DNA of 64,000 nt from Pseudonocardia sp. HH130629-09 (GTDB lineage Bacteria; Actinomycetota; Actinomycetes; Mycobacteriales; Pseudonocardiaceae), in NCBI RefSeq assembly GCF_001294645.1, contig NZ_CP011868.1, positions 372,001 through 436,000 of the forward strand, in the 5' to 3' direction. The notes beneath the pieces were generated by a model. It was not told the origin of the DNA. It made no database searches and saw nothing but the letters and a program-made list of their open reading frames with translations. Within the stretch, counting starts at the first letter, position 1. Each line of letters starts with the position of its first letter. The position numbers and the translations under genes are program-made. Of the stretch, positions 1 to 64,000 are shown in pieces.

Positions 1-1
1 C

Positions 2-922
2 CGCTATCGCCCGGTGTGGGGATGGGACCCACGGTTGTCGCTGGCCGGCGGGATGGCCCTGTGGATCGTCGCCTACGTGCTGGTCGGGCAGGCCGGCTAC
101 ATCGTGACCACCCGGGTCGCCGCCTCGGCGTCCGAGGGGTCGGTCGCGACCTACATGAACGCGTGGCTGCTGCTCCAGGTCCCCTACGGCGTGCTCGGTG
201 TGTCGCTGCTGACTGCGCTCATGCCGCGGATGAGCCGGGCCGCGGCGAAGGGCGACGTCGACCAGGTCGTCACCGATCTCTCGCTCGGCGCCCGCCTGTC
301 CACCGTCGGGCTCGTGCCGATCGCGGCCGTCATGACGGCGTTCGGCCCGGCCCTGGGCACCGCGCTGTTCTCCGTCGGTGCGGGCAGCGGGGCCGGGGCC
401 GAGCGCCTCGGCCAGGCCGTCGCATGGTCGGCGTTCGGGCTCCTGCCCTACGCGGTCACCATGCTGCAGATGCGCGTGTTCTACGCGATGACCGACTCCC
501 GCACCCCGACCCTGATCCAGGTCGGCATGGTCGGGGTCAAGATCCCGCTGCTGCTGGCGTGCCCGCTACTGCTCCCGCCGGAGCAGGTCGTGCTCGGCCT
601 CGCCGCGGCGAACGGGCTCTCGTTCGTCGGCGGCGCCGTGCTCGGGCAGTGGCTGCTGCGTCGTCGCCTCGGCCGGGCCCGCTCCGGCGAGGTGCTGGCC
701 TGCCTGGCGAGGGTGGCCCTCGCCTCGGCCGCCGCTGCCGTCGTCGCCTGGGGGATCACCCGGCTCGTGGAACCGGCGCTCGCGGACTGGCCGGACGTCG
801 CCCGGGCCTGGACGCTGCTGCTCGGGGGCACGCTGATCGCCCTGCCGCTGGCCGTGGTCGCGATGCGGGTGCTGAGGGTCCGGGAGCTCGACGCGGTCTT
901 CCGGCGCTTCGCCCGCCGCTGA
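2..922 (+). CDS. murJ: MurJ/MviN-family lipid flippase, C-terminal part (5' end outside window)
   Basis: The frame is open from the window edge, so only the last 306 residues are seen. They form a polytopic membrane domain with about eight hydrophobic helices. Visible family-like stretches are LLQVPYGVLGVSLLTALMPR near the start and a YAMTDSRTPTLIQ loop. MurJ proteins flip lipid II across the cytoplasmic membrane for peptidoglycan synthesis. The protein ends in a basic tail (FRRFARR) just after the last helix, so there is no long C-terminal extension such as the mycobacterial pseudokinase. A related MATE-like polysaccharide flippase cannot be excluded without the N-terminus. Confidence 0.75.
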   Translation, partial: RYRPVWGWDPRLSLAGGMALWIVAYVLVGQAGYIVTTRVAASASEGSVATYMNAWLLLQVPYGVLGVSLLTALMPRMSRAAAKGDVDQVVTDLSLGARLSTVGLVPIAAVMTAFGPALGTALFSVGAGSGAGAERLGQAVAWSAFGLLPYAVTMLQMRVFYAMTDSRTPTLIQVGMVGVKIPLLLACPLLLPPEQVVLGLAAANGLSFVGGAVLGQWLLRRRLGRARSGEVLACLARVALASAAAAVVAWGITRLVEPALADWPDVARAWTLLLGGTLIALPLAVVAMRVLRVRELDAVFRRFARR

Positions 923-957
923 CCCGGGGGCGGTACCCCCTTCCCCGGCGCGCCGTC

Positions 958-1033
958 GTCCCCGGCGCGCGTCTACCGGGCATGTCCCCGGCGCGTTCTC
1001 TCCAGTACGTCCCCCGCCGCGTCCCTCCGGTGC
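958..1033. repeat. Three degenerate 25-26 bp tandem repeats
   Basis: Copies begin at 958, 984 and 1009, each opening with GTCCCCGGCGCG or GTCCCCCGCCGCG and diverging toward the 3' end. A shorter partial copy (TTCCCCGGCGCGCCGTC) lies just upstream. Function unknown. Confidence 0.5.
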
Positions 1034-1150
1034 GCCTACGGCCGTGGCGCGGGGCCGGGTGCCGGGCGGGGCCGAGATCGGGGCCGGGGGATCGATAGCC
1101 CGGCGGGATGCGGGACGGGCGGCCGGCCGGGATGCCGGGGCCGGACGCAG

Positions 1151-1183
1151 CGACGCCGCGCCCCGGAGCGGGACGCGGCGTCG
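1151..1183 (-). terminator. Hairpin terminator downstream of the coiled-coil gene
   Basis: CGACGCCGCG pairs with CGCGGCGTCG; one mismatch is followed by a further CCCG/CGGG pairing around a short loop. It lies about 35 nt past the stop codon at 1218. No U-tract is present. Confidence 0.6.
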
Positions 1184-1217
1184 CCGTGGTCGTCGTGCGC
1201 GCGGACGGCGCGCGGGC

Positions 1218-2543
1218 TCAGTCGTCCGGGTCGTCGCCGACCAGGTCGGCGGCGGAGGCACCGTTCTGGCTCTTCACCGCGACCTTCGCCCGCCCACGGC
1301 GCTGGGCCGGGCGGGGCGGGGGCGGCGGGGCCTGCTGGGCGTACTGCCCACCCCGGCCCATGATCAGCTCGGCGAAGGTCGCCATGGCCTCGTCGAGCTG
1401 GCTGGCGTTGCGGCGCTCGGACTCGGCGTTGGCCTTGGTGACCAGGTCGGTGACCGCGCCGGTGTCCGGCCGGTCGTGCAGCACCGTGTCGATGCCGGCC
1501 AGCCGGTCGTCGACGCCGGCGGAGAGCGTGGAGACGTCGCCCGTCAGCTTCTCCAGGCGGGTGTCGACCTCCCCGGTCAGCTTGTCGAGGCGGGTGTCGA
1601 CGTCGCCGGTGAGCTTGTCGAGCTTGCCGTCGACGTTGCGGCCCAGCGCGTCGAACCGGCCGTCCACGGTCTCCGACAGCGCCGACAGTCGCTCGGCGAC
1701 CGAGCCGTCGAGCTCACCCAGGCGGTCCTTCAGGGACCCGCCGAGCTTGCCGACCCGCTCCTTGACCGACCCGTCCAGGTCGGTCAGCTTGCCGTCCAGC
1801 CCGGACTCGACCGAGTCGAGCCGCGTGCCGACCTCCTCCAGACGGGCAGAGAGCGCCTCCAGCCGCTCGGCGAGGGCGTCGAAGGCCGGGGTCGGGTCGA
1901 CGGCCGGGCGCTGGGCCAGGTCCTCCAGGCGGCGGTGCAGCCCCACCGAGGTGTCGCCCAGCAGGTTGCGCAGGCCCTCCCCGGTCTCCTCGAAGGAGTG
2001 CACGGCCGCGTCGAGCTGCTCGCGCACCTGACGCTCGACGCCGTCGACACGCTCCTTGATCGGAGAGGCGACGGCGTTGGGCATCGCGTCGAGCCGCATC
2101 TCGTGCCGGTCGAGCCGGTTGTCGAGGTCGTCGAGGCGCTTGTGCAGGCCGCCCAGGCGGTCGTCGAGGCCGTCCATCCGGCCCGAGACACCCTCCAGGC
2201 GTCCACCCATGCCGTCGAGGCGGCCGTCGAGCTGGGCGATCGGCTTGGCCAGCTTGTCCGGCAGGGACTCGATGGCCCGGGTGATCGCGCCGAGCACGAT
2301 CTCGGTGTTGTCCAGCTTGGACACGGTCTCGTCGAGGCGCTCGGCGAGGACGTTCAGCTCGGTCCGGTCGGGGAGTTCGGTGAGCTTCTTGCGCACGGTG
2401 CCGATGGCGTCCAGGGCCGCCAGCCGGGCGTGGATCTCGTCGAGGGAGTCGAAGATCTGCTGCTGTTCGCTGTCACGGATCTCGGCCGCCCGCATGAGCA
2501 TGCCGCGCATCCGGTCGAACGAGAGGTTCGAAGTGTCGCTCAT
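1218..2543 (-). CDS. Long coiled-coil protein with repeated hendecad/heptad units
   Basis: A 441-residue soluble protein that I do not recognise by family name. Residues about 80-170 read as heptads of the type RLDxLxx. Residues about 250-350 contain near-exact 11-residue units such as [11 protein letters not shown] repeated three times and longer [15 protein letters not shown] units, predicting an extended coiled coil with hendecad character. The C-terminus carries a poly-proline stretch ([11 protein letters not shown]) and a basic/acidic tail. The start MSDTSNLSF was chosen because it follows AGGAAG in the upstream leader and has a conserved-looking N-terminus; the frame runs further upstream without coding character. 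A scaffold or cytoskeletal role is plausible but not shown. Confidence 0.7.
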
Positions 2544-2715
2544 GGCACCTGCTGCGCTTCCTCTGAGCCAAGTGGGGAGTGCCCAGAGGGTAGCGACCGC
2601 CGGACGAGGGTCGACGGACGGTGTTGTGTTGAGCCGTCCGGGGCATGTCTCCGCACCCGGATCGGGTCGATCATGGCAGGTCGGGGCGCCGGGAGTCGCG
2701 CGCCACGCCGCTCGG

Positions 2716-2721
2716 TACCGT
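2716..2721 (+). promoter_or_regulatory. -10 box for leaderless add
   Basis: TACCGT lies 6 nt before the GTG start, the spacing expected when transcription begins at the start codon. No Shine-Dalgarno is visible. Confidence 0.5.
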
Positions 2722-2727
2722 GCCCGC

Positions 2728-3831
2728 GTGGCAGATCCCACCGCTCCCGTCCCGGTCACCCCCGACACCGTCCGCCGCGCACCCAAGGTGCTGCTGCACG
2801 ACCACCTCGACGGCGGCCTACGCGTCGGGACCGTCGTCGAGCTGGCCCGCGAGCACGGCTACGACAGGCTCCCCACCACCGACCCCGGCGAGCTCGCCGC
2901 CTGGTTCCTCGGTGCGGCGCACTCCGGCTCGCTGGTCCGCTACCTCGAGACCTTCGGCCACACCGTCGCCGTGCTGCAGACCCGCGAGGCGCTGACCCGG
3001 GTCGCCGCCGAGGCCGCCGAGGACCTGGCCGCCGACGGCGTCGTCTACGCCGAGGTCCGCTTCGCCCCCGAGCTGCACGTCGAGGGCGGGCTCGACCTCG
3101 ACGCCGTCATCGCCGCCGTCCTCGACGGGTTCCGGATCGGCACCGCCCGCGCGGCCGCGGCCGGCAGCACGATCCGGATCGGCACCCTGCTCACCGCGAT
3201 GCGGCACGCCGCGCGGTCCCGGGAGATCGCCGAGCTGGCGGTGCGCCATCGCGACGCCGGGGTGGTCGGGTTCGACATCGCCGGTGCGGAGAAGGGGTTC
3301 CCTCCCACCCGCCACCTCGACGCCTTCGAGTACGTCCGCCAGCAGAACGCGCACGTCACCATCCACGCCGGCGAGGCTTTCGGGCTGCCGTCGATCTGGG
3401 AGGCCGTGCAGTGGTGCGGGGCCGACCGGCTCGGGCACGGTGTCCGCATCGTCGACGACATCACCGTCACCGACGGCGGCCCGCGCCTGGGCCGCCTCGC
3501 CGCCTGGGTCCGGGACAGCCGCATCCCGCTCGAGATGTGCCCGACGTCGAACGTGCACACCGGGGCCGCGACGTCGCTGGCCGAGCACCCGATCGGGCTG
3601 CTCACCGCTCTGCGGTTCCGGGTCACGGTCAACACCGACAACCGGCTGATGTCGGGCTGCACGATGACCAGCGAGATGTACGACCTGGCCGAGACCTTCG
3701 GCTACGGCTGGGACACCCTGCGCTGGTTCACCGTCAACGCGATGAAGTCGGCCTTCATCGGCTTCGACGAGCGCCTGGCGCTCATCGAGGACGTCATCAA
3801 GCCGGGGTACGAGGCGCTGTCGCGCTCGTGA
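2728..3831 (+). CDS. add: Adenosine deaminase
   Basis: A 367-residue cytosolic zinc hydrolase converting adenosine or deoxyadenosine to inosine or deoxyinosine in purine salvage. The family motifs are all in order: zinc ligands in LHDHLDGG near residue 20, the IHAGE motif with the catalytic Glu around residue 214, HGVR around 235, TSNVHTGA around 275 and NTDNRLMSG around 300. The GTG at 2728 is preferred over the much longer upstream frame because homology starts here and a TACCGT box lies 6 nt upstream. Punctuated downstream by an IS701 insertion 51 nt after the stop. Other purine and pyrimidine salvage genes (upp, punA, pmmB) are close by. Confidence 0.93.
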
Positions 3832-3882
3832 GCGGTTCCGGGGGGCCGGGCCCGCACGACCACTCACGAGCGGCGGAGCCGC

Positions 3883-3886
3883 CTAG
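3883..3886. repeat. Left CTAG target duplication of the IS701 element
   Basis: CTAG directly abuts the left terminal inverted repeat and matches the CTAG at 5289-5292. Confidence 0.75.
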
Positions 3887-3905
3887 TACTCCAGCCGCAC
3901 TTCGT
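3887..3905 (+). repeat. IS701 left terminal inverted repeat
   Basis: 19 bp, TACTCCAGCCGCACTTCGT, perfectly complementary to 5270-5288. Confidence 0.9.
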
Positions 3906-3934
3906 GATGTGGGTCTGCGCTAGGCTTTGATCTT

Positions 3935-5270
3935 GTGCAGGTGGAGGAGGACCTAGAGGCGTGGGCCGGCGGCCTGGACGGGTTGTTCGGGCTGGTGGCG
4001 GGGCGGTTCTTCCGGACGGAGCCGCGGCGTCGGGCGCGGGCGTATGTGCGTGGATTGTTGGCGCCGTTGGCCGGGAAGAACGGGTGGACGCTGGCCGAGG
4101 TCGCCGGTGACACGACGCCGGACGGGATGCAGCGGCTGCTCAACTCGGCGGCTTGGGACGCCGACGGGATGCGCGATGACCTGCGGGACTACGTCACAGA
4201 ACACCTCGGCGAGCCCGGCGGGGTGCTGATCGTCGACGAGACCGGGTTCCTGAAGAAGGGGGCCAAGTCGGCCGGGGTGCAGCGCCAGTACTCCGGCACT
4301 GCGGGCCGGGTGGAGAACTGCCAGCTCGGGGTGTTCTGCGCCTATGCCAGCGGCAGGGGCCGCACGTTGATCGATCGTGAGCTTTACCTGCCCAGGTCGT
4401 GGACCGGTGATCGGGAACGTTGCCGGGCTGCGGCGGTGCCCGACGAGGTCGAGTTCGCCACCAAGACCGTGCTGGCCAAGCAGATGCTCGGCCGGGCCCT
4501 CGACGCTGGTGTCCCGGCGTCGTGGGTGGCTGCGGACGAGGCCTACGGTCAGGACTACAAGTTCCGCTCCTGGTGCGAGAAGCGCCGGATCGGCTACGTC
4601 GTCGCCGTGCCCCGCAGTCAGTCGATCCCGCTCTCGCTCGAGGCTGACATCGCCGGGCTGGCCGGGTCACGACGCGCCGACGACCTGGTCGCTCGCGCGC
4701 CGGAGCAGGCGTGGAAGCGCCGCTCGGCGGGGGACGGGGCGAAGGGTGAGCGGCTCTACGACTGGGCCGTGGCCAGCCTGTCTCCGCCACCGGAGGCGCC
4801 CGCCGGGTGGGGGCGCTGGCTGCTGGTGCGCCGTCAATCCTCACCGACACCCAGATCGCCGCCGGTGACGAGCCGGAGTTGGCCTACTACCTGTGCGCAG
4901 GCCCGCCCGGCACCAGTGACGACGACCTCATCCGGGTCGCCGGCGCCCGGTGGGCGATCGAGGAGTGCTTCCAGACCGCGAAGAACGAGGTCGGGCTCGA
5001 CCAGTACCAGGTGCGGCGTTACGACGCCTGGTACCGCCACATCACCCTGGCCATGCTCGCCCACGCCTACCTCTCGGTCACCGCGGCGATCGCCCCAAAA
5101 GACCTGGCAGCGGGCTCATCCCGCTCACCCTCGCCGAGATCCGACGTCTCCTGGCATCTCTGATCCACATCCCCGCCCGCACCGTGGGCTGGGCCTGGTC
5201 GACTTGGCGTCGCCGTCACCAACACCGAGCCCGCGAAAGCCACTACCGACGACGAAGACAGCCCAGCTAA
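3935..5270 (+). pseudogene. IS701-family DDE transposase, interrupted by two frameshifts
   Basis: Three frames join into one transposase. Frame one (3935 to about 4833) holds the N-terminus, VDETGFLKKG with the first catalytic Asp and WVAADEAYGQD with the second. Frame two (about 4833-5097) holds WAIEECFQTAKNEVGLDQY with the catalytic Glu. Frame three (about 5098-5270) holds GLIPLTLAEIRRLL and the basic C-terminus. Both shifts equal loss of one base. The second occurs on CCCAAAA (5094-5100), a heptamer in the correct phase for programmed -1 slippage, but a lost A in a run of five would look the same. The first shift has no slippery site, so the gene is most simply broken. Confidence 0.85.
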
Positions 5271-5288
5271 CGAAGTGCGGCTGGAGTA
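5270..5288 (-). repeat. IS701 right terminal inverted repeat
   Basis: 19 bp, the reverse complement of 3887-3905, ending at the CTAG target duplication. Confidence 0.9.
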
Positions 5289-5292
5289 CTAG
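5289..5292. repeat. Right CTAG target duplication, containing a gene's stop codon
   Basis: CTAG at the right IS boundary. The complement of CTA (5289-5291) is the TAG stop of the minus-strand gene that follows, so the duplication kept the gene intact. Confidence 0.75.
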
Positions 5293-6551
5293 TGCTCGCG
5301 CAGCCGGGCCTCGAGCCCGGCGGCGAGTTCGCTCCAGGCCTGCGCCTCCTGGGTGAACGGCGGGCTGGGTGCCATCCGGGTCGGGTCCGGCCGCACGACG
5401 AACGACACGAGCCAGCCGAGGCTGCTGGACTCGGCGAGGGCCTCGGCGGGCTTGGGGTCCCCGGCCCACTCGCCGACGTCGGTCAGCAGTTCCGAGGCCA
5501 GGTCGAGCTGGACCGGGTCCAGGTCGAGCACGCCCTCGGCGAGGTCCGGGCCGATCCCGGTCAGGACGTAGGTGTTCATGTCCTCGACGCCGCCGTCGAG
5601 CTCGCCGACGGCGGCCGCGTCGAGCACCTCGGCGAAGGTGACGGCCGCGGTCAGGTCGGTCCCGGCGACGGCGGGGTGCTCCCGGTCGGCCAGCTCCCGG
5701 AACAGCGCGCGCTCGGAGTCGAACACGTCGATCCGGCCGTCGGAGCCGAGGAAGACCGGCTTGTCGTCGAGGTAGCAGCGCAGGCTGACCACGGAGCGGT
5801 CGCCGATCTCGATGCGGATCGGGTCGATGCCGACCTCGGCCCAGAAGCCGGTCGGCTCCTCCTCTGCTGCGTCGGCGTCGTCGGTGCCCGCGGCGAGCGC
5901 GGCGGCCTCGAGGGCCTCGTCGTCGTCGAGGGGCTGCTCGGCGAGGCGGTCGCGGAGCTCCTGCTCCTCGGCCCGCGCCTTGTCCAGCGCGCCGGCGTCG
6001 ATCTCCGGAGTGGCGACGAGGTCGTCGACGGCGTCCACGATCCCGTCCCAGTGCGTCGCGATCGCCTCGGACAGCGCGGTCCAGCGCCGGGCCCCGTCAC
6101 GGCCGGCGAAGGCGGGCTCGCCCTCGCGCAGCAGCGCGAACGTGGGCTCGCCGTCGAGCGCGGCGATCACGTCGGTGAGGTCGCAGACGTCGGCCAGCGA
6201 CCGGACGATCGAGACGGTCTCGTGCAGCTCCTGCACGGTCGCCGCGTCGGGGTCGGCGGCGGCCAGCTCCGGCAGACCCACCAGGTCGTACCGGTGCACG
6301 GCGTCGGGGGTCAGCTCGGCGACCGCGAGACCGGGGACCGCGGACCACGCGGGGTGGTCGACCAGGTCGTGCTCGGGCGCGGTCCGGACGAACGCGGCGA
6401 GACCGGCCACCTCGTCGAAGACGAACACGTGCTCGTCGTCGCCGAGGAAGGCTTCCCACTCCTCGCCGTCCTCGCGCCACGGGGGAGCCCACAGGGCGAC
6501 CACGTCGCCCCGGGTGAGAGCGAGCCGGATCGGGACGATGTCGCTTGCCAC
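5289..6551 (-). CDS. Conserved actinobacterial protein, Rv3311-like
   Basis: A 420-residue acidic soluble protein with no signal peptide or membrane helix. The middle (about 195-235) is a highly acidic Ala/Asp/Glu linker, separating an N-terminal domain that begins MASDIVPIRLALTRGDVVAL from a C-terminal domain with an FVVRPDPTRMAPSPP motif. Length and position between add and upp match Rv3311 of M. tuberculosis as I recall it, a protein of unknown function sometimes labelled primosomal without evidence. A TAGGCT box lies 6 nt before the GTG start. Its TAG stop is formed by the IS701 target duplication, so the C-terminus is complete but the natural downstream region has been displaced by 1.4 kb. 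Confidence 0.8.
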   Translation of the reverse strand: MASDIVPIRLALTRGDVVALWAPPWREDGEEWEAFLGDDEHVFVFDEVAGLAAFVRTAPEHDLVDHPAWSAVPGLAVAELTPDAVHRYDLVGLPELAAADPDAATVQELHETVSIVRSLADVCDLTDVIAALDGEPTFALLREGEPAFAGRDGARRWTALSEAIATHWDGIVDAVDDLVATPEIDAGALDKARAEEQELRDRLAEQPLDDDEALEAAALAAGTDDADAAEEEPTGFWAEVGIDPIRIEIGDRSVVSLRCYLDDKPVFLGSDGRIDVFDSERALFRELADREHPAVAGTDLTAAVTFAEVLDAAAVGELDGGVEDMNTYVLTGIGPDLAEGVLDLDPVQLDLASELLTDVGEWAGDPKPAEALAESSSLGWLVSFVVRPDPTRMAPSPPFTQEAQAWSELAAGLEARLREH

Positions 6552-6557
6552 GGGGCG

Positions 6558-6563
6558 AGCCTA
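6558..6563 (-). promoter_or_regulatory. -10 box for the leaderless Rv3311-like gene
   Basis: TAGGCT on the minus strand ends 6 nt before the GTG start. Confidence 0.5.
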
Positions 6564-6636
6564 TCGTCGCGTCCTTCCGCCGGCCGGTCCCACCACCTCG
6601 GGTGTCGCCGGTCCGGCGGATCACGGTCCTGCGGGG

Positions 6637-6873
6637 TCAGGCCTGGGAGTGCAGTCGGACCACTCCGATGGACACGTCGTCGAGTCCACCCCGGTCGAAG
6701 TCGCGGCGCAGCTGATCGGCCTTGATGGTCGCCGTCATCCCGTCGAACGGGCCGTGTGCGTCCACCTCCCCGGTCTGCGGGTCCACCGCCAGAACGACGT
6801 ATCCGTCGCACTGCGTGAGCTTCTCGGCAGCAGCGATCAACGTCTGCTCCTCGGAAGTCGTGTTCTCCGGCAT
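6637..6873 (-). CDS. Small hypothetical protein, 78 aa
   Basis: I do not recognise a family. The protein is acidic, with a predicted alpha-helix (EEQTLIAAAEKL) followed by beta-rich segments (GYVVLAVDPQTGEVDAHG, DDVSIGVVRLHSQA), compatible with a small alpha/beta fold. The ATG at 6873 was chosen over the longer frame because AAGGAGGTGATC, almost the full anti-Shine-Dalgarno complement, sits just upstream. That is unusual in this window, where many genes look leaderless, and suggests strong translation. Confidence 0.7.
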   Translation of the reverse strand: MPENTTSEEQTLIAAAEKLTQCDGYVVLAVDPQTGEVDAHGPFDGMTATIKADQLRRDFDRGGLDDVSIGVVRLHSQA

Positions 6874-6876
6874 CGG

Positions 6877-6888
6877 ATCACCTCCTTG
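6877..6888 (-). promoter_or_regulatory. Very strong ribosome binding site
   Basis: AAGGAGGTGATC, almost the complete complement of the 16S rRNA 3' end, lies just before the start of the 78-aa protein at 6873. It decides that start. Confidence 0.7.
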
Positions 6889-7382
6889 TCGTCTAGTACA
6901 GCGTCGGCGGTGCCCTCGATGTGACACCGTTTCGGCCATACCACCCGTTCGGGTCAGGTGAATCGCGAGATCGGCGACCGCGTGTGCTGATCGTGGCACT
7001 CCTCGCGGCCGGTCACGCGATCCGGGGAACGGGACATGCTCGACCGGACACCGTTGGTGATCACGGGTCCGTGCGGAGATCGGCTGTCACGCAAGGTCTG
7101 CGAGGGTGCCCCCGGCCTCACCCGGCAGGACGAGGGGGTGCATCCGGCCGGTTCTGGCGTCACTCGTCGGTGAGCGGCTGCTTCTCACGCTTCGTGAACC
7201 GTGACACGAACCGGTGTCAACGTTCGTGGATGACGTCCCGGTGTCCTTCCGGTCACGGGACGGCATCGTCGCAGGATGCGCGGCGCGTCCCGGCCGGCGG
7301 GGTCCGCCCGCCGCGGGTGACGGCACCGGATCGGTGGGCCGGGCGCCTCCGCACGGGGGATCTCCCGGGGGCCGGACCGCCG
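6889..7382. other. Intergenic region upstream of upp and of the small protein
   Basis: About 490 bp between divergent genes without a convincing coding frame. It has lower GC patches and a TTCGTG-N8-CACGAA inverted repeat near 7190-7210 that could be an operator. No tRNA or obvious riboswitch is seen. Confidence 0.4.
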
Positions 7383-7388
7383 TAGGCT
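7383..7388 (+). promoter_or_regulatory. -10 box for leaderless upp
   Basis: TAGGCT, 8 nt before the GTG start of upp. Confidence 0.5.
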
Positions 7389-7396
7389 GTGCGCCC

Positions 7397-8020
7397 GTGG
7401 ACACGATCGTCGTCGACCACCCGCTCGTGCGGGCCCGGCTCAGCACCATGCGGGACGCCCGCACCGACAACGCCACCTTCCGGGCGGCGTTGCGCGAGCT
7501 CACCCTGATGCTGGTCTACGAGGCCACCCGCGCGGCGCCGCTCACCGAGGACCGGATCCACACCCCGGTCTCGCGGACGGTCGGCCACCGGCTCGCCGTC
7601 CCGCCGGTGCTGGTCCCCGTGCTGCGGGCCGGGCTGGGGATGGCCGAGGCCGCGCTGAACCTGATCCCGGACTCCCAGATGGGCTTCGTCGGCATGGCCC
7701 GCGACGAGACGACCCACCAGCCGGTGCCCTACATGGAGTCGCTGCCCGACAGCCTCGTCGGCCGGCCGGTGTTCGTGCTCGACCCGATGCTGGCCACCGG
7801 CGGTTCGATGGTGCACACCGTCGAGCTCCTGACCCGCCGCGGCGCCGACGACGTGACGATCCTCTGCGCGCTGTCCGCGCCGGAGGGGGTGGAGCGGCTG
7901 CGTGCGTCCGGGCTGCCGGTCCGGATGGTGACCGCCAGCATCGACGAACGGCTCAACGACTCCGCGTTCATCGTCCCCGGCCTCGGCGACGCCGGGGACC
8001 GCCAGTTCGGCGCGGTCTGA
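7397..8020 (+). CDS. upp: Uracil phosphoribosyltransferase
   Basis: A 207-residue cytosolic enzyme that makes UMP from uracil and PRPP in pyrimidine salvage. PVLRAGLGM near residue 75 and the PRPP-binding [10 protein letters not shown] near residue 130 are typical, and the C-terminal [12 protein letters not shown] forms the uracil-binding hood. The GTG at 7397 gives the normal family length and follows a TAGGCT box; the frame extends upstream only as GC-rich noise. An SGNH hydrolase follows 7 nt downstream and may be cotranscribed. Confidence 0.95.
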
Positions 8021-8027
8021 GCCGGCC

Positions 8028-8777
8028 GTGAGGCCCTCCCGGCGCATCCTCACCGGGGTCGTGGCGGCGGTGGTGGCGGTCGCGCTGTCCGCGCTGCCCG
8101 CGGCCGACCGGCCGGAGGACGTCGAGGTGCCCGCCGCCGTCGACGATCCCGGGGTGGTGCGGGTGATGCCGCTGGGCGCGTCGTCGACGGTCGGGGTGGG
8201 GAGCCCGGCGACGGCCGGCTACCGCCTCCCGCTGTGGCAGCGCCTCGCTGCCGACGGCGTCCGCGTCGACTACGTCGGCTCCCGCAGCTCCGGCCCGGAC
8301 GCGCTGCCCGACACCGACCACGAGGGCCGCTCCGGCTGGACGGCGGCCCGGATGGTGCCGATGACGGGTGGCTGGGTGCTGGCCGCGCAGCCGGACGTCG
8401 TGCTGCTGCACGCCGGCACCAACGACCTGCTGCAGGGCGCCGGCGCGCGGGCGACGGCGGCGAGCCTGGACCGGCTGCTGGACCGCGTGTTCGCGGCCGC
8501 ACCGCACACCCACGTGATCATGGCCGGGGTGTGGGCACCGCTGCCGAAGCAGCGGGCCGAGCGGGCGCGGCTGGCCGAGTACCTGCCCCACGTCGCCGCG
8601 GCGCACCGGGCGGCGGGCCACTCGGTGGAGTTCGTGGACACCGCCGCCCTGTTCCCCGCCGGGCGGACCGCGGACGGCCTGCACGCCGGACCGGACGCCT
8701 ACCGCACGATCGCGTCGATGTGGGCCGACCGGATCGAGGCGCACCTCGGGGTCCGGCCCGCCACCGGGCGCCGGTGA
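8028..8777 (+). CDS. Secreted SGNH/GDSL-type hydrolase
   Basis: A 249-residue protein with an N-terminal signal peptide (RRILTGVVAAVVAVALSALPAA) and a mature SGNH fold: PLGASSTVG carries the block I Ser near residue 52, GTNDLL the block III Asn near 131, and DGLHAGPDAY the catalytic Asp and His near 216-219. These enzymes are esterases or lipases, often acting on cell-wall or lipid acyl groups outside the cell. The GTG start lies 7 nt after upp, so the two are probably one transcript. The position matches that of the secreted phosphatase sapM in M. tuberculosis, although the family is different. Substrate unknown. Confidence 0.85.
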   Translation: MRPSRRILTGVVAAVVAVALSALPAADRPEDVEVPAAVDDPGVVRVMPLGASSTVGVGSPATAGYRLPLWQRLAADGVRVDYVGSRSSGPDALPDTDHEGRSGWTAARMVPMTGGWVLAAQPDVVLLHAGTNDLLQGAGARATAASLDRLLDRVFAAAPHTHVIMAGVWAPLPKQRAERARLAEYLPHVAAAHRAAGHSVEFVDTAALFPAGRTADGLHAGPDAYRTIASMWADRIEAHLGVRPATGRR

Positions 8778-8783
8778 CCGGGG

Positions 8784-9245
8784 TCAGTCCTCCGGCATGA
8801 CGGTCGCGGCCACGACGGCGCCCAGCTCGCGGCACGCGGCCCGTGCGGCGGCGTGCGGGGGACCGGCGACCTCGACCGGCGCGGCCGCCGCGGTCCAGCC
8901 CATCGCCTCGGCGATCGTCGTCACCGAGCGGGTCGCACCGGAGGTGTCCGAGCCGCCGTGCACCCACAGCCCGTAGGGCAGGCCGCGGGTGTCGTCGGCG
9001 CAGACGTAGAAGACCTGGTCGAGGAAGTGCTTGAGCGCGCCGGACATGTAGCCGATGTTCGCCGGCGTCCCGAGGACGACGGCGTCGGCGGCGAGCAGGT
9101 CGCTCGCCGTCGCGGCCAGGGCAGCGCGCGCGACGACCTCGACCCCGGTGATGTCCGGGTCGGCCGCCCCCGCGCGGACCTCGGCGAGCAGCTCCGCGGT
9201 CGCGGGGGACGGGGTGTGGTGGACCAGGAGCAGGCGGGCGCTCAT
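8784..9245 (-). CDS. NAD(P)H-dependent FMN reductase / flavodoxin-like protein
   Basis: A 153-residue cytosolic protein with a flavodoxin-like fold. The N-terminal LLLVHHTPSPATAELLAEV resembles an FMN phosphate loop, and VVLGTPANIGYMSGALKHFLD near residue 65 is typical of WrbA/NADPH-dependent FMN reductase relatives. It probably moves electrons between a nicotinamide and FMN. The ATG overlaps the stop of pmmB by 4 bp (ATGA), so it is the third gene of a punA-pmmB-flavoprotein operon. Its electron partner is unknown. Confidence 0.8.
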   Translation of the reverse strand: MSARLLLVHHTPSPATAELLAEVRAGAADPDITGVEVVARAALAATASDLLAADAVVLGTPANIGYMSGALKHFLDQVFYVCADDTRGLPYGLWVHGGSDTSGATRSVTTIAEAMGWTAAAAPVEVAGPPHAAARAACRELGAVVAATVMPED

Positions 9246-10861
9246 CCGGCGAGCATCCCGTCGACCTCGGCGCGCACCGCGTCCAGGCGCTCCGCGGCGA
9301 CGGCCCGCGAGGCCGGCACCGCGGCCACGTCGCCGGTGGGGTCCAGGGCGACCTCCAGGTAGGCCTTGAGCTTCGGCTCGGTCCCCGACGGGCGGATCAC
9401 CACCCGGGTCCCGGGGCGGCGCAGCCGCAGCACGTCGGGGGCCGGGCGGTCGGCCTCCCAGTCGGTCGGGGGCGCGGCGCGCAGCCGGGCGACGGCGGCG
9501 TCGCGCTCGGCGGGGGCCATCCGGATCGAGACGCCCCGGGTGGCGTGCACGCCGAACTCCGCGGCCAGCTCGTCGAGCCGCCGTGGCACCGACGACCCGG
9601 CGGCGGCGAGCCCGCGCACCAGGTCCGCGGCGACGACGGCGGCGGAGATGCCGTCCTTGTCCCGGACGCCGTCGGGGTCGACGCAGAGCCCGATCGCCTC
9701 CTCGTAGCCGAAGACCAGCCCGGCACCGGCCCGCACGATCCACTTGAAGCCGGTGAGGGTCTCGGCGAACCGCGCCCCGCGGGCCCGGGCGATGCGGGCG
9801 AGCATCGACGACGACACCACGGTCGTCGCGACCAGCGGGTCCGGCGTGGTCCCGGTCCGCAGCAGGTGGTCGCCGAGCAGCACGCCGGTCTCGTCGCCGG
9901 ACAGCATCCGCCAGCCGTCGGGGAAGGCGACGCCGAGCGCGCACCGGTCCGCGTCCGGGTCCAGCGCGACGGCGAGGTCCGCGCCGCTCTCGGCGGCCAG
10001 CGCGAGCAGCGCGTCGGTGGCGCCGGGCTCCTCCGGGTTCGGGAAGGCGACCGTCGGGAAGTCGGGGTCGGGCACGGCCTGGCTCGCGACGACGGCGACG
10101 TCGTGCACCCCGGCCCTGGCGAGCGCGGCGACCGCGGTCGCGCCGCCGACCCCGTGCATCGGGGTGAGCGCGATCCGCGGCGCGGGAGTCCCGGTGTTCG
10201 CCGGCAGCGTCGCGATCCGGTCGAGGTAGGCGCCGGTGACCTCCGCCGGGTCCGGCAGCGGGCCGAGCGGGACCGACACCGCGGGCGGTGCGGCGGTGAT
10301 CGCCTCCTCGATGGCGGTGTCGTCGGGGCCCACGAGCTGCGCGCCGTCGGCGAGGTAGACCTTGTAGCCGTTGTCCGCGGGCGGGTTGTGCGAGGCGGTC
10401 ACGGCGATCCCGGCGACCGCGCCGAGGTGCCGCACCGCGAACGCCACCAGCGGGGTGGGGACGGGGCCGTCCAGCAGGGTCACGGTGAACCCGGCGCCGG
10501 TCAGCACGCGGGCGGTGGCCTCGGCGAACGCGGCGGACCCGTGCCGGGCGTCCCGGCCGACGACGACCCGGCCGGTGCCCGCGGTCCGGGCCAGGTGGGC
10601 AGCGAGCCCTGCGGTCGCCCGGGTCACGACGGCGACGTTCATCCCCGACGGCCCGGCCCGCACCGGCCCGCGCAGCCCGGCGGTGCCGAAGCGCAGCGCC
10701 CCGGACAGCCGGTCGGCCAGGTCCTCGGCCGCCTCCCCGGCGCCGTCGCCCCCGGCCATCGCGGTGGCCAGGACGCGCTGCAGCTCCGTGCGGGTGGCCG
10801 GGTCGGGGTCGTCGGCGATCCAGCGCAGCGCCGCGTCGCGCAGCGGTCCCGGGAGCACCAT
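9242..10861 (-). CDS. pmmB: Phosphomannomutase / phosphoglucomutase family (PmmB)
   Basis: A 539-residue alpha-D-phosphohexomutase. All four active-site loops are visible: TASHNPPADNGYKVY with the phosphoserine near residue 155, DPDADRC with the Mg-binding Asp residues near 300, GYEEAIG near 392 for sugar specificity, and RPSGTEPKLKAY near 497 for phosphate binding. Being translationally coupled to punA (stop and start overlap as TGATG), it may act as a phosphopentomutase that channels ribose 1-phosphate released by PunA into ribose 5-phosphate. Phosphomannomutase activity for cell-wall precursors is the alternative. Confidence 0.9.
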   Translation of the reverse strand: MVLPGPLRDAALRWIADDPDPATRTELQRVLATAMAGGDGAGEAAEDLADRLSGALRFGTAGLRGPVRAGPSGMNVAVVTRATAGLAAHLARTAGTGRVVVGRDARHGSAAFAEATARVLTGAGFTVTLLDGPVPTPLVAFAVRHLGAVAGIAVTASHNPPADNGYKVYLADGAQLVGPDDTAIEEAITAAPPAVSVPLGPLPDPAEVTGAYLDRIATLPANTGTPAPRIALTPMHGVGGATAVAALARAGVHDVAVVASQAVPDPDFPTVAFPNPEEPGATDALLALAAESGADLAVALDPDADRCALGVAFPDGWRMLSGDETGVLLGDHLLRTGTTPDPLVATTVVSSSMLARIARARGARFAETLTGFKWIVRAGAGLVFGYEEAIGLCVDPDGVRDKDGISAAVVAADLVRGLAAAGSSVPRRLDELAAEFGVHATRGVSIRMAPAERDAAVARLRAAPPTDWEADRPAPDVLRLRRPGTRVVIRPSGTEPKLKAYLEVALDPTGDVAAVPASRAVAAERLDAVRAEVDGMLAG

Positions 10862-11664
10862 CAGACGCGGCCGACGAGGTCGCGCAGCAGCGAGCCCATC
10901 CGGGTCGCCGCGGCGGCGCCGGCGTCGAGGACCTCCTGGTGGTTCAGCGGCTGGCCGGACAGGCCTGCGGCCAGGTTGGTGACCAGCGAGATCCCGGAGA
11001 CCTCCAGTCCGGCGGCGCGGGCGGCGATCGTCTCGGCGACGGTGGACATCCCGACCAGGTCCGCGCCCAGCGTGCGCAGCATCCGGATCTCGGCCGGGGT
11101 CTCGAAGTGCGGGCCGGGCAGCCCGGCGTAGACGCCCTCGACCAGCGACGGGTCCAGCTCGCGGGCGGCGGCGCGCAGCCGGGGGGAGTAGGCGTCGGTG
11201 AGATCGACGAAGTGCGCGCCCTGCAGCGGCGAGCGGGCCAGGAGGTTGAGGTGGTCGGCGATCAGCACCGGCTGCCCGACCGACAGGCCCTCGGTGATGC
11301 CGCCCGCCGCGTTGGTCAGCACGACCGTGCGGACACCGGCCGCCGCGGCGGTGCGGACGCCGTGCACGACCGGGTCCATCCCGTGGCCCTCGTAGAGGTG
11401 GGTGCGCCCGAGCAGGACCAGCACCCGGGTGTCACCGATGCGCAGCGAGCGGGCGGTGCCGCCGTGGCCGACCGCCGAAGGCGCGACGAACCCGGGCAGC
11501 TCGGCCATCGGGACCTCGGCGTCGGGGGTGCCGAGCACGTCGGCGGCCGGACGCCAGCCGGAGCCCAGGACCACCGCCACGTCGTGGGTGTCGGTGCCGG
11601 TGCGGCGGGCGAGCTCGGCGGCGGCGTCGTGGGCGCGAGCGGTGGGGTCGGCGGTGTCGGCCAT
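10861..11664 (-). CDS. punA: Purine nucleoside phosphorylase
   Basis: A 267-residue type I (trimeric) purine nucleoside phosphorylase that cleaves inosine and guanosine with phosphate to the base and ribose 1-phosphate. Motifs run in family order: VVLGSGW near residue 31, GRTHLYEGH near 84, TNAAGGI near 116, [13 protein letters not shown] near 185, [12 protein letters not shown] near 206 and SLVTNLAAG near 226. It starts at an ATG 7 nt after a TAGGCT box, and its stop overlaps the pmmB start by one base. Together with add it completes the path from adenosine to hypoxanthine. Confidence 0.95.
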
Positions 11665-11671
11665 GGGCGCC

Positions 11672-11677
11672 AGCCTA
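11672..11677 (-). promoter_or_regulatory. -10 box for leaderless punA
   Basis: TAGGCT on the minus strand, 7 nt before the ATG of punA. Confidence 0.5.
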
Positions 11678-11701
11678 GGGGGCGCCGGCGCCGTGGCCGG
11701 C

Positions 11702-13384
11702 TCAGCCCGGGGTGGCGCGGAAGCCCGAGGCGACGGCGTCGAACAGGCCCGCCACGGCGTCCTCGGCGCGCCCGGCGGGGGAGGTCAGCTGCAGGACCCA
11801 GACCCCGCCCTGCCGGTCGCGGCCGGGGACGATGCGCATCAGCGTGCTGCGCTGCGCGCTGCCGCTGCCGGTGGTGAGCGCGACCTGGCTGAAGCCGTCG
11901 GGCAGCTGCTCGACCGGCCCGGCCTCGACCGGGTCGACGCCCAGCGCCTCGGGGGTGAGCGCGTCGGTGACGGCCTGCACGGAGGTGGCCGCGCGGACCG
12001 ACAGCTCCTGACGGCCGTCCGGGCTGACGAAGCGGACGACGACCGACCCGTCCGGGGCGGGTGAGCGGAACTGCGTCCAGCCGTCGGGCACCGGCACGGT
12101 GAAGCCGAGCGGGTCCGGGTAGGTGGTGCGCAGCGACCGGTCGGTGGCGACGGTGACCGTCGACAGCGGTTCCTGGCCGGCCAGCGCGCGGACCCCGGTG
12201 AACCCGGCGAGTGCGCCGAGCAGCACGAGCAGCGCGCCGCCGAGCACCAGCGGGACGGCACCGAGCACGGTGGTCGGGCCGGTCGCCGCGACGCGGGCGG
12301 GCGCGGCCCCCCGCGACGACGGCCGGACCGGACGCGGGCGCTCCGCCGGCGGCGGTGCCGGTGCGGGCACGGGGTCGGCGACCGGGGCGCGGCCGTAGGT
12401 GCCGGTGCCGGTGCTGGTGGGCCCGAGCGGGCCGGGCGGTGCCGGTGCGGGCACCCGCGGCGGGGCCGCGGTCCCACCGGGCGGTGCCGGGACCCGCGCC
12501 ATGACGGTCGGCACGTCCGGCGATCCGGGGAAGATCGGGTCGTCGGGGTCGGCGAGCAGCGGGCGCAGCCGGGCCCGTACCTCGTCGAGCGGCATGCGGG
12601 CGGCGGGCTCCTTGACCATCAGCCCGGCGATGACCTCGGCGACCGGGCCGGTGACCGTCGGCACGGGGACGGGGCCGTCGACGACCTCGGTGATGGTGCG
12701 GACCGGGTCACCGTCGACGTCGTAGGGCGGGCGGCCCTCGACGGCGGCCCAGAGCGTCGCGCCGAGGCCCCACAGGTCCGCGGCCGGGGTGACCGGCTGG
12801 CCCGCGGCGACCTCGGGGGCGATGTAGGCGGGCGAGCCGAGCACGAGGCCCGCGGAGGTCATCGGCGCGTCGGACTCGTTGCGGGCGATGCCGAAGTCGG
12901 TGAGCTTGATCCGGCCGTCGTCGGAGATCAGGACGTTGCCCGGCTTGACGTCGCGGTGGGTGATCCCGGCCCGGTGCGCGGCCCGCAGCGCCGCCGCGGT
13001 GCCGTGCCCGACGACGCCGGCCTGCGCGGCGTCGAGCCTGCCCAGCTCGGTGATCGCCGCGGCCAGGTTCTTCGACGGCACCAGCTCCATGACCACCAGC
13101 GGCTCGTCGCCGCCGGAGTCGAGCACGTCGAAGACGGTCACGACGTTGGGGTGCGACAGCCCGGCCAGCGCCCGGGCCTCCCGCATGATGCGTTCCCGCA
13201 GCTCCAGCTTCTCCCCGGCCGGGATGCCGTCGGGGATCTTCAGCTCCTTGAGCGCGACGCGGCGGTGCAGGACCTCGTCGAAACCCGACCAGACGGTGCC
13301 CATCGCGCCGCTCCCGAGCGGACCGTCGACGCGGTACCGCCCGGCGAACTGTCGGCGCTGGACCTCGCCCTCGGGAACGGACAC
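11702..13384 (-). CDS. Membrane-bound Ser/Thr protein kinase (Pkn family)
   Basis: A 560-residue receptor-like kinase. The catalytic domain spans residues about 12-280: GSGAMGTVW is the glycine loop, VALKELK has the ATP-binding Lys, HRDVKPGN the catalytic loop and TDFGIA the Mg-binding DFG. A Pro/Ala-rich juxtamembrane linker (about 290-380) precedes one membrane helix ([20 protein letters not shown]), followed by an extracellular domain of about 150 residues that is not a PASTA repeat and begins near [15 protein letters not shown]. The GTG at 13384 is inferred from where the kinase leader starts; a longer frame upstream lacks coding character. The ligand is unknown; no partner is obvious nearby. 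Confidence 0.88.
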
Positions 13385-13865
13385 GGCGCCGATTGTTCCA
13401 TCGTGCCCGCGCGGCCCGTCCCCGCACACCGCCTCCGGCCGTGATCGTCACCGCCGGTGTGCAGGAGTGACGGTAGGTGACGACACCGGCTGGTCCGGAC
13501 GGCGGACGGCGGCCACGGCGGGCCGGGCGTGCCGACGGTCACGGTCCGGTGGCGTTCCGGCCGCGGTCCGGTGTCGTCGTCGGCCACGCGTCCCGTGACG
13601 GGCGCCCGAACCGCCGGTGGACGGCGAGGACGCCCGTTCGCCGACGGGAGGAACGGTCGCCCGCGCCCGTTCACCTGGGGAGGTGAACCCGCTGGCAGCA
13701 CCCCGTCGACCCCTTGCCGCGCGGAGGCGTGAACGGACGATTTCGACTGGAACACCGCCGGACGGGTGAGCACCATCATGAGTGGTGGGACACGACCGAT
13801 CGCCGCCCGCGTCGACCGCGGGCAGGCGGGCCGTTCCGGCCGGAGGCCAGTACGAGGAGGACAAG
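13385..13865. other. Divergent intergenic region between kinase and amidohydrolase
   Basis: About 480 bp with no convincing gene. It contains a 20-bp palindrome (13669-13688) and a distant inverted repeat GCCGGTGT (13453-13460) / ACACCGGC (13483-13490). Both are candidate control sites for one or both flanking genes. Confidence 0.4.
13669..13688. promoter_or_regulatory. 20-bp palindrome, candidate operator
   Basis: GTTCACCT-GGGG-AGGTGAAC is a perfect 8-bp inverted repeat with a 4-nt centre, about 180 bp before the amidohydrolase start. Its size suits a dimeric repressor. Confidence 0.4.
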
Positions 13866-15113
13866 GTGACTGCGCTGCAGACCCGCACCGAGCTCCCGGA
13901 GATCACCGATCTCGCGGTCGACGATCTCGGCGTCGGCACGGGTCCGGCCTGGCTGGAGTCGTGGATGCGGGCGCACAAGGGCGAGATCGTGGGCTGGCGC
14001 CGCGCGATCCACGCCCAGCCCGAGCTGGCCCGTCGCGAGCACCTCACGACCGCGCGGGTCGCGGAGACCCTGGTGCGGGCGGGCCTGGAGCCGCGCACCC
14101 TCGCCGACGGCACCGGCGTCGTCTGCGAGGTGGGGTACGGCGAGCCGCTGGTCGCCCTGCGCGCGGACATGGACGCGCTGCCGCTGCAGGAGCAGACCGG
14201 TCTCCCGTTCGCCTCCGAGGTGCCCGGTGTCATGCACGCCTGCGGGCACGACGCGCACACCGCGATGCTGCTGGGGGCGGCCCTGGCTCTGCAGTCCGCG
14301 CCGTCGCTGCCCGGCCGGGTCCGGCTGGTGTTCCAGCCGGCCGAGGAGGTGCAGCCGGGCGGCGCGCTCGACGCGGTCGGCGAGGGCGTGATGGAGGGCG
14401 TGCAGCGGATCTTCGCGCTGCACTGCGACCCGCGGCTGGAGGTCGGGCGGCTCGGCACCCGGGTCGGGCCGATCACCTCGGCCTGTGACCTCATCGAGGT
14501 CCGGCTGACCTCACCGGGCGGGCACACCTCGCGCCCGCACCTGACCGCCGACCTCGTGCAGGCGCTCGGGCTGCTGGCCACCCAGGTGCCGCTGCTGCTG
14601 ACCCGCCACGTCGACCCGCGCTCGGGCACCGTCCTGACCTGGGGTGCGGTGCACGCCGGGGACGCGGCGAACGCGATCCCGCAGTCCGGGCTGCTGCGCG
14701 GCACCCTGCGCACCGCCGACCACGCGACCTGGACCGAGCTCGAGGAGAAGCTGCGGGCGCTCGTGGCGGCCGTGCTCGCCCCCACCGGTGTCGGCTACGT
14801 GCTCGACCACGTCCGCGGTGTCCCGCCGGTCGTCAACGACGAGGTGTCCACCGGGATGCTGCGCGACGCCGCGGTGACCGTCGGCGGCGAGGCCGCCGAC
14901 GCCTCCACCGAGCAGTCCTCCGGCGGCGAGGACTTCGCCTGGTACCTGGAGCACTCCGCGGGCGCCATGGCGCGGCTCGGGGTGTGGTCGGGCACCGGCA
15001 AGCAGCGCGACATCCACCAGCCGACCTTCGACCTCGACGAGCGGGCCCTGCCGTTCGGCTCGCGGGTGCTGGTCCAGGCCGCGCTGTCCGCGCTGGCACA
15101 GGCGGCCTCCTGA
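13866..15113 (+). CDS. M20-family amidohydrolase, AmiB-like
   Basis: A 415-residue cytosolic metallo-amidohydrolase of the M20 peptidase/aminoacylase group. RRAIHAQPELARRE near residue 45, LRADMDALPLQE near 100 and HACGHDAHTAML near 122 carry the di-metal ligands, and FQPAEEVQPGGA near 160 has the catalytic Glu. These enzymes remove N-acyl groups from amino acids or related amides. The GTG at 13866 follows GAGGAGG, a good binding site, and is preferred over the upstream ATG. The position next to the punA region matches amiB1/amiA1 of mycobacteria. Substrate is not predictable from sequence alone. Confidence 0.88.
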   Translation: MTALQTRTELPEITDLAVDDLGVGTGPAWLESWMRAHKGEIVGWRRAIHAQPELARREHLTTARVAETLVRAGLEPRTLADGTGVVCEVGYGEPLVALRADMDALPLQEQTGLPFASEVPGVMHACGHDAHTAMLLGAALALQSAPSLPGRVRLVFQPAEEVQPGGALDAVGEGVMEGVQRIFALHCDPRLEVGRLGTRVGPITSACDLIEVRLTSPGGHTSRPHLTADLVQALGLLATQVPLLLTRHVDPRSGTVLTWGAVHAGDAANAIPQSGLLRGTLRTADHATWTELEEKLRALVAAVLAPTGVGYVLDHVRGVPPVVNDEVSTGMLRDAAVTVGGEAADASTEQSSGGEDFAWYLEHSAGAMARLGVWSGTGKQRDIHQPTFDLDERALPFGSRVLVQAALSALAQAAS

Positions 15114-15160
15114 GCCGCTGACGCACTCACCGGCCCACCGCCTCCCGCTGTGAACGACGA

Positions 15161-15196
15161 CGGCCCGGGCCTCCGCACGTGCGGAGGCCCGGGCCG
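15161..15196. terminator. Perfect 36-bp palindrome, bidirectional terminator
   Basis: CGGCCCGGGCCTCCGCAC followed at once by its reverse complement. It sits between two convergent genes (stops at 15113 and 15221) and is followed by TTCTCG. It likely ends transcription from both sides. Confidence 0.8.
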
Positions 15197-15220
15197 TTCT
15201 CGTCGGACGGTGGGCCCCGG

Positions 15221-15685
15221 TCAGGAGTGGTTGCCGGGCGAGGACTTGCGGCTGGGCCTGCTGCGCAGCTCGTTCACGTAGTCGTCCGGGGCGCCCGCGA
15301 TCTCCGCGGCGTCGGCGATCACGCCCAGGTAGCGGGCCGAGGGCTCCCCGCCCTCGTAGGCGTTGAGCACGTAGATGAACGCGAGGACGCTGCCGTCGAG
15401 GGTGGCGACGCGCAGCCGGAGCTTCTTGTGCATGCCCAGCTCACCGCCCTCCCAGCGGTCGAGCTGGCGTTCGTCGTGCTCGGGGACGTCGTAGAGCACG
15501 ACGAACACCTGCGAGCCCGGCTCCTCCACCACGGTGGCGAGTGCGCCCTCCCAGGTGTAGTCCTCGCCGCCGAACGTCAGCCGCCAGCCCTGGAGCCACC
15601 CGGTCCCGGCCATCGGCGAGTGCGGGGCGCGCTCCTTCATCTGCTCGGGGTCCATGTTCGACCCGTACGCGGCATACAGCGGCAC
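15221..15685 (-). CDS. Gamma-glutamylcyclotransferase-like protein
   Basis: A 154-residue protein of the AIG2/GGCT fold. LYAAYGSNMDPEQM at the very N-terminus is the YGSN substrate-binding motif, and the region WEGGELGMHKKLRL contains an acidic residue at about the position of the catalytic Glu. Related enzymes release 5-oxoproline from gamma-glutamyl amines or dipeptides. GTG at 15685 was chosen because the YGSN motif must sit near the N-terminus and a TACCCT box lies 6 nt upstream; the longer frame adds non-conserved sequence. A conserved neighbour of lpdA, with divergent orientation to it. Confidence 0.8.
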   Translation of the reverse strand: MPLYAAYGSNMDPEQMKERAPHSPMAGTGWLQGWRLTFGGEDYTWEGALATVVEEPGSQVFVVLYDVPEHDERQLDRWEGGELGMHKKLRLRVATLDGSVLAFIYVLNAYEGGEPSARYLGVIADAAEIAGAPDDYVNELRSRPSRKSSPGNHS

Positions 15686-15691
15686 GCATGC

Positions 15692-15697
15692 AGGGTA
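15692..15697 (-). promoter_or_regulatory. -10 box for the leaderless cyclotransferase-like gene
   Basis: TACCCT on the minus strand, 6 nt before the GTG at 15685. Confidence 0.5.
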
Positions 15698-15828
15698 GTG
15701 GGGAGCCCGACGGGGCCTCGACCCGCCCGGTCGTAACGATGGGACACGCGTACTGTGAGCCCCGTCGACGCTGGCGGGCGGGACCGCCTGCCGGTCCACC
15801 ACCACCGACTTCTCCAGGGGGATCTCCC

Positions 15829-17232
15829 GTGACCCGCATCGTCATCATGGGCGGCGGACCGGCCGGTTACGAGGCCGCACTCGTCGCGGCACAGCACGGC
15901 AGCGAGGTGACCGTCGTCGAGCGGGACGGGATGGGCGGCGCCTGCGTCGTCTACGACTGCGTCCCCTCGAAGACCTTCATCTCCTCCGCGGCCGTCCGGG
16001 TCGACCTGCACCGTGCCGAGGACCTCGGCGTCCTGGTGGACCGCGGCAACTCCGCGGTCGACCTGCCCGCGGTCAACGAGCGGGTCAAGTCCCTCGCCCT
16101 CGCCCAGTCCGCCGACGTGCGGGCCCGGCTGGAGAACGAGGGCGTCCGGATCATCGCCGGCACCGCGCGGTTCGCCGGGCCCGCCGAGGCCCGCGCCGCG
16201 CACGAGGTGACCGCCACGCACGCCGACGGGACCGTCGAGGACCTCGTCGCCGACGTCGTCCTCATCGCGACCGGGGCCACCCCGCGGGTGCTGGACTCGG
16301 CTCGTCCGGACGGCGACCGGATCCTCGACTGGCGTCAGCTCTACGACCTCGACGAGCTGCCCGAGCACCTGGTCGTCGTCGGCTCGGGCGTGACCGGCGC
16401 CGAGTTCTGCTCCGCCTACGTCGAGCTCGGCTGCCGGGTCAGCCTGGTCTCCAGCCGCGACCGGGTCCTCCCGCACGAGGACGCCGACGCCGCCGCCGTG
16501 CTGGAGGAGGTGTTCACCGACCGGGGGGTGGAGATCCTCGCCCACGCGCGCGCCGACTCCGTCGAGAACACCGGCGACGGCGTCCGGGTCACCCTGTCCG
16601 ACGGTCGCGTCGTGGAGGGCTCGCACGCCCTGATGACCGTCGGGTCGATCCCCAACACCGCCGAGCTCGGCCTGGAGAAGATCGGCGTCGAGACCGACCG
16701 CGGCGGGTTCGTCCCGGTCGACAAGGTCTCGCGCACCTCCGAGCCGGGTGTGTACGCGGCGGGCGACTGCACCGGCGTGCTCATGCTCGCCTCGGTCGCG
16801 GCCATGCAGGGCCGGATCGCGATGTGGCACGCGCTCGGCGAGGGCGTGTCCCCGATCCGGCTGCGGACCGTCGCGGCGAACGTGTTCACCCGCCCCGAGA
16901 TCGCGACCGTCGGGATCAGCCAGAACGCGATCGACTCCGGCGAGGTCCCGGCCCGCACCGTGATGCTGCCGTTGTCGACCAACCCGCGCGCCAAGATGCG
17001 CGGGCTGCGCCGCGGCTTCGTGAAGCTGTTCTGCCGCCCGGCGTCCGGTGTGGTCATCGGCGGTGTCGTGGTCGCGCCGGTCGCGAGCGAGCTGATCCTG
17101 CCGATCGCGATGGCGGTCCAGAACGGGCTCGGTGTGGACGACCTGGCCCACACCTTCTCGGTGTACCCGTCGCTGTCCGGGTCGATCACCGAGGCGGGCC
17201 GTCAGCTCATGCAGCACTCCGACCTGGACTGA
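15829..17232 (+). CDS. lpdA: NAD(P)H quinone reductase LpdA-type flavoprotein
   Basis: A 467-residue member of the pyridine nucleotide-disulfide oxidoreductase family. MGGGPAGYEAAL near residue 7 binds FAD, VVGSGVTGAEF near 180 binds NAD(P)H and GVYAAGDCTG near 308 is the second FAD motif. GGACVVYDCVPSK near residue 36 keeps a C-X4-C pair, as in lipoamide dehydrogenases, although the mycobacterial LpdA, as I recall it, lacks the first Cys. The C-terminal catalytic His-Glu dyad is not conserved: VYPSLSGSITEAG has Tyr where HPT is expected. GTG at 15829 follows AGGGGGA. A quinone reductase role is favoured; classical lipoamide dehydrogenase activity is doubtful. Confidence 0.88.
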   Translation: MTRIVIMGGGPAGYEAALVAAQHGSEVTVVERDGMGGACVVYDCVPSKTFISSAAVRVDLHRAEDLGVLVDRGNSAVDLPAVNERVKSLALAQSADVRARLENEGVRIIAGTARFAGPAEARAAHEVTATHADGTVEDLVADVVLIATGATPRVLDSARPDGDRILDWRQLYDLDELPEHLVVVGSGVTGAEFCSAYVELGCRVSLVSSRDRVLPHEDADAAAVLEEVFTDRGVEILAHARADSVENTGDGVRVTLSDGRVVEGSHALMTVGSIPNTAELGLEKIGVETDRGGFVPVDKVSRTSEPGVYAAGDCTGVLMLASVAAMQGRIAMWHALGEGVSPIRLRTVAANVFTRPEIATVGISQNAIDSGEVPARTVMLPLSTNPRAKMRGLRRGFVKLFCRPASGVVIGGVVVAPVASELILPIAMAVQNGLGVDDLAHTFSVYPSLSGSITEAGRQLMQHSDLD

Positions 17233-17986
17233 ACAGCTCGGCGAACCGGTCGCGCAGCTCGCCGTCGCCCGCGGGGGCGAGGGTGGACCACTCGGGTCCA
17301 CCGTGCGCGCCGGTCCCGCGGGTCAGGCGGTAGCGGCCCCGCTGCGTGTCGACGACGGCGACGTGCCCCGGCAGCCGCGCCGGGCTGCCCCAGTGGTCGT
17401 GTCGGACGGCACAGATCTGCGCACGGTGCGCGGGCCCGGCGAGCAGGGAGACGAGCCGGGCCCGCTGCTCGTCGTCCCCGGCCGTGCCGGGGTCGGTGCG
17501 TGCGTCCCCGTCGAGGACGCGGGCCAGCTCGGCGGTGGGCAGGGTCACGGCGGGCCCGGGTCCCGGCGCGCGCCGGGGCAGGGCCGACACCGCGGCGAAC
17601 GCCGGTGATCCCGCCGCGGTCACGGTGACGGCCGTTCCGGTGTGGACGGCGAGGACGCCGTCGCCGTCGCGTTCGGCGGCGACCGCGCGCAGCGGGCCGT
17701 CGTCGAACCGGCCGCGCACCTCCAGGTGACGGTCGGGGCGGGCGAGCAGGGTCAGCAGCCGTACCAGCGCGGGGTCGGGTCCGGCCGGACCGGCGAGGCC
17801 GCGGGCGCGCAGCCCGGCGACGCCGGCCGCCACGACCCGGCGCCGCTCCTCGCGGGTGCGCCCGGGGGAGGGGAGCCGCAGCGCCACCGGGGTGGCGCCG
17901 AGTCCCAGGTGCTCCCAGACGACGTCGAACTCGGTGCCGGTGAGCACGAACGGCACCGACGGGATCCAGGGCGCGGGCTCAGCCAC
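17207..17986 (-). CDS. ESX secretion-associated protein, EspG family
   Basis: A 259-residue cytosolic protein. VPFVLTGTEFDVVWEHLGLG at the N-terminus and the C-terminal blocks (VAVVDTQRGRYRLTR, FAELFSP) are typical of actinobacterial EspG-like chaperones, which bind the tip of PE/PPE-type heterodimers before ESX (type VII) secretion. The GTG at 17986 overlaps the end of the PPE-like gene by 8 bp. Its last 26 bp overlap lpdA in the opposite direction. It forms a three-gene set with PPE-like and WXG-like proteins; no EccC ATPase or other ESX core gene is in the window. Confidence 0.78.
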   Translation of the reverse strand: MAEPAPWIPSVPFVLTGTEFDVVWEHLGLGATPVALRLPSPGRTREERRRVVAAGVAGLRARGLAGPAGPDPALVRLLTLLARPDRHLEVRGRFDDGPLRAVAAERDGDGVLAVHTGTAVTVTAAGSPAFAAVSALPRRAPGPGPAVTLPTAELARVLDGDARTDPGTAGDDEQRARLVSLLAGPAHRAQICAVRHDHWGSPARLPGHVAVVDTQRGRYRLTRGTGAHGGPEWSTLAPAGDGELRDRFAELFSPGRSAA

Positions 17987-19908
17987 GGCCCCGCCACCGG
18001 GCCTCGGGACGCAGGACGCCGGGGTCGGGTCGGGCATCGGGCTGCTCCAGGGGGTCGTCGGGGACGGCGTACTGGTCGGCGACGAGGCGCCAGGCCGTGA
18101 CCCGGGGGTCGGCGGGCGCGCCGACGGCCGCCGCGACCGGCGGCGGGGCGGCCGGAACCGCGCCCACCGGCACGCCGGCCGGGGTGACGGCCGGGTCGCC
18201 GTGCGGCGGCACCGGCGGCGGGGTGGAGCGGCCGTGGGTGGCGGCACCGTGGGGCGCCGGGGCGTCGGGGTGGGGGACGGCGAGGTCACCGGTGGTGACG
18301 GCGTGGTGGGCCGGGCCCGGGGGCCCCGCGGGAGCGGGGCAGTGCGGGGCGACGGCGTGGTCGGCGATGCGGGGCTCGGTGACGTGGGGGTGGGTGGTGT
18401 CGGGGCCGGTGGGATGGGCGCCCGCCGCGCTCCCGGGGGTCGGGCCGCCGCTCGTGGGTCGGTCCGGCGCGCCACCGCCGGCCGTGGGGTCGTCGGGCCC
18501 GGTGGGCGTCGCGCCGTGCGGGGCGGGATCGCCGGTGGCGCCGTACGGGACGGGGCCGTCGTGCGTCGACGGCGGTACCCCGTCCGCGGCCCCCGTGGCC
18601 GGCACGCCGCTGGGGGCGCGGGTGCCGCTGGTCGTCGCGTCGCCGGACGGCGGGCGGTGCTCGGCTCCGCTGGTCGTCGTGTCGCCCGGTCGGTCCGGGG
18701 TGTCGTCGGGGGGGGCGGTGTGTCGCCCGCGGACGGAGTATCGCCACCCGGCGGAGTGCCGCCACTGGACGGAGTGCCGCCACCGGATGGTGGGGTGCCG
18801 TCATCGGGAGGTGTGGCGCTGCCGGACGGTGCCCCGTGGTCGGCGGCGCTGCCGGGTGGCGTCTCGCGGCCGGTGGTGTCGCCGTCGCCGGAGGGGCTCC
18901 GCCCGTCCCGGGCCTGCCGTTCCCGACGGATCGTGGCGCCGATCAGGATCCCGGCGCCACCGAGCGCCCCGCCCGCGAGCACCGCGGCGGTCACGGCCGT
19001 GCCGCCGTCGTCGGGGCCACCGCGGTCGCCCGGGGTGCCGGCGTCGCCCGCCGGGGACGCCGGAGCGGTCCCGGGGTCACCGGTCCCGGGTGCGGTGTCC
19101 GTGGCGGGGGCGTCGCCGGTGCGGGGGTCGTCGGTCGCGGTGGCGTCCGCGGGGTCCCGCCCGGCGGAGGGCCCGCCGACGTCGATCGGTCGCGCACCGG
19201 GCACCCCGGCCCGTCCGTTCCCGGTCAGCACCGCCGCCGTGAGCCCGCCGAAGCCGATCCCCGCGAACACCGACGTCCCCGACCCCGCGCCGTCCACCGG
19301 GACCGGACCCGTGTCGTCGCCGGCGCCGCCGGTGCCGTGTGGGGGCCCGCCGGGGGCGGGGCCGGGACGGCGGGGGAGGCGGCTGCGGTGCCGTCGTGGG
19401 TCACGACCGGGGCCGCGCCCCAGCCGGTCCACGGTGCGCCGGTGGCGTGGGTGTCGTCGTCGTAGCGGATCATGAGCTCCGCGGCCCGACCGGCCGAGTT
19501 GCCCGCGGCGAGGTCGGCGGCCGCCCAGTCGTCGAGCAGGGCCGGGCCCACGGGTGCGGTCTCCGGCGGTGCCGGGGCCGCGGCGGCCGGCATCCGGGCC
19601 CGCAGGTCCGCGGCGAGCCCGGCCTGGGTGGCGAGTGCGTCGGCGGTGCGCTCGGCGTCGGCGGTGGCGGAGACGACCCAGCCGTCGAGTGTCCCGAGCG
19701 CCACGGTGACGCCGTCCGCGGCCGTGCCGGACCATCCCCCCGACAGGCCGCGGACCTGGCCGGACAGCTCGCGGTGGACGTCGGTGAGTGCGGCCGCGGC
19801 GTCGCGCCACGCCCGTTCCGCCCCGGCCGACGCCGCGGGCCCCGGACCGGCCGCCACCATCGCGGCGATCTCGGCGTGGCCGAGCCCCGCCCAGCGCGGC
19901 GCGGTCAC
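17979..19908 (-). pseudogene. PPE/WXG100-like ESX substrate with Pro/Gly/Thr-rich tail, two frameshifts
   Basis: Read across three frames this is one protein of about 643 residues. Frame one (19908 to about 19345) is a helical WXG-like domain with LSGGWSGTAADGV. Frame two (about 19341-18715) has two hydrophobic stretches (VFAGIGFGGLTAAVL, AVTAAVLAGGALGGAGILIG) and Gly/Asp/Thr repeats. Frame three (about 18707-17979) is a Pro/His/Gly/Thr-rich tail. The joins lie at a G5 run (19341-19345) and a G8 run (18708-18715), each behaving as if one base were lost. The GTG start overlaps the upstream stop as GTGA. With the same composition on both sides of each join, sequence error or very recent mutation is likelier than old decay. 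Confidence 0.7.
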
Positions 19909-20240
19909 CGGGCGCCGCCGTTCAGCGCGTCCGTCGTCGACTCCTCGGTGCGGGTGTAGGCGCGACCGGTGGCGGCGGCCGCGTCGCGTGCCCGCAGCAG
20001 GTCCGCGTGCACCGTGCGCAGCCGGCCGATCGCCGCGTCCGGGCCGTCCGCGGCGTGGACGGCGTAGCGGGCGGCGGCTTCGGCGCTGGCCGGGTCACCG
20101 AGCCAGGGCTCGACCCGGCGGGCGTCGGCTTCGAGGGTGCGCAGCGCGGCGGCCAGCCGGGACGCGGCCCGGTCGAGCGCCTCCGCCGCCCCGGCCGGGG
20201 CCGCCGGGTCGACGCGCAGGTCCGGGGAGATGTCGGGCAC
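19905..20240 (-). CDS. Small WXG100/ESX-like helical protein
   Basis: A 111-residue helical protein. Two long helices (about 16-40 and 60-90, AAEALDRAASRLAAALRTLE and later RLRTVHADLLRARDA) flank a turn with EPWLGDPAS, where WLG replaces the usual WXG. Small proteins of this type pair with PPE-like partners and leave by type VII secretion. The GTG at 20240 is the best start for family length, though the frame extends upstream. Its stop overlaps the PPE-like start (GTGA), so the two are translated together and probably form a heterodimer. Confidence 0.65.
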   Translation of the reverse strand: MPDISPDLRVDPAAPAGAAEALDRAASRLAAALRTLEADARRVEPWLGDPASAEAAARYAVHAADGPDAAIGRLRTVHADLLRARDAAAATGRAYTRTEESTTDALNGGAR

Positions 20241-20355
20241 GTCGGCCTCCGGTGCGGACGGGCGGATCACGGACGGGCACACGCTAGGCCGGCACCGGTC
20301 GTCGCCGCGGGGGTTCGGCGGGGACCGGTCGCGATCGCGAAGCCCGCACACGACG

Positions 20356-20400
20356 ACACCCCCGTCCGCGACCGGTGGGTACCGGTGCGGACGGGGGTGT
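20356..20400 (-). terminator. Hairpin terminator of the 168-aa hypothetical gene
   Basis: ACACCCCCGTCCGC (20356-20369) pairs perfectly with GCGGACGGGGGTGT (20387-20400); the loop contains a further ACCGGT pairing. It sits 10 nt past the stop at 20410. Confidence 0.75.
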
Positions 20401-20409
20401 GCGTCGCGG

Positions 20410-20916
20410 TCAGGCCGCCGTCACCTCGGCCGGGGCCGGGACCTCGACCGGAGCGCACCCGCGGAGCGGGCACGGCGGTGGGGCCCAGGGCCGTGGTGTC
20501 CCGTCGTGGGCGGGAACGGTCCCCGCGAACGGCCACCGGCCTGCGAAACGCTGCAGGTACCAGTAGACGAACAGGTGGTCCGGGTCCTCCGGGGCGGTGA
20601 CGAACAACGCGCGTCCGCCCAGGTCGGTGACCCAGGCGGCGTACTCGTTCGAGACCTGGCCCGGTGGGCGCGAGGCCCGCCGGGTGAGGAGCCAGTCCTC
20701 CGCCCGGGTGCGCCAGGTAGCCAGCGCGGTCGGGTGCAGGGTGGCCCCCGGGAGCTCCCGGAGGTTGGCGGTGAAGGTGCCGATCAGGACCCCGCCCGCG
20801 CCGTACGCGGAGGAGGTCAGGGTGAGCAGGGAGTGCGGGCCCGGGATCGGGCCGTCGGTGTGGACGTGCGTCGTGACGTGGAACGTCGGCGACGCGGGGT
20901 CGAACTCTGGGGGCAT
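20410..20916 (-). CDS. Hypothetical protein, 168 aa
   Basis: I do not recognise the family. It is soluble, rich in aromatic residues and His near the N-terminus (TFHVTTHVHTDGP) and has WVTDLGGRALFVTAPEDPD and LFVYWYLQRFAGRWPF in the middle, followed by a Pro-rich end with a CPLRGC pair of Cys. The ATG at 20916 was chosen because coding character begins there; an upstream extension of about 66 residues is open but doubtful. A clear terminator follows. Neither neighbour gives a functional hint. Confidence 0.55.
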   Translation of the reverse strand: MPPEFDPASPTFHVTTHVHTDGPIPGPHSLLTLTSSAYGAGGVLIGTFTANLRELPGATLHPTALATWRTRAEDWLLTRRASRPPGQVSNEYAAWVTDLGGRALFVTAPEDPDHLFVYWYLQRFAGRWPFAGTVPAHDGTPRPWAPPPCPLRGCAPVEVPAPAEVTAA

Positions 20917-21214
20917 GACGGATCCTGTGACGTCTCGGTCGAACTGGGACGGCTCACGGCGCGGCAGGGCCTGCGTGGTGAGCGGATCCGCGGCGCGGTA
21001 CTCCGCGTGGCGGTAGTTCCGGGCCCCGTGGATCGGGCACACGGGTCGGCTGTGGAGTTGTCGTGGGTACTGCTCGGTGCATGCCGCGGGCGCCGGACGG
21101 CGTGCACGACACACCGAGGACGCTAGAACGGCCGGGCGTGCCGGTCAACGGGCCGTGACCCGCTCGGCACGGCCCGTTGCCACGGACCGCGGAGGATGAG
21201 CGTGCCGGACCGGG

Positions 21215-21798
21215 TCAGCCCTCGTCCGCCAGCCGCCCCAGCACGACGACGTCGACCCGCTCGCCGTCGACGGTCCACGCCTCCCGCAGCCGGCCCTCCG
21301 GCACGAACCCCAGCGCCGCGGCGACGGCGGCGGAGGCCCGGTTCGGCTCGGCGTGGCACCAGGTGACGCGGTGCAGCCCGAGCCCGCCGAAGGCGAAGCG
21401 CACGACCGCCCCGGCCGCGGTGCGGGCCAGGCCGCGGCCGGGGCGGCGGCAAGCGTCCAGCAGCGCAGCTCCGCGGTGCCGTGGGCCAGGTCGAGGTGCT
21501 CCAGGGTGATCTCCCCGAGCATCTCCCCGGTCGTCGGCTCGGCCACGGCCCAGGCGCAGCGGGTGCCGCGGGCCCAGCCGTCGATCCGGTCGGCGACGTG
21601 CGCGGTCACCTGTGCGTCGAAGTCCGGGGCCGCGGGGTCGGGCCGGTTGCGCCAGCGCCGGATCTCCGGGTCCCGGCAGGACGCGGCGACGGCCGGGCGG
21701 TCGTCCACCCGGCCGTCGTGCCGCAGCCCGCGCAGGTACCACGCCCCGGCGTTGATCTCGACCGGGTCGAGCACCGGGTCGAGCACCGGGACGGGCAC
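21215..21798 (-). pseudogene. GNAT-family N-acetyltransferase, one frameshift
   Basis: An RimJ/RimL-type acetyltransferase of about 194 residues when joined. The first frame (from GTG 21798) holds the N-terminus and WAVAEPTTGEMLGEITLEHLDL; the second frame holds RGLARTAAGAVVRFAFGGL (acetyl-CoA pyrophosphate loop region) and VTWCHAEPNRASAAVAAALGF. The shift lies near 21430-21455 and equals one lost base. Motifs on both sides are intact, so it is either freshly broken or a sequence error. It begins 5 nt after accA3, and its first codons contain a 12-bp direct repeat (LDPVLDPV). The substrate is unknown. Confidence 0.75.
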
Positions 21799-21802
21799 CG
21801 CG

Positions 21803-23581
21803 TCAGTCCTTGATCTCGCAGATCACGGTGCCCTGGGTGACCGAGGAGCCCTGCTCCGCGTCCAGGCCGGTCACGGTGCCGGACTTCGTCGCGGTGACCG
21901 GGTTCTCCATCTTCATCGCCTCGAGGACGACGATCAGGTCCCCCACCTCGACGGTGTCGCCCTCGGAGACCGCGACCTTGATGATCGTGCCCTGCATCGG
22001 CGCGGTGACGGCGTCGCCCGAGGCCTTCGCCCCGCCGCCGCCCTTGCCGCCGCGCTTGCGCGGGGCCGCCTTGGCCGGGCCGCCGCCGTTGCCGCCTCCG
22101 CCGAGGGCGAGGTCGCCGGGCAGCGAGACCTCCAGGCGTCGCCCGCCGACCTCGACGACGACGGTCTGCCGCTCGCCGGAGGTGTCTTCGGCGCCCGCAC
22201 CGCCCTCGAACGGCGGAACGGTGTTGTTCCACTCGGTCTCGATCCAGCGGGTGTGCACGGTGAAGTCCTCGAGGGTCTCGGCGGCGTAGGCCGGGTCCTC
22301 GACGACGAGACGGTGGAACTCGAGCACGGTCGCCATGCCCTCGACCGTGAACTCGGCGAGCGCGCGCCGGGCCCGCTGCAGCGCCTGCTGCCGGTCGCTG
22401 CCCCACACGATCAGCTTCGCCAGCAGCGAGTCGAACTGGCCGCCGATGACCGAGCCGTCGTCGACACCCGCGTCCATCCGCACGCCCGGACCGGCCGGGT
22501 ACCAGATCCGCTCGACGGTGCCCGGCGCCGGCAGGAAGTTCCGCCCGGCGTCCTCGCCGTTGATGCGGAACTCGATGGCGTGCCCGCGCGGCTCCGGGTC
22601 GCCGTCGAAGTCCAGCTCCTGGCCCTCGGCGATCCGGAACATCTGGCGGACCAGGTCGATCCCGGTGGTCTCCTCCGAGACCGGGTGCTCGACCTGCAGC
22701 CGGGTGTTCACCTCCAGGAAGGTGATCATGCCGTCCTGGCCGACGAGGAACTCGACGGTGCCGGCGCCGTAGTAGCCGGCCTCCTTGCAGATCGCCTTCG
22801 AGGCCTCGTACAGGGTCGTGCGCTGCTCGTCGGTGAGGAACGGCGCGGGCGCCTCCTCGACCAGCTTCTGGAAGCGGCGCTGCAGCGAGCAGTCACGCGT
22901 CCCGACGACGACCACGTTGCCGTGCTGGTCGGCCAGCACCTGGGTCTCGACGTGGCGCGGCTTGTCCAGGTAGCGCTCGACGAAGCACTCGCCGCGGCCG
23001 AACGCGGCGGTGGCCTCGCGGACCGCGGACTCGTACAGCTCGGCGATCTCGGAGCGCTCGCGGGCGACCTTCATGCCGCGCCCGCCACCGCCGAAGGCGG
23101 CCTTGATCGCGACCGGCAGGCCGTGCTCGTCGGCGAAGGCGATGACCTCGTCCGCGTCCTCGACCGGGTTCTTGGTGCCGGGCACCAGTGGGGCGCCGGC
23201 CTTCAGGGCGATGTGCCGTGCGGTCACCTTGTCGCCGAGGTCGCGGATCGACTGCGGCGACGGCCCGATCCAGGTGAGGCCGGCGTCGATCACGGCCTGG
23301 GCGAAGTCGGCGTTCTCCGACAGGAAGCCGTAGCCGGGGTGGATCGCGTCGGCGCCGGACTGCTTCGCGGCACCGATGACCTTCTCGATGTCGAGGTAGG
23401 ACTCGGCGGCGGTGGAGCCGCCCAGCGCGAAGGCCTCGTCGGCGAGACGCACGAACATCGCGTCCCGGTCCGGGTCGGCGTAGACGGCGACGCTCTCCAG
23501 TCCCGCGTCCTTCGCTGCTCGGATCACGCGTACGGCGATCTCTCCCCGGTTGGCGACGAGCACTTTGCGCAGTGCGGGCAC
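21803..23581 (-). CDS. accA3: Acetyl-/propionyl-CoA carboxylase alpha chain (biotin carboxylase + BCCP)
   Basis: A 592-residue two-domain biotin enzyme. Residues 1-450 are biotin carboxylase: [17 protein letters not shown] at the start, [15 protein letters not shown] near 85, ATP-binding [11 protein letters not shown] near 165, [12 protein letters not shown] near 290. A Gly/Lys-rich linker leads to the biotin carrier domain with EAMKMENP near residue 558, whose Lys receives biotin. It carboxylates biotin with bicarbonate and ATP and serves AccD partners such as AccD5 here, feeding fatty and mycolic acid-type synthesis or propionate use. ATG at 23581 follows GGAGGAG. Closest to AccA3 of mycobacteria. 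Confidence 0.96.
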
Positions 23582-23696
23582 GGTCGAACTCCTCCGGTCA
23601 CGGCGCCGGCCCGATGCTCCGGCGCAGGGTTACCGGGGAGTGTAGGAGCCGCGGGCCGGGAAACTACCGGTGGGGAACGTGGTGATGGCAACGCTC

Positions 23697-24131
23697 TCAC
23701 CCGTCCGTGCCCCGCGACCCCGGTCGTGATCGGTCCAGGCGTGACCGGTGCCACCACCGTGCGACCCGGCCACGGGGCCGTGGGGCGGTCCGGCCGTCGT
23801 AGTGCAGCGCCGCCTCGCGCGCGGCCAGCTCACGTCGGGCGCCCGCACCGAGCCGCCCGGCGACCGCCAGCTCGCGGGCCAGGTCCCAGCCCTCCCGCTG
23901 GGCGCCGTAGGGGGCGACGCCGTCGAAGCGGGCGGCGAACCGGGCCTGCCAGCCCGTCCCGGCGTCGACGGCGAGCAGCGGCCACGCCGCGGCGACGAGC
24001 CCGGCCCGCTTGCGCAGCAGGGCGGCCCGGGCCGCGGCCAGCCGCGCCTCGTCGAACCCGGCCGGGTTCGCCCCGCCCGCGACGAGCGCCGCCACCAGCT
24101 CGGTCTGCCGTTGCGCGAGGTCCCCGCTCAC
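23697..24131 (-). CDS. Small MNIO partner protein (SCO6045-like C-terminal domain)
   Basis: A 144-residue helical protein: GDLAQRQTELVAALVAGG, DEARLAAARAALLRKRAGLVA, then WPLLAVDAGTGWQARFAARF and DGVAPYGAQREGWDLARELA, ending with a basic Arg-rich tail. I match it from memory to the SCO6045-like partner found beside DUF692 proteins in actinobacteria, which may act like the leader-binding partner of other MNIO enzymes. The GTG start overlaps the end of the DUF692 gene by 4 bp (GTGA), implying a complex or strict co-expression. The SCO6045-like assignment is moderate; the gene pairing is directly visible. Confidence 0.65.
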   Translation of the reverse strand: MSGDLAQRQTELVAALVAGGANPAGFDEARLAAARAALLRKRAGLVAAAWPLLAVDAGTGWQARFAARFDGVAPYGAQREGWDLARELAVAGRLGAGARRELAAREAALHYDGRTAPRPRGRVARWWHRSRLDRSRPGSRGTDG

Positions 24132-25019
24132 GTCGTGCCCGTCCGGTCCGCGGCGGGCGCGGTCACCGGCCCGGCCCCGTGGCGGGAGTCCACACCCGTC
24201 CGGCACGGCGACGCGTGCCCGGCCGTGGCCGCCACGGCGTCCAGCTCCGCGCGCAGCTCCGCGGCGGGCGGGTAGCGGCCGTCGCGCTCCAGCATCACCG
24301 GCGTCGGCACCGGCAGCAGCGCCACGGTGTGGGTCAGCAGCGCCAGCACCGCGTCCGGGACGGGGTCGGTGTGGGTGTCGTGCAGCAGCCCCGTCGCGTC
24401 GGCGGCGTGCCCGGCGACGTGGCAGTAGGCCACCGCCCCGGTGGCAGGCCGGCGAGCAGCGCGTCGACGTCGGCCCGCGGGTCGCGGCCCCGGTTGCGGG
24501 CGTTGACGTAGGTGTTCGCGACGTCGAGCAGCAGCGGAGACCCGGTCCTGTCGTGCGGCCGGTGCAGGAACTCCGCCTCGTCGAACTCGTCGTCGGGCCA
24601 GTCGAACAGCGCCGCGATCGGCTCCGGCGCCAGTGGGACGTCCAGCTCCGGCCGGGTCGCCGCCACGTTCGCGGCGAGCACGTCGAGCGCGTCCCGGGTG
24701 CGGGGAGCGGCAGCAGGTGCCCGGCCTCGACCCCGCCCGCCCGGGTGAACGCGATGTGCTCGCTGACCAGTGCCGCACCCGTCGCGGCGACGCAGGCCGC
24801 GAGGTGGGCGACCCGCCCCGGGGCGACGCCCTCGGGGGAGCCGGGCGACAGCCGCACCCCGTGCACGACGACCGGCCTGCGCAGCAGCGACGCCGGGACC
24901 GCGTCGGGGTGCAGCGACTCGGCGACGACCGCGTGGAAGGCGAGGCCGTCGACATCGTCGAGGACCGCCGCGATCCCGCTGCGCCAGCCGACCCCGGTCC
25001 CGCCCGGGACACCCGTCAT
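24128..25019 (-). pseudogene. DUF692 / multinuclear non-heme iron oxidase (MNIO), two frameshifts
   Basis: Joining three frames gives an almost complete TIM-barrel MNIO of about 297 residues. Frame one (from 25019) holds FHAVVAESLH, VVVHGVRLSPGS and LVSEHIAFT. Frame two (about 24700-24445) holds LLLDVANTYVNARN. Frame three (about 24445-24128) holds AYCHVAGHAADATGL and HDTHTDPVPD. These His, Glu, Asn and Asp residues are the usual iron ligands, so the active site is intact apart from the shifts. MNIOs modify Cys or Asp in ribosomally made peptides. Shifts lie near 24692-24705 and 24436-24450 and each looks like one lost base. It sits between a Gly/Cys-tailed membrane protein and a small partner. 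Confidence 0.82.
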
Positions 25020-25112
25020 CTGGTCACCTCCGCCGTACGAGCCGTTCCCGCAGCTTCACACCCCCCACGGTGCAGCTGCGGGGACGGCAGATCCGGTTCC
25101 CCCGTCGCGGGC

Positions 25113-26024
25113 TCAGCCGCCGCAGCCGCCCCCGCCGCCGCTGTCGCTGCCGGACCAGCCGACGGCGCCCCCGCCGTCGGAGGAGCCGCCCCCGGTCGCG
25201 GCGGGCGCCCCGCCGAGCGTGCCGAGCTTCTGCGCGGCGAGCTCCTCGGCGAAGGCAGGCTCGGCGGCCAGCATCGCGCCCACTCCGAACGCCCCGACCG
25301 ACAGCGCGGCCGCGGCGGGCCCGACGGCCGTCCAGTCCGGGCGCATCGACGGCGACAGTGCGTCGTGGCGGGACCGCACGGCGGCGAGCGCGGCGTCCCC
25401 GGCCCGGGTCCGGGCGGGCACCTGCGTCGCGAGGACCGCCGCGAACACCGCGGTGGCGGCGACGAGCACCAGCAGGAACCCGACCGGGCGCCCGCCGCCC
25501 AGCCCGGCGGCGATCCGGACCGCACCGACGAGGGCGAGCGCCCCGACCGGCCAGGCGGTCGCCCGGTGGCGGGCCCGGTCGGCAGGGGACAGCAGCAGCC
25601 CCGCGGTCTCCAGCCGCTGGGCGGCCCGGGTCAGCTCGGTGCGGACCGGCTCGTGGGTGCCCAGCATCCGGCCCGGGGTCAGGCGCTGCGCAGAGCGGTG
25701 GATCGCGCGCTGCAGCGCCGACGCGCCGTGCCCGGGGACCCGGCCCGCCCGTACCTGGCCCGTGGTGCGGCCGGAGGTGACCAGGCTGCCGTCGACGTGC
25801 ATGGCCGACAGGGCCGCGTACACGGCCAGCTCGGGCCCGCCGTTGAGGTACGCGACGTCCTCGGGTCTGCTGTCGAGGGTGTCGGCGCCGCGCGGATCCC
25901 CCTGCGCGATCGCCCGCCGCCGGCGCAGCACGATCCCGGACACCAGGACCAGCGCGACGACGTAGAGGACCAGGAAGGTCTGGCCCGGGATGCCCCAGGT
26001 GTCCCCGGTGAGGTTCGTGCCCAT
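25113..26024 (-). CDS. TIGR04222-type membrane protein with Gly/Ser/Cys-rich C-terminal tail
   Basis: A 303-residue protein. A first membrane helix (TFLVLYVVALVLVSGIVL, about 15-32) is followed by the conserved region VAYLNGGPELAVYAALSAMHVDGSL typical of TIGR04222. Two more helices follow (about 170-220), then one near AAALSVGAFGVGAMLAA. The last 30 residues are low complexity (GGGSSDGGGAVGWSGSDSGG and then GGGCGG) with a single Cys three residues from the end. ATG at 26024 was chosen because the preceding GGTGGAG is a fair binding site. Gene order with DUF692 suggests its tail could be the substrate of the oxidase; that is inference. Confidence 0.78.
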   Translation of the reverse strand: MGTNLTGDTWGIPGQTFLVLYVVALVLVSGIVLRRRRAIAQGDPRGADTLDSRPEDVAYLNGGPELAVYAALSAMHVDGSLVTSGRTTGQVRAGRVPGHGASALQRAIHRSAQRLTPGRMLGTHEPVRTELTRAAQRLETAGLLLSPADRARHRATAWPVGALALVGAVRIAAGLGGGRPVGFLLVLVAATAVFAAVLATQVPARTRAGDAALAAVRSRHDALSPSMRPDWTAVGPAAAALSVGAFGVGAMLAAEPAFAEELAAQKLGTLGGAPAATGGGSSDGGGAVGWSGSDSGGGGGCGG

Positions 26025-26041
26025 CTCCACCACCCCCTGCG

Positions 26042-26085
26042 GTGAGCGACACTTCGTCGTTCGAAGCAGTGTGCGCCCGCTCACC
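26042..26085. promoter_or_regulatory. Nested inverted repeat upstream of the TIGR04222-MNIO operon
   Basis: GTGAGC (26042-26047) pairs with GCTCAC (26080-26085), and between them ACACT/AGTGT and CTTCG/CGAAG can pair. It lies 18-61 nt before the ATG at 26024 and could be an operator or a 5' leader hairpin. Confidence 0.4.
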
Positions 26086-26135
26086 CCTGGAGAGTGACCG
26101 ATTTGAGGTGGACTTGAGGAAGGGCCGCGCACGGG

Positions 26136-26170
26136 GACAGCCGGGGTCACCGACGGTGACCCCGGCTGTC
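26136..26170. terminator. Perfect 16-bp stem terminator after the sufE gene
   Basis: GACAGCCGGGGTCACC, a 3-nt loop and GGTGACCCCGGCTGTC. It lies 22 nt beyond the sufE stop on the minus strand and separates that operon from the TIGR04222 cluster. Confidence 0.8.
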
Positions 26171-26192
26171 GCGGGAGTGAGCTCGTGGGGCC

Positions 26193-26656
26193 TCAGCCGG
26201 TGGCGGCCCGCACCTGGTTCTTGATGCGCGCCAACATCGCGGCGATGCCACGCAGCCGCAGCGGGCTGACGGCCTCGGCGAGGCCGAGGTCGGTGTAGAA
26301 GTCGTCCGGGACGGCCAGGACCGTCGCGGCGGGCTGCCCGTCGAGCCCGGTCATCATGATCGAGGCGAACCCGCGGGTGGTCGGCGCCTCCTTCGGCGCG
26401 GAGAAGAACAGGTGGACCGGCCGCTCGGCAGGCGGGTCGCCCGGGGTGCCCGCCACCTCGACCGCGAGGAACAGCGGCGACTGGCACTCGTGGACCTGCT
26501 CCATGGTGTCCGCGGTGTCGGCGTAGCGTTCGGGCAGGTCCGGCAGCTCCTGGGACAGCTCCAGCAGCAGCTGGAGACGGTCCTTCGGGCCGACCGCGGC
26601 GAAGTCCTCGACCAGCTCGGCCAGGTCGGGGGGAGTGTGCCGGGATCGCCGCTCAC
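26193..26656 (-). pseudogene. sufE: SufE-family protein, one frameshift near the N-terminus
   Basis: SufE proteins accept sulfur on a Cys and stimulate cysteine desulfurase. The C-terminal 103 residues ([17 protein letters not shown] onward) are open with the active-site Cys in HECQSPL. The upstream sequence in the same frame ([20 protein letters not shown]) is also SufE-like but has no start codon. The natural GTG at 26656 overlaps the sseA stop (GTGA) and reads [10 protein letters not shown], and it meets the main frame if the C6 run at 26628-26633 (G6 on the plus strand) had one more base. So the gene is complete but for one homopolymer base. Adjacent to the sulfurtransferase sseA, as in mycobacteria. 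Confidence 0.8.
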
Positions 26657-27561
26657 GCGGACCCGCGCTCCTGTCCCTGCACGATCGGCACGCGCACGGC
26701 GTTGCCCCACTCGGTCCAGCTGCCGTCGTAGTTGCGGACCCGGTCGAAGCCCAGCAGGTGGGTCAGCACGAACCAGGTGTGGCTGGAACGCTCGCCGATC
26801 CGGCAGTAGGCGACGACGTCGTCGGTGGCCGACAGCCCCTGCTCCTGCTCGTAGATGGCCGACAGCTCGGCACGGCTGCGGAACGAGCCGTCCTCGGCGG
26901 CGGCGCGGGCCCACGGGACGCTCGCGGCGCCCGGGATGTGCCCGCCGCGGACCGCGCCCTCCTGCGGGTAGTCCGGCATGTGCAGCTTCTCGCCGGTGTA
27001 CTCCTGCGGGGACCGCACGTCGACCAGCGCCCCGCCTCCGGTCGACACGAGCCCCAGGTGGGCGAGCACGTCGTCCTTGAACGCGCGGATGCCGGAGTCG
27101 TCCCGCTCGACGACCGGGTAGTCGGCCTTCGCCGGGGTGGGCTTCTCGGTGACCATCTCGCGGCCCTCGGCGACCCACGTGGACCGGCCGCCGTCGAGCA
27201 GCCGCACGTCGGCGTGGCCGAACAGGGAGAACACCCACAGCGCGTAGGCGGCCCACCAGTTGTTCCGGTCGCCGTAGACGACGATCGTGGTGTCCCGGCC
27301 GATGCCGCGCTCGGACATGATCTTGGCGAAGCGGGTGCCGTCGACGTAGTCCCGGGTGACCGGGTCGTTGAGCTCGGTGTGCCAGTCGACCTTCACCGCG
27401 CCGGGGATGTGCCCGGTGTCGTAGAGCAGGACGTCCTCGTCCGACTCCACGACCACCAGCCCGGGGTCGTCCAGATGCTCCGCCAGCCAGGCGGTCGTGA
27501 CCAGGCGCTCGGGGTGGGCGTACTCGGCGAGCTTCGGGTCGGGGTCGTGTCCGACAGTCAT
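26653..27561 (-). CDS. sseA: Thiosulfate/3-mercaptopyruvate sulfurtransferase
   Basis: A 302-residue protein with two rhodanese domains. The N-terminal domain ends around residue 130 with [17 protein letters not shown]; the C-terminal domain has the active-site loop [10 protein letters not shown] around residue 252, where the Cys carries the persulfide. It moves sulfur from thiosulfate or mercaptopyruvate to thiol acceptors; next to sufE it probably feeds sulfur trafficking. ATG at 27561 is preceded by a TACCCT box 6 nt upstream, so the transcript is likely leaderless. Stop overlaps the sufE start. Confidence 0.93.
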
Positions 27562-27567
27562 GGCCGC

Positions 27568-27573
27568 AGGGTA
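27568..27573 (-). promoter_or_regulatory. -10 box for leaderless sseA
   Basis: TACCCT on the minus strand, 6 nt before the ATG of sseA. Confidence 0.5.
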
Positions 27574-27601
27574 ACCAGGTGCCCCGACACCCACACACGG
27601 G

Positions 27602-28219
27602 TCAGCTGCGCGGCGCCCAGAGGTCGACGACCGACACCCCGACCGCGCCCAGCAGGCGGCGCAGCAGCGGCAGGCTGATCCCGATCACGTTGGACGGGTC
27701 GCCGTCGATGCCCTCGACGAACCAGCCGCCCAGCCCGTCGAGGGTGAACGCACCCGCGACCGCCAGCGGCTCGCCGGTGGCGAGGTAGGCCTCCAGCTCG
27801 GCGTCGGTCGGCTCGGCGAAGCGCACCCCGGTGCCGGCGTGACCCTCGGCCTCCTGGGCGACCGCGCCGTCGGCCAGGCGCAGCACCGCGTGCCCGGTCA
27901 GCAGCTCCCCGGTGCGCCCGGCCATGGCCTTCCAGCGCCGCCGCGCCGTCTCCGGGTCGTGCGGCTTGCCGACCAGCTCGCCGCCGACGAGCAGCATCGA
28001 GTCGCAGCCCACGACCACGCAGTCACCGGTCAGCCGCTCGGCGACGGCGGCGGCCTTGGCCGCGGCCAATAGCGTCACCACGGCCGCGGGGTCGGCGTCG
28101 GGGTGCGTGGCGAGCAGGGCGTCCTCGTCGACGTCGGAGACCTCCACGGCGGGGTCGGCCCCGGCGGCGCGCAGGACCGACAGGCGGGCGGGGGAGGCGG
28201 AGGCCAGAACCAGACGCAC
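27602..28219 (-). CDS. maf: Maf-family nucleoside triphosphate pyrophosphatase
   Basis: A 205-residue cytosolic house-cleaning enzyme that hydrolyses non-canonical or methylated NTPs to NMPs. [18 protein letters not shown] at the N-terminus is the substrate loop, [18 protein letters not shown] near residue 75 has the metal Asp, and [20 protein letters not shown] near 170 is the conserved C-terminal motif. GTG at 28219 is preferred over the longer frame because ASASPAR must be N-terminal and TAGCGT lies 8 nt upstream. In mycobacteria it is a neighbour of the accD5/accE5 and sseA genes, as here. Confidence 0.93.
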
Positions 28220-28227
28220 GCCGGCAG

Positions 28228-28233
28228 ACGCTA
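28228..28233 (-). promoter_or_regulatory. -10 box for leaderless maf
   Basis: TAGCGT on the minus strand, 8 nt before the GTG of maf. Confidence 0.45.
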
Positions 28234-30045
28234 CCGGCCCGCCGTCGCGGCGCCGTGGTCCGTCGCCGGGTCGGCGCTGCGGTCCGGCCCGGCGACCCGG
28301 TGCAGGCGCAGCGCCAGGTGCAGGTGGAACCGCCCCTCCGGGGTGCGCCAGTCCGGGCCCAGCAGGTCGTCGAAGCGTTCGAGGCGCTGGCGGACGGTGT
28401 TCGGGTGCACCGACAGCGCGTCGGCGGCCGGGGCGAGCAGCTCGCCTGCGGCGAACCAGTGCCACAGGGTGTCGGCCAGCCGGGTCCGCCGGCGCCGGTC
28501 GTAGTCGAGGACGGGGCCGAGGTGACGCCCGACGATCTCCCGCGAGGTGGTGCCGGTCCGGTCCCGGATCACCGCGCCGACCGCGCCGAGCGAGGCGAAG
28601 TCCGCGTGCCCGGTGGTGCGGCCCAGGGCGCGGGCCGCGGCGGCGACGTCGGCGGCCTCGGTGTGCGCCCGGCGCAGGTCCGACGGCCCGCCCGAGGGGC
28701 TGTGCGCGGCGCCGACGAGCACCGGAGTCCCGGCCGCGGCGAGCCCGTCGGCGACGAGTGCGGCCGCCCCGGTCCCCGTGCAGCCGGGACCGGTCGTCCC
28801 GGCGGAGGCGATCACGCACACGTGCCCGTCGTGCACCGACACCAGCCAGCGGCCCGCCCCGTCCAGGCCCCGGACCGCCCGCGCCGCGGTCACGGCACCG
28901 GCCGGGTCGACGTCGACGACCAGCACCGTCGCCGGGACGTCGGGGGAGATGCCGTACTGCGCGAGCCGGCTCCCCAGCGTCGGCCGCGGCGGCACCCGGC
29001 TGTCGACGAGCTCCTCGACCAGTGTGGTCTGGGCGGCCTCGTCGGCCTGGGCCAGCGCCCGCTCGACCAGCAGCGCGACCGTCATGAACGCCGAGGCGTG
29101 CGCCAGCCGGGCGACGGCGTCGTCGTCGGCGCCCTCCATGACCAGCGTCGCCAGGTGCTCGCCCGCGGTGGTGATCGCGAGCAGCGCGTAGGTCCCACCG
29201 CCGGGCAGGTGCGCGATCGCGACGCCGCCGGCCTGCTGGGAGGTGCGGACCGCCGCCCGCAGCCGCCACCCGGCCAGCTCCTCGGGGGTGAGCAGCCGCC
29301 GCCCCGTGCGCAACGCCCCGGACGGGTCGTGCAGGGAGAGCGGGTGCCCGACCGACTCGGCGAGCACCGCGAACACCCCGGCCGCCTCGGCGGTGGAGCC
29401 GGCCATCGCCCCCATCAGGCGTTCGTCGAGGTGCAGGAGGTGCTCCAGGCGCAGCCGGGCGCCGGGGGCCGAGCCGTCGTCGCGGGTGGTGCGCAGGCGG
29501 CGGATCTCCTCGCCGCGCCGGGTCTGCTCGAGTGCGACGGCGGCCTGCACGGCCATGTGCTCCAGCGCCGCCTCCGCGGCCGGGCCGAGGACGCGGGGCG
29601 CGCGGTGGGCCACCAGCAGTGCCCCGACCACCCGGCCGCCCAGGCGCATGGGGGCGCCCGCGATGGCCCGCACACCCTCGCCGCGCACGATCGTGTCGAT
29701 CCCGGACAGGTGGTTGAGCGCCCGGTCGGCCAGGTAGTCCGCGGTCGCGACGGTGCCCGCGCCGGCCGCCGCGCGACCGAGCACCCCGGTGCCGAACGGC
29801 ATCCGGATCGCGCGGTACTCCGGGGTGCGGACGCCGTCGGTCAGCTCGATGCAGGTCGTACCGGAGTGCAGGTCGTTGAGGCTGAAGTAGGCCATGTCCG
29901 CGCCGAGCAGCGCCCGGGTGCGGCGCAGGACGGCGCCGAGCATGACGTCCCGGTCGCCGACGTTCGCGAGGTCCACGGCCGTCTGCCCGACGGCCTGCAG
30001 GATCGCGTCATGGCTGGGCTCGGGGAACGGCGGAGCCGGCTTCAT
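28231..30045 (-). CDS. GAF-domain PucR/CdaR-type transcriptional regulator
   Basis: A 604-residue cytosolic regulator. Residues about 25-175 form a GAF sensor domain ([20 protein letters not shown], then [24 protein letters not shown]). The C-terminus has the PucR helix-turn-helix: [20 protein letters not shown] near 540 and [20 protein letters not shown] near 560. Such proteins sense small catabolic substrates and usually activate adjacent operons. It is divergent to the lactonase-ADH-FmdB operon, with 137 bp between starts containing an inverted repeat. ATG at 30045 is preceded by TAGGGT, 7 nt away. Probable activator of that operon. Confidence 0.87.
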
Positions 30046-30052
30046 GCGCCCG

Positions 30053-30058
30053 ACCCTA
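30053..30058 (-). promoter_or_regulatory. -10 box for leaderless PucR-type regulator
   Basis: TAGGGT on the minus strand, 7 nt before the ATG at 30045. Confidence 0.45.
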
Positions 30059-30067
30059 TGTCTGTCC

Positions 30068-30096
30068 GCGCCATGTCCTGCGATCAAGACAGGCGC
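30068..30096. promoter_or_regulatory. Inverted repeat between PucR regulator and lactonase operon, candidate operator
   Basis: GCGCCATGTC (30068-30077) and GACAGGCGC (30088-30096) are near-perfect inverted copies, about 10 nt apart. The site lies next to the regulator start and 87 nt before the lactonase start, the right place for control of both. Confidence 0.5.
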
Positions 30097-30182
30097 ATAC
30101 GACCATGGACGCCCGACCCCGGCTTCCCGAGACTGGCCCGGCGACGAACTGCCAGAACCCTCCATCGACGAAGGGACTCCTC

Positions 30183-30995
30183 ATGGCCACGGCGAACAAG
30201 CTCAGTGTCATCCCCTGCGGGGCGATGCACGCCAATCTCCCGTTCCTGCTCCTCAAGCCCGGTGTCAGCATCAAGCCACGGTCCGAGAAGGACTCCCCGA
30301 TCGACTGGGTGGAGGTGCCGACGCACTGTGTCCTCGTCGAGACCGACGAGGGCAAGCTGCTGTGGGACACCAGCTGTCCGTCGGACTGGGAGACCCGCTG
30401 GGCGCCGACCGGTCTGCAGGAGTTCTTCCCCTACGACCAGGTCGCCGACGACGAGTACCTGGACAAGCAGCTGCACAAGATGGGCGTCGGTCTCGACGAG
30501 ATCGACTACGTGGTGCTCTCGCACCTGCACTTCGACCACGCGGGCAACGCCCAGATGTTCAAGAACACCAACGCGAAGATGATCTGCTCGGACAAGGAGA
30601 AGGAGTTCGCGCTCGGCTTCGAGGGCCCGTTCAACGGCGCCCACCTCAAGGCCGACTACGAGGGCATCGACTGGGAGATCGTCTCCGGCGACGTCGAGCT
30701 GCTCCCCGGTGTCAGCATGATCCAGACCCCCGGGCACACCCCGGGGTGCATGTCGATGCGCGTCGACCTCCCCGAGACCGGCACGATGATCTTCACCTCG
30801 GACGCGGTCTACATGGGCGAGAGCTACGGCCCGCCCGCCGCCCCCGCGGCGATCGTGAACAACCTGGAGGACTGGTTCTCCTCGGTGGAGAAGCTGCGCG
30901 GCATCCAGGAACGGACGAACGCGCAGATGGTGTTCGGCCACGACGCCGAGCAGATCCACCAGCTGCGCAAGGCGCCCGAGGGGTCCTACACCTGA
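30183..30995 (+). CDS. Metallo-beta-lactamase-fold lactonase (AHL/butyrolactone lactonase type)
   Basis: A 270-residue cytosolic enzyme. The full di-metal set is present: SHLHFDHAGN near residue 118 (HxHxDH), QTPGHTPGCMS near 184, FTSDAVYMGESY near 203 and FGHDAEQ near 252. These match lactone hydrolases such as AiiA and AttM. ATG at 30183 was chosen for family length; upstream sequence is not coding. The stop overlaps the Fe-ADH start as TGATG. Since the next gene resembles hydroxyacid-oxoacid transhydrogenase, gamma-butyrolactone or a related lactone is the likely substrate rather than a quorum signal; that is inference. Confidence 0.82.
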   Translation: MATANKLSVIPCGAMHANLPFLLLKPGVSIKPRSEKDSPIDWVEVPTHCVLVETDEGKLLWDTSCPSDWETRWAPTGLQEFFPYDQVADDEYLDKQLHKMGVGLDEIDYVVLSHLHFDHAGNAQMFKNTNAKMICSDKEKEFALGFEGPFNGAHLKADYEGIDWEIVSGDVELLPGVSMIQTPGHTPGCMSMRVDLPETGTMIFTSDAVYMGESYGPPAAPAAIVNNLEDWFSSVEKLRGIQERTNAQMVFGHDAEQIHQLRKAPEGSYT

Positions 30996-32290
30996 TGACG
31001 TTCGAGGTTCCGGAGTTCACCGAGGAGACGATCTTCACCTGGGGCGCGCCGCCGCTGAAGTTCGGCGCGGGCGCGATCGACGAGGTCGGCTTCGAGCTGT
31101 CGGCCTACGACGTGTCGCGGGTCCTGATCGTGACCGACCCGGGCGTGAACGCGCTCGGCGCCCCGCAGCGGCTGGCCGACAACCTGGCCCGCTACGGCAT
31201 CGAGTCCGAGATCTTCGACGGTGTGCACGTCGAGCCGACCGACGACTCGATGAACAAGGCGACCGAGTACGCCCGTGCGCAGGGCCCGTGGGACGGCTTC
31301 GTCGCCGTCGGGGGCGGATCGGCGATCGACACCGCCAAGGCCATCAACCTGCTGACCAGCCACCCCGGCGAGCTGATGGACTACATCAACAAGCCGATCG
31401 GCAACGCCAAGGTCCCGCCCGGGCAGCTCAAGCCGCTGATCGCCGTCCCGACGACGGCGGGCACCGGCTCGGAGTCCACCGCGATGTGCGTGCTGGACAT
31501 CCTGTCGATGAAGGTCAAGACCGGGATCAGCCACTGGCGGCTGCGCCCGACCCTGGCCGTCATCGACCCGCTGCTGACGATGACGCTGCCACCGCAGGTC
31601 ACCGCGGCGGCCGGGATGGACATCACCTGCCACGCGCTGGAGAGCTACACGGCGCGGTACTACACGACCTTCGACCGGAAGAAGCCCGAGGAGCGGGTCA
31701 CCTACTGCGGCTCCAATCCGGTCTCGGACCTGTGGTGCGAGAAGGCGATGTCGTTGCTGGCGAAGTCGTTCCGGGCGGCGGTGCAGCGCGGCGCCGAGGA
31801 CGTCGAGGCCCGTTCGGACATGATGATGGCCGCGACGTTCGCGGGCATGGGCTTCGGCAACTCCGGGGTGCACATCCCGCACGCCAACGCCTACCCCATC
31901 GCGGGCATGGTCAAGGACTACCGGCCGCAGGGCTACCCGCAGGACGAGGCGATGGTGCCGCACGGGGAGTCGGTGTCGCTGACGGCGCCGGAGGCGTTCC
32001 GGTTCTCCTTCGACTCCGCGCCCGAACGGCATCTGCGGGCCGCGGAGCTGATGGACCCGCGGGCGGACAAGGCGAACGACCCGCGGGAGCAGCTGCCCGG
32101 GGTCCTGACCCGGCTGATGCGCGACATCGGCATCCCGAACGGCATCGGCGGCGTCGGGTACACCGAGGCCGACGTCCCGGACCTGGTCCCCGGCACGATG
32201 AAGCAGCAGCGGCTGCTCGCGACCTGCCCGCGGACCCCGACCGAGGACGACATCGCCGACATCCTCACGAAGTCCGTGCAGAACTGGTGA
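30995..32290 (+). CDS. Iron-containing alcohol dehydrogenase, hydroxyacid-oxoacid transhydrogenase-like
   Basis: A 431-residue group III metal-dependent dehydrogenase. VGGGSAIDTAKAINLL near residue 105 and PTTAGTGSESTAMC near 151 bind NAD; metal ligands are in GMDITCHALESYTARYY near 208, SGVHIPHANAYPI near 290 and VPHGESVSL near 320. Length and the CHALESYTA motif fit hydroxyacid-oxoacid transhydrogenase (ADHFE1), which oxidises 4-hydroxybutyrate with 2-oxoglutarate as acceptor. Translationally coupled to the lactonase upstream. A substrate such as gamma-hydroxybutyrate would fit a lactone-opening pathway. A simple NAD alcohol dehydrogenase role is the alternative. Confidence 0.85.
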   Translation: MTFEVPEFTEETIFTWGAPPLKFGAGAIDEVGFELSAYDVSRVLIVTDPGVNALGAPQRLADNLARYGIESEIFDGVHVEPTDDSMNKATEYARAQGPWDGFVAVGGGSAIDTAKAINLLTSHPGELMDYINKPIGNAKVPPGQLKPLIAVPTTAGTGSESTAMCVLDILSMKVKTGISHWRLRPTLAVIDPLLTMTLPPQVTAAAGMDITCHALESYTARYYTTFDRKKPEERVTYCGSNPVSDLWCEKAMSLLAKSFRAAVQRGAEDVEARSDMMMAATFAGMGFGNSGVHIPHANAYPIAGMVKDYRPQGYPQDEAMVPHGESVSLTAPEAFRFSFDSAPERHLRAAELMDPRADKANDPREQLPGVLTRLMRDIGIPNGIGGVGYTEADVPDLVPGTMKQQRLLATCPRTPTEDDIADILTKSVQNW

Positions 32291-32348
32291 CCCCGTCCGC
32301 CGGCGGCCCGACCCGGGCCGCCGGCGGACGCCGAGGAGAGAGCAGCAG

Positions 32349-32816
32349 ATGCCGATCTACGTCTTCCGGTGCGGGTGCGGAGCCCGCTTCGAGCACCTCG
32401 CGTCCATGTCGGACCCGACGACCCCGCCGTGCCCGGTCTGCGGCGACGGCGCGACGAGCAAGGTCCCGGCCGGGTTCGCGCTCGGCGGCCAGGCCAGCCC
32501 CGGCCTGTCCAAGGACGAGATGCCCCAGACCTGGCGCGGGGTCTACAACGGCAACTCCGAGTACATCGACTCGATGCGCCGGACCTGGGACCAGCGGCGA
32601 CGGCTGGAGGAGAAGTACCCGGAGATCGCCGGGGACCAGCGGCCGATCCTGGCGCACGAGGGCAAGTACCACGACGTCCCGCTGCGGGCCGGCGACATCC
32701 AGCTGGGTGGCACCGCTCCGATGCCCGGCGCCGGCGTGGCCGCGAAACAGGGCCACGGTCACGGACATGGCCACGGCCACACCCCCGCACCCCCCACCAC
32801 GGGCACCTCCGACTGA
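32349..32816 (+). CDS. FmdB-type zinc ribbon protein with His-rich tail
   Basis: A 155-residue protein. MPIYVFRCGCGARFE with Cys8 and Cys10 and PPCPVCGDG with Cys28 and Cys31 form the FmdB zinc ribbon. Residues 45-130 are polar, and the C-terminus has a run of alternating Gly-His (GHGHGHGHGH) that could bind metal. FmdB proteins accompany amide, formamide and alcohol degrading enzymes, and may be redox or metal sensors. It follows the Fe-ADH by 58 nt with GGAGAGAG as binding site, suggesting one operon. A role in loading or regulating the metal-dependent enzymes upstream is possible. Confidence 0.8.
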   Translation: MPIYVFRCGCGARFEHLASMSDPTTPPCPVCGDGATSKVPAGFALGGQASPGLSKDEMPQTWRGVYNGNSEYIDSMRRTWDQRRRLEEKYPEIAGDQRPILAHEGKYHDVPLRAGDIQLGGTAPMPGAGVAAKQGHGHGHGHGHTPAPPTTGTSD

Positions 32817-32861
32817 CCCCGGACCCCGTCGGCAGGGGGTGTGGACACGGGGGTGTCCGGG

Positions 32862-33512
32862 TCAGCGGCCGGTCAGGCCGTGGCGGTAGGCGTAGCCGAC
32901 GGCCTGGGCGCGGTCGCGCAGCCCGGTCTTGGCGAACAGGTGGTTGACGTGGGTCTTCACCGTCGCCTCGCCGACCACGAGCCGCCTCGCGATCTCGGTG
33001 TTGGACAGCCCGTCGGCGATCAGCCCGAGCACCTCGACCTCGCGCGGGGTGAGCCCGTCGGGCGGGTCGACCGGCGCCGGCGGGGCGGTCGTCGCGCGGG
33101 CGGCGACCAGCCGGGACAGCACGCCGGCGTCGACGGTGGACACGCCGCCGGCGGCCGAGCGCAGGGCCCGGCCGATGGCCTCGGCGTCGGCGTCCTTGGA
33201 CAGCCAGCCCGAGGCGCCCGCGGCGATCGCGTCGACCACGGCGTCGTCGTCGACGTAGGTGGTGAGCACGACGACGGCGGTGCCCGGGTGCTCGTCGCGA
33301 ACCCGGCGGGTCGCGGAGACGCCGTCGCCCGCGGGCATCCGCAGGTCGGTGAGCAGCACGTCCGGGGCCAGCTCGGCGACCCGGGCGAGGGCCTCGTCGC
33401 CGCCCGAGGCTGTGCCGACGACCTCGATGCCGTCGAGCAGGCCCAGGACGGTGGCGAGGCCGTCGCGCACGATCCGCTGGTCGTCTGCCAGTACCACCCG
33501 CAGGTCGCTCAC
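32862..33512 (-). CDS. NarL/LuxR-family response regulator
   Basis: A 216-residue DNA-binding regulator. The receiver domain has the acidic pair in VVLADDQ (residues 10-11), the phosphorylation Asp in LLTDLRMP near 56, Thr in VLTTY and Lys in LSKDAD. The LuxR HTH follows near residue 150 (LTPREVEVLGLIADGLSNTEI, VGEATVKTHV). The GTG start overlaps the kinase stop (GTGA). Cognate regulator of the adjoining sensor kinase. Confidence 0.93.
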   Translation of the reverse strand: MSDLRVVLADDQRIVRDGLATVLGLLDGIEVVGTASGGDEALARVAELAPDVLLTDLRMPAGDGVSATRRVRDEHPGTAVVVLTTYVDDDAVVDAIAAGASGWLSKDADAEAIGRALRSAAGGVSTVDAGVLSRLVAARATTAPPAPVDPPDGLTPREVEVLGLIADGLSNTEIARRLVVGEATVKTHVNHLFAKTGLRDRAQAVGYAYRHGLTGR

Positions 33513-34690
33513 GTCGTGATCCTCTCGCGGTCCGGGGAACGGGCGGGCAGCCGGAGCCGGACCCGCCAGCCGTCCGGGGTGGGGCCGGTCTGCAGCTCGG
33601 CGCCGACGAGCGCCGCCCGCTCGGCCATCCCGGTCAGCCCGGAGCCCTCGCCGTCACCGGGCGCCGGCGGCGCCCCGGCGACGTCGACGACCTCCAGCTC
33701 GGCGCCGTCGCCGTCGCGGCGCAGGCGCACCGTCACGGGGCCGCCGGGGGCGTGCTTGCGGGCGTTGGACAGCGCCTCCTGCGCGGTGCGTAGCACGGTC
33801 TCGCCCTCCCGCGCGCCGAGCCGCAGCCCCTCGGCGACCTCGACGGTCGCGTCCGGGTGCGCCCGGCCGAGCTCGCGCAGCTCCTCGGCGACGTCGACCG
33901 GCGTCGGTCCCTCCCGTAGCGCCCGCACGGCGCGGCGGGCCTCGGTGATCCCGTCGGAGGCGAGCCGCTGGGCCCGTTCGATCTGGGCGACCGTGTCCGG
34001 CGCCGCGCCGTCGCGCAGCGCCATCAGCCGAGCACCCTGGAGCTGGACGGCCAGCGCGGACAGCGAGTGCGCCAGCACGTCGTGGACGTCGCGGGCGACC
34101 CGGGCGCGGTCGGCGATGGCCTCGGCGCGGGCGTGCTCCTCGCGGGCCCTCGCGTCGGCGACGAGCGCCTGCTCGTGCTCCTCGAGGCGCCGGGTCGAGT
34201 CGCGGCGGCCGAGCCCGAACAGCACCATCGCGGTCAGCGCGGTGACCACCAGCAGCGCCTCCCAGAGGGAGTCGTAGGGACCGACGGCGATCGTGGTGGC
34301 CGCGATGAGCGGCACGTCGACGAACAGCGCGGTCCGGTAGGGCAGCCGCAGCGCGGCCACGAACACCGCCAGCATCGGGAAGGCCGCCGAGGTGGTCCAG
34401 CCGTCGGACCCGGCCAGCAGGGCGATCCCGCCTCCGCCGAGCGCGAGGCTGGTCAGCACCGTCGCGACCGGCGGCATGTTCCGGTAGAGGCCGAAGGCCA
34501 CCCACCCGGCGACGGCCGGGACGAGCCCGGCGTAGAGCCAGGGCGGCGAGACCTGCTGGCCCGGTGACCATTACAGCAGGAACAGCACGATCGGCAGCCA
34601 CACCAGTGACAACAGCCGTCGGGGGACCCCGAACAGCGGCGACCGGTCGGCCTCGACGCGACGGGCCGCGTGGGCGGTGGGCGTGCTCAC
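33509..34690 (-). pseudogene. NarL-type sensor histidine kinase with an in-frame TAA near the N-terminus
   Basis: Reading from GTG 34690, which overlaps the preceding stop as GTGA, gives 39 residues ending in a membrane helix (LLSLVWLPIVLFLL), then TAA at 34573-34571, then the same frame goes on without a break: WSPGQQVSPPWLYAGLVPAV and the rest of a typical kinase. Downstream are further helices, the dimerisation box RVARDVHDVLAHSLSALAVQ, the ATPase N-box EALSNARKHAPGG and GSGLTGMAERAALVGA. The stop replaces one codon only. The kinase may be lost, or may restart at GTG 34501 without its first helix. Everything after the stop is intact, so the mutation is recent, or a base call error. Confidence 0.75.
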
Positions 34691-35232
34691 CGTTTCACTC
34701 TGACACAGCAGCCGGGCCGGGCGGGACGGTCAGGCCACCGTGCGGGCACGGCACGGCGCGGCTCGGCCGGCCGGACCGGCAGCCCGGCCGCGTCCACCCG
34801 GTGGCGCAGGACCAGGCTCTGGACCAGCAGGCTCCCGCCGAAGACCAGCGCCGACGACGTCGACAGCAACAGCCCGGCGCCGACGGCCCCGCCGAGCACC
34901 CCGGCGCCGACCCGCACCCCGATGGTCAGCACCCAGGCGACCAGCAGCGTGGCCGAGCCGCTGCGGTACGCCCAGCCGTCGCGGGTGCCGAGGCGGAAGG
35001 CGTACCCGCGCAGCACCCCGAGCCCGGCCGTCAGCACCAGCTCGGCGGCGAGCAGGCCCACCCCGGCCGCGGTGACCTCGGGGTGGGCCTGGGCGAGGGT
35101 GAGCACCCCGATACCGACCAGGATGAGCGGGAGCTTCACGTCCCGTGATCCGCCGACGAACTGCCCGCGGAACTGCCTGTAGAGGACCAGGCCGACGATC
35201 GCGACCGTGATGACGAGGGAGGTGGCGTCCAT
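34687..35232 (-). CDS. CcdC/DUF1453-like integral membrane protein
   Basis: A 181-residue protein with an N-out helix (SLVITVAIVGLVLYRQF) and about four more hydrophobic segments: LPLILVGIGVLTLAQAH, GVGLLAAELVLTAGLGVLRG, TLLVAWVLTIGVRVGAGVLGG, and a later one. The C-terminus is Arg/Pro-rich and cytoplasmic. It heads a three-gene unit with the kinase and response regulator, coupled by a 4-bp overlap. It may be a membrane partner of the kinase or simply linked. The family assignment is by resemblance. Confidence 0.65.
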   Translation of the reverse strand: MDATSLVITVAIVGLVLYRQFRGQFVGGSRDVKLPLILVGIGVLTLAQAHPEVTAAGVGLLAAELVLTAGLGVLRGYAFRLGTRDGWAYRSGSATLLVAWVLTIGVRVGAGVLGGAVGAGLLLSTSSALVFGGSLLVQSLVLRHRVDAAGLPVRPAEPRRAVPARWPDRPARPGCCVRVKR

Positions 35233-35386
35233 GGGGAGAACGATCTCTCCGCGGGGCCGGTCGTCGCGTCGGCGCCGGGGTCGATCCCGGGTGGACGCGC
35301 GCCCTCCACCTCCGGGAGGACCGCGCCCGGCCCCGGGCACCGTGGTGTGCCGGGGACCGGGCGTCGGCCGGTGGCGCGTACGCGGG

Positions 35387-35644
35387 TCAGCGTGGGAGGC
35401 CGGAGGCGCGCCACGCGCCGGGGCCCGCGTGCAGCGGGGCGCGGAGCCGGGCCGCGGGGTGCGACCACAGGTCCGGCGTCCGCGGCGGGGCGGGCGGCCC
35501 ACCGGCGCTCGCCGCGGCGGCGACCACGGCGGTCAGCGCGGCGAGCTCGCGGGCGTCCGGGGTGCCCCGTACGACCCGGAACAGCGCGCGGCGCTCCTCC
35601 GGGGTGGCCTCGGCCGATTCCTGCGTCTCCTGCGGCTCGCCCAT
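35387..35644 (-). CDS. accE5: Acyl-CoA carboxylase epsilon subunit
   Basis: An 85-residue actinobacterial protein that stabilises and activates the AccA3-AccD5 carboxylase. The core RRALFRVVRGTPDARELAALTAVVAAA is the typical epsilon motif, and a WxxP-type end (LWSHPAARLR, GAWRASGLPR) closes it. It begins with an ATG that overlaps the accD5 stop by one base (TGATG). The acidic/Gln-rich N-terminus ([17 protein letters not shown]) is variable in the family. Confidence 0.88.
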   Translation of the reverse strand: MGEPQETQESAEATPEERRALFRVVRGTPDARELAALTAVVAAAASAGGPPAPPRTPDLWSHPAARLRAPLHAGPGAWRASGLPR

Positions 35645-37284
35645 CAGAGCGGGATGTTCCCGTGCTTGCGGGTCGGGCCCTGCTCCCGCTTGGTGGACAG
35701 CATCCGCAGCGCCCGGCCGACGTAGCCGCGGGTGTGCGACGGCGGCACGATCGCGTCGATGTAGCCCCGGTCGGCGGCGATGTAGGGGTTGCAGAGGGTG
35801 TCCTCGTAGTCCTGCTGCAGCTCCGCGCGCTTGGCGGCGAGCTCGTCGCCCTCCAGGCCCTTGAGCTCCTTGCGGTAGAGGATCGACACCGCGCCCTGCG
35901 CGCCGGTGACCGCGATCTGCGCGGTCGGCCAGGCGATGTTGACGTCGGCGCCGAGGTGCTTGGAGCCCATGACGTCGTAGGCGCCGCCGTAGGCCTTGCG
36001 GGTGATCACGGTGACCTTGGGGACGGTCGCCTCGGCGTAGGCGTAGATCAGCTTCGCGCCGCGGCGGATGATGCCGTTCCACTCCTGCTCCGTGCCCGGC
36101 AGGAAGCCCGGCACGTCGACGAAGGTCAGGACCGGGATGTTGAACGCGTCGCAGGTCCGCACGAACCGCGCGGCCTTCTCCGAGGCGTCGATGTCGAGGC
36201 AGCCGGCGAACTGGGTCGGCTGGTTCGCGACGATGCCGACGCTGCGGCCCTCGACGCGGGCGTACCCGATCACGATGTTCGGCGCCCAGAGCTCCTGGAC
36301 CTCGAGGAAGTCCTCGTCGTCGACGACCCGGTTGATGACCTCACGGATGTCGTACGGGGTGTTCGCCGAGTCCGGGATGAGGGTGTCGAGCTCGCGGTCG
36401 GAGTCGATGATCCCGTCCTCGATCGACCCCTCGACGGGCTCGCTCGCCGGGAACGACGGCGGCTCGGACAGGTTGTTCGACGGCAGGAAGCTCAGCAGCT
36501 GCTTGACGTAGTCGAGCGCGTCGGCCTCGTCGCCGGCCAGGTAGTGGGCCACACCGGACTTGGTGTTGTGGGCCCGGCCGCCGCCGAGCTCCTCCATGTC
36601 GACGTCCTCGCCGGTGACGGTCTTGATGACGTCCGGGCCGGTGATGAACATGTGGCTGGTCTCGTCGACCATGACCGTGAAGTCGGTGATCGCGGGGGAG
36701 TACACCGCGCCGCCCGCGCACGGGCCCATGATCAGCGAGATCTGCGGGATCACGCCGGAACTCGACACGTTGCGGGTGAAGATCTCGCCGTAGAGGCCGA
36801 GGGCGACCACGCCCTCCTGGATGCGGGCACCGCCGCCGTCGTTGATGCCGACGACCGGGCAGCCGATCTTCGCGGCCACGTCCATGACCTTGACGATCTT
36901 CTCGCCGTAGACCTCGCCCAGCGCCCCGCCGAAGACGGTCGCGTCCTGGGAGAACACCGCGACCGGGCGGCCGTCGATGGTGCCGGTGCCGGTCACGACG
37001 CCGTCGCCGAACGGGCGCTTGGCCTCCATCCCGAAGTTCGTGGACCGGTGCCGGGTCAGGGCGTCCAGCTCGACGAACGAGCCGGGGTCGAGCAGCTGGT
37101 CGATCCGCTCACGGGCGGTCTGGCGCCCCTTCGCGTGCTGCTTCTCGACCGCGGACGCCGAACCGGCGTGGACCGCGTCATCGAAACGCTGGTAGAGGTC
37201 GGCGAGTTTGCCGGCCGTGGTGTGGACGTCCGGCTCGGCGCTTCCGTCTCCCGGGGTCGCCATCGGCTCCGTTGCGGCGCTCAT
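35644..37284 (-). CDS. accD5: Acyl-CoA (propionyl-CoA) carboxylase beta chain
   Basis: A 546-residue carboxyltransferase with two crotonase-like domains. [13 protein letters not shown] near residue 138 and [16 protein letters not shown] near 170 form the first oxyanion hole; [15 protein letters not shown] near 435 and SILYRKEL near 480 belong to the second domain. It transfers CO2 from biotin on AccA3 to propionyl-CoA or acetyl-CoA, making methylmalonyl-CoA or malonyl-CoA. ATG at 37284 is favoured by a TAGGCT box 8 nt upstream and by homology length. Divergent from birA, which biotinylates AccA3. Confidence 0.95.
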
Positions 37285-37292
37285 GAGATCGG

Positions 37293-37298
37293 AGCCTA
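37293..37298 (-). promoter_or_regulatory. -10 box for leaderless accD5
   Basis: TAGGCT on the minus strand, 8 nt before the ATG of accD5. Confidence 0.5.
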
Positions 37299-37415
37299 AC
37301 CCGCAAGTAGCGTCGGTCCGGGCGTGACGTCCGACGCAGCCGACCGGGTGGCCGTCCCCGGACACCGTTACCGATCCGTGCACCCTCCGCGGGCCCCGGC
37401 GGGTCGCGGTGCCGT

Positions 37416-37421
37416 TACGGT
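37416..37421 (+). promoter_or_regulatory. -10 box for leaderless birA
   Basis: TACGGT, 8 nt before the ATG of birA. Confidence 0.45.
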
Positions 37422-37429
37422 GCGCGGTG

Positions 37430-38278
37430 ATGACGACCGGGACGAATCACGGTGACGGGGATCCGCTGGACCCGTACGCCCTGCGGACTGCCGTGCTCCG
37501 TCCCGCCGGGGGCTGGACGGCGCTCGACGTCGTCGCCTCGACCGGATCCACCAACGCCGACCTGCTGGCCGAGGCCGTGCGCGGTGCCCCGGACCGCTCG
37601 GTGCTGATCGCCGAGGACCAGGTGCGCGGCCGCGGCCGCCTGGACCGTACCTGGCTCTCGCGGCCCGGGGCGGCGCTGACGCTGTCGGTGCTGTGGCGCC
37701 CGGAAGGCGTGCCCGCCGACCGGCTGGGCTGGCTGCCGATGCTCGCGGGCGTCGCGCTCGCCGACGCGATCACCGAGCTCGCCCCGGACGTGCCGGTGGC
37801 CCTGAAGTGGCCCAACGACCTGCTCGTCGGGACGACGCGGGGCAAGGCCGCGGGGATCCTCGCCGAGATGACCGCGGTCTCCGGCGGCGGCCCGGGGATC
37901 GTGCTGGGCATCGGGCTCAACGTCTCCACCCCGGCCACCGACCTGCCGTGGGGCGCGACCTCGCTGGCCGCGCACGGGTTCACCGCGACCCGCGCCGAGA
38001 CCGCGACCGTGTTGCTGGGGCACCTGTACCGGCGCGAGGCACAGTGGCGGGACGCCCACGGCGACGCCGACGCCTGCGGCCTGCGCCGCGACTACCGGTC
38101 GGCCTGCGCCAGCCTCGGCTCGCGGGTCCGGGTGGAGCGCCCGGCCGGGGACCACCTCATCGGGACGGCCGAGGACGTCGACCCGCAGGGCCGGCTGCTG
38201 GTCCACCCGGACGGCGGAGCCCGCGTCGCGGTGGCGGCCGGGGACATCGTCCATCTGCGCGCGGCCGACCAGCCCTGA
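37430..38278 (+). CDS. birA: Biotin-[acetyl-CoA carboxylase] ligase
   Basis: A 282-residue group I biotin ligase without the DNA-binding domain of enterobacterial Bir[15 protein letters not shown] near residue 38 binds biotin, [16 protein letters not shown] near 62 is the adenylate loop (GRGRxxR), and [21 protein letters not shown] near 120 carries the conserved KWPND motif. The C-terminal SH3-like domain follows ([19 protein letters not shown]). It attaches biotin to AccA3 at EAMKMENP. Start chosen at ATG 37430; a TACGGT box lies 8 nt upstream. Confidence 0.93.
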
Positions 38279-38345
38279 GTCACCCACTGCGCTGACCTGC
38301 GACGCAGCCCCCGCGCGTCGCGGTGGCGGCGGGCGCCCTTCGCCC

Positions 38346-38351
38346 TACCGT
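38346..38351 (+). promoter_or_regulatory. -10 box for leaderless PH-domain gene
   Basis: TACCGT, 6 nt before the ATG at 38358. Confidence 0.5.
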
Positions 38352-38357
38352 GGGGAC

Positions 38358-38981
38358 ATGGCGTCCCCCGACAGCGCTCTGGACCGGGCACTGGACCGGG
38401 TTCTCGACGAGGGCGAGCGCGTCGTGCTGCTCGGGCACCCGCACTGGCGGCTGGGTCTGCGCCCGGCCGTGGTGCTGGTCGGGGTGAGCGCCGCCGCCGG
38501 GTTCGGCGCCGCCGTCGTCCGGCTGCAGCCGTGGGCACCGTGGGCCTGGCTCGTGCTCGGGGTGCTCGCCGCGCTCGTCGCGGTGCGCTGGACGCTGCTG
38601 CCGATCGCGCGCTGGCGCGCCACCCTGCTGGTCGTCACCGACCGGCGGTTCCTCGTCCGGGAGGGTCTGCTCGTCCGCGACGGTCTCGACGTGCCCATCG
38701 ACCGCATCGACTCGGTCCGCGTCCGGACCGGCGCCGCGGGACGGCTCTTCGGCCACGGCACCCTGCTGCTCGACGTCGCCGGGGAGCGGCTGCGGTTCAC
38801 CGACGTCGCGGGCGTGGAACGGGTCCAGGCGCGGCTGCACCGCGAGATCGGCCTGCTCGCCGAGCGGCGCCGCGGCCACGAGAAGGCGAGCGAGCACACG
38901 GCCCGCCGCGCTCACGCCGACGCGGTCGTGCGGGGCAGGATGGAGGCTCCCGCACCGCAGCGAGAGAGGGCGTCCCTGTGA
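38358..38981 (+). CDS. PH-domain membrane protein, Rv3278c-like
   Basis: A 207-residue protein with two adjacent membrane helices (residues about 35-75, AVVLVGVSAAAGFGAAVV, AWLVLGVLAALVAV) followed by a bacterial PH domain: TLLVVTDRRFLVREGLLVRDG, VPIDRIDSVRVRTGAAGRLFGHGTL. This helix-pair plus PH layout is widespread in actinobacteria. Function unknown. The gene lies between birA and HMG-CoA lyase and its stop overlaps the lyase start by GTGA. ATG at 38358 follows TACCGT by 6 nt. Confidence 0.85.
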   Translation: MASPDSALDRALDRVLDEGERVVLLGHPHWRLGLRPAVVLVGVSAAAGFGAAVVRLQPWAPWAWLVLGVLAALVAVRWTLLPIARWRATLLVVTDRRFLVREGLLVRDGLDVPIDRIDSVRVRTGAAGRLFGHGTLLLDVAGERLRFTDVAGVERVQARLHREIGLLAERRRGHEKASEHTARRAHADAVVRGRMEAPAPQRERASL

Positions 38982-39910
38982 GCAACGGTCTACCCACGAC
39001 GGTGCGCGACCCCGTGCTCCCGGAACGCGTCGAGATCTACGAGGTCGGCCCCCGCGACGGGCTGCAGAACGAGAAGACCGTCCTCCCGGTCGCGGTGAAG
39101 GCCGAGTTCCTCGACCGGCTCGCCGACGCGGGCCTGCGCACGCTGGAGGCGACCAGCTTCGTGCACCCGAGGTGGGTGCCCCAGCTCGCCGACGCCGCCG
39201 ACCTGCTGGCCGTGCTCGACCGACGCGCCGGCCTCGACTACCCGGTGCTCACCCCGAACGAGCACGGCCTGGACCGCGCGATCGAGGCGGGCTGCGACCA
39301 CGTCGCGGTGTTCGCCTCGGCCACCGAGACGTTCGCGAAGCGCAACCTCAACCGCACGCTCGACGAGCAGTTCGCGATGTTCGAGCCCACCGTCACCCGC
39401 GCGGTGCGCGAGGGCCTGCGGGTGCGGGCCTACGTGTCGATGGTGTTCGGCGACCCGTGGGAGGGCGGTGTCGACCCGGACCAGGCCGCCGCCGTCGGGG
39501 CCCGGCTGATGGAGATGGGGTGCGACCAGCTCTCCCTCGGCGACACGATCGGCGTCGCCACCCCGGCGCACGTCGGCGCGGTGCTCGACGCCTGTGCCGC
39601 CCGCGGGGTCGGCGTCGAACGGCTCGCGGTGCACTTCCACGACACCTACGGCCAGGCGCTGGCCAACACCCTCGCCGCGCTGCGGCACGGCGTGACCACC
39701 GTCGACGCCAGCGCGGGCGGCCTGGGCGGCTGCCCCTACGCCGGGTCCGCGACCGGCAACCTCGCCACCGAGGACCTGGTGTGGATGCTCGACGGGCTCG
39801 GCATCGACCACGGTGCCGACCTGGCGAAGCTGGTCGACACCAGCGTGTGGATGGCCGGGCACCTGGGCCGGCCGTCGCCGTCGCGGGTGGTCACGGCGCT
39901 GTCGGCCTGA
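38978..39910 (+). CDS. Hydroxymethylglutaryl-CoA lyase
   Basis: A 310-residue TIM-barrel enzyme of the HMGL-like family. EVGPRDGLQNEKTVLP near residue 22 holds the metal Asp and the loop to the barrel, HFHDTYGQALANTL near 220 has the metal His pair and GGLGGCPYAGSATGN near 250 the catalytic Cys. It splits HMG-CoA to acetyl-CoA and acetoacetate in leucine catabolism, in keeping with the acyl-CoA carboxylase and dehydrogenase genes around it. GTG at 38978 overlaps the previous stop by 4 bp. Confidence 0.93.
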   Translation: MSNGLPTTVRDPVLPERVEIYEVGPRDGLQNEKTVLPVAVKAEFLDRLADAGLRTLEATSFVHPRWVPQLADAADLLAVLDRRAGLDYPVLTPNEHGLDRAIEAGCDHVAVFASATETFAKRNLNRTLDEQFAMFEPTVTRAVREGLRVRAYVSMVFGDPWEGGVDPDQAAAVGARLMEMGCDQLSLGDTIGVATPAHVGAVLDACAARGVGVERLAVHFHDTYGQALANTLAALRHGVTTVDASAGGLGGCPYAGSATGNLATEDLVWMLDGLGIDHGADLAKLVDTSVWMAGHLGRPSPSRVVTALSA

Positions 39911-39930
39911 CCGCGGGCACCCGCTCGGGC

Positions 39931-40749
39931 TCAGCCGCGCAGCACTCCCAGCACCGCGTCGTGCAGCAGCCCGTTGCTGGTCAGGCCGTGTCCGCCGGAC
40001 CAGGTCGGGTTCCCGGCCAGGTCGGTCAGCCGCCCGCCCGCCTCGGCGACGACGGCCGCCGGCGCCGCCAGGTCCCACGGGTTCGCCGCGGGCTCCACCG
40101 CGACGTCGACGACCCCCTCGGCGACGAGCACGTGCTGCCAGAAGTCCCCGAACGCGCGGGACTCCCAGCAGGCCTCGGTCAGCGCGATCCAGCCCTCCCG
40201 CGACGCCGGGGACGGGTCGGTGCGGAAGGTCTCGGTGTTGGTGGTCGACACGTAGGCGTCGGCGACGTCGGCCACCCCCGACACCGCGATCCGCTTCGGC
40301 GTCCCCGACGGCAGGTCGCGTGCCCAGGCCCCGGCCCCCGCCGAGCCCCACCAGCGGCGGTGCAGCGCCGGCGCGCTCACCACACCCACCGTCGGCACGC
40401 CGTCGACGACGAGCGCGATCAGGGTCGCCCACGCGGGCACCCCGCGGGAGAAGTTCTTCGTCCCGTCGATCGGGTCGATCACCCAGCCGCGGCCGTGCGC
40501 GGTGTCGGTGGACCCGCCGCGCTCCTCGCCCAGGATCGCGTCGCCCGGGCGCTCGTGACCCAGCGCGGCCCGGATCGCGTCCTCGGCGGCGGTGTCGGCG
40601 TCGGTCACCGGGGTGCGGTCCGGCTTGCGCTCCACCCGCAGGTCGGCGGCCCGGAACCGGGGCAGTGTGATCGCGTCGGCGAGGTCCGCCAGGCGCAGGG
40701 CGAGATCCAGGTCACCGGGCTCGGCGGGCACACATCGCTCGGGGTTCAC
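39931..40749 (-). CDS. Inositol-phosphatase family phosphatase (histidinol-phosphatase/IMPase-like)
   Basis: A 272-residue Mg-dependent phosphatase. DADTAAEDAIRAAL near residue 50, ILGEERGGS near 72, WVIDPIDGTKNFSRG near 90 (the DPIDGT metal motif) and NPWDLAAPAAVVAEAGG near 222 are the complete IMPase signature. Relatives include histidinol-phosphate phosphatase HisN and inositol monophosphatase; the sequence alone does not settle substrate. GTG at 40749 gives the usual length. Divergent from the OmpR-type response regulator at 40815. Confidence 0.88.
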   Translation of the reverse strand: MNPERCVPAEPGDLDLALRLADLADAITLPRFRAADLRVERKPDRTPVTDADTAAEDAIRAALGHERPGDAILGEERGGSTDTAHGRGWVIDPIDGTKNFSRGVPAWATLIALVVDGVPTVGVVSAPALHRRWWGSAGAGAWARDLPSGTPKRIAVSGVADVADAYVSTTNTETFRTDPSPASREGWIALTEACWESRAFGDFWQHVLVAEGVVDVAVEPAANPWDLAAPAAVVAEAGGRLTDLAGNPTWSGGHGLTSNGLLHDAVLGVLRG

Positions 40750-40801
40750 GTTGGGCGAGCATGCCAGCTCGCACCGCCACCGTGCCCGGGGCCCGGAGCC
40801 C

Positions 40802-40807
40802 TATGCT
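40802..40807 (+). promoter_or_regulatory. -10 box for leaderless OmpR-type regulator
   Basis: TATGCT, 7 nt before the ATG at 40815, which favours this start over the ATG at 40803 that overlaps the box. Confidence 0.5.
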
Positions 40808-40814
40808 CGGTGAA

Positions 40815-41471
40815 ATGACCACAGTGGTTCTGGCCGAGGACGACGCGGCGATCGCCGAGCCGCTGTCGCGGGCCCTGCAGCGCGAGGGGTACGACGTCGA
40901 CGTCGTCGCCGACGGCGTGGGCGCCGTCGACCGCGTCACGCGTGCCCAGGTCGACCTGCTCGTGCTCGACCTCGGGCTGCCCGGGATGGACGGCCTGGAG
41001 GTCTGCCGGCGGGTCCGCGCGACCCTGCCGGACCTGCCGGTCCTCATGCTCACCGCCCGCACCGACGAGGTCGACTTCGTCGTGGGGCTCGACGCCGGCG
41101 CCGACGACTACGTGTCCAAGCCGTTCCGGCTGGCCGAGCTGCTGGCCCGGGTGCGGGCGCTGCTGCGCCGCCGCACCCAGGACGTCGTCGAGGTGGACGG
41201 GCTGCGGATGGAGCTGTCCGGCCGCCGCGTCCTGCTCGACGGCGAGGAGGTCTCGCTGGCGAACAAGGAGTTCGAGCTGCTGCGGGTGCTGATGATCCAC
41301 GCCGGTCAGGTCGTGACGCGTGAGGAGATCCTGCACGCGGTCTGGGGCGACGCGGACATGAAGTCGTCGAAGACGCTGGACATGCACATGTCGTGGCTGC
41401 GCCGCAAGATCGGCGGCGAGAAGCGGATCGCCACCGTCCGGGGCGTCGGCTTCCGGTACAACTCGGACTGA
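40815..41471 (+). CDS. OmpR-family response regulator
   Basis: A 218-residue regulator. The receiver domain has the acidic pocket in VVLAEDDAA, phospho-Asp in LLVLDLGLPGMDG near residue 51, Thr in MLTART near 79 and Lys in DYVSKPF near 101. The winged-helix domain runs from about 125, with SLANKEFELLRVLM and SSKTLDMHMSWLRRKIGG. The kinase follows 8 nt after the stop and is its cognate sensor. The N-terminus contains no extra domain. Confidence 0.94.
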   Translation: MTTVVLAEDDAAIAEPLSRALQREGYDVDVVADGVGAVDRVTRAQVDLLVLDLGLPGMDGLEVCRRVRATLPDLPVLMLTARTDEVDFVVGLDAGADDYVSKPFRLAELLARVRALLRRRTQDVVEVDGLRMELSGRRVLLDGEEVSLANKEFELLRVLMIHAGQVVTREEILHAVWGDADMKSSKTLDMHMSWLRRKIGGEKRIATVRGVGFRYNSD

Positions 41472-41478
41472 GGTCGCC

Positions 41479-42753
41479 GTGCGCCGCCGGATCCTGATCT
41501 CCACCCTGCTGACGGTGGCGCTGACCGCGCTGTTCCTGGGCGGTCCGCTCGCGCTCGCGACCTGGCAGCTCGTCGAGGACTTCACCCGTGCCGAGCTGAC
41601 CCAGCGCCTGGAGCAGGTCACCGAGACCGTCGAGGAGTACGGCACCGGGCCGCAGTCGCAACAACTGGTGGAGGCGGCGATCCCGCCGAACTCGCGGCTG
41701 GTCGTCGTGCCGCCGGACTCCGCCCCGATCGTCTACGGCGTGGACCGGGTCGACGAGCCGGTGACCGAGTCGCTGCCGTTCGGGCCCGGCGGGATCATGG
41801 AGCTGTCCCAGCCGACCTCGGTGATGCGCTCCCAGCAGACCCAGGTGGTGGCGGTCGTCGTGCTGCTGGTCGGGTTCTCCGTCACCGTCGGCACCGGGGT
41901 CGCGGTGTACACCGCCCGCCGGCTGTCCGACCCGCTGCGTGACCTCGCGGCCCGTGCCGCCCGCCTCGGGGCGGGCGACTTCCGCCGGTCCCCGGCCCGC
42001 TACGACATCGCCGAGCTCGACCGGGTCTCGGAGGTCCTGGACTCCTCGGCGACCGCGCTGTCCCAGCTGCTGCACCGCGAACGGTCGCTGGTCGGGGACG
42101 TGTCCCACCAGCTGCGCAGCCGGATCACCGCGCTGCAGCTGCGCCTCGACGAGCTGGCCTGCCACCCCGACCCGGACGCCCGCCGCGAGGCCAACGCGGC
42201 CCTGGAGCAGACCGAGCGGCTCACCGCCGTCCTCGACGACCTGCTGGAGTCCGCCCGCGCCGCACGGGCGGTCGGGGCCGAGCCGGTCGACCTGGCCGAG
42301 GCCGTCGCCGACGCCGAGCGGGAGTGGCGCGGTCCGCTCACCGCGGCCGGCCGGTCGCTCAGGGTGCGGGTGCCCGAGGGGCTGCTCGCGCGGGTCACCG
42401 CGGCCCGGCTGCGCGAGGCGATCGGGGTGCTGGTCGACAACGCCCTGCAGCACGGCGAGGGCACCGTCACGATCGCGGCCCGGGAGGGCGAGAACGCGCT
42501 GCTGGTCGAGGTGTCCGACACCGGCCCGGGGGTCCCGGAGGACCTGGTCCCGCACGTGTTCGACCGCGGCATCTCCGCGCAGTCCTCGACCGGTCTGGGG
42601 CTCGCGCTGGCCCGGACGCTGGTCGAGGCCGACGGCGGGCGGCTGGAGTTGTCGCGGGCCCGGCCGCCGGTGTTCCGGCTCTACCTGCCCGCGGCGCGCA
42701 CCGACGACGTCGCCGCCGCCGCGCCGGTCCCGGACCGGACCGGACCCCGTTAG
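41479..42753 (+). CDS. OmpR-type sensor histidine kinase
   Basis: A 424-residue membrane kinase. Two helices (residues about 5-28, and AVVVLLVGFSVTVGTGVAVY near 125-145) enclose an extracellular sensor loop of about 95 residues. HAMP follows (ARRLSDPLRDLAARAARLGAGDF), then the His box VGDVSHQLRSRITAL near 209 and the ATPase domain with DNALQHGEGTV, DTGPGVPEDL and STGLGLALARTLVEADGG. Its GTG start follows the regulator by 8 nt. The stop overlaps the GtrA stop by 4 bp in convergent orientation. The signal is not predictable. Confidence 0.93.
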   Translation: MRRRILISTLLTVALTALFLGGPLALATWQLVEDFTRAELTQRLEQVTETVEEYGTGPQSQQLVEAAIPPNSRLVVVPPDSAPIVYGVDRVDEPVTESLPFGPGGIMELSQPTSVMRSQQTQVVAVVVLLVGFSVTVGTGVAVYTARRLSDPLRDLAARAARLGAGDFRRSPARYDIAELDRVSEVLDSSATALSQLLHRERSLVGDVSHQLRSRITALQLRLDELACHPDPDARREANAALEQTERLTAVLDDLLESARAARAVGAEPVDLAEAVADAEREWRGPLTAAGRSLRVRVPEGLLARVTAARLREAIGVLVDNALQHGEGTVTIAAREGENALLVEVSDTGPGVPEDLVPHVFDRGISAQSSTGLGLALARTLVEADGGRLELSRARPPVFRLYLPAARTDDVAAAAPVPDRTGPR

Positions 42754-43283
42754 GGGCGCGGTTCCTGCTCCACCGGGGCGGGCGGGGGCTGACGCCGCAC
42801 GAACTGGTCCGGCCACACGAACCGGCGGAAGGCCCACCAGCGGAAGGCCATCCCGACCAGGGTGCCGACGATCTGCCCGGCCACGAAGTCCGCGGACTCC
42901 TGGGCGACCAGCGAGACGAACGGCACCTGCAGCTCGAAGACGTAGCGCGAGACCCACAGCGGTGCCGAGTACACCGCGACCCCGATCCCGCTGATCACGA
43001 AGAACAGGAGGGCCTCGTGGTGCCGCTCCCGCCCGCCGCGGGTCCGGAAGGACCATTCGCGGTTCAGCACGTAGGACACCATCGTCGCCACCAGCACCGC
43101 GATCACCTTGGCGGTCACCGGCTTGTCGGCCAGCACCGTGGCCTTCAGCACCAGGAACACCACCGTGTCGATGACCCAGGTGCTGCCGCCGACCATCAGG
43201 AACTTGATCAGCTCACGGTGTTTGATCGCCTTGTCACGGTACGGCTGGGGGATCCTGGCGAGCGTCGCCTCCACCACCGTCAC
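42750..43283 (-). CDS. GtrA-family membrane protein
   Basis: A 177-residue protein with four membrane helices: FLMVGGSTWVIDTVVFLVL, AKVIAVLVATMVSYVL, LLFFVISGIGVAVYSA, and QIVGTLVGMAFRWWAF. NREWSF after helix two is the typical GtrA motif. GtrA proteins move or flip undecaprenyl- or decaprenyl-linked sugars and often work with glycosyltransferases. The C-terminal tail is Pro/Gln-rich. Divergent from purK with only 34 bp between starts. Confidence 0.88.
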   Translation of the reverse strand: MTVVEATLARIPQPYRDKAIKHRELIKFLMVGGSTWVIDTVVFLVLKATVLADKPVTAKVIAVLVATMVSYVLNREWSFRTRGGRERHHEALLFFVISGIGVAVYSAPLWVSRYVFELQVPFVSLVAQESADFVAGQIVGTLVGMAFRWWAFRRFVWPDQFVRRQPPPAPVEQEPRP

Positions 43284-43302
43284 GGGATCGATCGTGCCAG
43301 AT

Positions 43303-43308
43303 TAGGCT
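43303..43308 (+). promoter_or_regulatory. -10 box for purK
   Basis: TAGGCT, 9 nt before the GTG of purK. Confidence 0.45.
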
Positions 43309-43317
43309 CCCGGTCTC

Positions 43318-44562
43318 GTGGAGAGGGTTGACGCGCAGAAGACCGCCCTGCCCGTTGTCGGCATGGTCGGCGGTGGCCAGCTGGCCCGGATGACCGCCCA
43401 GGCCGCCGTCGCGCTGGGGCAGACGCTGCGGGTGCTGGCCGCGTCGCCGACCGACCCGGCGGCCCGGGTGACGCCGGACGTGGTCCTCGGCGACCCCGAC
43501 GACGCCGCCGCGCTGCGGGAGCTCGCGACGGGCTGTTCGGCCGTCACGTTCGACCACGAGGGCGTCCCGCAGGAGGTGCTGGTCCCGCTCGCCGAGGCCG
43601 GGGTGCCGCTACGGCCGCCGCCCTCGGCGCTGGTGCACGCGCAGGACAAGCTGGTGATGCGCCGGCGGCTGTCGGAGATGGGCCTGCCGGTGCCGGCGTT
43701 CGCCGAGGTGACCGCGCCCGGCGACGTCGCCGCCTTCGGGGCCGAGCACGGCTGGCCGGTCGTGCTCAAGGCCACCCGCGGCGGCTACGACGGCCGCGGG
43801 GTCTGGTTCCTGCGCGCCGGTGGCGACGACACCGAGCGGCTGGTCACCGACCTGCTCGACGCCGGCACCCCGCTGCTCGTCGAGTCAGCGGTCCCGATGA
43901 CCCGGGAGCTGGCCGCGAGCGTCGCCCGCTCGCCCTTCGGCCAGGCCGCCGCGTGGCCGGTCGTCGAGACCCTGCAGGTCGACGGCCAGTGCGCCCGGGT
44001 CACCTCGCCCGCCCCCGGGCTCGCCCCGGACCACGCCGCGCAGATCCAGGAGCTGGCACTGCGGATCGCGGCCGAGCTCGGCGTCGTCGGGCTGATGACG
44101 GTCGAGCTGTTCGAGACCGCGCCCGGCGAGGTCGTCGTGAACGAGCTGGCGATGCGCCCGCACAACTCGGGTCACTGGACGATCGAGGGCTCGGTCACCT
44201 CGCAGTTCGAGCAGCACCTGCGCGCGGTGCTGGACTACCCGCTCGGCTCGACCGCCCCGGTCGCCCCGGTCGCGGTGATGGCGAACGTGCTCGGCGCGGC
44301 GCAGGAGCCCGCGATGGGCATGGACGAGCGGCTGCACCACTGCTTCGCGCGCTTCCCCGAGGCGAAGGTGCACCTCTACGCGAAGGACGGCCGCCCGGCG
44401 CGCAAGATCGGCCACGTGACGATCCTCGGTCGCGACGAGAGCGACGTGCGCGCCCGCGCGGAGCTCGCCGCGGGGTGGCTCGCCACCGCGACGTGGGCGG
44501 ACGGCTGGTCCGCCCACACCGGTGATCCCCGCTCCCCGCACTCCCCGGAAGGACCTCGATGA
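43318..44562 (+). CDS. purK: 5-(carboxyamino)imidazole ribonucleotide synthase
   Basis: A 414-residue ATP-grasp enzyme that carboxylates AIR to N5-CAIR with ATP and bicarbonate, step six of purine synthesis. [19 protein letters not shown] near residue 13 is the N-terminal nucleotide fold, [16 protein letters not shown] near 140 the ATP-grasp loop and [20 protein letters not shown] near 265 the metal site. The GTG start sits 9 nt after TAGGCT. Its stop overlaps the purE start (ATGA), so PurK and PurE are coupled. Confidence 0.95.
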
Positions 44563-45074
44563 CGCAGACCGGCTCCCCGCGCGTGGGCGTGATCATGGGC
44601 AGCGACTCCGACTGGCCGGTGATGGGCGCCGCGGGCGCCGCGCTCGACGAGTTCGGCGTGCCGTGGGAGGTGGGCGTCTACTCCGCGCACCGCACCCCGC
44701 AGCGGATGCTCGACTACGCCGCCTCGGCCGCCGACCGCGGCCTGCAGGCGATCGTCGCCGGGGCGGGCGGTGCCGCGCACCTGCCCGGCATGGTCGCCGC
44801 CGCGACGCCGCTGCCGGTCATCGGTGTGCCCGTGCCGCTGAAGTACCTCGACGGTCTGGACTCGCTGCTGTCGATCGTGCAGATGCCCGCCGGTGTGCCG
44901 GTGGCGACCGTCGCGGTCGGCAACGCGCGCAACGCCGGGCTGCTCGCGGTGCGCATCCTCGGTGCCGGTGACGAGCGGCTCCGGCAGGCGATGGTGGAGT
45001 TCCAGGCCGACCTCGAACGCAGCGTCCTGGACAAGGACGCGGCGCTGCGCGTGACCGCCCGCGAGAGCCGCTGA
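44559..45074 (+). CDS. purE: N5-CAIR mutase
   Basis: A 171-residue class I PurE that converts N5-CAIR to [22 protein letters not shown] near residue 9 and [13 protein letters not shown] near 43 are the substrate loops, with the catalytic His in [19 protein letters not shown] near 68 completes the site. Coupled to purK by a 4-bp overlap. A long intergenic stretch with RNA-like structures follows the stop. Confidence 0.95.
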
Positions 45075-45144
45075 ATTTACGGTGGCGGGCCGCCGGACCC
45101 CGTGCGTACGGTGTGGGCACACGGGAGAGGAGGTGGTCCAGCAG

Positions 45145-45183
45145 ATGAGCTACAGCAGGACACGTGAGGTGGCCGTCAGCTAG
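45145..45183 (+). CDS. Putative 12-aa leader peptide
   Basis: The frame reads MSYSRTREVAVS then TAG. GAGAGGAGG lies about 11 nt upstream, giving a good binding site. A second open frame (+1) starts on the last stop base and reads STTFCSGGENPSERRSWKPV and on to a TGA at 45272-45274, so either a frameshifted 42-residue peptide or an uORF followed by structured RNA is possible. I recall similar peptides in actinobacteria but cannot verify. It lies 71 nt after purE and about 300 nt before the membrane protein. Confidence 0.4.
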   Translation: MSYSRTREVAVS

Positions 45184-45246
45184 CACCACGTTCTGCTCCG
45201 GCGGGGAGAACCCGTCGGAGAGGCGGTCGTGGAAGCCGGTGTGGTG
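45184..45246 (+). ncRNA. Stem-loop with 10-bp inner hairpin
   Basis: CACCAC (45184-45189) can pair with GTGGTG (45241-45246). Inside, CTCCGGCGGG (45196-45205) pairs with CCCGTCGGAG (45211-45220) with a single G-U, capped by GAGAA. It begins right after the 12-codon frame's stop. Possible regulatory leader; coding in the +1 frame is the alternative. Confidence 0.45.
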
Positions 45247-45270
45247 CCGGCGAGTTCCCGACGGTCACCC

Positions 45271-45335
45271 GTGATCCCCGGGTCCGAACGCTGTCCGGTT
45301 CGGTCGACGCACTCCCGGTGCGGCCCGGGGATCAC
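45271..45335 (+). ncRNA. Putative three-way-junction RNA or terminator
   Basis: An outer 12-bp stem GTGATCCCCGGG (45271-45282) / CCCGGGGATCAC (45324-45335) encloses two hairpins: CCGAAC (45284-45289) / GTTCGG (45298-45303) and CGCAC (45308-45312) / GTGCG (45318-45322). Every arm is perfectly paired and the junction has only short linkers. It lies 147 nt before the membrane protein start. Confidence 0.5.
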
Positions 45336-45481
45336 GCATGTCCGGGGTTCGTCCGGATCGACACTCCGGGGTCCCGGATCGGCTACCCCGGCCCGGGTTC
45401 GGGGTGGTCCCCGACGAGACCGGCTACGGGCTCCGACACGCTCGGTGACACGGCACACACCGTGCCGGCCGAGGGGGATCC

Positions 45482-46459
45482 GTGCGCCACACCACCGAGC
45501 CGCAACCGCCGTCCTGGCGCCGGCCACTGCTCGTCATGTCCGTTCTGATGGCCGCCGTCGCCGCGGTCGCCGCGGTCGGCCTCGTCGTCGACGACCGCAC
45601 CCTGCTCGCCGAGTCCGTCTGGGCCAAGCCGCTGAAGTTCGGCGTCTCGTTCGCCGTCTACGGTCTGACGCTCGGCGCACTCGTCCCGATGCTGCCGCGG
45701 GCCCGCCGCACGATGTGGTGGCTCGGTACGGCGTTCGCCGCCACCGGCGTCGTCGACGTCGGGTTCATCGTCCTCGCCGCGGCGCGGGGCACCTACAGCC
45801 ACTTCAACCAGAACACCGACCCGGTCAACGCGATCGGTCAGCAGGTCTTCTCCAGCGGTGTCGTCGGACTGTTCGGGGTCAGCCTGGTCATCGCGGTGAT
45901 GCTGTTGTTCCAGCGGGTCGGCGACGTCGCGCTGACCCGGGCACTGCGGGCCGGGCTGCTGCTCGCGACGGGCGGGATGGCGGTCGCGTTCGGGATCGCC
46001 GGTGCCGGTCCGAGCCGGACGGTGCCCGACGCGTACGGCCGCCCGGTCACCCTCGCGGGTGCGCACGGGGTGGGGACGCCCGACGGAGGCGGCATGCCCC
46101 TGACGAACTGGAGCGTCACCGGGGGTGACCTGCGGGTGCCGCACTTCGTCGGCCTGCATGCGATCCAGCTGCTGGTGCTGTCCGCGTCGGCCCTGGGGTT
46201 CGCGGCGGCCCGGGTGGTCTGGCTGCGGGACCCGGGAGTGCGGGCCCGACTCACGGGAGTGGCCGTACTCGGGGTGACCGGTGTCTTCGCGATCACGACG
46301 TGGCAGGCGTTGCGGGGGCAGCCGCTGGTGCACCCGGACGGGCTCACCTGGGGTGCCGTCGGACTGCTGGCCGTGCCGACCGGCGGGCTCACCCTGGCCG
46401 TTGTCGCGGACGCCCGGCGGCGGGTCGGACCACCGAGTCCGGACCTGGTCCGGGCGTGA
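45482..46459 (+). CDS. Polytopic membrane protein of unknown function
   Basis: A 325-residue protein with about eight predicted membrane helices: PLLVMSVLMAAVAAVAAVGL, KFGVSFAVYGLTLGALVPML, GTAFAATGVVDVGFIVLAA, GLFGVSLVIAVMLLFQRVG and four more near the C-terminus. WAKPLKFG and YSHFNQNTDPVN in loops look conserved. I do not assign a family. The GTG start lies after a structured intergenic region. A TetR gene converges from the other side. Confidence 0.7.
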   Translation: MRHTTEPQPPSWRRPLLVMSVLMAAVAAVAAVGLVVDDRTLLAESVWAKPLKFGVSFAVYGLTLGALVPMLPRARRTMWWLGTAFAATGVVDVGFIVLAAARGTYSHFNQNTDPVNAIGQQVFSSGVVGLFGVSLVIAVMLLFQRVGDVALTRALRAGLLLATGGMAVAFGIAGAGPSRTVPDAYGRPVTLAGAHGVGTPDGGGMPLTNWSVTGGDLRVPHFVGLHAIQLLVLSASALGFAAARVVWLRDPGVRARLTGVAVLGVTGVFAITTWQALRGQPLVHPDGLTWGAVGLLAVPTGGLTLAVVADARRRVGPPSPDLVRA

Positions 46460-46586
46460 CTGGTCCCCACGGCGATACCCCGGGGCGTGCGCCGCCGGTG
46501 TGATGCTCGACGTGGCGGTACTGCGGGGCGGGTGCTGGTGACCGCGCACTCCCGGCCGGCGCGCGATCGCGGGCCCCGGCGGCCGC

Positions 46587-47294
46587 TCAGCCCGTCTGCC
46601 GGGTCGACTCCCGCTCCAGGGTCCGTGCCGCGCGCTCCAGGCGCCGGGTCACGTCCTCCAGGTCGGGCGCCGCGGCCGGCTCGTCCGCGTCCTCCAGTGG
46701 CAGCATCGACGCGACCCGCCGGAAGTGGTCGACGGCGCCGGGCAGGTCGGCGTCGCGTGCGCCGTCGACCAGCCAGCGGCGCAACGCCTGGTTGTGCGCC
46801 GCGACCAGCGCCGCGGCCGTCACCGCGGCGCGCAGCTCGCCGTCGGGGCGGTCGCCGAGGCGCGCGGTGAGATCGCGGGTGAACAGCCGCCGGTAGTGGT
46901 GCACCGACGCGGCCTCGCGGTCGCGCAGCGCCGGCACCGAGCCGACCAGCGCGAACCGCAGCCGGGCGACCTCGGGGTCCTCGGTGTAGAGCTCGAACAC
47001 CGTCTCCGCGGCACGAAGCGCCAGTGACGGCAGCGGCTCGTCGGGGTGCGCGCCGTCGAACACCTCGCTGATCCGGGCCAGCCCGCGCTCGTGGTCGGGG
47101 GACAGCGCGTCCTCCTTGCCACGGAAGTAGCGGAAGAAGGTCCGGCGGCCGACGCCCGCGGCGGCGGCGATGTCGTCCACCGTGGTGTCGTCGTAGCCGC
47201 GTTCGGTGAACAGCCGCGCGGCCGCCGCGACCAGGTCCCTCCGCACCTCGGCGCGCCCCTCGGGGGAACGCCCGCGCCGCGTGCTGGTCGCCAT
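46587..47294 (-). CDS. TetR-family transcriptional regulator
   Basis: A 235-residue repressor. Residues about 15-60 are the HTH (LVAAAARLFTERGYDDTTVDDI, GVGRRTFFRYFRGKEDAL). The rest is a helical ligand domain. It is divergent to fadE25, 60 bp apart, with an inverted repeat GGCAC-GGA-GTGCC (47327-47339) near the fadE25 start, so it may sense an acyl-CoA or fatty acid. ATG at 47294 is preceded by TACCCT, 7 nt away; the larger upstream frame is a shadow of fadE25. Confidence 0.88.
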   Translation of the reverse strand: MATSTRRGRSPEGRAEVRRDLVAAAARLFTERGYDDTTVDDIAAAAGVGRRTFFRYFRGKEDALSPDHERGLARISEVFDGAHPDEPLPSLALRAAETVFELYTEDPEVARLRFALVGSVPALRDREAASVHHYRRLFTRDLTARLGDRPDGELRAAVTAAALVAAHNQALRRWLVDGARDADLPGAVDHFRRVASMLPLEDADEPAAAPDLEDVTRRLERAARTLERESTRQTG

Positions 47295-47301
47295 GGCACG
47301 G

Positions 47302-47307
47302 AGGGTA
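47302..47307 (-). promoter_or_regulatory. -10 box for leaderless TetR gene
   Basis: TACCCT on the minus strand, 7 nt before the ATG at 47294. Confidence 0.5.
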
Positions 47308-47326
47308 GCAAGGTCCCCTGGCCTGT

Positions 47327-47339
47327 GGCACGGAGTGCC
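47327..47339. promoter_or_regulatory. Candidate TetR operator
   Basis: GGCAC-GGA-GTGCC overlaps the -10 region of fadE25, and a direct copy of GGCACGGAG lies at 47295-47303 beside the TetR start. It is well placed to repress both genes. Confidence 0.4.
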
Positions 47340-47341
47340 GT

Positions 47342-47347
47342 TAGCAT
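47342..47347 (+). promoter_or_regulatory. -10 box for leaderless fadE25
   Basis: TAGCAT, 7 nt before the ATG at 47355. It overlaps the alternative ATG at 47346 and so supports the downstream start. Confidence 0.5.
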
Positions 47348-47354
47348 GGGCGGC

Positions 47355-48509
47355 ATGAACAGCGAGTTCGACAGCTACCGGCTCAGTGACGAGCACATGG
47401 CCCTCCGTGAGGCGGTCCGGGACCTGGCGGAGAAGGAGATCGCCCCGCACGCCGCCGAGGTCGACGAGCAGGGCCGGTACCCCGTCGAGGCGCGCGAAGC
47501 GCTGGTCAAGGCCGGTTTCCAGGCCGTGATCATCCCCGAGGAGTACGGCGGCCAGGGCGCCGACGAGCTCGCTGGCTGCATCGTGATCGAGGAGGTCGCG
47601 CGGGTCTGCGCGTCGTCGTCGCTGATCCCGGGGGTCAACGGGCTCGGGCTGACCCCGATCCTGCTGTCGGCCTCGGACGAGCTGAAGAAGCAGGTTCTCC
47701 CGTCGGTCGCCTCCGGCGAGGCCATGGTGAGCTACGCGCTGTCCGAGCGCGAGGCCGGCTCCGACGCCGCGTCGATGAAGACCCGCGCCCGCCGCGATGG
47801 CGACGAGTGGGTGCTCAACGGCACCAAGTGCTGGATCTCCAACGCCGGCGAGTCGACCTGGTACACGGTCATGGCGGTCACCGACCCGGAGAAGAAGGCC
47901 AACGGGATCTCGGCGTTCGTGGTGCACAAGGACGACCCGGGCTTCGTCGTCGGGACCAAGGAGCGCAAGCTCGGCATCCACGGCTCGCCCACCCGTGAGA
48001 TCCACTTCGAGGACGCCCGCATCCCGGCGGACCGGATCATCGGTGCCGAGGGCACCGGCTTCAAGACCGCGCTGCGCACCCTGGATCACACGCGTCCGAC
48101 CATCGGCTCGCAGGCCGTCGGCATCGCCCAGGGCGCGCTCGACGTCGCGACGCAGTACATGAAGGAGCGCAAGCAGTTCGGCAAGCACCTGGCCGAGTTC
48201 CAGGGCCTGCAGTTCATGCTCGCCGACATGGCGATGAAGGTCGAGGCCGCCCGCCAGCTCTGCTACGTCGCCGCCTCGCGCGCCGAGCGCGACGAGCCCG
48301 GACTCGGCTTCATCTCCTCGGCCGCCAAGTGCTTCGCCTCCGACACCGCGATGCAGGTGACCACCGACGCCGTCCAGCTGCTCGGCGGAGCGGGCTACAC
48401 CCGTGACTTCCCGGCCGAGCGCATGATGCGCGACGCGAAGATCACCCAGATCTACGAGGGCACCAACCAGATCCAGCGCATGGTGATGGCGCGTTCGCTG
48501 CTCAAGTGA
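47355..48509 (+). CDS. fadE25: Acyl-CoA dehydrogenase
   Basis: A 384-residue flavoprotein that introduces the trans-2 double bond into acyl-CoA. HIPEEYGG-like IIPEEYGGQGADELAG near 58, YALSEREAGSDAASM near 120 (FAD/acyl-CoA loop), GIHGSPTREIHFEDARIP near 200 and ITQIYEGTNQIQRMVM at the C-terminus with the catalytic Glu of YEGTNQIQR. Sequence closely resembles FadE25 (Rv3274c) as I recall it. ATG at 47355 is supported by TAGCAT 7 nt upstream. A TetR regulator is divergent. With accD5 and HMG-CoA lyase, it suggests branched-chain or odd-chain acyl-CoA oxidation. Confidence 0.95.
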   Translation: MNSEFDSYRLSDEHMALREAVRDLAEKEIAPHAAEVDEQGRYPVEAREALVKAGFQAVIIPEEYGGQGADELAGCIVIEEVARVCASSSLIPGVNGLGLTPILLSASDELKKQVLPSVASGEAMVSYALSEREAGSDAASMKTRARRDGDEWVLNGTKCWISNAGESTWYTVMAVTDPEKKANGISAFVVHKDDPGFVVGTKERKLGIHGSPTREIHFEDARIPADRIIGAEGTGFKTALRTLDHTRPTIGSQAVGIAQGALDVATQYMKERKQFGKHLAEFQGLQFMLADMAMKVEAARQLCYVAASRAERDEPGLGFISSAAKCFASDTAMQVTTDAVQLLGGAGYTRDFPAERMMRDAKITQIYEGTNQIQRMVMARSLLK

Positions 48510-48515
48510 GGTGTA

Positions 48516-48532
48516 CGGGGCGTTGAGCCCCG
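48516..48532 (+). terminator. Hairpin terminator after fadE25
   Basis: CGGGGC-GTTGA-GCCCCG, 6-7 nt after the stop codon. Confidence 0.65.
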
Positions 48533-48953
48533 CTGCGGACCCCGGGGCGACCATGATCAGGCCGTCTCGGGGCCGTCCGAGGTTGACGAGCGTCGACCAT
48601 GGACCCGCTCCTCCGACACCAGCCTTCGTGCTGAGGCTGCGAGACTCGGGTGATGGCAGCAGCTTCGCCGGTCGATCGAGGACACCCACCGATCGACTTC
48701 CCCTTCTTCGGGCTGGCGTCGTGGGAGGGGCCGACTTGGGTCGAGTTCTATCAGGGCGCGATCGGCCACCCGATGACGACCTTGTGGCTGGGCCACCGAG
48801 TCCGGGGCGGTCGAGCGCACCTGTCGGTGGGAACGCACAACCAGCGTCTCGACAGCATGGACCTCCGCGAGGATCTTGCGTTTTGTTGCCTTTTCGCGCT
48901 GTCTGAGCGGATGCGCCCCGACCGTAGCTCGGTGCAGTTCCCTGATGGGTTCA

Positions 48954-48958
48954 ACAAG
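48954..48958. repeat. Left 5-bp target duplication of the IS21 element
   Basis: ACAAG before the left end, repeated as ACAAG at 51210-51214 after the right end. Confidence 0.85.
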
Positions 48959-49010
48959 TGTCAACGGCGGGTTGGGAGTGACCCCGTAGCGACGGATTGG
49001 AACTGACCCC
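48959..49010 (+). repeat. IS21 left terminal repeat
   Basis: Starts TGTCAACGGCGGG and contains two TGACCCC units. About 39 of 52 positions match the inverted right end. Confidence 0.8.
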
Positions 49011-49029
49011 CGGCGTGGTGTGGTGATGG

Positions 49030-49881
49030 TCAGTCGTTGCTGGCGCGGTTGTGTTTGGCCAGGAGCTCGCGTCGGGCGCGGGTGCGGTAGGAGTCCCCGG
49101 ACAGGGTCAGGACTTCGGCGTGGTGGACGAGGCGGTCGATCATGGCTGCGGCGACGACGTCGTCGGAGAAGGTCTCGCCCCAGCGGCCGAAGGGCAGATT
49201 GCTGGTGACCATGACGCTGCCTTGTTCATAGCGGGAAGCGATGAGCTGGAAGAACAGGTTCGCTGCGTCCTGGTCGAACGGGATGTAGCCGACCTCGTCG
49301 ATGATGATCAGTTTGTAGCGGCGGATCTTCTTCAGCTCGGCCTCGAGCCGGCCGCTCTGGTGCGCGGCGGCGAGTCTGGTGATCCAGTTGCTGGCGGTGT
49401 CGAACAGGACCGAGTAGCCGGCGTGGGCGGCTTTGACGCCGAGCCCGATCGCGAGGTGGGTCTTCCCGATCCCGGGCGGGCCGAGCAGGATCACGTTCTC
49501 GCACTTGGCGACGAACGTGCTCGTGGCCAGGTGGGCCAGGATGTCGCGGCGCAGCGAGGGCAGATGGTCGAGGTTGAAGTCCTCCAAGGTCTTGACCTGG
49601 GGGAAGTGCGCGGTGCGGATCCGCATGACCGTGCCCTTGGACTCGCGGTCGGCGACCTGGCGCTGCAGCAGCGCGCCCAGATACTCCTCGTGCGACCAGT
49701 TCTCCTCACGGGCCTGGGCGGCAAGCTGTTCCCAGCTGGCCGCGATGGTCGGGGTCTTCAGGACCCGGGTCAGGTAGGCGATCATCGCCGGCAGTCCGTC
49801 GGGGACCGCGGCCAGCACCGGACCGGCCGGCCCCGAGCTCCCAGCGGGGTCGGTGGTGATCTTCGGTGGTGTGGTTGTCAT
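49030..49881 (-). CDS. istB: IS21 helper ATPase IstB
   Basis: A 283-residue AAA+ ATPase that assists IstA transposase. VILLGPPGIGKTHLAIGLG near 133 is the Walker A motif and KLIIIDEVGYIPFDQDAANL near 195 the Walker B. SVMVTSNLPFGRWGETF near 230 is the sensor region. ATG at 49881 overlaps the istA stop (ATGA). Confidence 0.95.
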   Translation of the reverse strand: MTTTPPKITTDPAGSSGPAGPVLAAVPDGLPAMIAYLTRVLKTPTIAASWEQLAAQAREENWSHEEYLGALLQRQVADRESKGTVMRIRTAHFPQVKTLEDFNLDHLPSLRRDILAHLATSTFVAKCENVILLGPPGIGKTHLAIGLGVKAAHAGYSVLFDTASNWITRLAAAHQSGRLEAELKKIRRYKLIIIDEVGYIPFDQDAANLFFQLIASRYEQGSVMVTSNLPFGRWGETFSDDVVAAAMIDRLVHHAEVLTLSGDSYRTRARRELLAKHNRASND

Positions 49882-51137
49882 GAGCTGCTCGCTTCCTCGG
49901 CAGTGGAGACGAAGTCGACACCGAACAGGGCGTCGTAGTCGGGCAGTGCGCGCAGGGTCACCGGGTGGCCGTCGAGGTGACGGCGTGCTGCGGCCTGTCG
50001 GGTGTTGCGGTCGTGGGCCAGGGCGCGGCGCATCGCCGCGGCGGTGTGCTGGTGCGCCGGGTCGGTGATCACCGCGTGGCGGGCCCAGCTGCGGTCGTGA
50101 CGGGCGACGACCTGGCCGGCGCAGTAGACGACGACCTCGCGCGGTGAGGCGGCGACATCGACGAACCGGCCGATCATCTGCGGATCCACGGAGTAGTCGT
50201 TGGCATCGACGCGGACGTAGTAGTCCCGTGCCAGCCGGATCCGCTGGGCCAGCCCGATCGGCGGGTCCAGCGGCGGCAGCGGAGTCATCGCCGCGTAGTC
50301 GTGGGCGAGCACGTCCACCGGGCGGCCGCCGATCGCTCGGACGGTGCGGGTGTTGGCCCGGGCCAGCCAGTCGTCGATCTGGTGGTTGAAGTCGGCTGGG
50401 GAGGCGAAGCGACGTCCGGGCAGGAACGAGGTCTCGAAGTAGCCGTTGTTGCGTTCGACCAGCCCCTTGAACTCCGGATCCCGCGGTGGGGCAAGCCGGA
50501 TCCGGGTGGCCAGAGTGCCGGCGAACGCAGCGGCCGGTGCCGAGACCCGCCCGGTCCCGCCGATCGCAGACTCCCGGTCCCAGACCAGCGTGCGGGTCAC
50601 CCGCCCGACGTCGCTGATCAGCTGCCACATCCCGGACAGGATGTCCCCGGCCTGGCGCGAGGGGATCATCGTCGCGGACAAGAACCGCGAGTAGCCCAGC
50701 GTCATCACCAGCACCGGTAGGACCCGTTCCTGGCCTGGGCCGACGGGGATCGTGGTCTCGGGGAACCACAGGTCGCACTGGGTGATCTCGCCCGGTGCGT
50801 AGGCGACCCGGTCGACCGGGTCGATCCCGACATACTCGGGGCGGATCTGGCGGATCCGGTCCTTGAGCACGGTCAGCGAGTGCTCCCACCCGATCCGCTC
50901 TGCGATCACCGTGGCCGGCATGCGTGGGAACTGCGCCAGCAATGCCCGCACCTGCGGCTCGACCGCATCCGCCAGCGATCCCCGCGGGCCCCGTTCCCGC
51001 TTCGGCGGGCCCGGCGCCCGCAACGCGGAGCGCACCGTGTTGCGGGCCACCCCCAGCCGGCGGGCGATCTCCTTGATCGGGACACCCTCGGCCCGATGCA
51101 GACGACGGATCTCGGCCCAGTCCTCCACCGACAACAC
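49878..51137 (-). CDS. istA: IS21 transposase IstA
   Basis: A 419-residue DDE recombinase. The N-terminal HTH is SVEDWAEIRRLHRAEGVPIKE and GVARNTVRSALRAPG. Catalytic Asp residues are in EITQCDLWFPET near residue 117 and TRTLVWDRESAIGG near 188 and the Glu in PEFKGLVERNNGYFETSF near 230. The GTG at 51137 lies just inside the right end. Intact. Confidence 0.93.
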   Translation of the reverse strand: MLSVEDWAEIRRLHRAEGVPIKEIARRLGVARNTVRSALRAPGPPKRERGPRGSLADAVEPQVRALLAQFPRMPATVIAERIGWEHSLTVLKDRIRQIRPEYVGIDPVDRVAYAPGEITQCDLWFPETTIPVGPGQERVLPVLVMTLGYSRFLSATMIPSRQAGDILSGMWQLISDVGRVTRTLVWDRESAIGGTGRVSAPAAAFAGTLATRIRLAPPRDPEFKGLVERNNGYFETSFLPGRRFASPADFNHQIDDWLARANTRTVRAIGGRPVDVLAHDYAAMTPLPPLDPPIGLAQRIRLARDYYVRVDANDYSVDPQMIGRFVDVAASPREVVVYCAGQVVARHDRSWARHAVITDPAHQHTAAAMRRALAHDRNTRQAAARRHLDGHPVTLRALPDYDALFGVDFVSTAEEASSS

Positions 51138-51157
51138 CCCCTCAGCGTCGTGCAGAG

Positions 51158-51209
51158 GGGGTCAATCCCAAGCCGACGCTAGGGGGTCAGTCTGAGCCCG
51201 TCGTCGACA
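51158..51209 (-). repeat. IS21 right terminal repeat
   Basis: Reverse complement begins TGTCGACGACGGG and carries the matching TGACCCC units. Confidence 0.8.
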
Positions 51210-51214
51210 ACAAG
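51210..51214. repeat. Right 5-bp target duplication of the IS21 element
   Basis: ACAAG, identical to 48954-48958. Confidence 0.85.
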
Positions 51215-51583
51215 GTCCAGGTGGACCACGTGTACGAGCTGTCCCAGCGTTGGCAGGACTGGCCGACCGCGACATGTGTTGTCGACGGCCGCGAGGAAGC
51301 GATGTCGTACCAGCGCTACGCATGGGGATGGGCCGGCTTCGTCCATGCTGTGGGCGTTGCGGGGGTGCAGCTGGTCGGTGTCGGCATCGAGCCGGAGACG
51401 GTTCGGCTGGAGACCGTTCGCGACCCTCAGAAGTACGGTCTCGATCCGTCGCGTCGGCTCTCGGTCTCCGACCTGTACGACGAGCGGGAAAATCTGCCCG
51501 TCGAGGCTCGCCTCCCGCTGCCGTGGGCCAACACTATGCATGACGACCATCGAGCGCTGATCGAGAAGCACGGCCTGGGCTGA

Positions 51584-52260
51584 CTACCCGACCGCGAGGA
51601 CGCCGTCGATGGCTGAACGGGCGCGCTCATAGCTGGACGGCACCAGGTGGGTGTAGGTCCGCAGCGTGAAGCCCGGGTCGCTATGGCCGAGGTAGGCCGC
51701 AAGTTCTTTGACGGACACACCCTGCGAGAGCAGGGTCGAGGCGAAGAAGTGACGTAGGGCGTGCATCCCGTCGGCACGCTTGCGGTAGACGAGGCTGGCG
51801 GATCGAAATGTGCCTTGCCAGATGACCTTGTTGAAGAGATCCCCGCTGTAGAGACGGCCCTCGTCTCCGGTCATCAGCAGGTCGACGCTGACGGGGCCCC
51901 CGTCGGGGTTGTCCCACGGCAACGTGATCGATGACGGCGGGAAGTCGTCCAGGTGCGCGGTGATGTGGTCGAGGACTGCGCCGGACAGTGGAACGACGCG
52001 CGTCTTCCCACCCTTGGGAAGCGCGAACACGATTCGCCGTTCGACCATTCTGATCTGACGGCGGACATGGACGACCATGGAGTCGCGGTCGATGTCCTCG
52101 GTGCCGAGTCCCAGGATCTCGCCCTGGCGCAGACCGCAACCTGCTCCGATGATCACGGCGAGGCGGAACCGTTCGCTAATGTGCTGCTCGATCGCGGCGA
52201 GGCGTGTGCGGGGCCAGATGACGATGTTGCTCGCCGATGAGGTCAAGTCCGCTGGCGTGG
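51584..52260 (-). pseudogene. Tyrosine integrase remnant, N-terminal half lost at the IS256 junction
   Basis: Only the catalytic domain of a phage-type tyrosine recombinase is left, about 220 residues. It has the first Arg in GAGCGLRQGEILGLG, the HxxR in MHALRHFFASTLL, His in YLGHSDPGFTLRTY and the Tyr in RTYTHLV. The frame is open to the left end of the IS256 element at 52261 but no start codon or arm-binding domain is found on either side of it, so the N-terminus is gone. Lower GC than the core genome. It marks a former integrative element. Confidence 0.8.
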
Positions 52261-53615
52261 TGTGTGACGACGACCGCGTGATCTTCTTGTTCGGTCAGGC
52301 GCTGAGCGCCGGGATGGTGGTGGTCGAGGTCGCCTCCTCAGCGCTGGTGGCGGTGTCGGGGATCGTGGTGACGCGGGAGCGGGCGAGGACGTCGAGGCCG
52401 AGGTAGCGGCGTCCTTCGGCCCATTCGTCGTGTTGCTCGGCCAGGACCGCGCCGACGAGGCGGATCAGGGAGTCGCGGTCGGGGAAGATCCCGACGACGT
52501 CGGTGCGGCGCCGGATCTCACGGTTCAGGCGCTCGGAGGGGTTGTTCGACCAGATCTGGCGCCACAGTTCTTTCGGGAAGCCGGTGAAGGCCAGGACGTC
52601 GGCTCGGGCGGCGTCGAGGTGCTCGGCGACCTTCGGGAGCTTGTCGGCCAAGGCGTCGAGGACCCGGTCGAACTGGGCGTGCACCGATGCGGCGTCGGGC
52701 TGGTCATAGACCGAGTGCAGCAACGCCCGCACCCACGGCCAGGACTGCTTCGGGGTCGCAGCCATCAGGTTCGCCGCGTAGTGCGTCCTGCACCTCTGCC
52801 AGGCGGCGCCGGGCAGGGTCGCCCCGATCGCGGACACCAAGCCGGCGTGGGCGTCGCTGGTGACCAGCGCGACGCCGGTCAGACCGCGGGCGGTGAGGTC
52901 GCGGAAGAACCCCAGCCAGCCGGCGCCGTCCTCGGCGGAGCTGACCTGCAGGCCGAGGATCTCCCGGTGTCCGTCGCCGTTGACCCCGGTGGCGAGCAGG
53001 GCGTGGACTGCCACGACCCGGCCGCCCTCGCGGACTTTGAGCACGAGCGCGTCGGCGGCGACGAAGGTGTAGGGGCCCTGGTCGAGCGGACGCGTCCGGA
53101 ACTGCTCGACTTGGCCGTCGAGGTCCCGGGCCATCTCTGAGACCTGCGACTTCGACAACCTCGTGATGCCCAGGGAGTCGACGAGTTTCTCCATCCGCCG
53201 CGTCGAGACCCCGAGCAGGTAGCAGGTCGCGACCACCGTGGTCAGGGCCCGCTCCGCCCGGCGACGACGCTCCAGCAACCAGTCGGGGAAGTAGGAGCCG
53301 TTGCGCAGCTTGGGGATCGCCACGTCGATCGTGCCGGCGCGGGTGTCGAAGTCGCGGTGGCGGTAGCCGTTGCGGGTGTTCGTGCGAGCCTCGGAACGCT
53401 CGCCCCAGGCCGCGCCGCACACCGAGTCGGCGTCGGCGGACATCAGGGTGTTGATGAACGTGGTCAACATGTGGCGCAGCAGATCCGGGCTCGCCTGGGA
53501 CAGCTGCTCGTGCAGGAACTCGGTGGGGTCGATACTGGAGGGTGCGGTCATCGCGTGATCCATCTTCTGTGGGCTGTGAGAGGCGTTCAGAAGATCACGC
53601 GGTGGCCGCCCTACA
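52261..53615. mobile_element. IS256-family insertion sequence, about 1,355 bp
   Basis: The inner parts of both ends share ACCGCGTGATCTTCT in inverted orientation, with weaker matches out to about 52261 and 53615. It carries one intact Mutator-type transposase. I see no target duplication: the flanks read GCTGGCGTGG and GCTCGACCAG. The outer boundary is accurate to a few bases. The different genes on the two sides, both truncated, suggest a deletion or recombination at the element. Confidence 0.75.
52295..53563 (-). CDS. IS256-family (Mutator-type) transposase
   Basis: A 422-residue DDE transposase. GYRHRDFDTRAGTIDVAIPKL near residue 65 is the N-terminal domain, FVAADALVLKVREGG near 168 has the first Asp, GVALVTSDAHAGLVSAI near 230 the second Asp and a conserved H, CRTHYAANLMA near 257 and NNPSERLNREIRRRTDVVGIF near 340 the conserved Glu region. 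It appears intact, so it could act in trans on related ends. Confidence 0.92.
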   Translation of the reverse strand: MDHAMTAPSSIDPTEFLHEQLSQASPDLLRHMLTTFINTLMSADADSVCGAAWGERSEARTNTRNGYRHRDFDTRAGTIDVAIPKLRNGSYFPDWLLERRRRAERALTTVVATCYLLGVSTRRMEKLVDSLGITRLSKSQVSEMARDLDGQVEQFRTRPLDQGPYTFVAADALVLKVREGGRVVAVHALLATGVNGDGHREILGLQVSSAEDGAGWLGFFRDLTARGLTGVALVTSDAHAGLVSAIGATLPGAAWQRCRTHYAANLMAATPKQSWPWVRALLHSVYDQPDAASVHAQFDRVLDALADKLPKVAEHLDAARADVLAFTGFPKELWRQIWSNNPSERLNREIRRRTDVVGIFPDRDSLIRLVGAVLAEQHDEWAEGRRYLGLDVLARSRVTTIPDTATSAEEATSTTTIPALSA

Positions 53616-53660
53616 GCTCGACCAGCTCGTCACCGGGCCGGTCGCACACCACCTTGGTGG
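53616..53660. other. Junction between IS256 and the cyclase-like gene
   Basis: Short stretch with no start codon in the frame of the following gene. The plus strand reads GTG GAC GCC ACT TGA in another frame, so the start may be off by one base or lost with the IS event. Confidence 0.4.
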
Positions 53661-54602
53661 ACGCCACTTGACCGGCTGCTCGACACCGATCCGGCGCTGC
53701 GCTGGCAGGTCGAGCGCGACCTGGCGGGTGCGCCTCCCGAGGTCTGGGAGGCCACCCGTGCGCGGGTCGCGACCGAGGGGATGGGCGCGCGGCTGCTCGC
53801 CCGTCAGGACCACGACGGCACCTGGGCGGGCGGCGCGTACTTCCCGGCCGAGCCGTCGACGGTGGAGGGTCAGCCGTGGACGGCGACGACCTGGTCGCTG
53901 AACGCCCTGCGGGAGTGGGGCCTGGATCCCGCGGCGCTGGCGGGCACCGCGGAGAAGCTCGGGTCGTGCGGCTGGGAGTACGACGACCTGCCCTACTGGG
54001 ACGGCGAGGTCGACGCCTGCATCAACGCCTGGACCGTCGCCAACGGGCTCTGGCTCGGCCGCGACATGGATGCGCTCGCCGCCTGGTTCGCCGAGTACCA
54101 GCTCCCCGACGGCGGTTGGAACTGCGACTGGGTGGACGGTGCCACCCGGTCGTCGGTCCACTCGACGCTCAACTCCCTGCACGGGCTGCTGGCCCACGAG
54201 CGGTTGACCGGAGGGACGTCGGGGACCCGGGCCGCCCGCCGCTCCGGTGAGGAGTACCTGCTGTCCCGACGTCTGCTGTACCGGCTGTCCACCGGGGACC
54301 GCCTGCCGCTCGAACGGGACCCCGCCGAGCTCGCGTACCCGCTGCGCTGGCGGCTCGACGTGCTGCGTGGCACCGAGTACTTCCGCCGCGCCGCGGAGCT
54401 CGACGGTGCGGCGCCCGACCCGCGCCTGGCGGAGGCCGTCGCGGTGCTGCGCGCGGCGCGGCGTCCGGACGGGTGGTGGGTGCAGGGCCGTCGCGATCCC
54501 GGCGAGATGTGGTTCGAGGTCGACGTGCCGCAGGGGGAGCCGTCACCGTGGCTGACCTTGTACGGCACCCGGATCCTCGCCTGGTGGGACGCAGCGGCCT
54601 GA
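53661..54602 (+). CDS. Squalene cyclase-like / prenyltransferase-repeat protein, 5' end damaged
   Basis: About 310 residues with alpha-alpha barrel repeats: GARLLARQDHDGTWAGGAYF, WTATTWSLNALREWG, ACINAWTVANGLWLG, LPDGGWNCDWVDGATRSSVHST and RPDGWWVQGRRDPGEM. QDxDGxW and DGGWNCDW are QW-like repeats seen in squalene-hopene cyclases and related proteins. The first in-frame ATG is 53781, but homologous-looking sequence (LLDTDPALRWQVERDLAGAP) extends back to about 53670 with no start, so the N-terminus is truncated or shifted at the IS256 junction. Catalytic DxDD is not seen, so function is unknown. Confidence 0.65.
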   Translation, partial: TPLDRLLDTDPALRWQVERDLAGAPPEVWEATRARVATEGMGARLLARQDHDGTWAGGAYFPAEPSTVEGQPWTATTWSLNALREWGLDPAALAGTAEKLGSCGWEYDDLPYWDGEVDACINAWTVANGLWLGRDMDALAAWFAEYQLPDGGWNCDWVDGATRSSVHSTLNSLHGLLAHERLTGGTSGTRAARRSGEEYLLSRRLLYRLSTGDRLPLERDPAELAYPLRWRLDVLRGTEYFRRAAELDGAAPDPRLAEAVAVLRAARRPDGWWVQGRRDPGEMWFEVDVPQGEPSPWLTLYGTRILAWWDAAA

Positions 54603-54642
54603 CGATCGGTGCCGGAGCGCGGTGAGTACTGACGATCGCTGA

Positions 54643-55176
54643 TCACGGAGTCGGTGGGGTCCGGATGACGAGCACGGCAGCGGCCGGCTCCCCGGCGAGG
54701 GCGGCGTAGGTGTGCTCGCCGTCCGCGGGCCAGTGTGTGGCCCCGCCGGTGCCGAGCTCGGCCTCGTGCCCGCTGCGTCCGGCCCGGACGGCACCGCGGG
54801 TGACGAGCAGGTGCTCCACCACCCCGGGACCGTGCCTGGGGGACACGTGCACCGCCCCCGGGACGAGTGCCAGCGCGTACACCTCGACGGTGCCGTGGTC
54901 GTCGGTGGTGGTCTCCAGCAGGCGCACGGTGATGCCGGGGCCGGCGAGCTCGGCCCCGGGATGCTCGGCGAGCAGCCGGGACAGCGGCACGGCGAGGGTG
55001 TCCGCGAGGGCGTACAGCGTGGACAGGGTCGGGTTGCGGCTGCCGTTCTCGATCTCGGACAGCGACCCCTTGCCGATCCCGGCCCGCTCCGCGAGGACCC
55101 CGAGGGAGAGACCGCGTGCGGTCCGGGCCGCCCGCACCCGTGCGCCGAGGGCCGTGCGCAGCGCCCCGTCGTCCAC
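54643..55176 (-). CDS. XRE-family regulator with C-terminal cupin
   Basis: A 177-residue regulator. [48 protein letters not shown]. The cupin domain spans about 90-170: VHVSPRHGPGVVEHLLVTRGAV. Such proteins often control transporter genes such as benE, located 1 kb away. The GTG at 55176 was chosen because TACAGT lies 6 nt upstream; a GTG at 55206 is possible. Confidence 0.82.
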   Translation of the reverse strand: MDDGALRTALGARVRAARTARGLSLGVLAERAGIGKGSLSEIENGSRNPTLSTLYALADTLAVPLSRLLAEHPGAELAGPGITVRLLETTTDDHGTVEVYALALVPGAVHVSPRHGPGVVEHLLVTRGAVRAGRSGHEAELGTGGATHWPADGEHTYAALAGEPAAAVLVIRTPPTP

Positions 55177-55182
55177 CGGGCG

Positions 55183-55188
55183 ACTGTA
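55183..55188 (-). promoter_or_regulatory. -10 box for leaderless XRE-cupin gene
   Basis: TACAGT on the minus strand, 6 nt before GTG 55176. Confidence 0.5.
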
Positions 55189-55224
55189 GCCGGGGCCGGT
55201 CGGCACGAGGCCCCTGCGCCCGGG

Positions 55225-55470
55225 CTACCGGGCCGGGGTGTCCGGACCACGTGGCGGGCCGGGTGTTCCGGGGTCGCGCACCGCGGTGGCCGTGGAGAAG
55301 CGTGCCGGGTGCGCCGTGACCTGGTCCCGCAGATCCTCCACGTCCCCGAGATCTCGGCCGTCCGGTTCGCGGAAGGCCGGCGTCACCAGACCGGCCCTGG
55401 CCCAGCGGTGCAGTGCCCGCGGGCTCAGGGCCAGCCTGGTCGCGGCCTCACCGGTGGTCACCAGTCGCAC
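55225..55470 (-). CDS. Small MerR/BldC-like helix-turn-helix protein
   Basis: An 81-residue protein. VTTGEAATRLALSPRALHRWARAGLVTPA is a winged HTH of the MerR/BldC/excisionase kind. The second half is Pro/Gly-rich with no clear domain. GTG at 55470 overlaps the end of the DUF1097-like gene by 23 bp, so both lie in one operon. Its target is unknown. Confidence 0.72.
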   Translation of the reverse strand: MRLVTTGEAATRLALSPRALHRWARAGLVTPAFREPDGRDLGDVEDLRDQVTAHPARFSTATAVRDPGTPGPPRGPDTPAR

Positions 55471-56006
55471 CGGGTGCCGCCGCCGGTCGGGCCGCGGCGG
55501 GTGCCGTGGCGCGGGCGGTCAGGCGGCCGACGATCAGGCTGCAGCCGTAGCCGAGCGCGACCGAGCCGACCACGAACGACAGCGGCATCACCGTGAACGG
55601 GCCGGTGGGCAGCCAGAAGTCCGTGCCGGAGGCGCCGCTGAGCAGGCCGAACGCCGCCGTGGTGGCGGACCCGACGACCGAGCCGGGCGCGAACCCCGAG
55701 CGCCGGGACGAGCGCATCGAGGATGAACACCGCGGTCATCCCACCGATGATCAGGCCCAGCAGGGCGGGGTTCGTGGTGAGTCCCGCCAGGATCCGCATG
55801 ACGGTGCCGGTGACGATGCCCCAGATGTTCGTGGCGAGGGTGGTGACCAGCGCGGGCCGGTCACCACCGGCCGAGAAGAAGGTCGCGGCACCCAGGAACG
55901 TGGCGGGCACGAACAGGCCGAGACCGGAGAGCGGGCCGAGGTAGAGGTACGCGATCACCGCCCCGGCGACGCCGATCGCCAGGGCCAGAGCGACGGGCAG
56001 CTTCAT
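55448..56006 (-). pseudogene. DUF1097-like membrane protein, one frameshift
   Basis: A membrane protein of about 186 residues with five or six helices. The first frame (from ATG 56006) reads LPVALALAIGVAGAVIAYLY, FVPATFLGAATFFSAGGDRP and LLGLIIGGMTAVFILDALVPA. The second frame continues GFAPGSVVGSATTAAFGLL and FTVMPLSFVVGSVALGYGCS. The shift at the C4 run (55694-55697, plus strand) equals one extra base. GGGAGG lies just upstream of ATG 56006. Function unknown. Confidence 0.72.
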
Positions 56007-56228
56007 GGGAGGGACCTCCCGGTAGGGCCGCAGCCGGCAGGCGCGGCGACCCACGCAGGATGGGCCGCCGCCGGTGCCCGTTCCAAGATCGCCGGGCCGG
56101 ACGTCACCGCCTGTTTTCCGGACGACTCGGTTCGGTCATCTCTGGTCCCGCCGAGGGCGTCCCGTGTATCGGCTGCAGAGCATCCTGCTTACCGCCCGAA
56201 GAGAGTTCTGTTTACGGAACGACGCGGT

Positions 56229-56234
56229 TAGAGT
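56229..56234 (+). promoter_or_regulatory. -10 box for leaderless benE
   Basis: TAGAGT, 6 nt before the GTG start. The upstream TTCTGTTTACGGAA is a weak inverted repeat and may be an operator. Confidence 0.45.
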
Positions 56235-56240
56235 GGGCCC

Positions 56241-57419
56241 GTGGATCGTTCCTGGGCGCAACCGGTGTCGGTCGGTGTGGTCTCCGCGGTGATCGGGGTG
56301 ACCAGTTCCTTCGCCGTCGTCCTCGCGGGGCTGTCGGCGGCCGGTGCCGACCCGGCGCAGGCCGCGTCCGGGCTGGTGGTGCTCACCGCCCTGATGGGGC
56401 TGGCGACGATCTGGCTGTCCCGCCGGTTCCGCCGCCCGCTGACGATCGCCTGGTCCACGCCCGGTGCCGCGTTGCTGGCGTCCACCGGCGCCGTCGCGGG
56501 CGGGTGGCCCGCGGCGGTCGGCGCGTTCGTCGTCGTCGGCCTGCTGGTCGTCGCGACGGGGCTCGTGCGCCCGCTCGGGCGGCTCGTCGGGGCGATCCCG
56601 GCGCCGATCGCGCAGGCGATGCTGGCCGGGGTGCTGCTGCCGCTCTGCCTTGCGCCGGTCCGGGCGCTGGTGGAGCGGCCGCTGCTCGTCGCGCCGATCG
56701 TGGTGCTGTGGGTCGTCCTGTCGCGCGTCGCGCCGCGCTGGGCCTCGCCGGCCGCGTTCGGGCTGGCACTGGTGATCGTCATGGCCCTCGCCGACGGCTG
56801 GGGGTGGCTGCAGGCCCCGCAGATCGCGCTGACGGTGCCGTCGTTCTCCCTCGCCGCGGTGGTCGGGGTGGCGCTGCCGCTGTGGGTGGTGACGATGGCC
56901 TCGCAGAACGTGCCGGGCGTCGCGGTGCTCGGCGCGGCGGGCTACCGCGTGCCGTGGCGGTACGCGATGGTCCTCACCGGCGCCGGCACGGCGCTCGGCG
57001 CCCCCGCCGGGGCGCACGCGATCAACCTGGCCGCGATCACCGCGGCCCTGCCCGCCTCGCCCGAGGCCCATCCCGACCCGGCCCGGCGCTGGATCGCCTG
57101 CCAGGCCAACGGCGCCACCTGCCTGCTGCTGGCCCCGCTCGCGACGACGCTGGCCGCCCTCGTCGCGGCCGCGCCGCCCGGGGTCGTGGAGTCCGTCGCG
57201 GGGCTCGCCCTGCTCGGCACGTTCGGTGCCGCGCTCGCCGGGGCCCTCGCCGTCGCCGCCGGGACGCCGGACCCGGCCGTCGCGCGGGTGCCCGCGGCGG
57301 CCACGTTCCTGGTCTCGGCGGCCGGGGTCACGATCGCCGGGATCGGCGGGGCGTTCTGGGGGCTGCTCGCCGGGGTGGTGCTGCACCTGGCGCTGCGTCG
57401 ACGCGCGGCGGCCGCGTGA
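56241..57419 (+). CDS. benE: BenE-family benzoate/H+ symporter
   Basis: A 392-residue membrane transporter with about twelve helices. IAWSTPGAALLASTG near residue 75 and VVTMASQNVPGVAVLGAAGY near 220 are the conserved BenE loops, with AGAHAINLAAITAAL near 260. It imports benzoate or related aromatic acids; no degradation genes are in the window. The XRE-cupin gene nearby may regulate it. Confidence 0.9.
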   Translation: MDRSWAQPVSVGVVSAVIGVTSSFAVVLAGLSAAGADPAQAASGLVVLTALMGLATIWLSRRFRRPLTIAWSTPGAALLASTGAVAGGWPAAVGAFVVVGLLVVATGLVRPLGRLVGAIPAPIAQAMLAGVLLPLCLAPVRALVERPLLVAPIVVLWVVLSRVAPRWASPAAFGLALVIVMALADGWGWLQAPQIALTVPSFSLAAVVGVALPLWVVTMASQNVPGVAVLGAAGYRVPWRYAMVLTGAGTALGAPAGAHAINLAAITAALPASPEAHPDPARRWIACQANGATCLLLAPLATTLAALVAAAPPGVVESVAGLALLGTFGAALAGALAVAAGTPDPAVARVPAAATFLVSAAGVTIAGIGGAFWGLLAGVVLHLALRRRAAAA

Positions 57420-57428
57420 GGCGGGGGA

Positions 57429-57710
57429 TCAGCGGCGGAAGCCCTGCACCCGCACCTCGTCGGTCGGGGCGAACCGCCCCGCGGCGGCGTCGATGAGCGC
57501 GATCGTGCGGGCCGACTGCGCGCAGCCGAAGCCGTACTTCGCGCGGACCCGCGAGTCGGCGATCTCCATGCAGGTGCGGCTGCGCGTGACGAACTCCGCC
57601 ACCGGGTAGGTCGTGCCGGTGTCCAGGTGCTCGGTCACCACCAGCGACGGCGAGTAGTAGCTGACCTCGGTGCCGTCCGGCCAGCGGACGTCGAACATCA
57701 TCTCGGGCAC
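57429..57710 (-). CDS. MSMEG_0570-family protein (nitrogen starvation response)
   Basis: A 93-residue protein. MMFDVRWPDGTEVSYYSPSL and HLDTGTTYPVAEFVTRSRTCM, then VRAKYGFGCAQS are close to MSMEG_0570-type proteins, induced by nitrogen limitation in mycobacteria. Function unknown; usual neighbours in that cluster are absent here. GTG at 57710 is preferred; ATG at 57701 is an alternative. Confidence 0.78.
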   Translation of the reverse strand: MPEMMFDVRWPDGTEVSYYSPSLVVTEHLDTGTTYPVAEFVTRSRTCMEIADSRVRAKYGFGCAQSARTIALIDAAAGRFAPTDEVRVQGFRR

Positions 57711-57759
57711 GGTCGTGCACGGTAGGCGGCCCGGATTGCCGCCGTGTTGCGCGCGACGT

Positions 57760-59025
57760 CTACAGGATGAAGCCGAACAGCGGGCTGTCCGGCGGGATGG
57801 GCTCGATGTGCGGGGGAGCCTCCTGCATCCGCTTGAGCAGTGCGGGCAGGTCGTCCGGGGAGCCCAGCTCGATGCCGACCAGCGCCGGGCCGGTCTCCCG
57901 GTTGGAGCGCTTGGTGTACTCGAACAGGGTGACGTCGTCGTCCGGGCCGAGGACGTCGTCGAGGAAGCGGCGCAGCGCGCCCGGCTCCTGCGGGAACTCG
58001 ACGAGGAAGTAGTGCTTGCGTCCCTCGAAGACCAGGGCGCGCTCGACGATGTCGGCGTAGCGCGAGACGTCGTTGTTGCCGCCCGAGAGCAGGCAGACCG
58101 TCGTCGCGTCGCGGGGGATGCCGAGCCGGTCCAGCGCCGCGGGGGACAGCGCCCCGGCGGGCTCGGCGATGATGCCGTCGGACTGGTAGAGCGCGAGCAT
58201 CTCGACGCAGATCCGGCCCTCGGGCACCGCGAGCAGCTCCACGCCCGCATCGCGCACCACGTCGAAGGTGGCCGCGCCGACCTTGCGCACGGCGGCGCCG
58301 TCGACGAAGGGGTCCAGCGTGCCCAGGTCCACCGGCTCGCCCGCGGCCACCGCAGCCGCCATGCTCGCCGCCCCGGCGGGTTCGACGCCCACGATCCGGG
58401 TCGACGGCGCGTGCTCGCGCAGGTAGGTGATGGCCCCGGCGAGCAGTCCGCCGCCGCCGACCGGGACGACCAGCACGTCCGGCGGGTCGGCCAGCTGGGA
58501 CAGGATCTCGCGGGCGATGGTGCCCTGGCCCGCGACGGTGCGCGGGTCGTCGAATGCGGGGACCTGGGTGGCGCCGGTGGACTCGGCGTCGGCGCGGGCG
58601 GCCGCGGCGGCCTCGTCGTAGGTGTTGCCGACCACCCGGATCTCGACGGCGTCGCGGCCCAGCCGCGCGACGCGGTCCCGCTTCTGACGCGGGGTGGTGC
58701 CGGGCAGGTAGACCCGCCCGGTCACGCCGAGGCGCTGGCAGGCGAACGCGACGCCCTGGGCGTGGTTGCCGGCGCTGGCGCAGACGACGCCGGCGAGACG
58801 GTCGGCCTCGGGCAGCTGCGCGATCAGGTTGTAGGCGCCGCGGATCTTGTACGAGCGGACCGGCTGGAGGTCCTCGCGCTTGACCCAGACCTCGCCGCCG
58901 CGCGCGTCGGACAGGCGGGGGTTGAGCTGCAGCGGGGTCGGGCCGATGACGGCGCGGAGCCGGGCCGCCGCGTCGTCGACGTCCCGGGCGCTCACAGAGG
59001 TGGTCACGGTCGACCAGGGTGTCAT
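57760..59025 (-). CDS. ilvA: Threonine ammonia-lyase
   Basis: A 421-residue PLP enzyme that deaminates threonine to 2-oxobutanoate, first step of isoleucine synthesis. VRSYKIRGAYNLIAQL near residue 58 has the PLP Lys, CASAGNHAQGVAFA near 83 and VVPVGGGGLLAGAIT near 195 the phosphate cradle. The C-terminal 90 residues (HYFLVEFPQEPGALRRFLDD) are an ACT-like domain for allosteric control. ATG at 59025 is one choice; GTG at 59007 is close. Confidence 0.93.
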   Translation of the reverse strand: MTPWSTVTTSVSARDVDDAAARLRAVIGPTPLQLNPRLSDARGGEVWVKREDLQPVRSYKIRGAYNLIAQLPEADRLAGVVCASAGNHAQGVAFACQRLGVTGRVYLPGTTPRQKRDRVARLGRDAVEIRVVGNTYDEAAAAARADAESTGATQVPAFDDPRTVAGQGTIAREILSQLADPPDVLVVPVGGGGLLAGAITYLREHAPSTRIVGVEPAGAASMAAAVAAGEPVDLGTLDPFVDGAAVRKVGAATFDVVRDAGVELLAVPEGRICVEMLALYQSDGIIAEPAGALSPAALDRLGIPRDATTVCLLSGGNNDVSRYADIVERALVFEGRKHYFLVEFPQEPGALRRFLDDVLGPDDDVTLFEYTKRSNRETGPALVGIELGSPDDLPALLKRMQEAPPHIEPIPPDSPLFGFIL

Positions 59026-59047
59026 GACCCCCGGTCGGGGCCGCTGC

Positions 59048-59794
59048 TCACCCCAGGCGCAGGGTGACCCGCTCGGTCTCGGCGCGCCGGTCCAGCGCGG
59101 CGGGGTCGGCGGCCGGGTTCACCGTCTGGACCAGCGACGCCCCCGCCGCGAGGACGGCGAGCAGCCCGTCGCGCAGGCCGTCGGCGCTGTCCCAGCCGAC
59201 GACCGACAGCACCCGGGCGCCCGCGGTGATGCCCAGCGCGTCCGCCCGCTCCCGGGCCGTGGCCAGCACCTGCTCCCCGCTCGCGCCGTCCCAGGCCGGG
59301 GCCGCGCCCTCGACCGGGTCCCAGGGGACGAACTCGTCGCCGTGCGCCCGTACCTCGGTCGCGAAGTCGACGGCCCCGCCGGGCAGGTCGCCCAGGCCGC
59401 GGCCGAAGAAGTCCAGCGAGAACGCGACGACCGTGCCCGCGCCGGCGGCGAGCGCCACGTCGAGCCGCGCCGCGTCGGCGAGGACGACGTCGGCGCCCGC
59501 CGGGTCGCCGACGAGCTCCGCGTCGCAGGACCAGACGGCGAGCAGTGCCGCGACGGTCTGCCAGTGCGCGGGCAGCAGCGCCGCCACCCGGGTGCCCGGC
59601 TCGACGTCGACCTCGTCGCGCAGCAGGTTCGCCGCCTTCGCGGTCCAGTTCGCGGTCGTCGTGCCGGACAGCTCGGTCCGCTCGCCGGTCGCGTCGTCGT
59701 AGTGGGTGACCAGCGGGCGCGGAGCGGCGGCGCCGAGCGCCGGGCCGAGCAGTGCGTCGGTGAGGAACAGGCCGGAGCCGAAGACGGTGTCCAT
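59048..59794 (-). CDS. TIGR03089-family protein
   Basis: A 248-residue protein resembling the N-terminal part of AMP-binding ligases (ELSGTTTANWTAKAANLLRDE, VAALLPAHWQTVAALLAVW) but lacking the AMP-binding signature and the C-terminal domain, so it probably has no ligase activity of its own. It is a typical actinobacterial neighbour of the LCP gene downstream on the same strand (18 nt). ATG at 59794 follows TAGCGT by 9 nt. Confidence 0.82.
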   Translation of the reverse strand: MDTVFGSGLFLTDALLGPALGAAAPRPLVTHYDDATGERTELSGTTTANWTAKAANLLRDEVDVEPGTRVAALLPAHWQTVAALLAVWSCDAELVGDPAGADVVLADAARLDVALAAGAGTVVAFSLDFFGRGLGDLPGGAVDFATEVRAHGDEFVPWDPVEGAAPAWDGASGEQVLATARERADALGITAGARVLSVVGWDSADGLRDGLLAVLAAGASLVQTVNPAADPAALDRRAETERVTLRLG

Positions 59795-59803
59795 CGCCCC
59801 GGA

Positions 59804-59809
59804 ACGCTA
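59804..59809 (-). promoter_or_regulatory. -10 box for the TIGR03089 gene
   Basis: TAGCGT on the minus strand, 9 nt before the ATG at 59794. Confidence 0.4.
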
Positions 59810-59811
59810 CG

Positions 59812-61470
59812 TCAGTCGATGCACGGGACCCCGCCCGCGGTGATCGGCGGGGTCGACGGCGCCGGTGCGGCGGCGGGCGCGGCCGCCGCGGCGCTGGTCC
59901 GGCCGCCGTTCGCGCGGTCGGTGCCGAGCAGGACCTGCACCCGGCCCTGGGCGACGGCGTCGGACTGCTCGACGCCGATCCCGCCCAGCGCGTCGGCGAC
60001 CCGGCGGGCGGCGGCGTCGCCGTCGGCCTGGCTGTAACGGACCACCGAGGTGGTGCGGTCCGGGGCGTTGCCGACCTCGCCGGGGGTGAACCCGTTGCGG
60101 CCCAGGGTGTCGGCGACCTGCGCCGCGAGCCCGGTCACCCCGGACCCGTTCGCCACGTCGGCCACGACCGGCGGCGCCGCCTCCGTGGAGGCCGCGGCGG
60201 CCTCCTCGGGCTCGGGCTCGGTGTGGCGGGCGACGAAGTCGCGGACCTCGGCGGGGTCGACGAGCAGCACGTCCTTGCCGCCGGTGGTCTCCGGGCCACC
60301 GGTGGGGATGGTCAGGAAGTCCATCTTCCCGGCGGCGATCGACGACGCCTCTCGGGCGAAGCCGAGCAGGTCCCAGCCGCTGTCGATGACGACGGACTGC
60401 TGGATCACCTCGACCAGCGCGCCGAGCTTGCGGGGGTCGGTGAGCGTGCCCGAGGAGAGGACCTTGTTGGCGACGGCGGCGAGGAACACCTGCTGGCGGT
60501 TGATCCGCGACAGGTCCCCGCCGGCCAGGCCGTGCCGCTGCCGCACGAACGCGAGCGCGTCGGCACCGGAGATCGTCTGCGGGCCCGCGGGGAAGTCGGC
60601 GCCGGAGAAGGCGTCCTTGGCCGGGGCCTTCAGGCAGACGTCGACGCCGCCGACGGCGTTGGTGAGGTTGTAGAAGCCGAGCAGGTTGACCTCGGCGAAG
60701 TGGTCGATGGCCAGCCCGGTGAGGTCCTGCACGGTGTCGATCAGCGCCTGCCGGCCGGCCTGCGAGGAGTCCTGGTCGATCTGCCGGGGGTCGCGCACGC
60801 CCTCGGCGACGAGCCGGGACGCGGTCTGCGCCTTCGTCTGCGGGTACGCCGCGTTGATCTTGTTGCGGCCGATCCCGGGGATCGACACCTCGGAGTCGCG
60901 CGGGATGGAGAACGCGGTCGCGCTGCTGCCGTCGGCGGGCAGGTGCACGACGATGATCGTGTCGGAGTTGAGGACGCCGGACTCGGCGCCGCTGCGCAGC
61001 TGGGCCAGGACGTCGGCGGGCAGCGGGTTGCCCTGCGCGTCGGTACGGCTGTCCACACCGACCAGCAGGATGTTCTGCTCGCCCCCGGCGGAGCCGCCGA
61101 ACAGGAGGTTCGTCGTGGTGATTCCGCCGGTGACGTCGCGGTAGAGGGTCCACGCGGCGCCGGTGAGCAGCACCGTCAGCGCGGACAGCACGGCGACGGC
61201 GAGGCGCAGCCGGGCCAGCAGTCCGCGGCCCCGGGGCGGTCGTCCGCCGGTGCGCCCGTCGCGCGCCGGGTACGGCGGGTGCTCGTCGGGGCCGGTCCCG
61301 GCACGGCTCCAGCCCGCGGAGCCCGCCGGTCGCCCGCGTGCGGCGCCGGTGTCGGGGCGGAGGCGGGGCGAGCGGGACCGGACGTCGGGAGCGGTGGGGC
61401 GGCCGGACCGCCGGGCGGCGGCGCGCTCGGCCGCCGACGGGCGGGAGCGGTCCCGGTAGCTCTCGCCCAT
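59812..61470 (-). CDS. LytR-CpsA-Psr (LCP) family cell-wall ligase
   Basis: A 552-residue membrane protein that probably attaches arabinogalactan or other glycopolymers to peptidoglycan. The cytosolic N-terminus is about 85 residues, Arg/Pro-rich; one helix follows (LAVAVLSALTVLLTGAAW). The LCP domain has NILLVGVDSRTD near 135, SDTIIVVHLP, AFSIPRDSEVSIPG near 190 and RQRHGLAGGDLSRINRQQ near 320. A LytR_C domain (VANGSGVTGLAAQVADTL) follows near 425, then an Ala/Pro-rich end. Next to wbbL and manC, which build the arabinogalactan linker and mannosylated wall components. Confidence 0.93.
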   Translation of the reverse strand: MGESYRDRSRPSAAERAAARRSGRPTAPDVRSRSPRLRPDTGAARGRPAGSAGWSRAGTGPDEHPPYPARDGRTGGRPPRGRGLLARLRLAVAVLSALTVLLTGAAWTLYRDVTGGITTTNLLFGGSAGGEQNILLVGVDSRTDAQGNPLPADVLAQLRSGAESGVLNSDTIIVVHLPADGSSATAFSIPRDSEVSIPGIGRNKINAAYPQTKAQTASRLVAEGVRDPRQIDQDSSQAGRQALIDTVQDLTGLAIDHFAEVNLLGFYNLTNAVGGVDVCLKAPAKDAFSGADFPAGPQTISGADALAFVRQRHGLAGGDLSRINRQQVFLAAVANKVLSSGTLTDPRKLGALVEVIQQSVVIDSGWDLLGFAREASSIAAGKMDFLTIPTGGPETTGGKDVLLVDPAEVRDFVARHTEPEPEEAAAASTEAAPPVVADVANGSGVTGLAAQVADTLGRNGFTPGEVGNAPDRTTSVVRYSQADGDAAARRVADALGGIGVEQSDAVAQGRVQVLLGTDRANGGRTSAAAAAPAAAPAPSTPPITAGGVPCID

Positions 61471-61874
61471 GCTCGCTCCCCTCGGGGTCCGTCTCGTCCG
61501 CGCAGCCGTGTCTCACCCGGACGGGGGAGTCCGGTGAACCCGGGCGCGGGCCGTGCGTCTCCAGGACCGGACACCCCGGTCGGGACCAGGGTGCAGCATC
61601 GGGACCCGCGCCGCGGGCCGCGCGGGCCTGCGTGTCGGGCCGCTCGCCCGGTCGTCGTAGGGGGTCGGGACTTGAGAGTGACGCACGGCTGTGGCGTGTC
61701 GCCGCAGCTCGGGGACGGTCCAGATATTAGGGTTACAGTATCGCGATCTCCGGTATGGTGACGGAGTGTGATCTTCGCTGGCGCGAACGGGCGGTGCCGC
61801 CGGGCCCGGCCGCACCGGTGCTGACTAGGTTGCCGGACATGCGCCGGGTGGACGGAGAAGGACGGGGAGGCCAG
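61471..61874. other. Divergent control region between LCP and wbbL
   Basis: About 400 bp with no gene. A patch richer in A/T (61722-61746, with GATATTAGGGTTACAGTATC) is the only one here and is the most likely site for promoters in both directions. No tRNA or hairpin stands out. Confidence 0.45.
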
Positions 61875-62753
61875 GTGGCCGACGACGTGCGGTCCTACGG
61901 CGACGAGGTCGCCGTCGTCACGGTGACCTACTCGCCGGGCGCGCTGCTGGACACCTTCCTCGACTCGCTGCGCGGTGCCACGACCCGCACGGACGTGCCG
62001 GTCGTCCTGGCCGACAACGGATCCGTCGATGGCGCCCCGGAGCGCGCGGCCCGCGAGCGCGACCACGTGACGTTCCTGCCGATCGGGGAGAACGTCGGCT
62101 ACGGCGCCGCCGCCAACCGCGGGGTGGCCTCGCTGCCCGACCGCTACGGCTGGGTCGTCGTGGCGAACCCGGACCTGGAGTGGGGCGCCGGGTCGCTCGA
62201 CACCCTGCTCGACGCCGGCCGTCGACACCCCCGTGCCGGGGCGCTCGGCCCGCTGATCCGCGAGCCGTCCGGCGAGGTCTACCCCTCCGCACGCGAGGTC
62301 CCGTCGCTGCTGGCGGGCGCCGGGCACGCCGCGCTCGCGCCGGTCTGGCCCGCCAACCCGTGGACCGCGGCCTACCGGCGCAGCCGCGAGGACCTGACCG
62401 AGCGGTCGGCCGGCTGGCTGTCCGGGTCGTGCCTGCTCCTGCGGCGCGCCGCGTTCGACTCCGTCGACGGTTTCGACCCGCGCTACTTCATGTACTTCGA
62501 GGACGTCGACCTGGGGGAACGCCTGGGGCTCGCCGGATGGCGAAACGTGTACGTCCCCGGGGCCGATGTCGTACACGTGGGCGGAGCGTCCACGGGCAAG
62601 CCGGGGGTGTCGGCACGGATGCTCGCCGAGCACCACCGCAGCGCCTACCGGTACCTGGCCGGCCGCCACCGCGGTCCGGTGCACGCACCGCTGCGTGCGG
62701 CCCTGCGTGCCGGCCTGGCCGTGCGCTCGGGTCTGCTGCGGCGGACCGGCTGA
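61875..62753 (+). CDS. wbbL: dTDP-Rha : decaprenyl-PP-GlcNAc rhamnosyltransferase
   Basis: A 292-residue family 2 glycosyltransferase that adds rhamnose to GlcNAc on decaprenyl phosphate, forming the linker of arabinogalactan. VVTVTYSPGALLDTFLDSL near residue 15, VLADNGSVDGAPE near 42, VVVANPDLEWGAGSLDTLL near 95, GWLSGSCLLLRRAAFD near 180 and YFMYFEDVDLGERLGLAGW near 205 resemble WbbL (Rv3265c). GTG at 61875 was chosen because GGGGAGG lies 8 nt upstream; the longer frame from 61755 lacks homology. Essential in mycobacteria. Confidence 0.92.
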   Translation: MADDVRSYGDEVAVVTVTYSPGALLDTFLDSLRGATTRTDVPVVLADNGSVDGAPERAARERDHVTFLPIGENVGYGAAANRGVASLPDRYGWVVVANPDLEWGAGSLDTLLDAGRRHPRAGALGPLIREPSGEVYPSAREVPSLLAGAGHAALAPVWPANPWTAAYRRSREDLTERSAGWLSGSCLLLRRAAFDSVDGFDPRYFMYFEDVDLGERLGLAGWRNVYVPGADVVHVGGASTGKPGVSARMLAEHHRSAYRYLAGRHRGPVHAPLRAALRAGLAVRSGLLRRTG

Positions 62754-62778
62754 GCGCGAACGAGAAGAAGGAACCTGA

Positions 62779-62787
62779 GGGGGAACC
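62779..62787 (+). promoter_or_regulatory. Ribosome binding site that decides the TTG start of manB/manC
   Basis: GAGGGGGAA lies shortly upstream of TTG 62792. Confidence 0.6.
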
Positions 62788-62791
62788 TGCA

Positions 62792-63862
62792 TTGCAGGAC
62801 GTCGAGGCGGTCGTGCTGGTCGGGGGCAAGGGCACCCGGCTGCGGCCACTGACCCTGTCGGCGCCCAAGCCGATGCTGCCGACGGCGGGGGTGCCGTTCC
62901 TGGCGCACCTGCTGTCGCGGATCCGCGAGGCGGGCATCCGGCGGGCGGTGCTGGGTACGAGCTACCTGGCGGAGACATTCGAGGAGCACTTCGGCGACGG
63001 CTCGTCGCTGGGGCTGGACCTCACCTACGTGACCGAGACCGAGCCGCTGGGCACGGGCGGGGGCATCCGCAACGTGGCCGGCAAGCTCTCGGCCGAGCAC
63101 GTCATGATCTTCAACGGCGACGTGCTGGCGGGCACCGACCTGACCGCCGTCGCCGACACCCACCGGAGTACCGGTGCCGACGTGACGCTGCACCTGGTGC
63201 GGGTGCAGAACCCGCGGGCCTTCGGCTGCGTCCCCACCGACCCGACCGGCCGGGTGCTGGAGTTCCTCGAGAAGACCGAGGACCCGCCGACCGACCAGAT
63301 CAACGCCGGGTGCTACGTCTTCCGTCGCGAGGTGATCGACACGATCCCCGCGGGCAGGCCGGTGTCGGTGGAGCGCGAGACGTTCCCCGACCTGCTCGCC
63401 TCCGGGGCGCACGTGCAGGGCCACGTCGACGTCGCGTACTGGCGCGACATGGGCACCCCTGGCGACCTGGTGCACGGCTCGGCGGACCTGGTCCGCGGGG
63501 TCGCGCCCTCGGCGGCGCTGCCCGGCCCGACGGGCGAGTCGATGGTGCTGGAGGGGGCCGAGGTGGCCGCCGACGCGTTCGTGTTCGGCGGGACGACCGT
63601 CGGCCGCGGCGCCCGGATCGGCTCCGGGGCCCGGGTCGAGGGCTCCATGCTGTTCGACGGCGCGGTGGTCCGGGCCGGAGCGGTCGTGGAGAACTCGGTG
63701 ATCGGGGCCGGCGCGGTCGTCGAGGAGGGCGCCAGCATCCGCGACACCGTGGTCGGCGACCGGGCCGTGATCGGCGCGCACTGCGAGCTGCGGCACAACA
63801 TGCGGGTGTGGCCGGACGTCACGCTGCCGCCCCACGGGGTCCGGTTCTCGCCCGACGTGTGA
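62792..63862 (+). CDS. manB: GDP-mannose pyrophosphorylase (ManB/ManC type), TTG start
   Basis: A 356-residue nucleotidyltransferase making GDP-mannose or a similar NDP-sugar. VVLVGGKGTRLRPLTLSAPKP near residue 6, IFNGDVLAG near 105, EKTEDPPTDQINAGCYVF near 160 and YWRDMGTPGDLVHG near 215 are followed by left-handed beta-helix repeats (GTTVGRGARIGSGARVEGS, SVIGAGAVVEEGASI). The start is TTG at 62792, since GAGGGGGAA precedes it and LQDVEAVVLVGG matches the family N-terminus; no ATG or GTG suits. GDP-mannose feeds mannosylated lipids. Follows wbbL by 38 nt. Confidence 0.93.
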   Translation: MQDVEAVVLVGGKGTRLRPLTLSAPKPMLPTAGVPFLAHLLSRIREAGIRRAVLGTSYLAETFEEHFGDGSSLGLDLTYVTETEPLGTGGGIRNVAGKLSAEHVMIFNGDVLAGTDLTAVADTHRSTGADVTLHLVRVQNPRAFGCVPTDPTGRVLEFLEKTEDPPTDQINAGCYVFRREVIDTIPAGRPVSVERETFPDLLASGAHVQGHVDVAYWRDMGTPGDLVHGSADLVRGVAPSAALPGPTGESMVLEGAEVAADAFVFGGTTVGRGARIGSGARVEGSMLFDGAVVRAGAVVENSVIGAGAVVEEGASIRDTVVGDRAVIGAHCELRHNMRVWPDVTLPPHGVRFSPDV

Positions 63863-64000
63863 CCATCGGGGGCGTGGACGCGGTCGCCGTGGTGGTGGAC
63901 CGGGAATGGCGGCCGCCGTTCCCGCTCGACCTGCACGGCGTGCTGGCCCCGCTGCGCCGCGGCCGGGGCGACCCCACCTGGCGCACCGCCGTCGACGGTG
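63859..64000 (+). CDS. Probable DNA-3-methyladenine glycosylase, N-terminal part (runs off window)
   Basis: Forty-seven residues are visible: VTIGGVDAVAVVVDREWRPP then FPLDLHGVLAPLRRGRGDPT and WRTAVDG. The LDLHGVLAPLRRGRGDPT pattern is typical of the N-terminus of AlkA-like glycosylases in actinobacteria, which remove alkylated bases. The GTG at 63859 overlaps the manB stop by GTGA; GTG 63874 is the alternative. Family assignment from so little sequence is tentative. Confidence 0.55.
   Translation, partial: MTIGGVDAVAVVVDREWRPPFPLDLHGVLAPLRRGRGDPTWRTAVDG

Follow-up and report, generated by a model that had tools for sequence, protein, structure and literature searches.

Three neighboring minus-strand genes of Pseudonocardia sp. 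HH130629-09 raise the question of whether an MNIO (DUF692) oxidase acts on the tail of a resident membrane protein. They lie within a stretch of 64,000 nucleotides that was analyzed as a whole and is called the window here, and they encode, in order, a TIGR04222 membrane protein, the oxidase, and a small helical partner, all confirmed where the original prediction had placed them (Table 1). We put the probability at roughly 60% that the locus is a frame-broken copy of a cluster in which the MNIO and its partner modify Cys-Gly repeats on the tail of an anchored protein, a tail that likely lies in the cytosol. TIGR04222-MNIO clusters of Actinomycetota have been described before, and the C-proximal Cys segments of a subset of the proteins were proposed to be modified (Antoine 2025, PMC12452194). 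Neither the arrangement nor the idea of the tail as substrate is therefore new, both being found in the available part of that paper, and the three genes are a broken member of an already published kind of actinobacterial cluster.

Table 1. Features of the locus and its neighbors, in coordinates of the window.
Feature	Position	Strand	Description and basis
TIGR04222 membrane protein	25113..26024	-	303 aa; NCBIfam TIGR04222 match, AlphaFold model
Gly/Ser-rich C-terminal tail of the TIGR04222 protein	25113..25205	-	last 30 residues and stop; predicted substrate remnant
MNIO (DUF692, PF05114) oxidase gene	24128..25019	-	full length, in three frames
MNIO piece	about 24702-25019	-	PF05114, 58.1 bits
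MNIO piece	about 24436-24705	-	PF05114, 64.5 bits
MNIO piece	about 24131-24439	-	PF05114, 59.8 bits
Small helical partner	23697..24131	-	144 aa; SCO6045-like C-terminal-domain family
Biotin carboxylase with biotin carrier domain, downstream	21803..23581	-	Pfam; position marker for the decay series
GNAT acetyltransferase gene, frame-broken	21215-21798	-	genome comparison with relative G005
SufE-like protein, upstream	26193..26504	-	PF02657, 77.2 bits (cut-off 27); 3' part of gene scanned
Rhodanese-type sulfurtransferase, upstream	26653..27594	-	PF00581, 112.8 bits

The membrane protein matches TIGR04222 with 128.5 bits (cut-off 43) over positions 1-228 of the 229 in the profile. The three PF05114 pieces of the oxidase each exceed the 25-bit cut-off and jointly cover positions 2-261 of 263, the same span that the MNIO of an intact relative covers with 228.7 bits. 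Since the pieces occupy three different frames on one strand, the gene has two frame breaks and no single intact frame, as had been predicted. Nothing is missing from its length: a tblastn search of the window with the intact oxidase P0243 recovered residues 1-297, split over three frames, with an identity of 92-97%. The window MNIO keeps H53, E87, H88, E133, D166, N169, H201, H214, D215, H217, and E245, among the conserved His, Glu, Asp, and Asn positions of the family that we take to be metal ligands, and it has Ala at E30, which is invariant in the 16 relatives compared.

The strain has probably lost the enzyme recently, with the tail now shrinking, unless the breaks are errors of assembly and the system in HH130629-09 works, a reading to which we give a substantial chance, somewhat short of even. 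Several observations speak for such errors. For the MNIO pieces of the window, dN/dS comes to 0.25 against both G005 and G043, the same as between these two relatives, so the pieces still seem constrained and any loss would be recent. Against G005 only two of 38 genes are frame-broken, the MNIO and a GNAT gene (the reverse comparison gave 0/32), and these lie about 3 kb apart with an intact biotin carboxylase between them, so that the breaks sit close together among 36 intact genes; moreover, intact copies exist among the sister proteins. Against errors stand radical changes (Glu to Ala and Leu to Pro) at two columns invariant in 34 intact MNIO relatives, although 5 of these 34 also carry at least two changes at otherwise invariant columns, and a tail two Cys short of that of the sister protein P0001, which is 98% identical to the window TIGR04222 protein and has three tail Cys instead of one. 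P0001 and P0243, the latter from strain Ae717_Ps2, probably come from one genome. Similar states in two further genomes also count against errors: G007 has its MNIO in pieces, three tail Cys, and a tail ending in CDG, and G003 has an MNIO remnant and no tail Cys. G006, G008, and G026 have no MNIO, and in them the biotin carboxylase follows the TIGR04222 stop after 269-298 nt, compared with 1400-1648 nt behind the MNIO-adjoining TIGR04222 copy in the 10 measurable intact or frame-broken loci. Being broken, the window copy is a poor place for the study of function. A search for close relatives by DNA patterns gave four loci; in the comparison with the otherwise collinear G005, window positions 18332-18821, which have long Gly/Pro/Thr-rich frames around them, did not align.

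The partner begins inside the stop of the oxidase, and the predicted overlap by GTGA (24131-24128) is borne out here and recurs, at 4 nt, in 31 of the 34 relatives examined. The other three have a longer MNIO frame (426-471 aa) that continues into the partner as a fusion; on two such proteins, P0256 and P0286, both Pfam domains were confirmed, and 17 fusions of PF05114 with PF26136 stand among the 120 MNIO homologues listed. Our own Pfam scans assigned no family to the window partner at E 0.1, nor to two relatives at E 1. The partner is 93% identical to P0122, which carries a precomputed PF26136 annotation, as do the 120 homologues listed for the G043 partner. Its AlphaFold model has six helices (pLDDT 90.0), and MbnC from the MbnABC complex is its best, though weak, PDB match. 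In 70 of 76 loci of the class a partner-like frame occurs close to the MNIO, strand not required, and one of the six loci without a match (G120) has a partner-like reading by eye. SCO6045 of Streptomyces coelicolor, the namesake of the partner domain, appears among the RNA-seq data tabulated for the redox-sensing HbpS-SenS-SenR system in the accessible part of PMC4991794, a possible hint at redox or metal stress.

On which side of the membrane the tail lies bears directly on whether the enzyme could reach it. In the AlphaFold model of the TIGR04222 protein, with a mean pLDDT of 86.8, three helices are long enough to span the membrane (14-40, 157-175, and 182-200), and the tail has pLDDT under 60; searching the PDB with this model yielded no match at E 0.001 or better. 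Across 71 homologues the mean number of Lys and Arg residues is 0.08 before helix 1, 4.11 after it, and 3.82 after helix 3, which by the positive-inside rule places the large domain and the region behind helix 3 in the cytosol. With three helices, the N-terminus out and the C-terminus in, the tail would share the compartment of the enzyme, and no export step would be needed. Antoine 2025 (PMC12452194, as far as available) instead places the tail in the periplasm, from predicted topology. The system would then be the same, with the tail modified in the cytosol, carried across by a fourth helix, and serving outside as a metal ligand like the bufferins. The best argument for this reading is the acidic stretch that follows the would-be fourth helix in the 71 homologues; the segment itself reaches a Kyte-Doolittle value of 1.6 in 13 of the 39 tails from the genus and 10 of the 48 from the class. 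In the other 38 class tails it is too little hydrophobic, the model splits it into helices at 236-246, 248-254, and 256-270, and in the single-TM mini-proteins described below a strongly basic stretch sits between helix and tail, on the tail side. An outside tail thus seems rather unlikely to us, and the arrangement of three helices with a cytosolic tail, to which charges, hydropathy, and model all point, is favored over the published one by about 2 to 1.

The original prediction described the last 30 residues as Gly/Ser-rich with one Cys, which holds for the window (residue 301 of 303, TGC at 25124-25122); as a type the single Cys does not stand, nearly all copies beside an intact MNIO having at least two. 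Gly follows 109 of the 110 Cys in 39 tails of the genus, and 37 of these tails close with GCGG. A TIGR04222 match was found in 56 of 62 Pseudonocardia genomes and an MNIO match in 45, and the MNIO match begins 8-162 nt behind the TIGR04222 stop, on the same strand, where the two adjoin. Where an intact MNIO adjoins the TIGR04222 copy, 39 of 40 copies have at least two Cys in the counted part of the tail, against 3 of 15 where none does (55 rows; Fisher p 1.3e-8, uncorrected for kinship). Of the 65 TIGR04222 rows above the cut-off, two were second fragments and were removed, and the 55 counted rows exclude three truncated and three broken-MNIO rows; G034 and G035, whose tails are unreadable, are not in the tree. 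This tree holds five independent contrasts on well-supported branches, three to four in the same direction and at most one against (sign test, median p 0.25). With so few independent losses, the joint loss of tail Cys and MNIO in the genus is suggestive and falls short of proof. The exception beside an MNIO is one of four tandem TIGR04222 copies in G057, and the Cys tails without an adjacent MNIO are that of G040, where none was found in the genome, and those of two extra copies in G044. The tandem copies in G057 (L068, G057:C2:59500-72500) lie upstream of one MNIO, two with 4-5 tail Cys and two with none.

Across the class, an MNIO is present in 98 of 393 genomes, and 76 MNIO loci, a subset of all, come with flanking sequence. 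An ORF with a Gly/Ser/Cys tail occurs on the MNIO strand within -2.5/+3 kb in 52 of the 76 and on the other strand in none, and 38 control loci distant from MNIO, together 1.52 Mb of strand in two genus genomes, hold two such ORFs; the tail beside the MNIO is thus more than chance. Frames resembling TIGR04222, as judged by a homemade profile, are near 45 of the 76. Among the 24 tail-less loci, G093 and G173, both with short flanks, and G075, probably missed by the composition threshold, showed a tail in another listing, and G249 has a flank of just 648 nt downstream; the eight others without a tail are G233, G277, G190, G075, G136, G145 C1, G343, and G172 C216. Genus g20 (probably Streptomyces) has 22 loci, of which 14, 13 of them with enough flank, show an MNIO but no Cys tail, and in several of these the MNIO stands beside a Cys-free TIGR04222 protein. 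Cys-less tails beside MNIO in most genomes, which the original prediction had named as evidence against itself, thus characterize g20 and are rare in Pseudonocardia (1/40 copies). Raw Cys counts over the class (19/31 near an MNIO, 5/8 with the MNIO elsewhere, 5/11 with none) give no clean separation. As separate observations on g20, loci L237-L244 and others have an MNIO near a Cys-free-tailed TIGR04222-like protein that starts MFWVLLLL and has a Cys near its N-terminus, and in several loci the MNIO belongs to a long frame whose end resembles the partner.

In seven of the 76 loci the tail sits on a different anchor, a single-TM mini-protein that has no TIGR04222 match and is 83 to about 119 residues long (G145, G199, G322, and G346 of g51; G154 and G298 of g33; G120 of g35). 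The tail thus travels with the MNIO independently of the anchor. A tail fused to the MNIO itself, considered for G145 and G199, was ruled out in favor of a separate overlapping mini-gene. In the available open-licence PMC literature (subscription journals lie outside this scope), the term TIGR04222 came up in two papers, and no single-TM Gly/Cys-tailed MNIO substrate was found. Small single-TM proteins with Gly/His/Cys tails were seen beside MNIO at L181, L183, L245, L246, L230, L300, L233, L293, and L297; such proteins partly overlap the MNIO and are probably easy to miss in gene calling. At L234 (G172:C216), what comes just behind the MNIO looks like an ordinary RiPP precursor, a small protein whose N-terminus resembles a leader and whose short end contains Cys; a large enzyme gene comes next.

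The predicted role of the tail as substrate draws indirect support from the joint loss in the genus, the near-invariant Cys-Gly context, the same tail on another anchor, and the partner beside the MNIO in most class loci, and the tail-less loci of g20 count against it. It is doubtful that the tail instead works unmodified, as a metal or redox site, with the MNIO serving another substrate or merely sharing its regulation. Such a reading would account for the Cys tails of G040 and G121, in neither of which an MNIO was found, and for the g20 loci with an MNIO and no Cys tail found, but it sits poorly with the close one-strand adjacency of the two genes, with the co-loss of tail Cys and MNIO in the genus, and with the recurrence of the tail on unrelated anchors beside the MNIO.

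Release of the tail as a peptide after modification, with DPAFA-E/D as a signal-peptidase site and the membrane part as an unusual leader, is improbable and was rejected, since the A/V/S-x-A motif before the genus tails with an adjacent intact MNIO (G042 C1, where it is absent, excepted) is also kept in Cys-free relatives such as G006, G008, and G026, and gives way to DRKLA, DRNLA, DPYLT, and other sequences where relatives from other genera have a Cys tail linked to an MNIO, and since the core persists without tail or MNIO.

To judge from these comparisons, the modification likely stays on the membrane protein and does not leave with a released peptide. The core itself is apparently under selection where the MNIO is lacking: dN/dS is 0.26-0.54 in seven pairs without MNIO (an eighth was excluded, the wrong copy having been compared) and 0.22-0.60 in eight pairs with it. 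The TIGR04222 core thus likely has a function of its own, independent of the MNIO, and the tail would be an add-on.

Set beside the available part of Antoine 2025 (PMC12452194), the clusters share protein families, gene order, and a Gly/Ser/Cys tail as putative substrate; part of the published ones have small PME-type 2 partners, a type to which the partner here may belong. According to that source, a third of TIGR04222 genomes are without an MNIO, more than a quarter of the proteins are without a C-proximal Cys, and partners occur in at least 10% of TIGR04222 clusters, many having none, whereas partner-like frames stand near the MNIO in almost all loci surveyed here; the tail is periplasmic there and is read as cytosolic here. 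Neither single-TM tail proteins nor within-genus co-loss was found in the accessible text, although its very small 'adjamnio-V' proteins may overlap with the mini-proteins. What is added here, relative to that text, is that co-loss, anchor swap, and a near-universal partner sharpen the published proposal, and that its topology is challenged.

The locus has probably also been named before. A 2016 paper called Cluster E of ant-associated Pseudonocardia probably an antibacterial bacteriocin (PMC5183585), and because of the neighbor genes this cluster appears to be the window locus; the portion of the paper at hand lists a TIGR04222-domain product, a sulfur transferase, and an accessory protein in all ten strains, one of them, Ae717_Ps2, a close relative of the window strain. 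In contrast to that antibacterial annotation, nothing here supports the release of an antibacterial peptide.

Among characterized systems, the bufferins (BufA/BufB/BufC) share an MNIO acting on Cys followed by Gly, and the BufB model matches the oxidase of the intact relative over its whole length. The score stays below the equivalog cut-off (NF050167; 170.5 bits for the intact relative, 41 and 42.3 for window pieces, cut-off 310), and no DUF2063 (PME-type 1) partner turned up when the window partner and those of two relatives were scanned with Pfam. Different from the bufferins, there is no basic N-terminal stretch of Sec type (Lys/Arg 0.08 before helix 1 against 4.11 after it), and the predicted substrate is an integral membrane protein. 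MbnB/MbnC of methanobactin and TglH/TglI differ in having peptide substrates, and the MbnB model score is 27, the cut-off being 325.

In the system we propose, the partner would present the tail to the MNIO, which would oxidize the Cys of its [G/S]-C-G-G units; by analogy with bufferins the products would probably be thiooxazole-type groups binding copper or another metal. More tentatively, and less likely than not in our view, MNIO and PF26136 partner together may turn Cys-Gly repeats into metal- or redox-active heterocycles on cytosolic tails whose anchor, a three-helix TIGR04222 protein or a single-helix mini-protein, is interchangeable, forming a standing device of the membrane instead of a secreted peptide. 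The natural states within Pseudonocardia (MNIO present, broken, or absent) offer ready comparison strains, and the size of the mini-proteins would suit direct mass spectrometry. MNIO enzymes are known for peptides that leave the cytosol. If the proposal is true, it would explain why TIGR04222 proteins carry their puzzling low-complexity Cys tails and would extend MNIO chemistry from peptides to resident membrane proteins.
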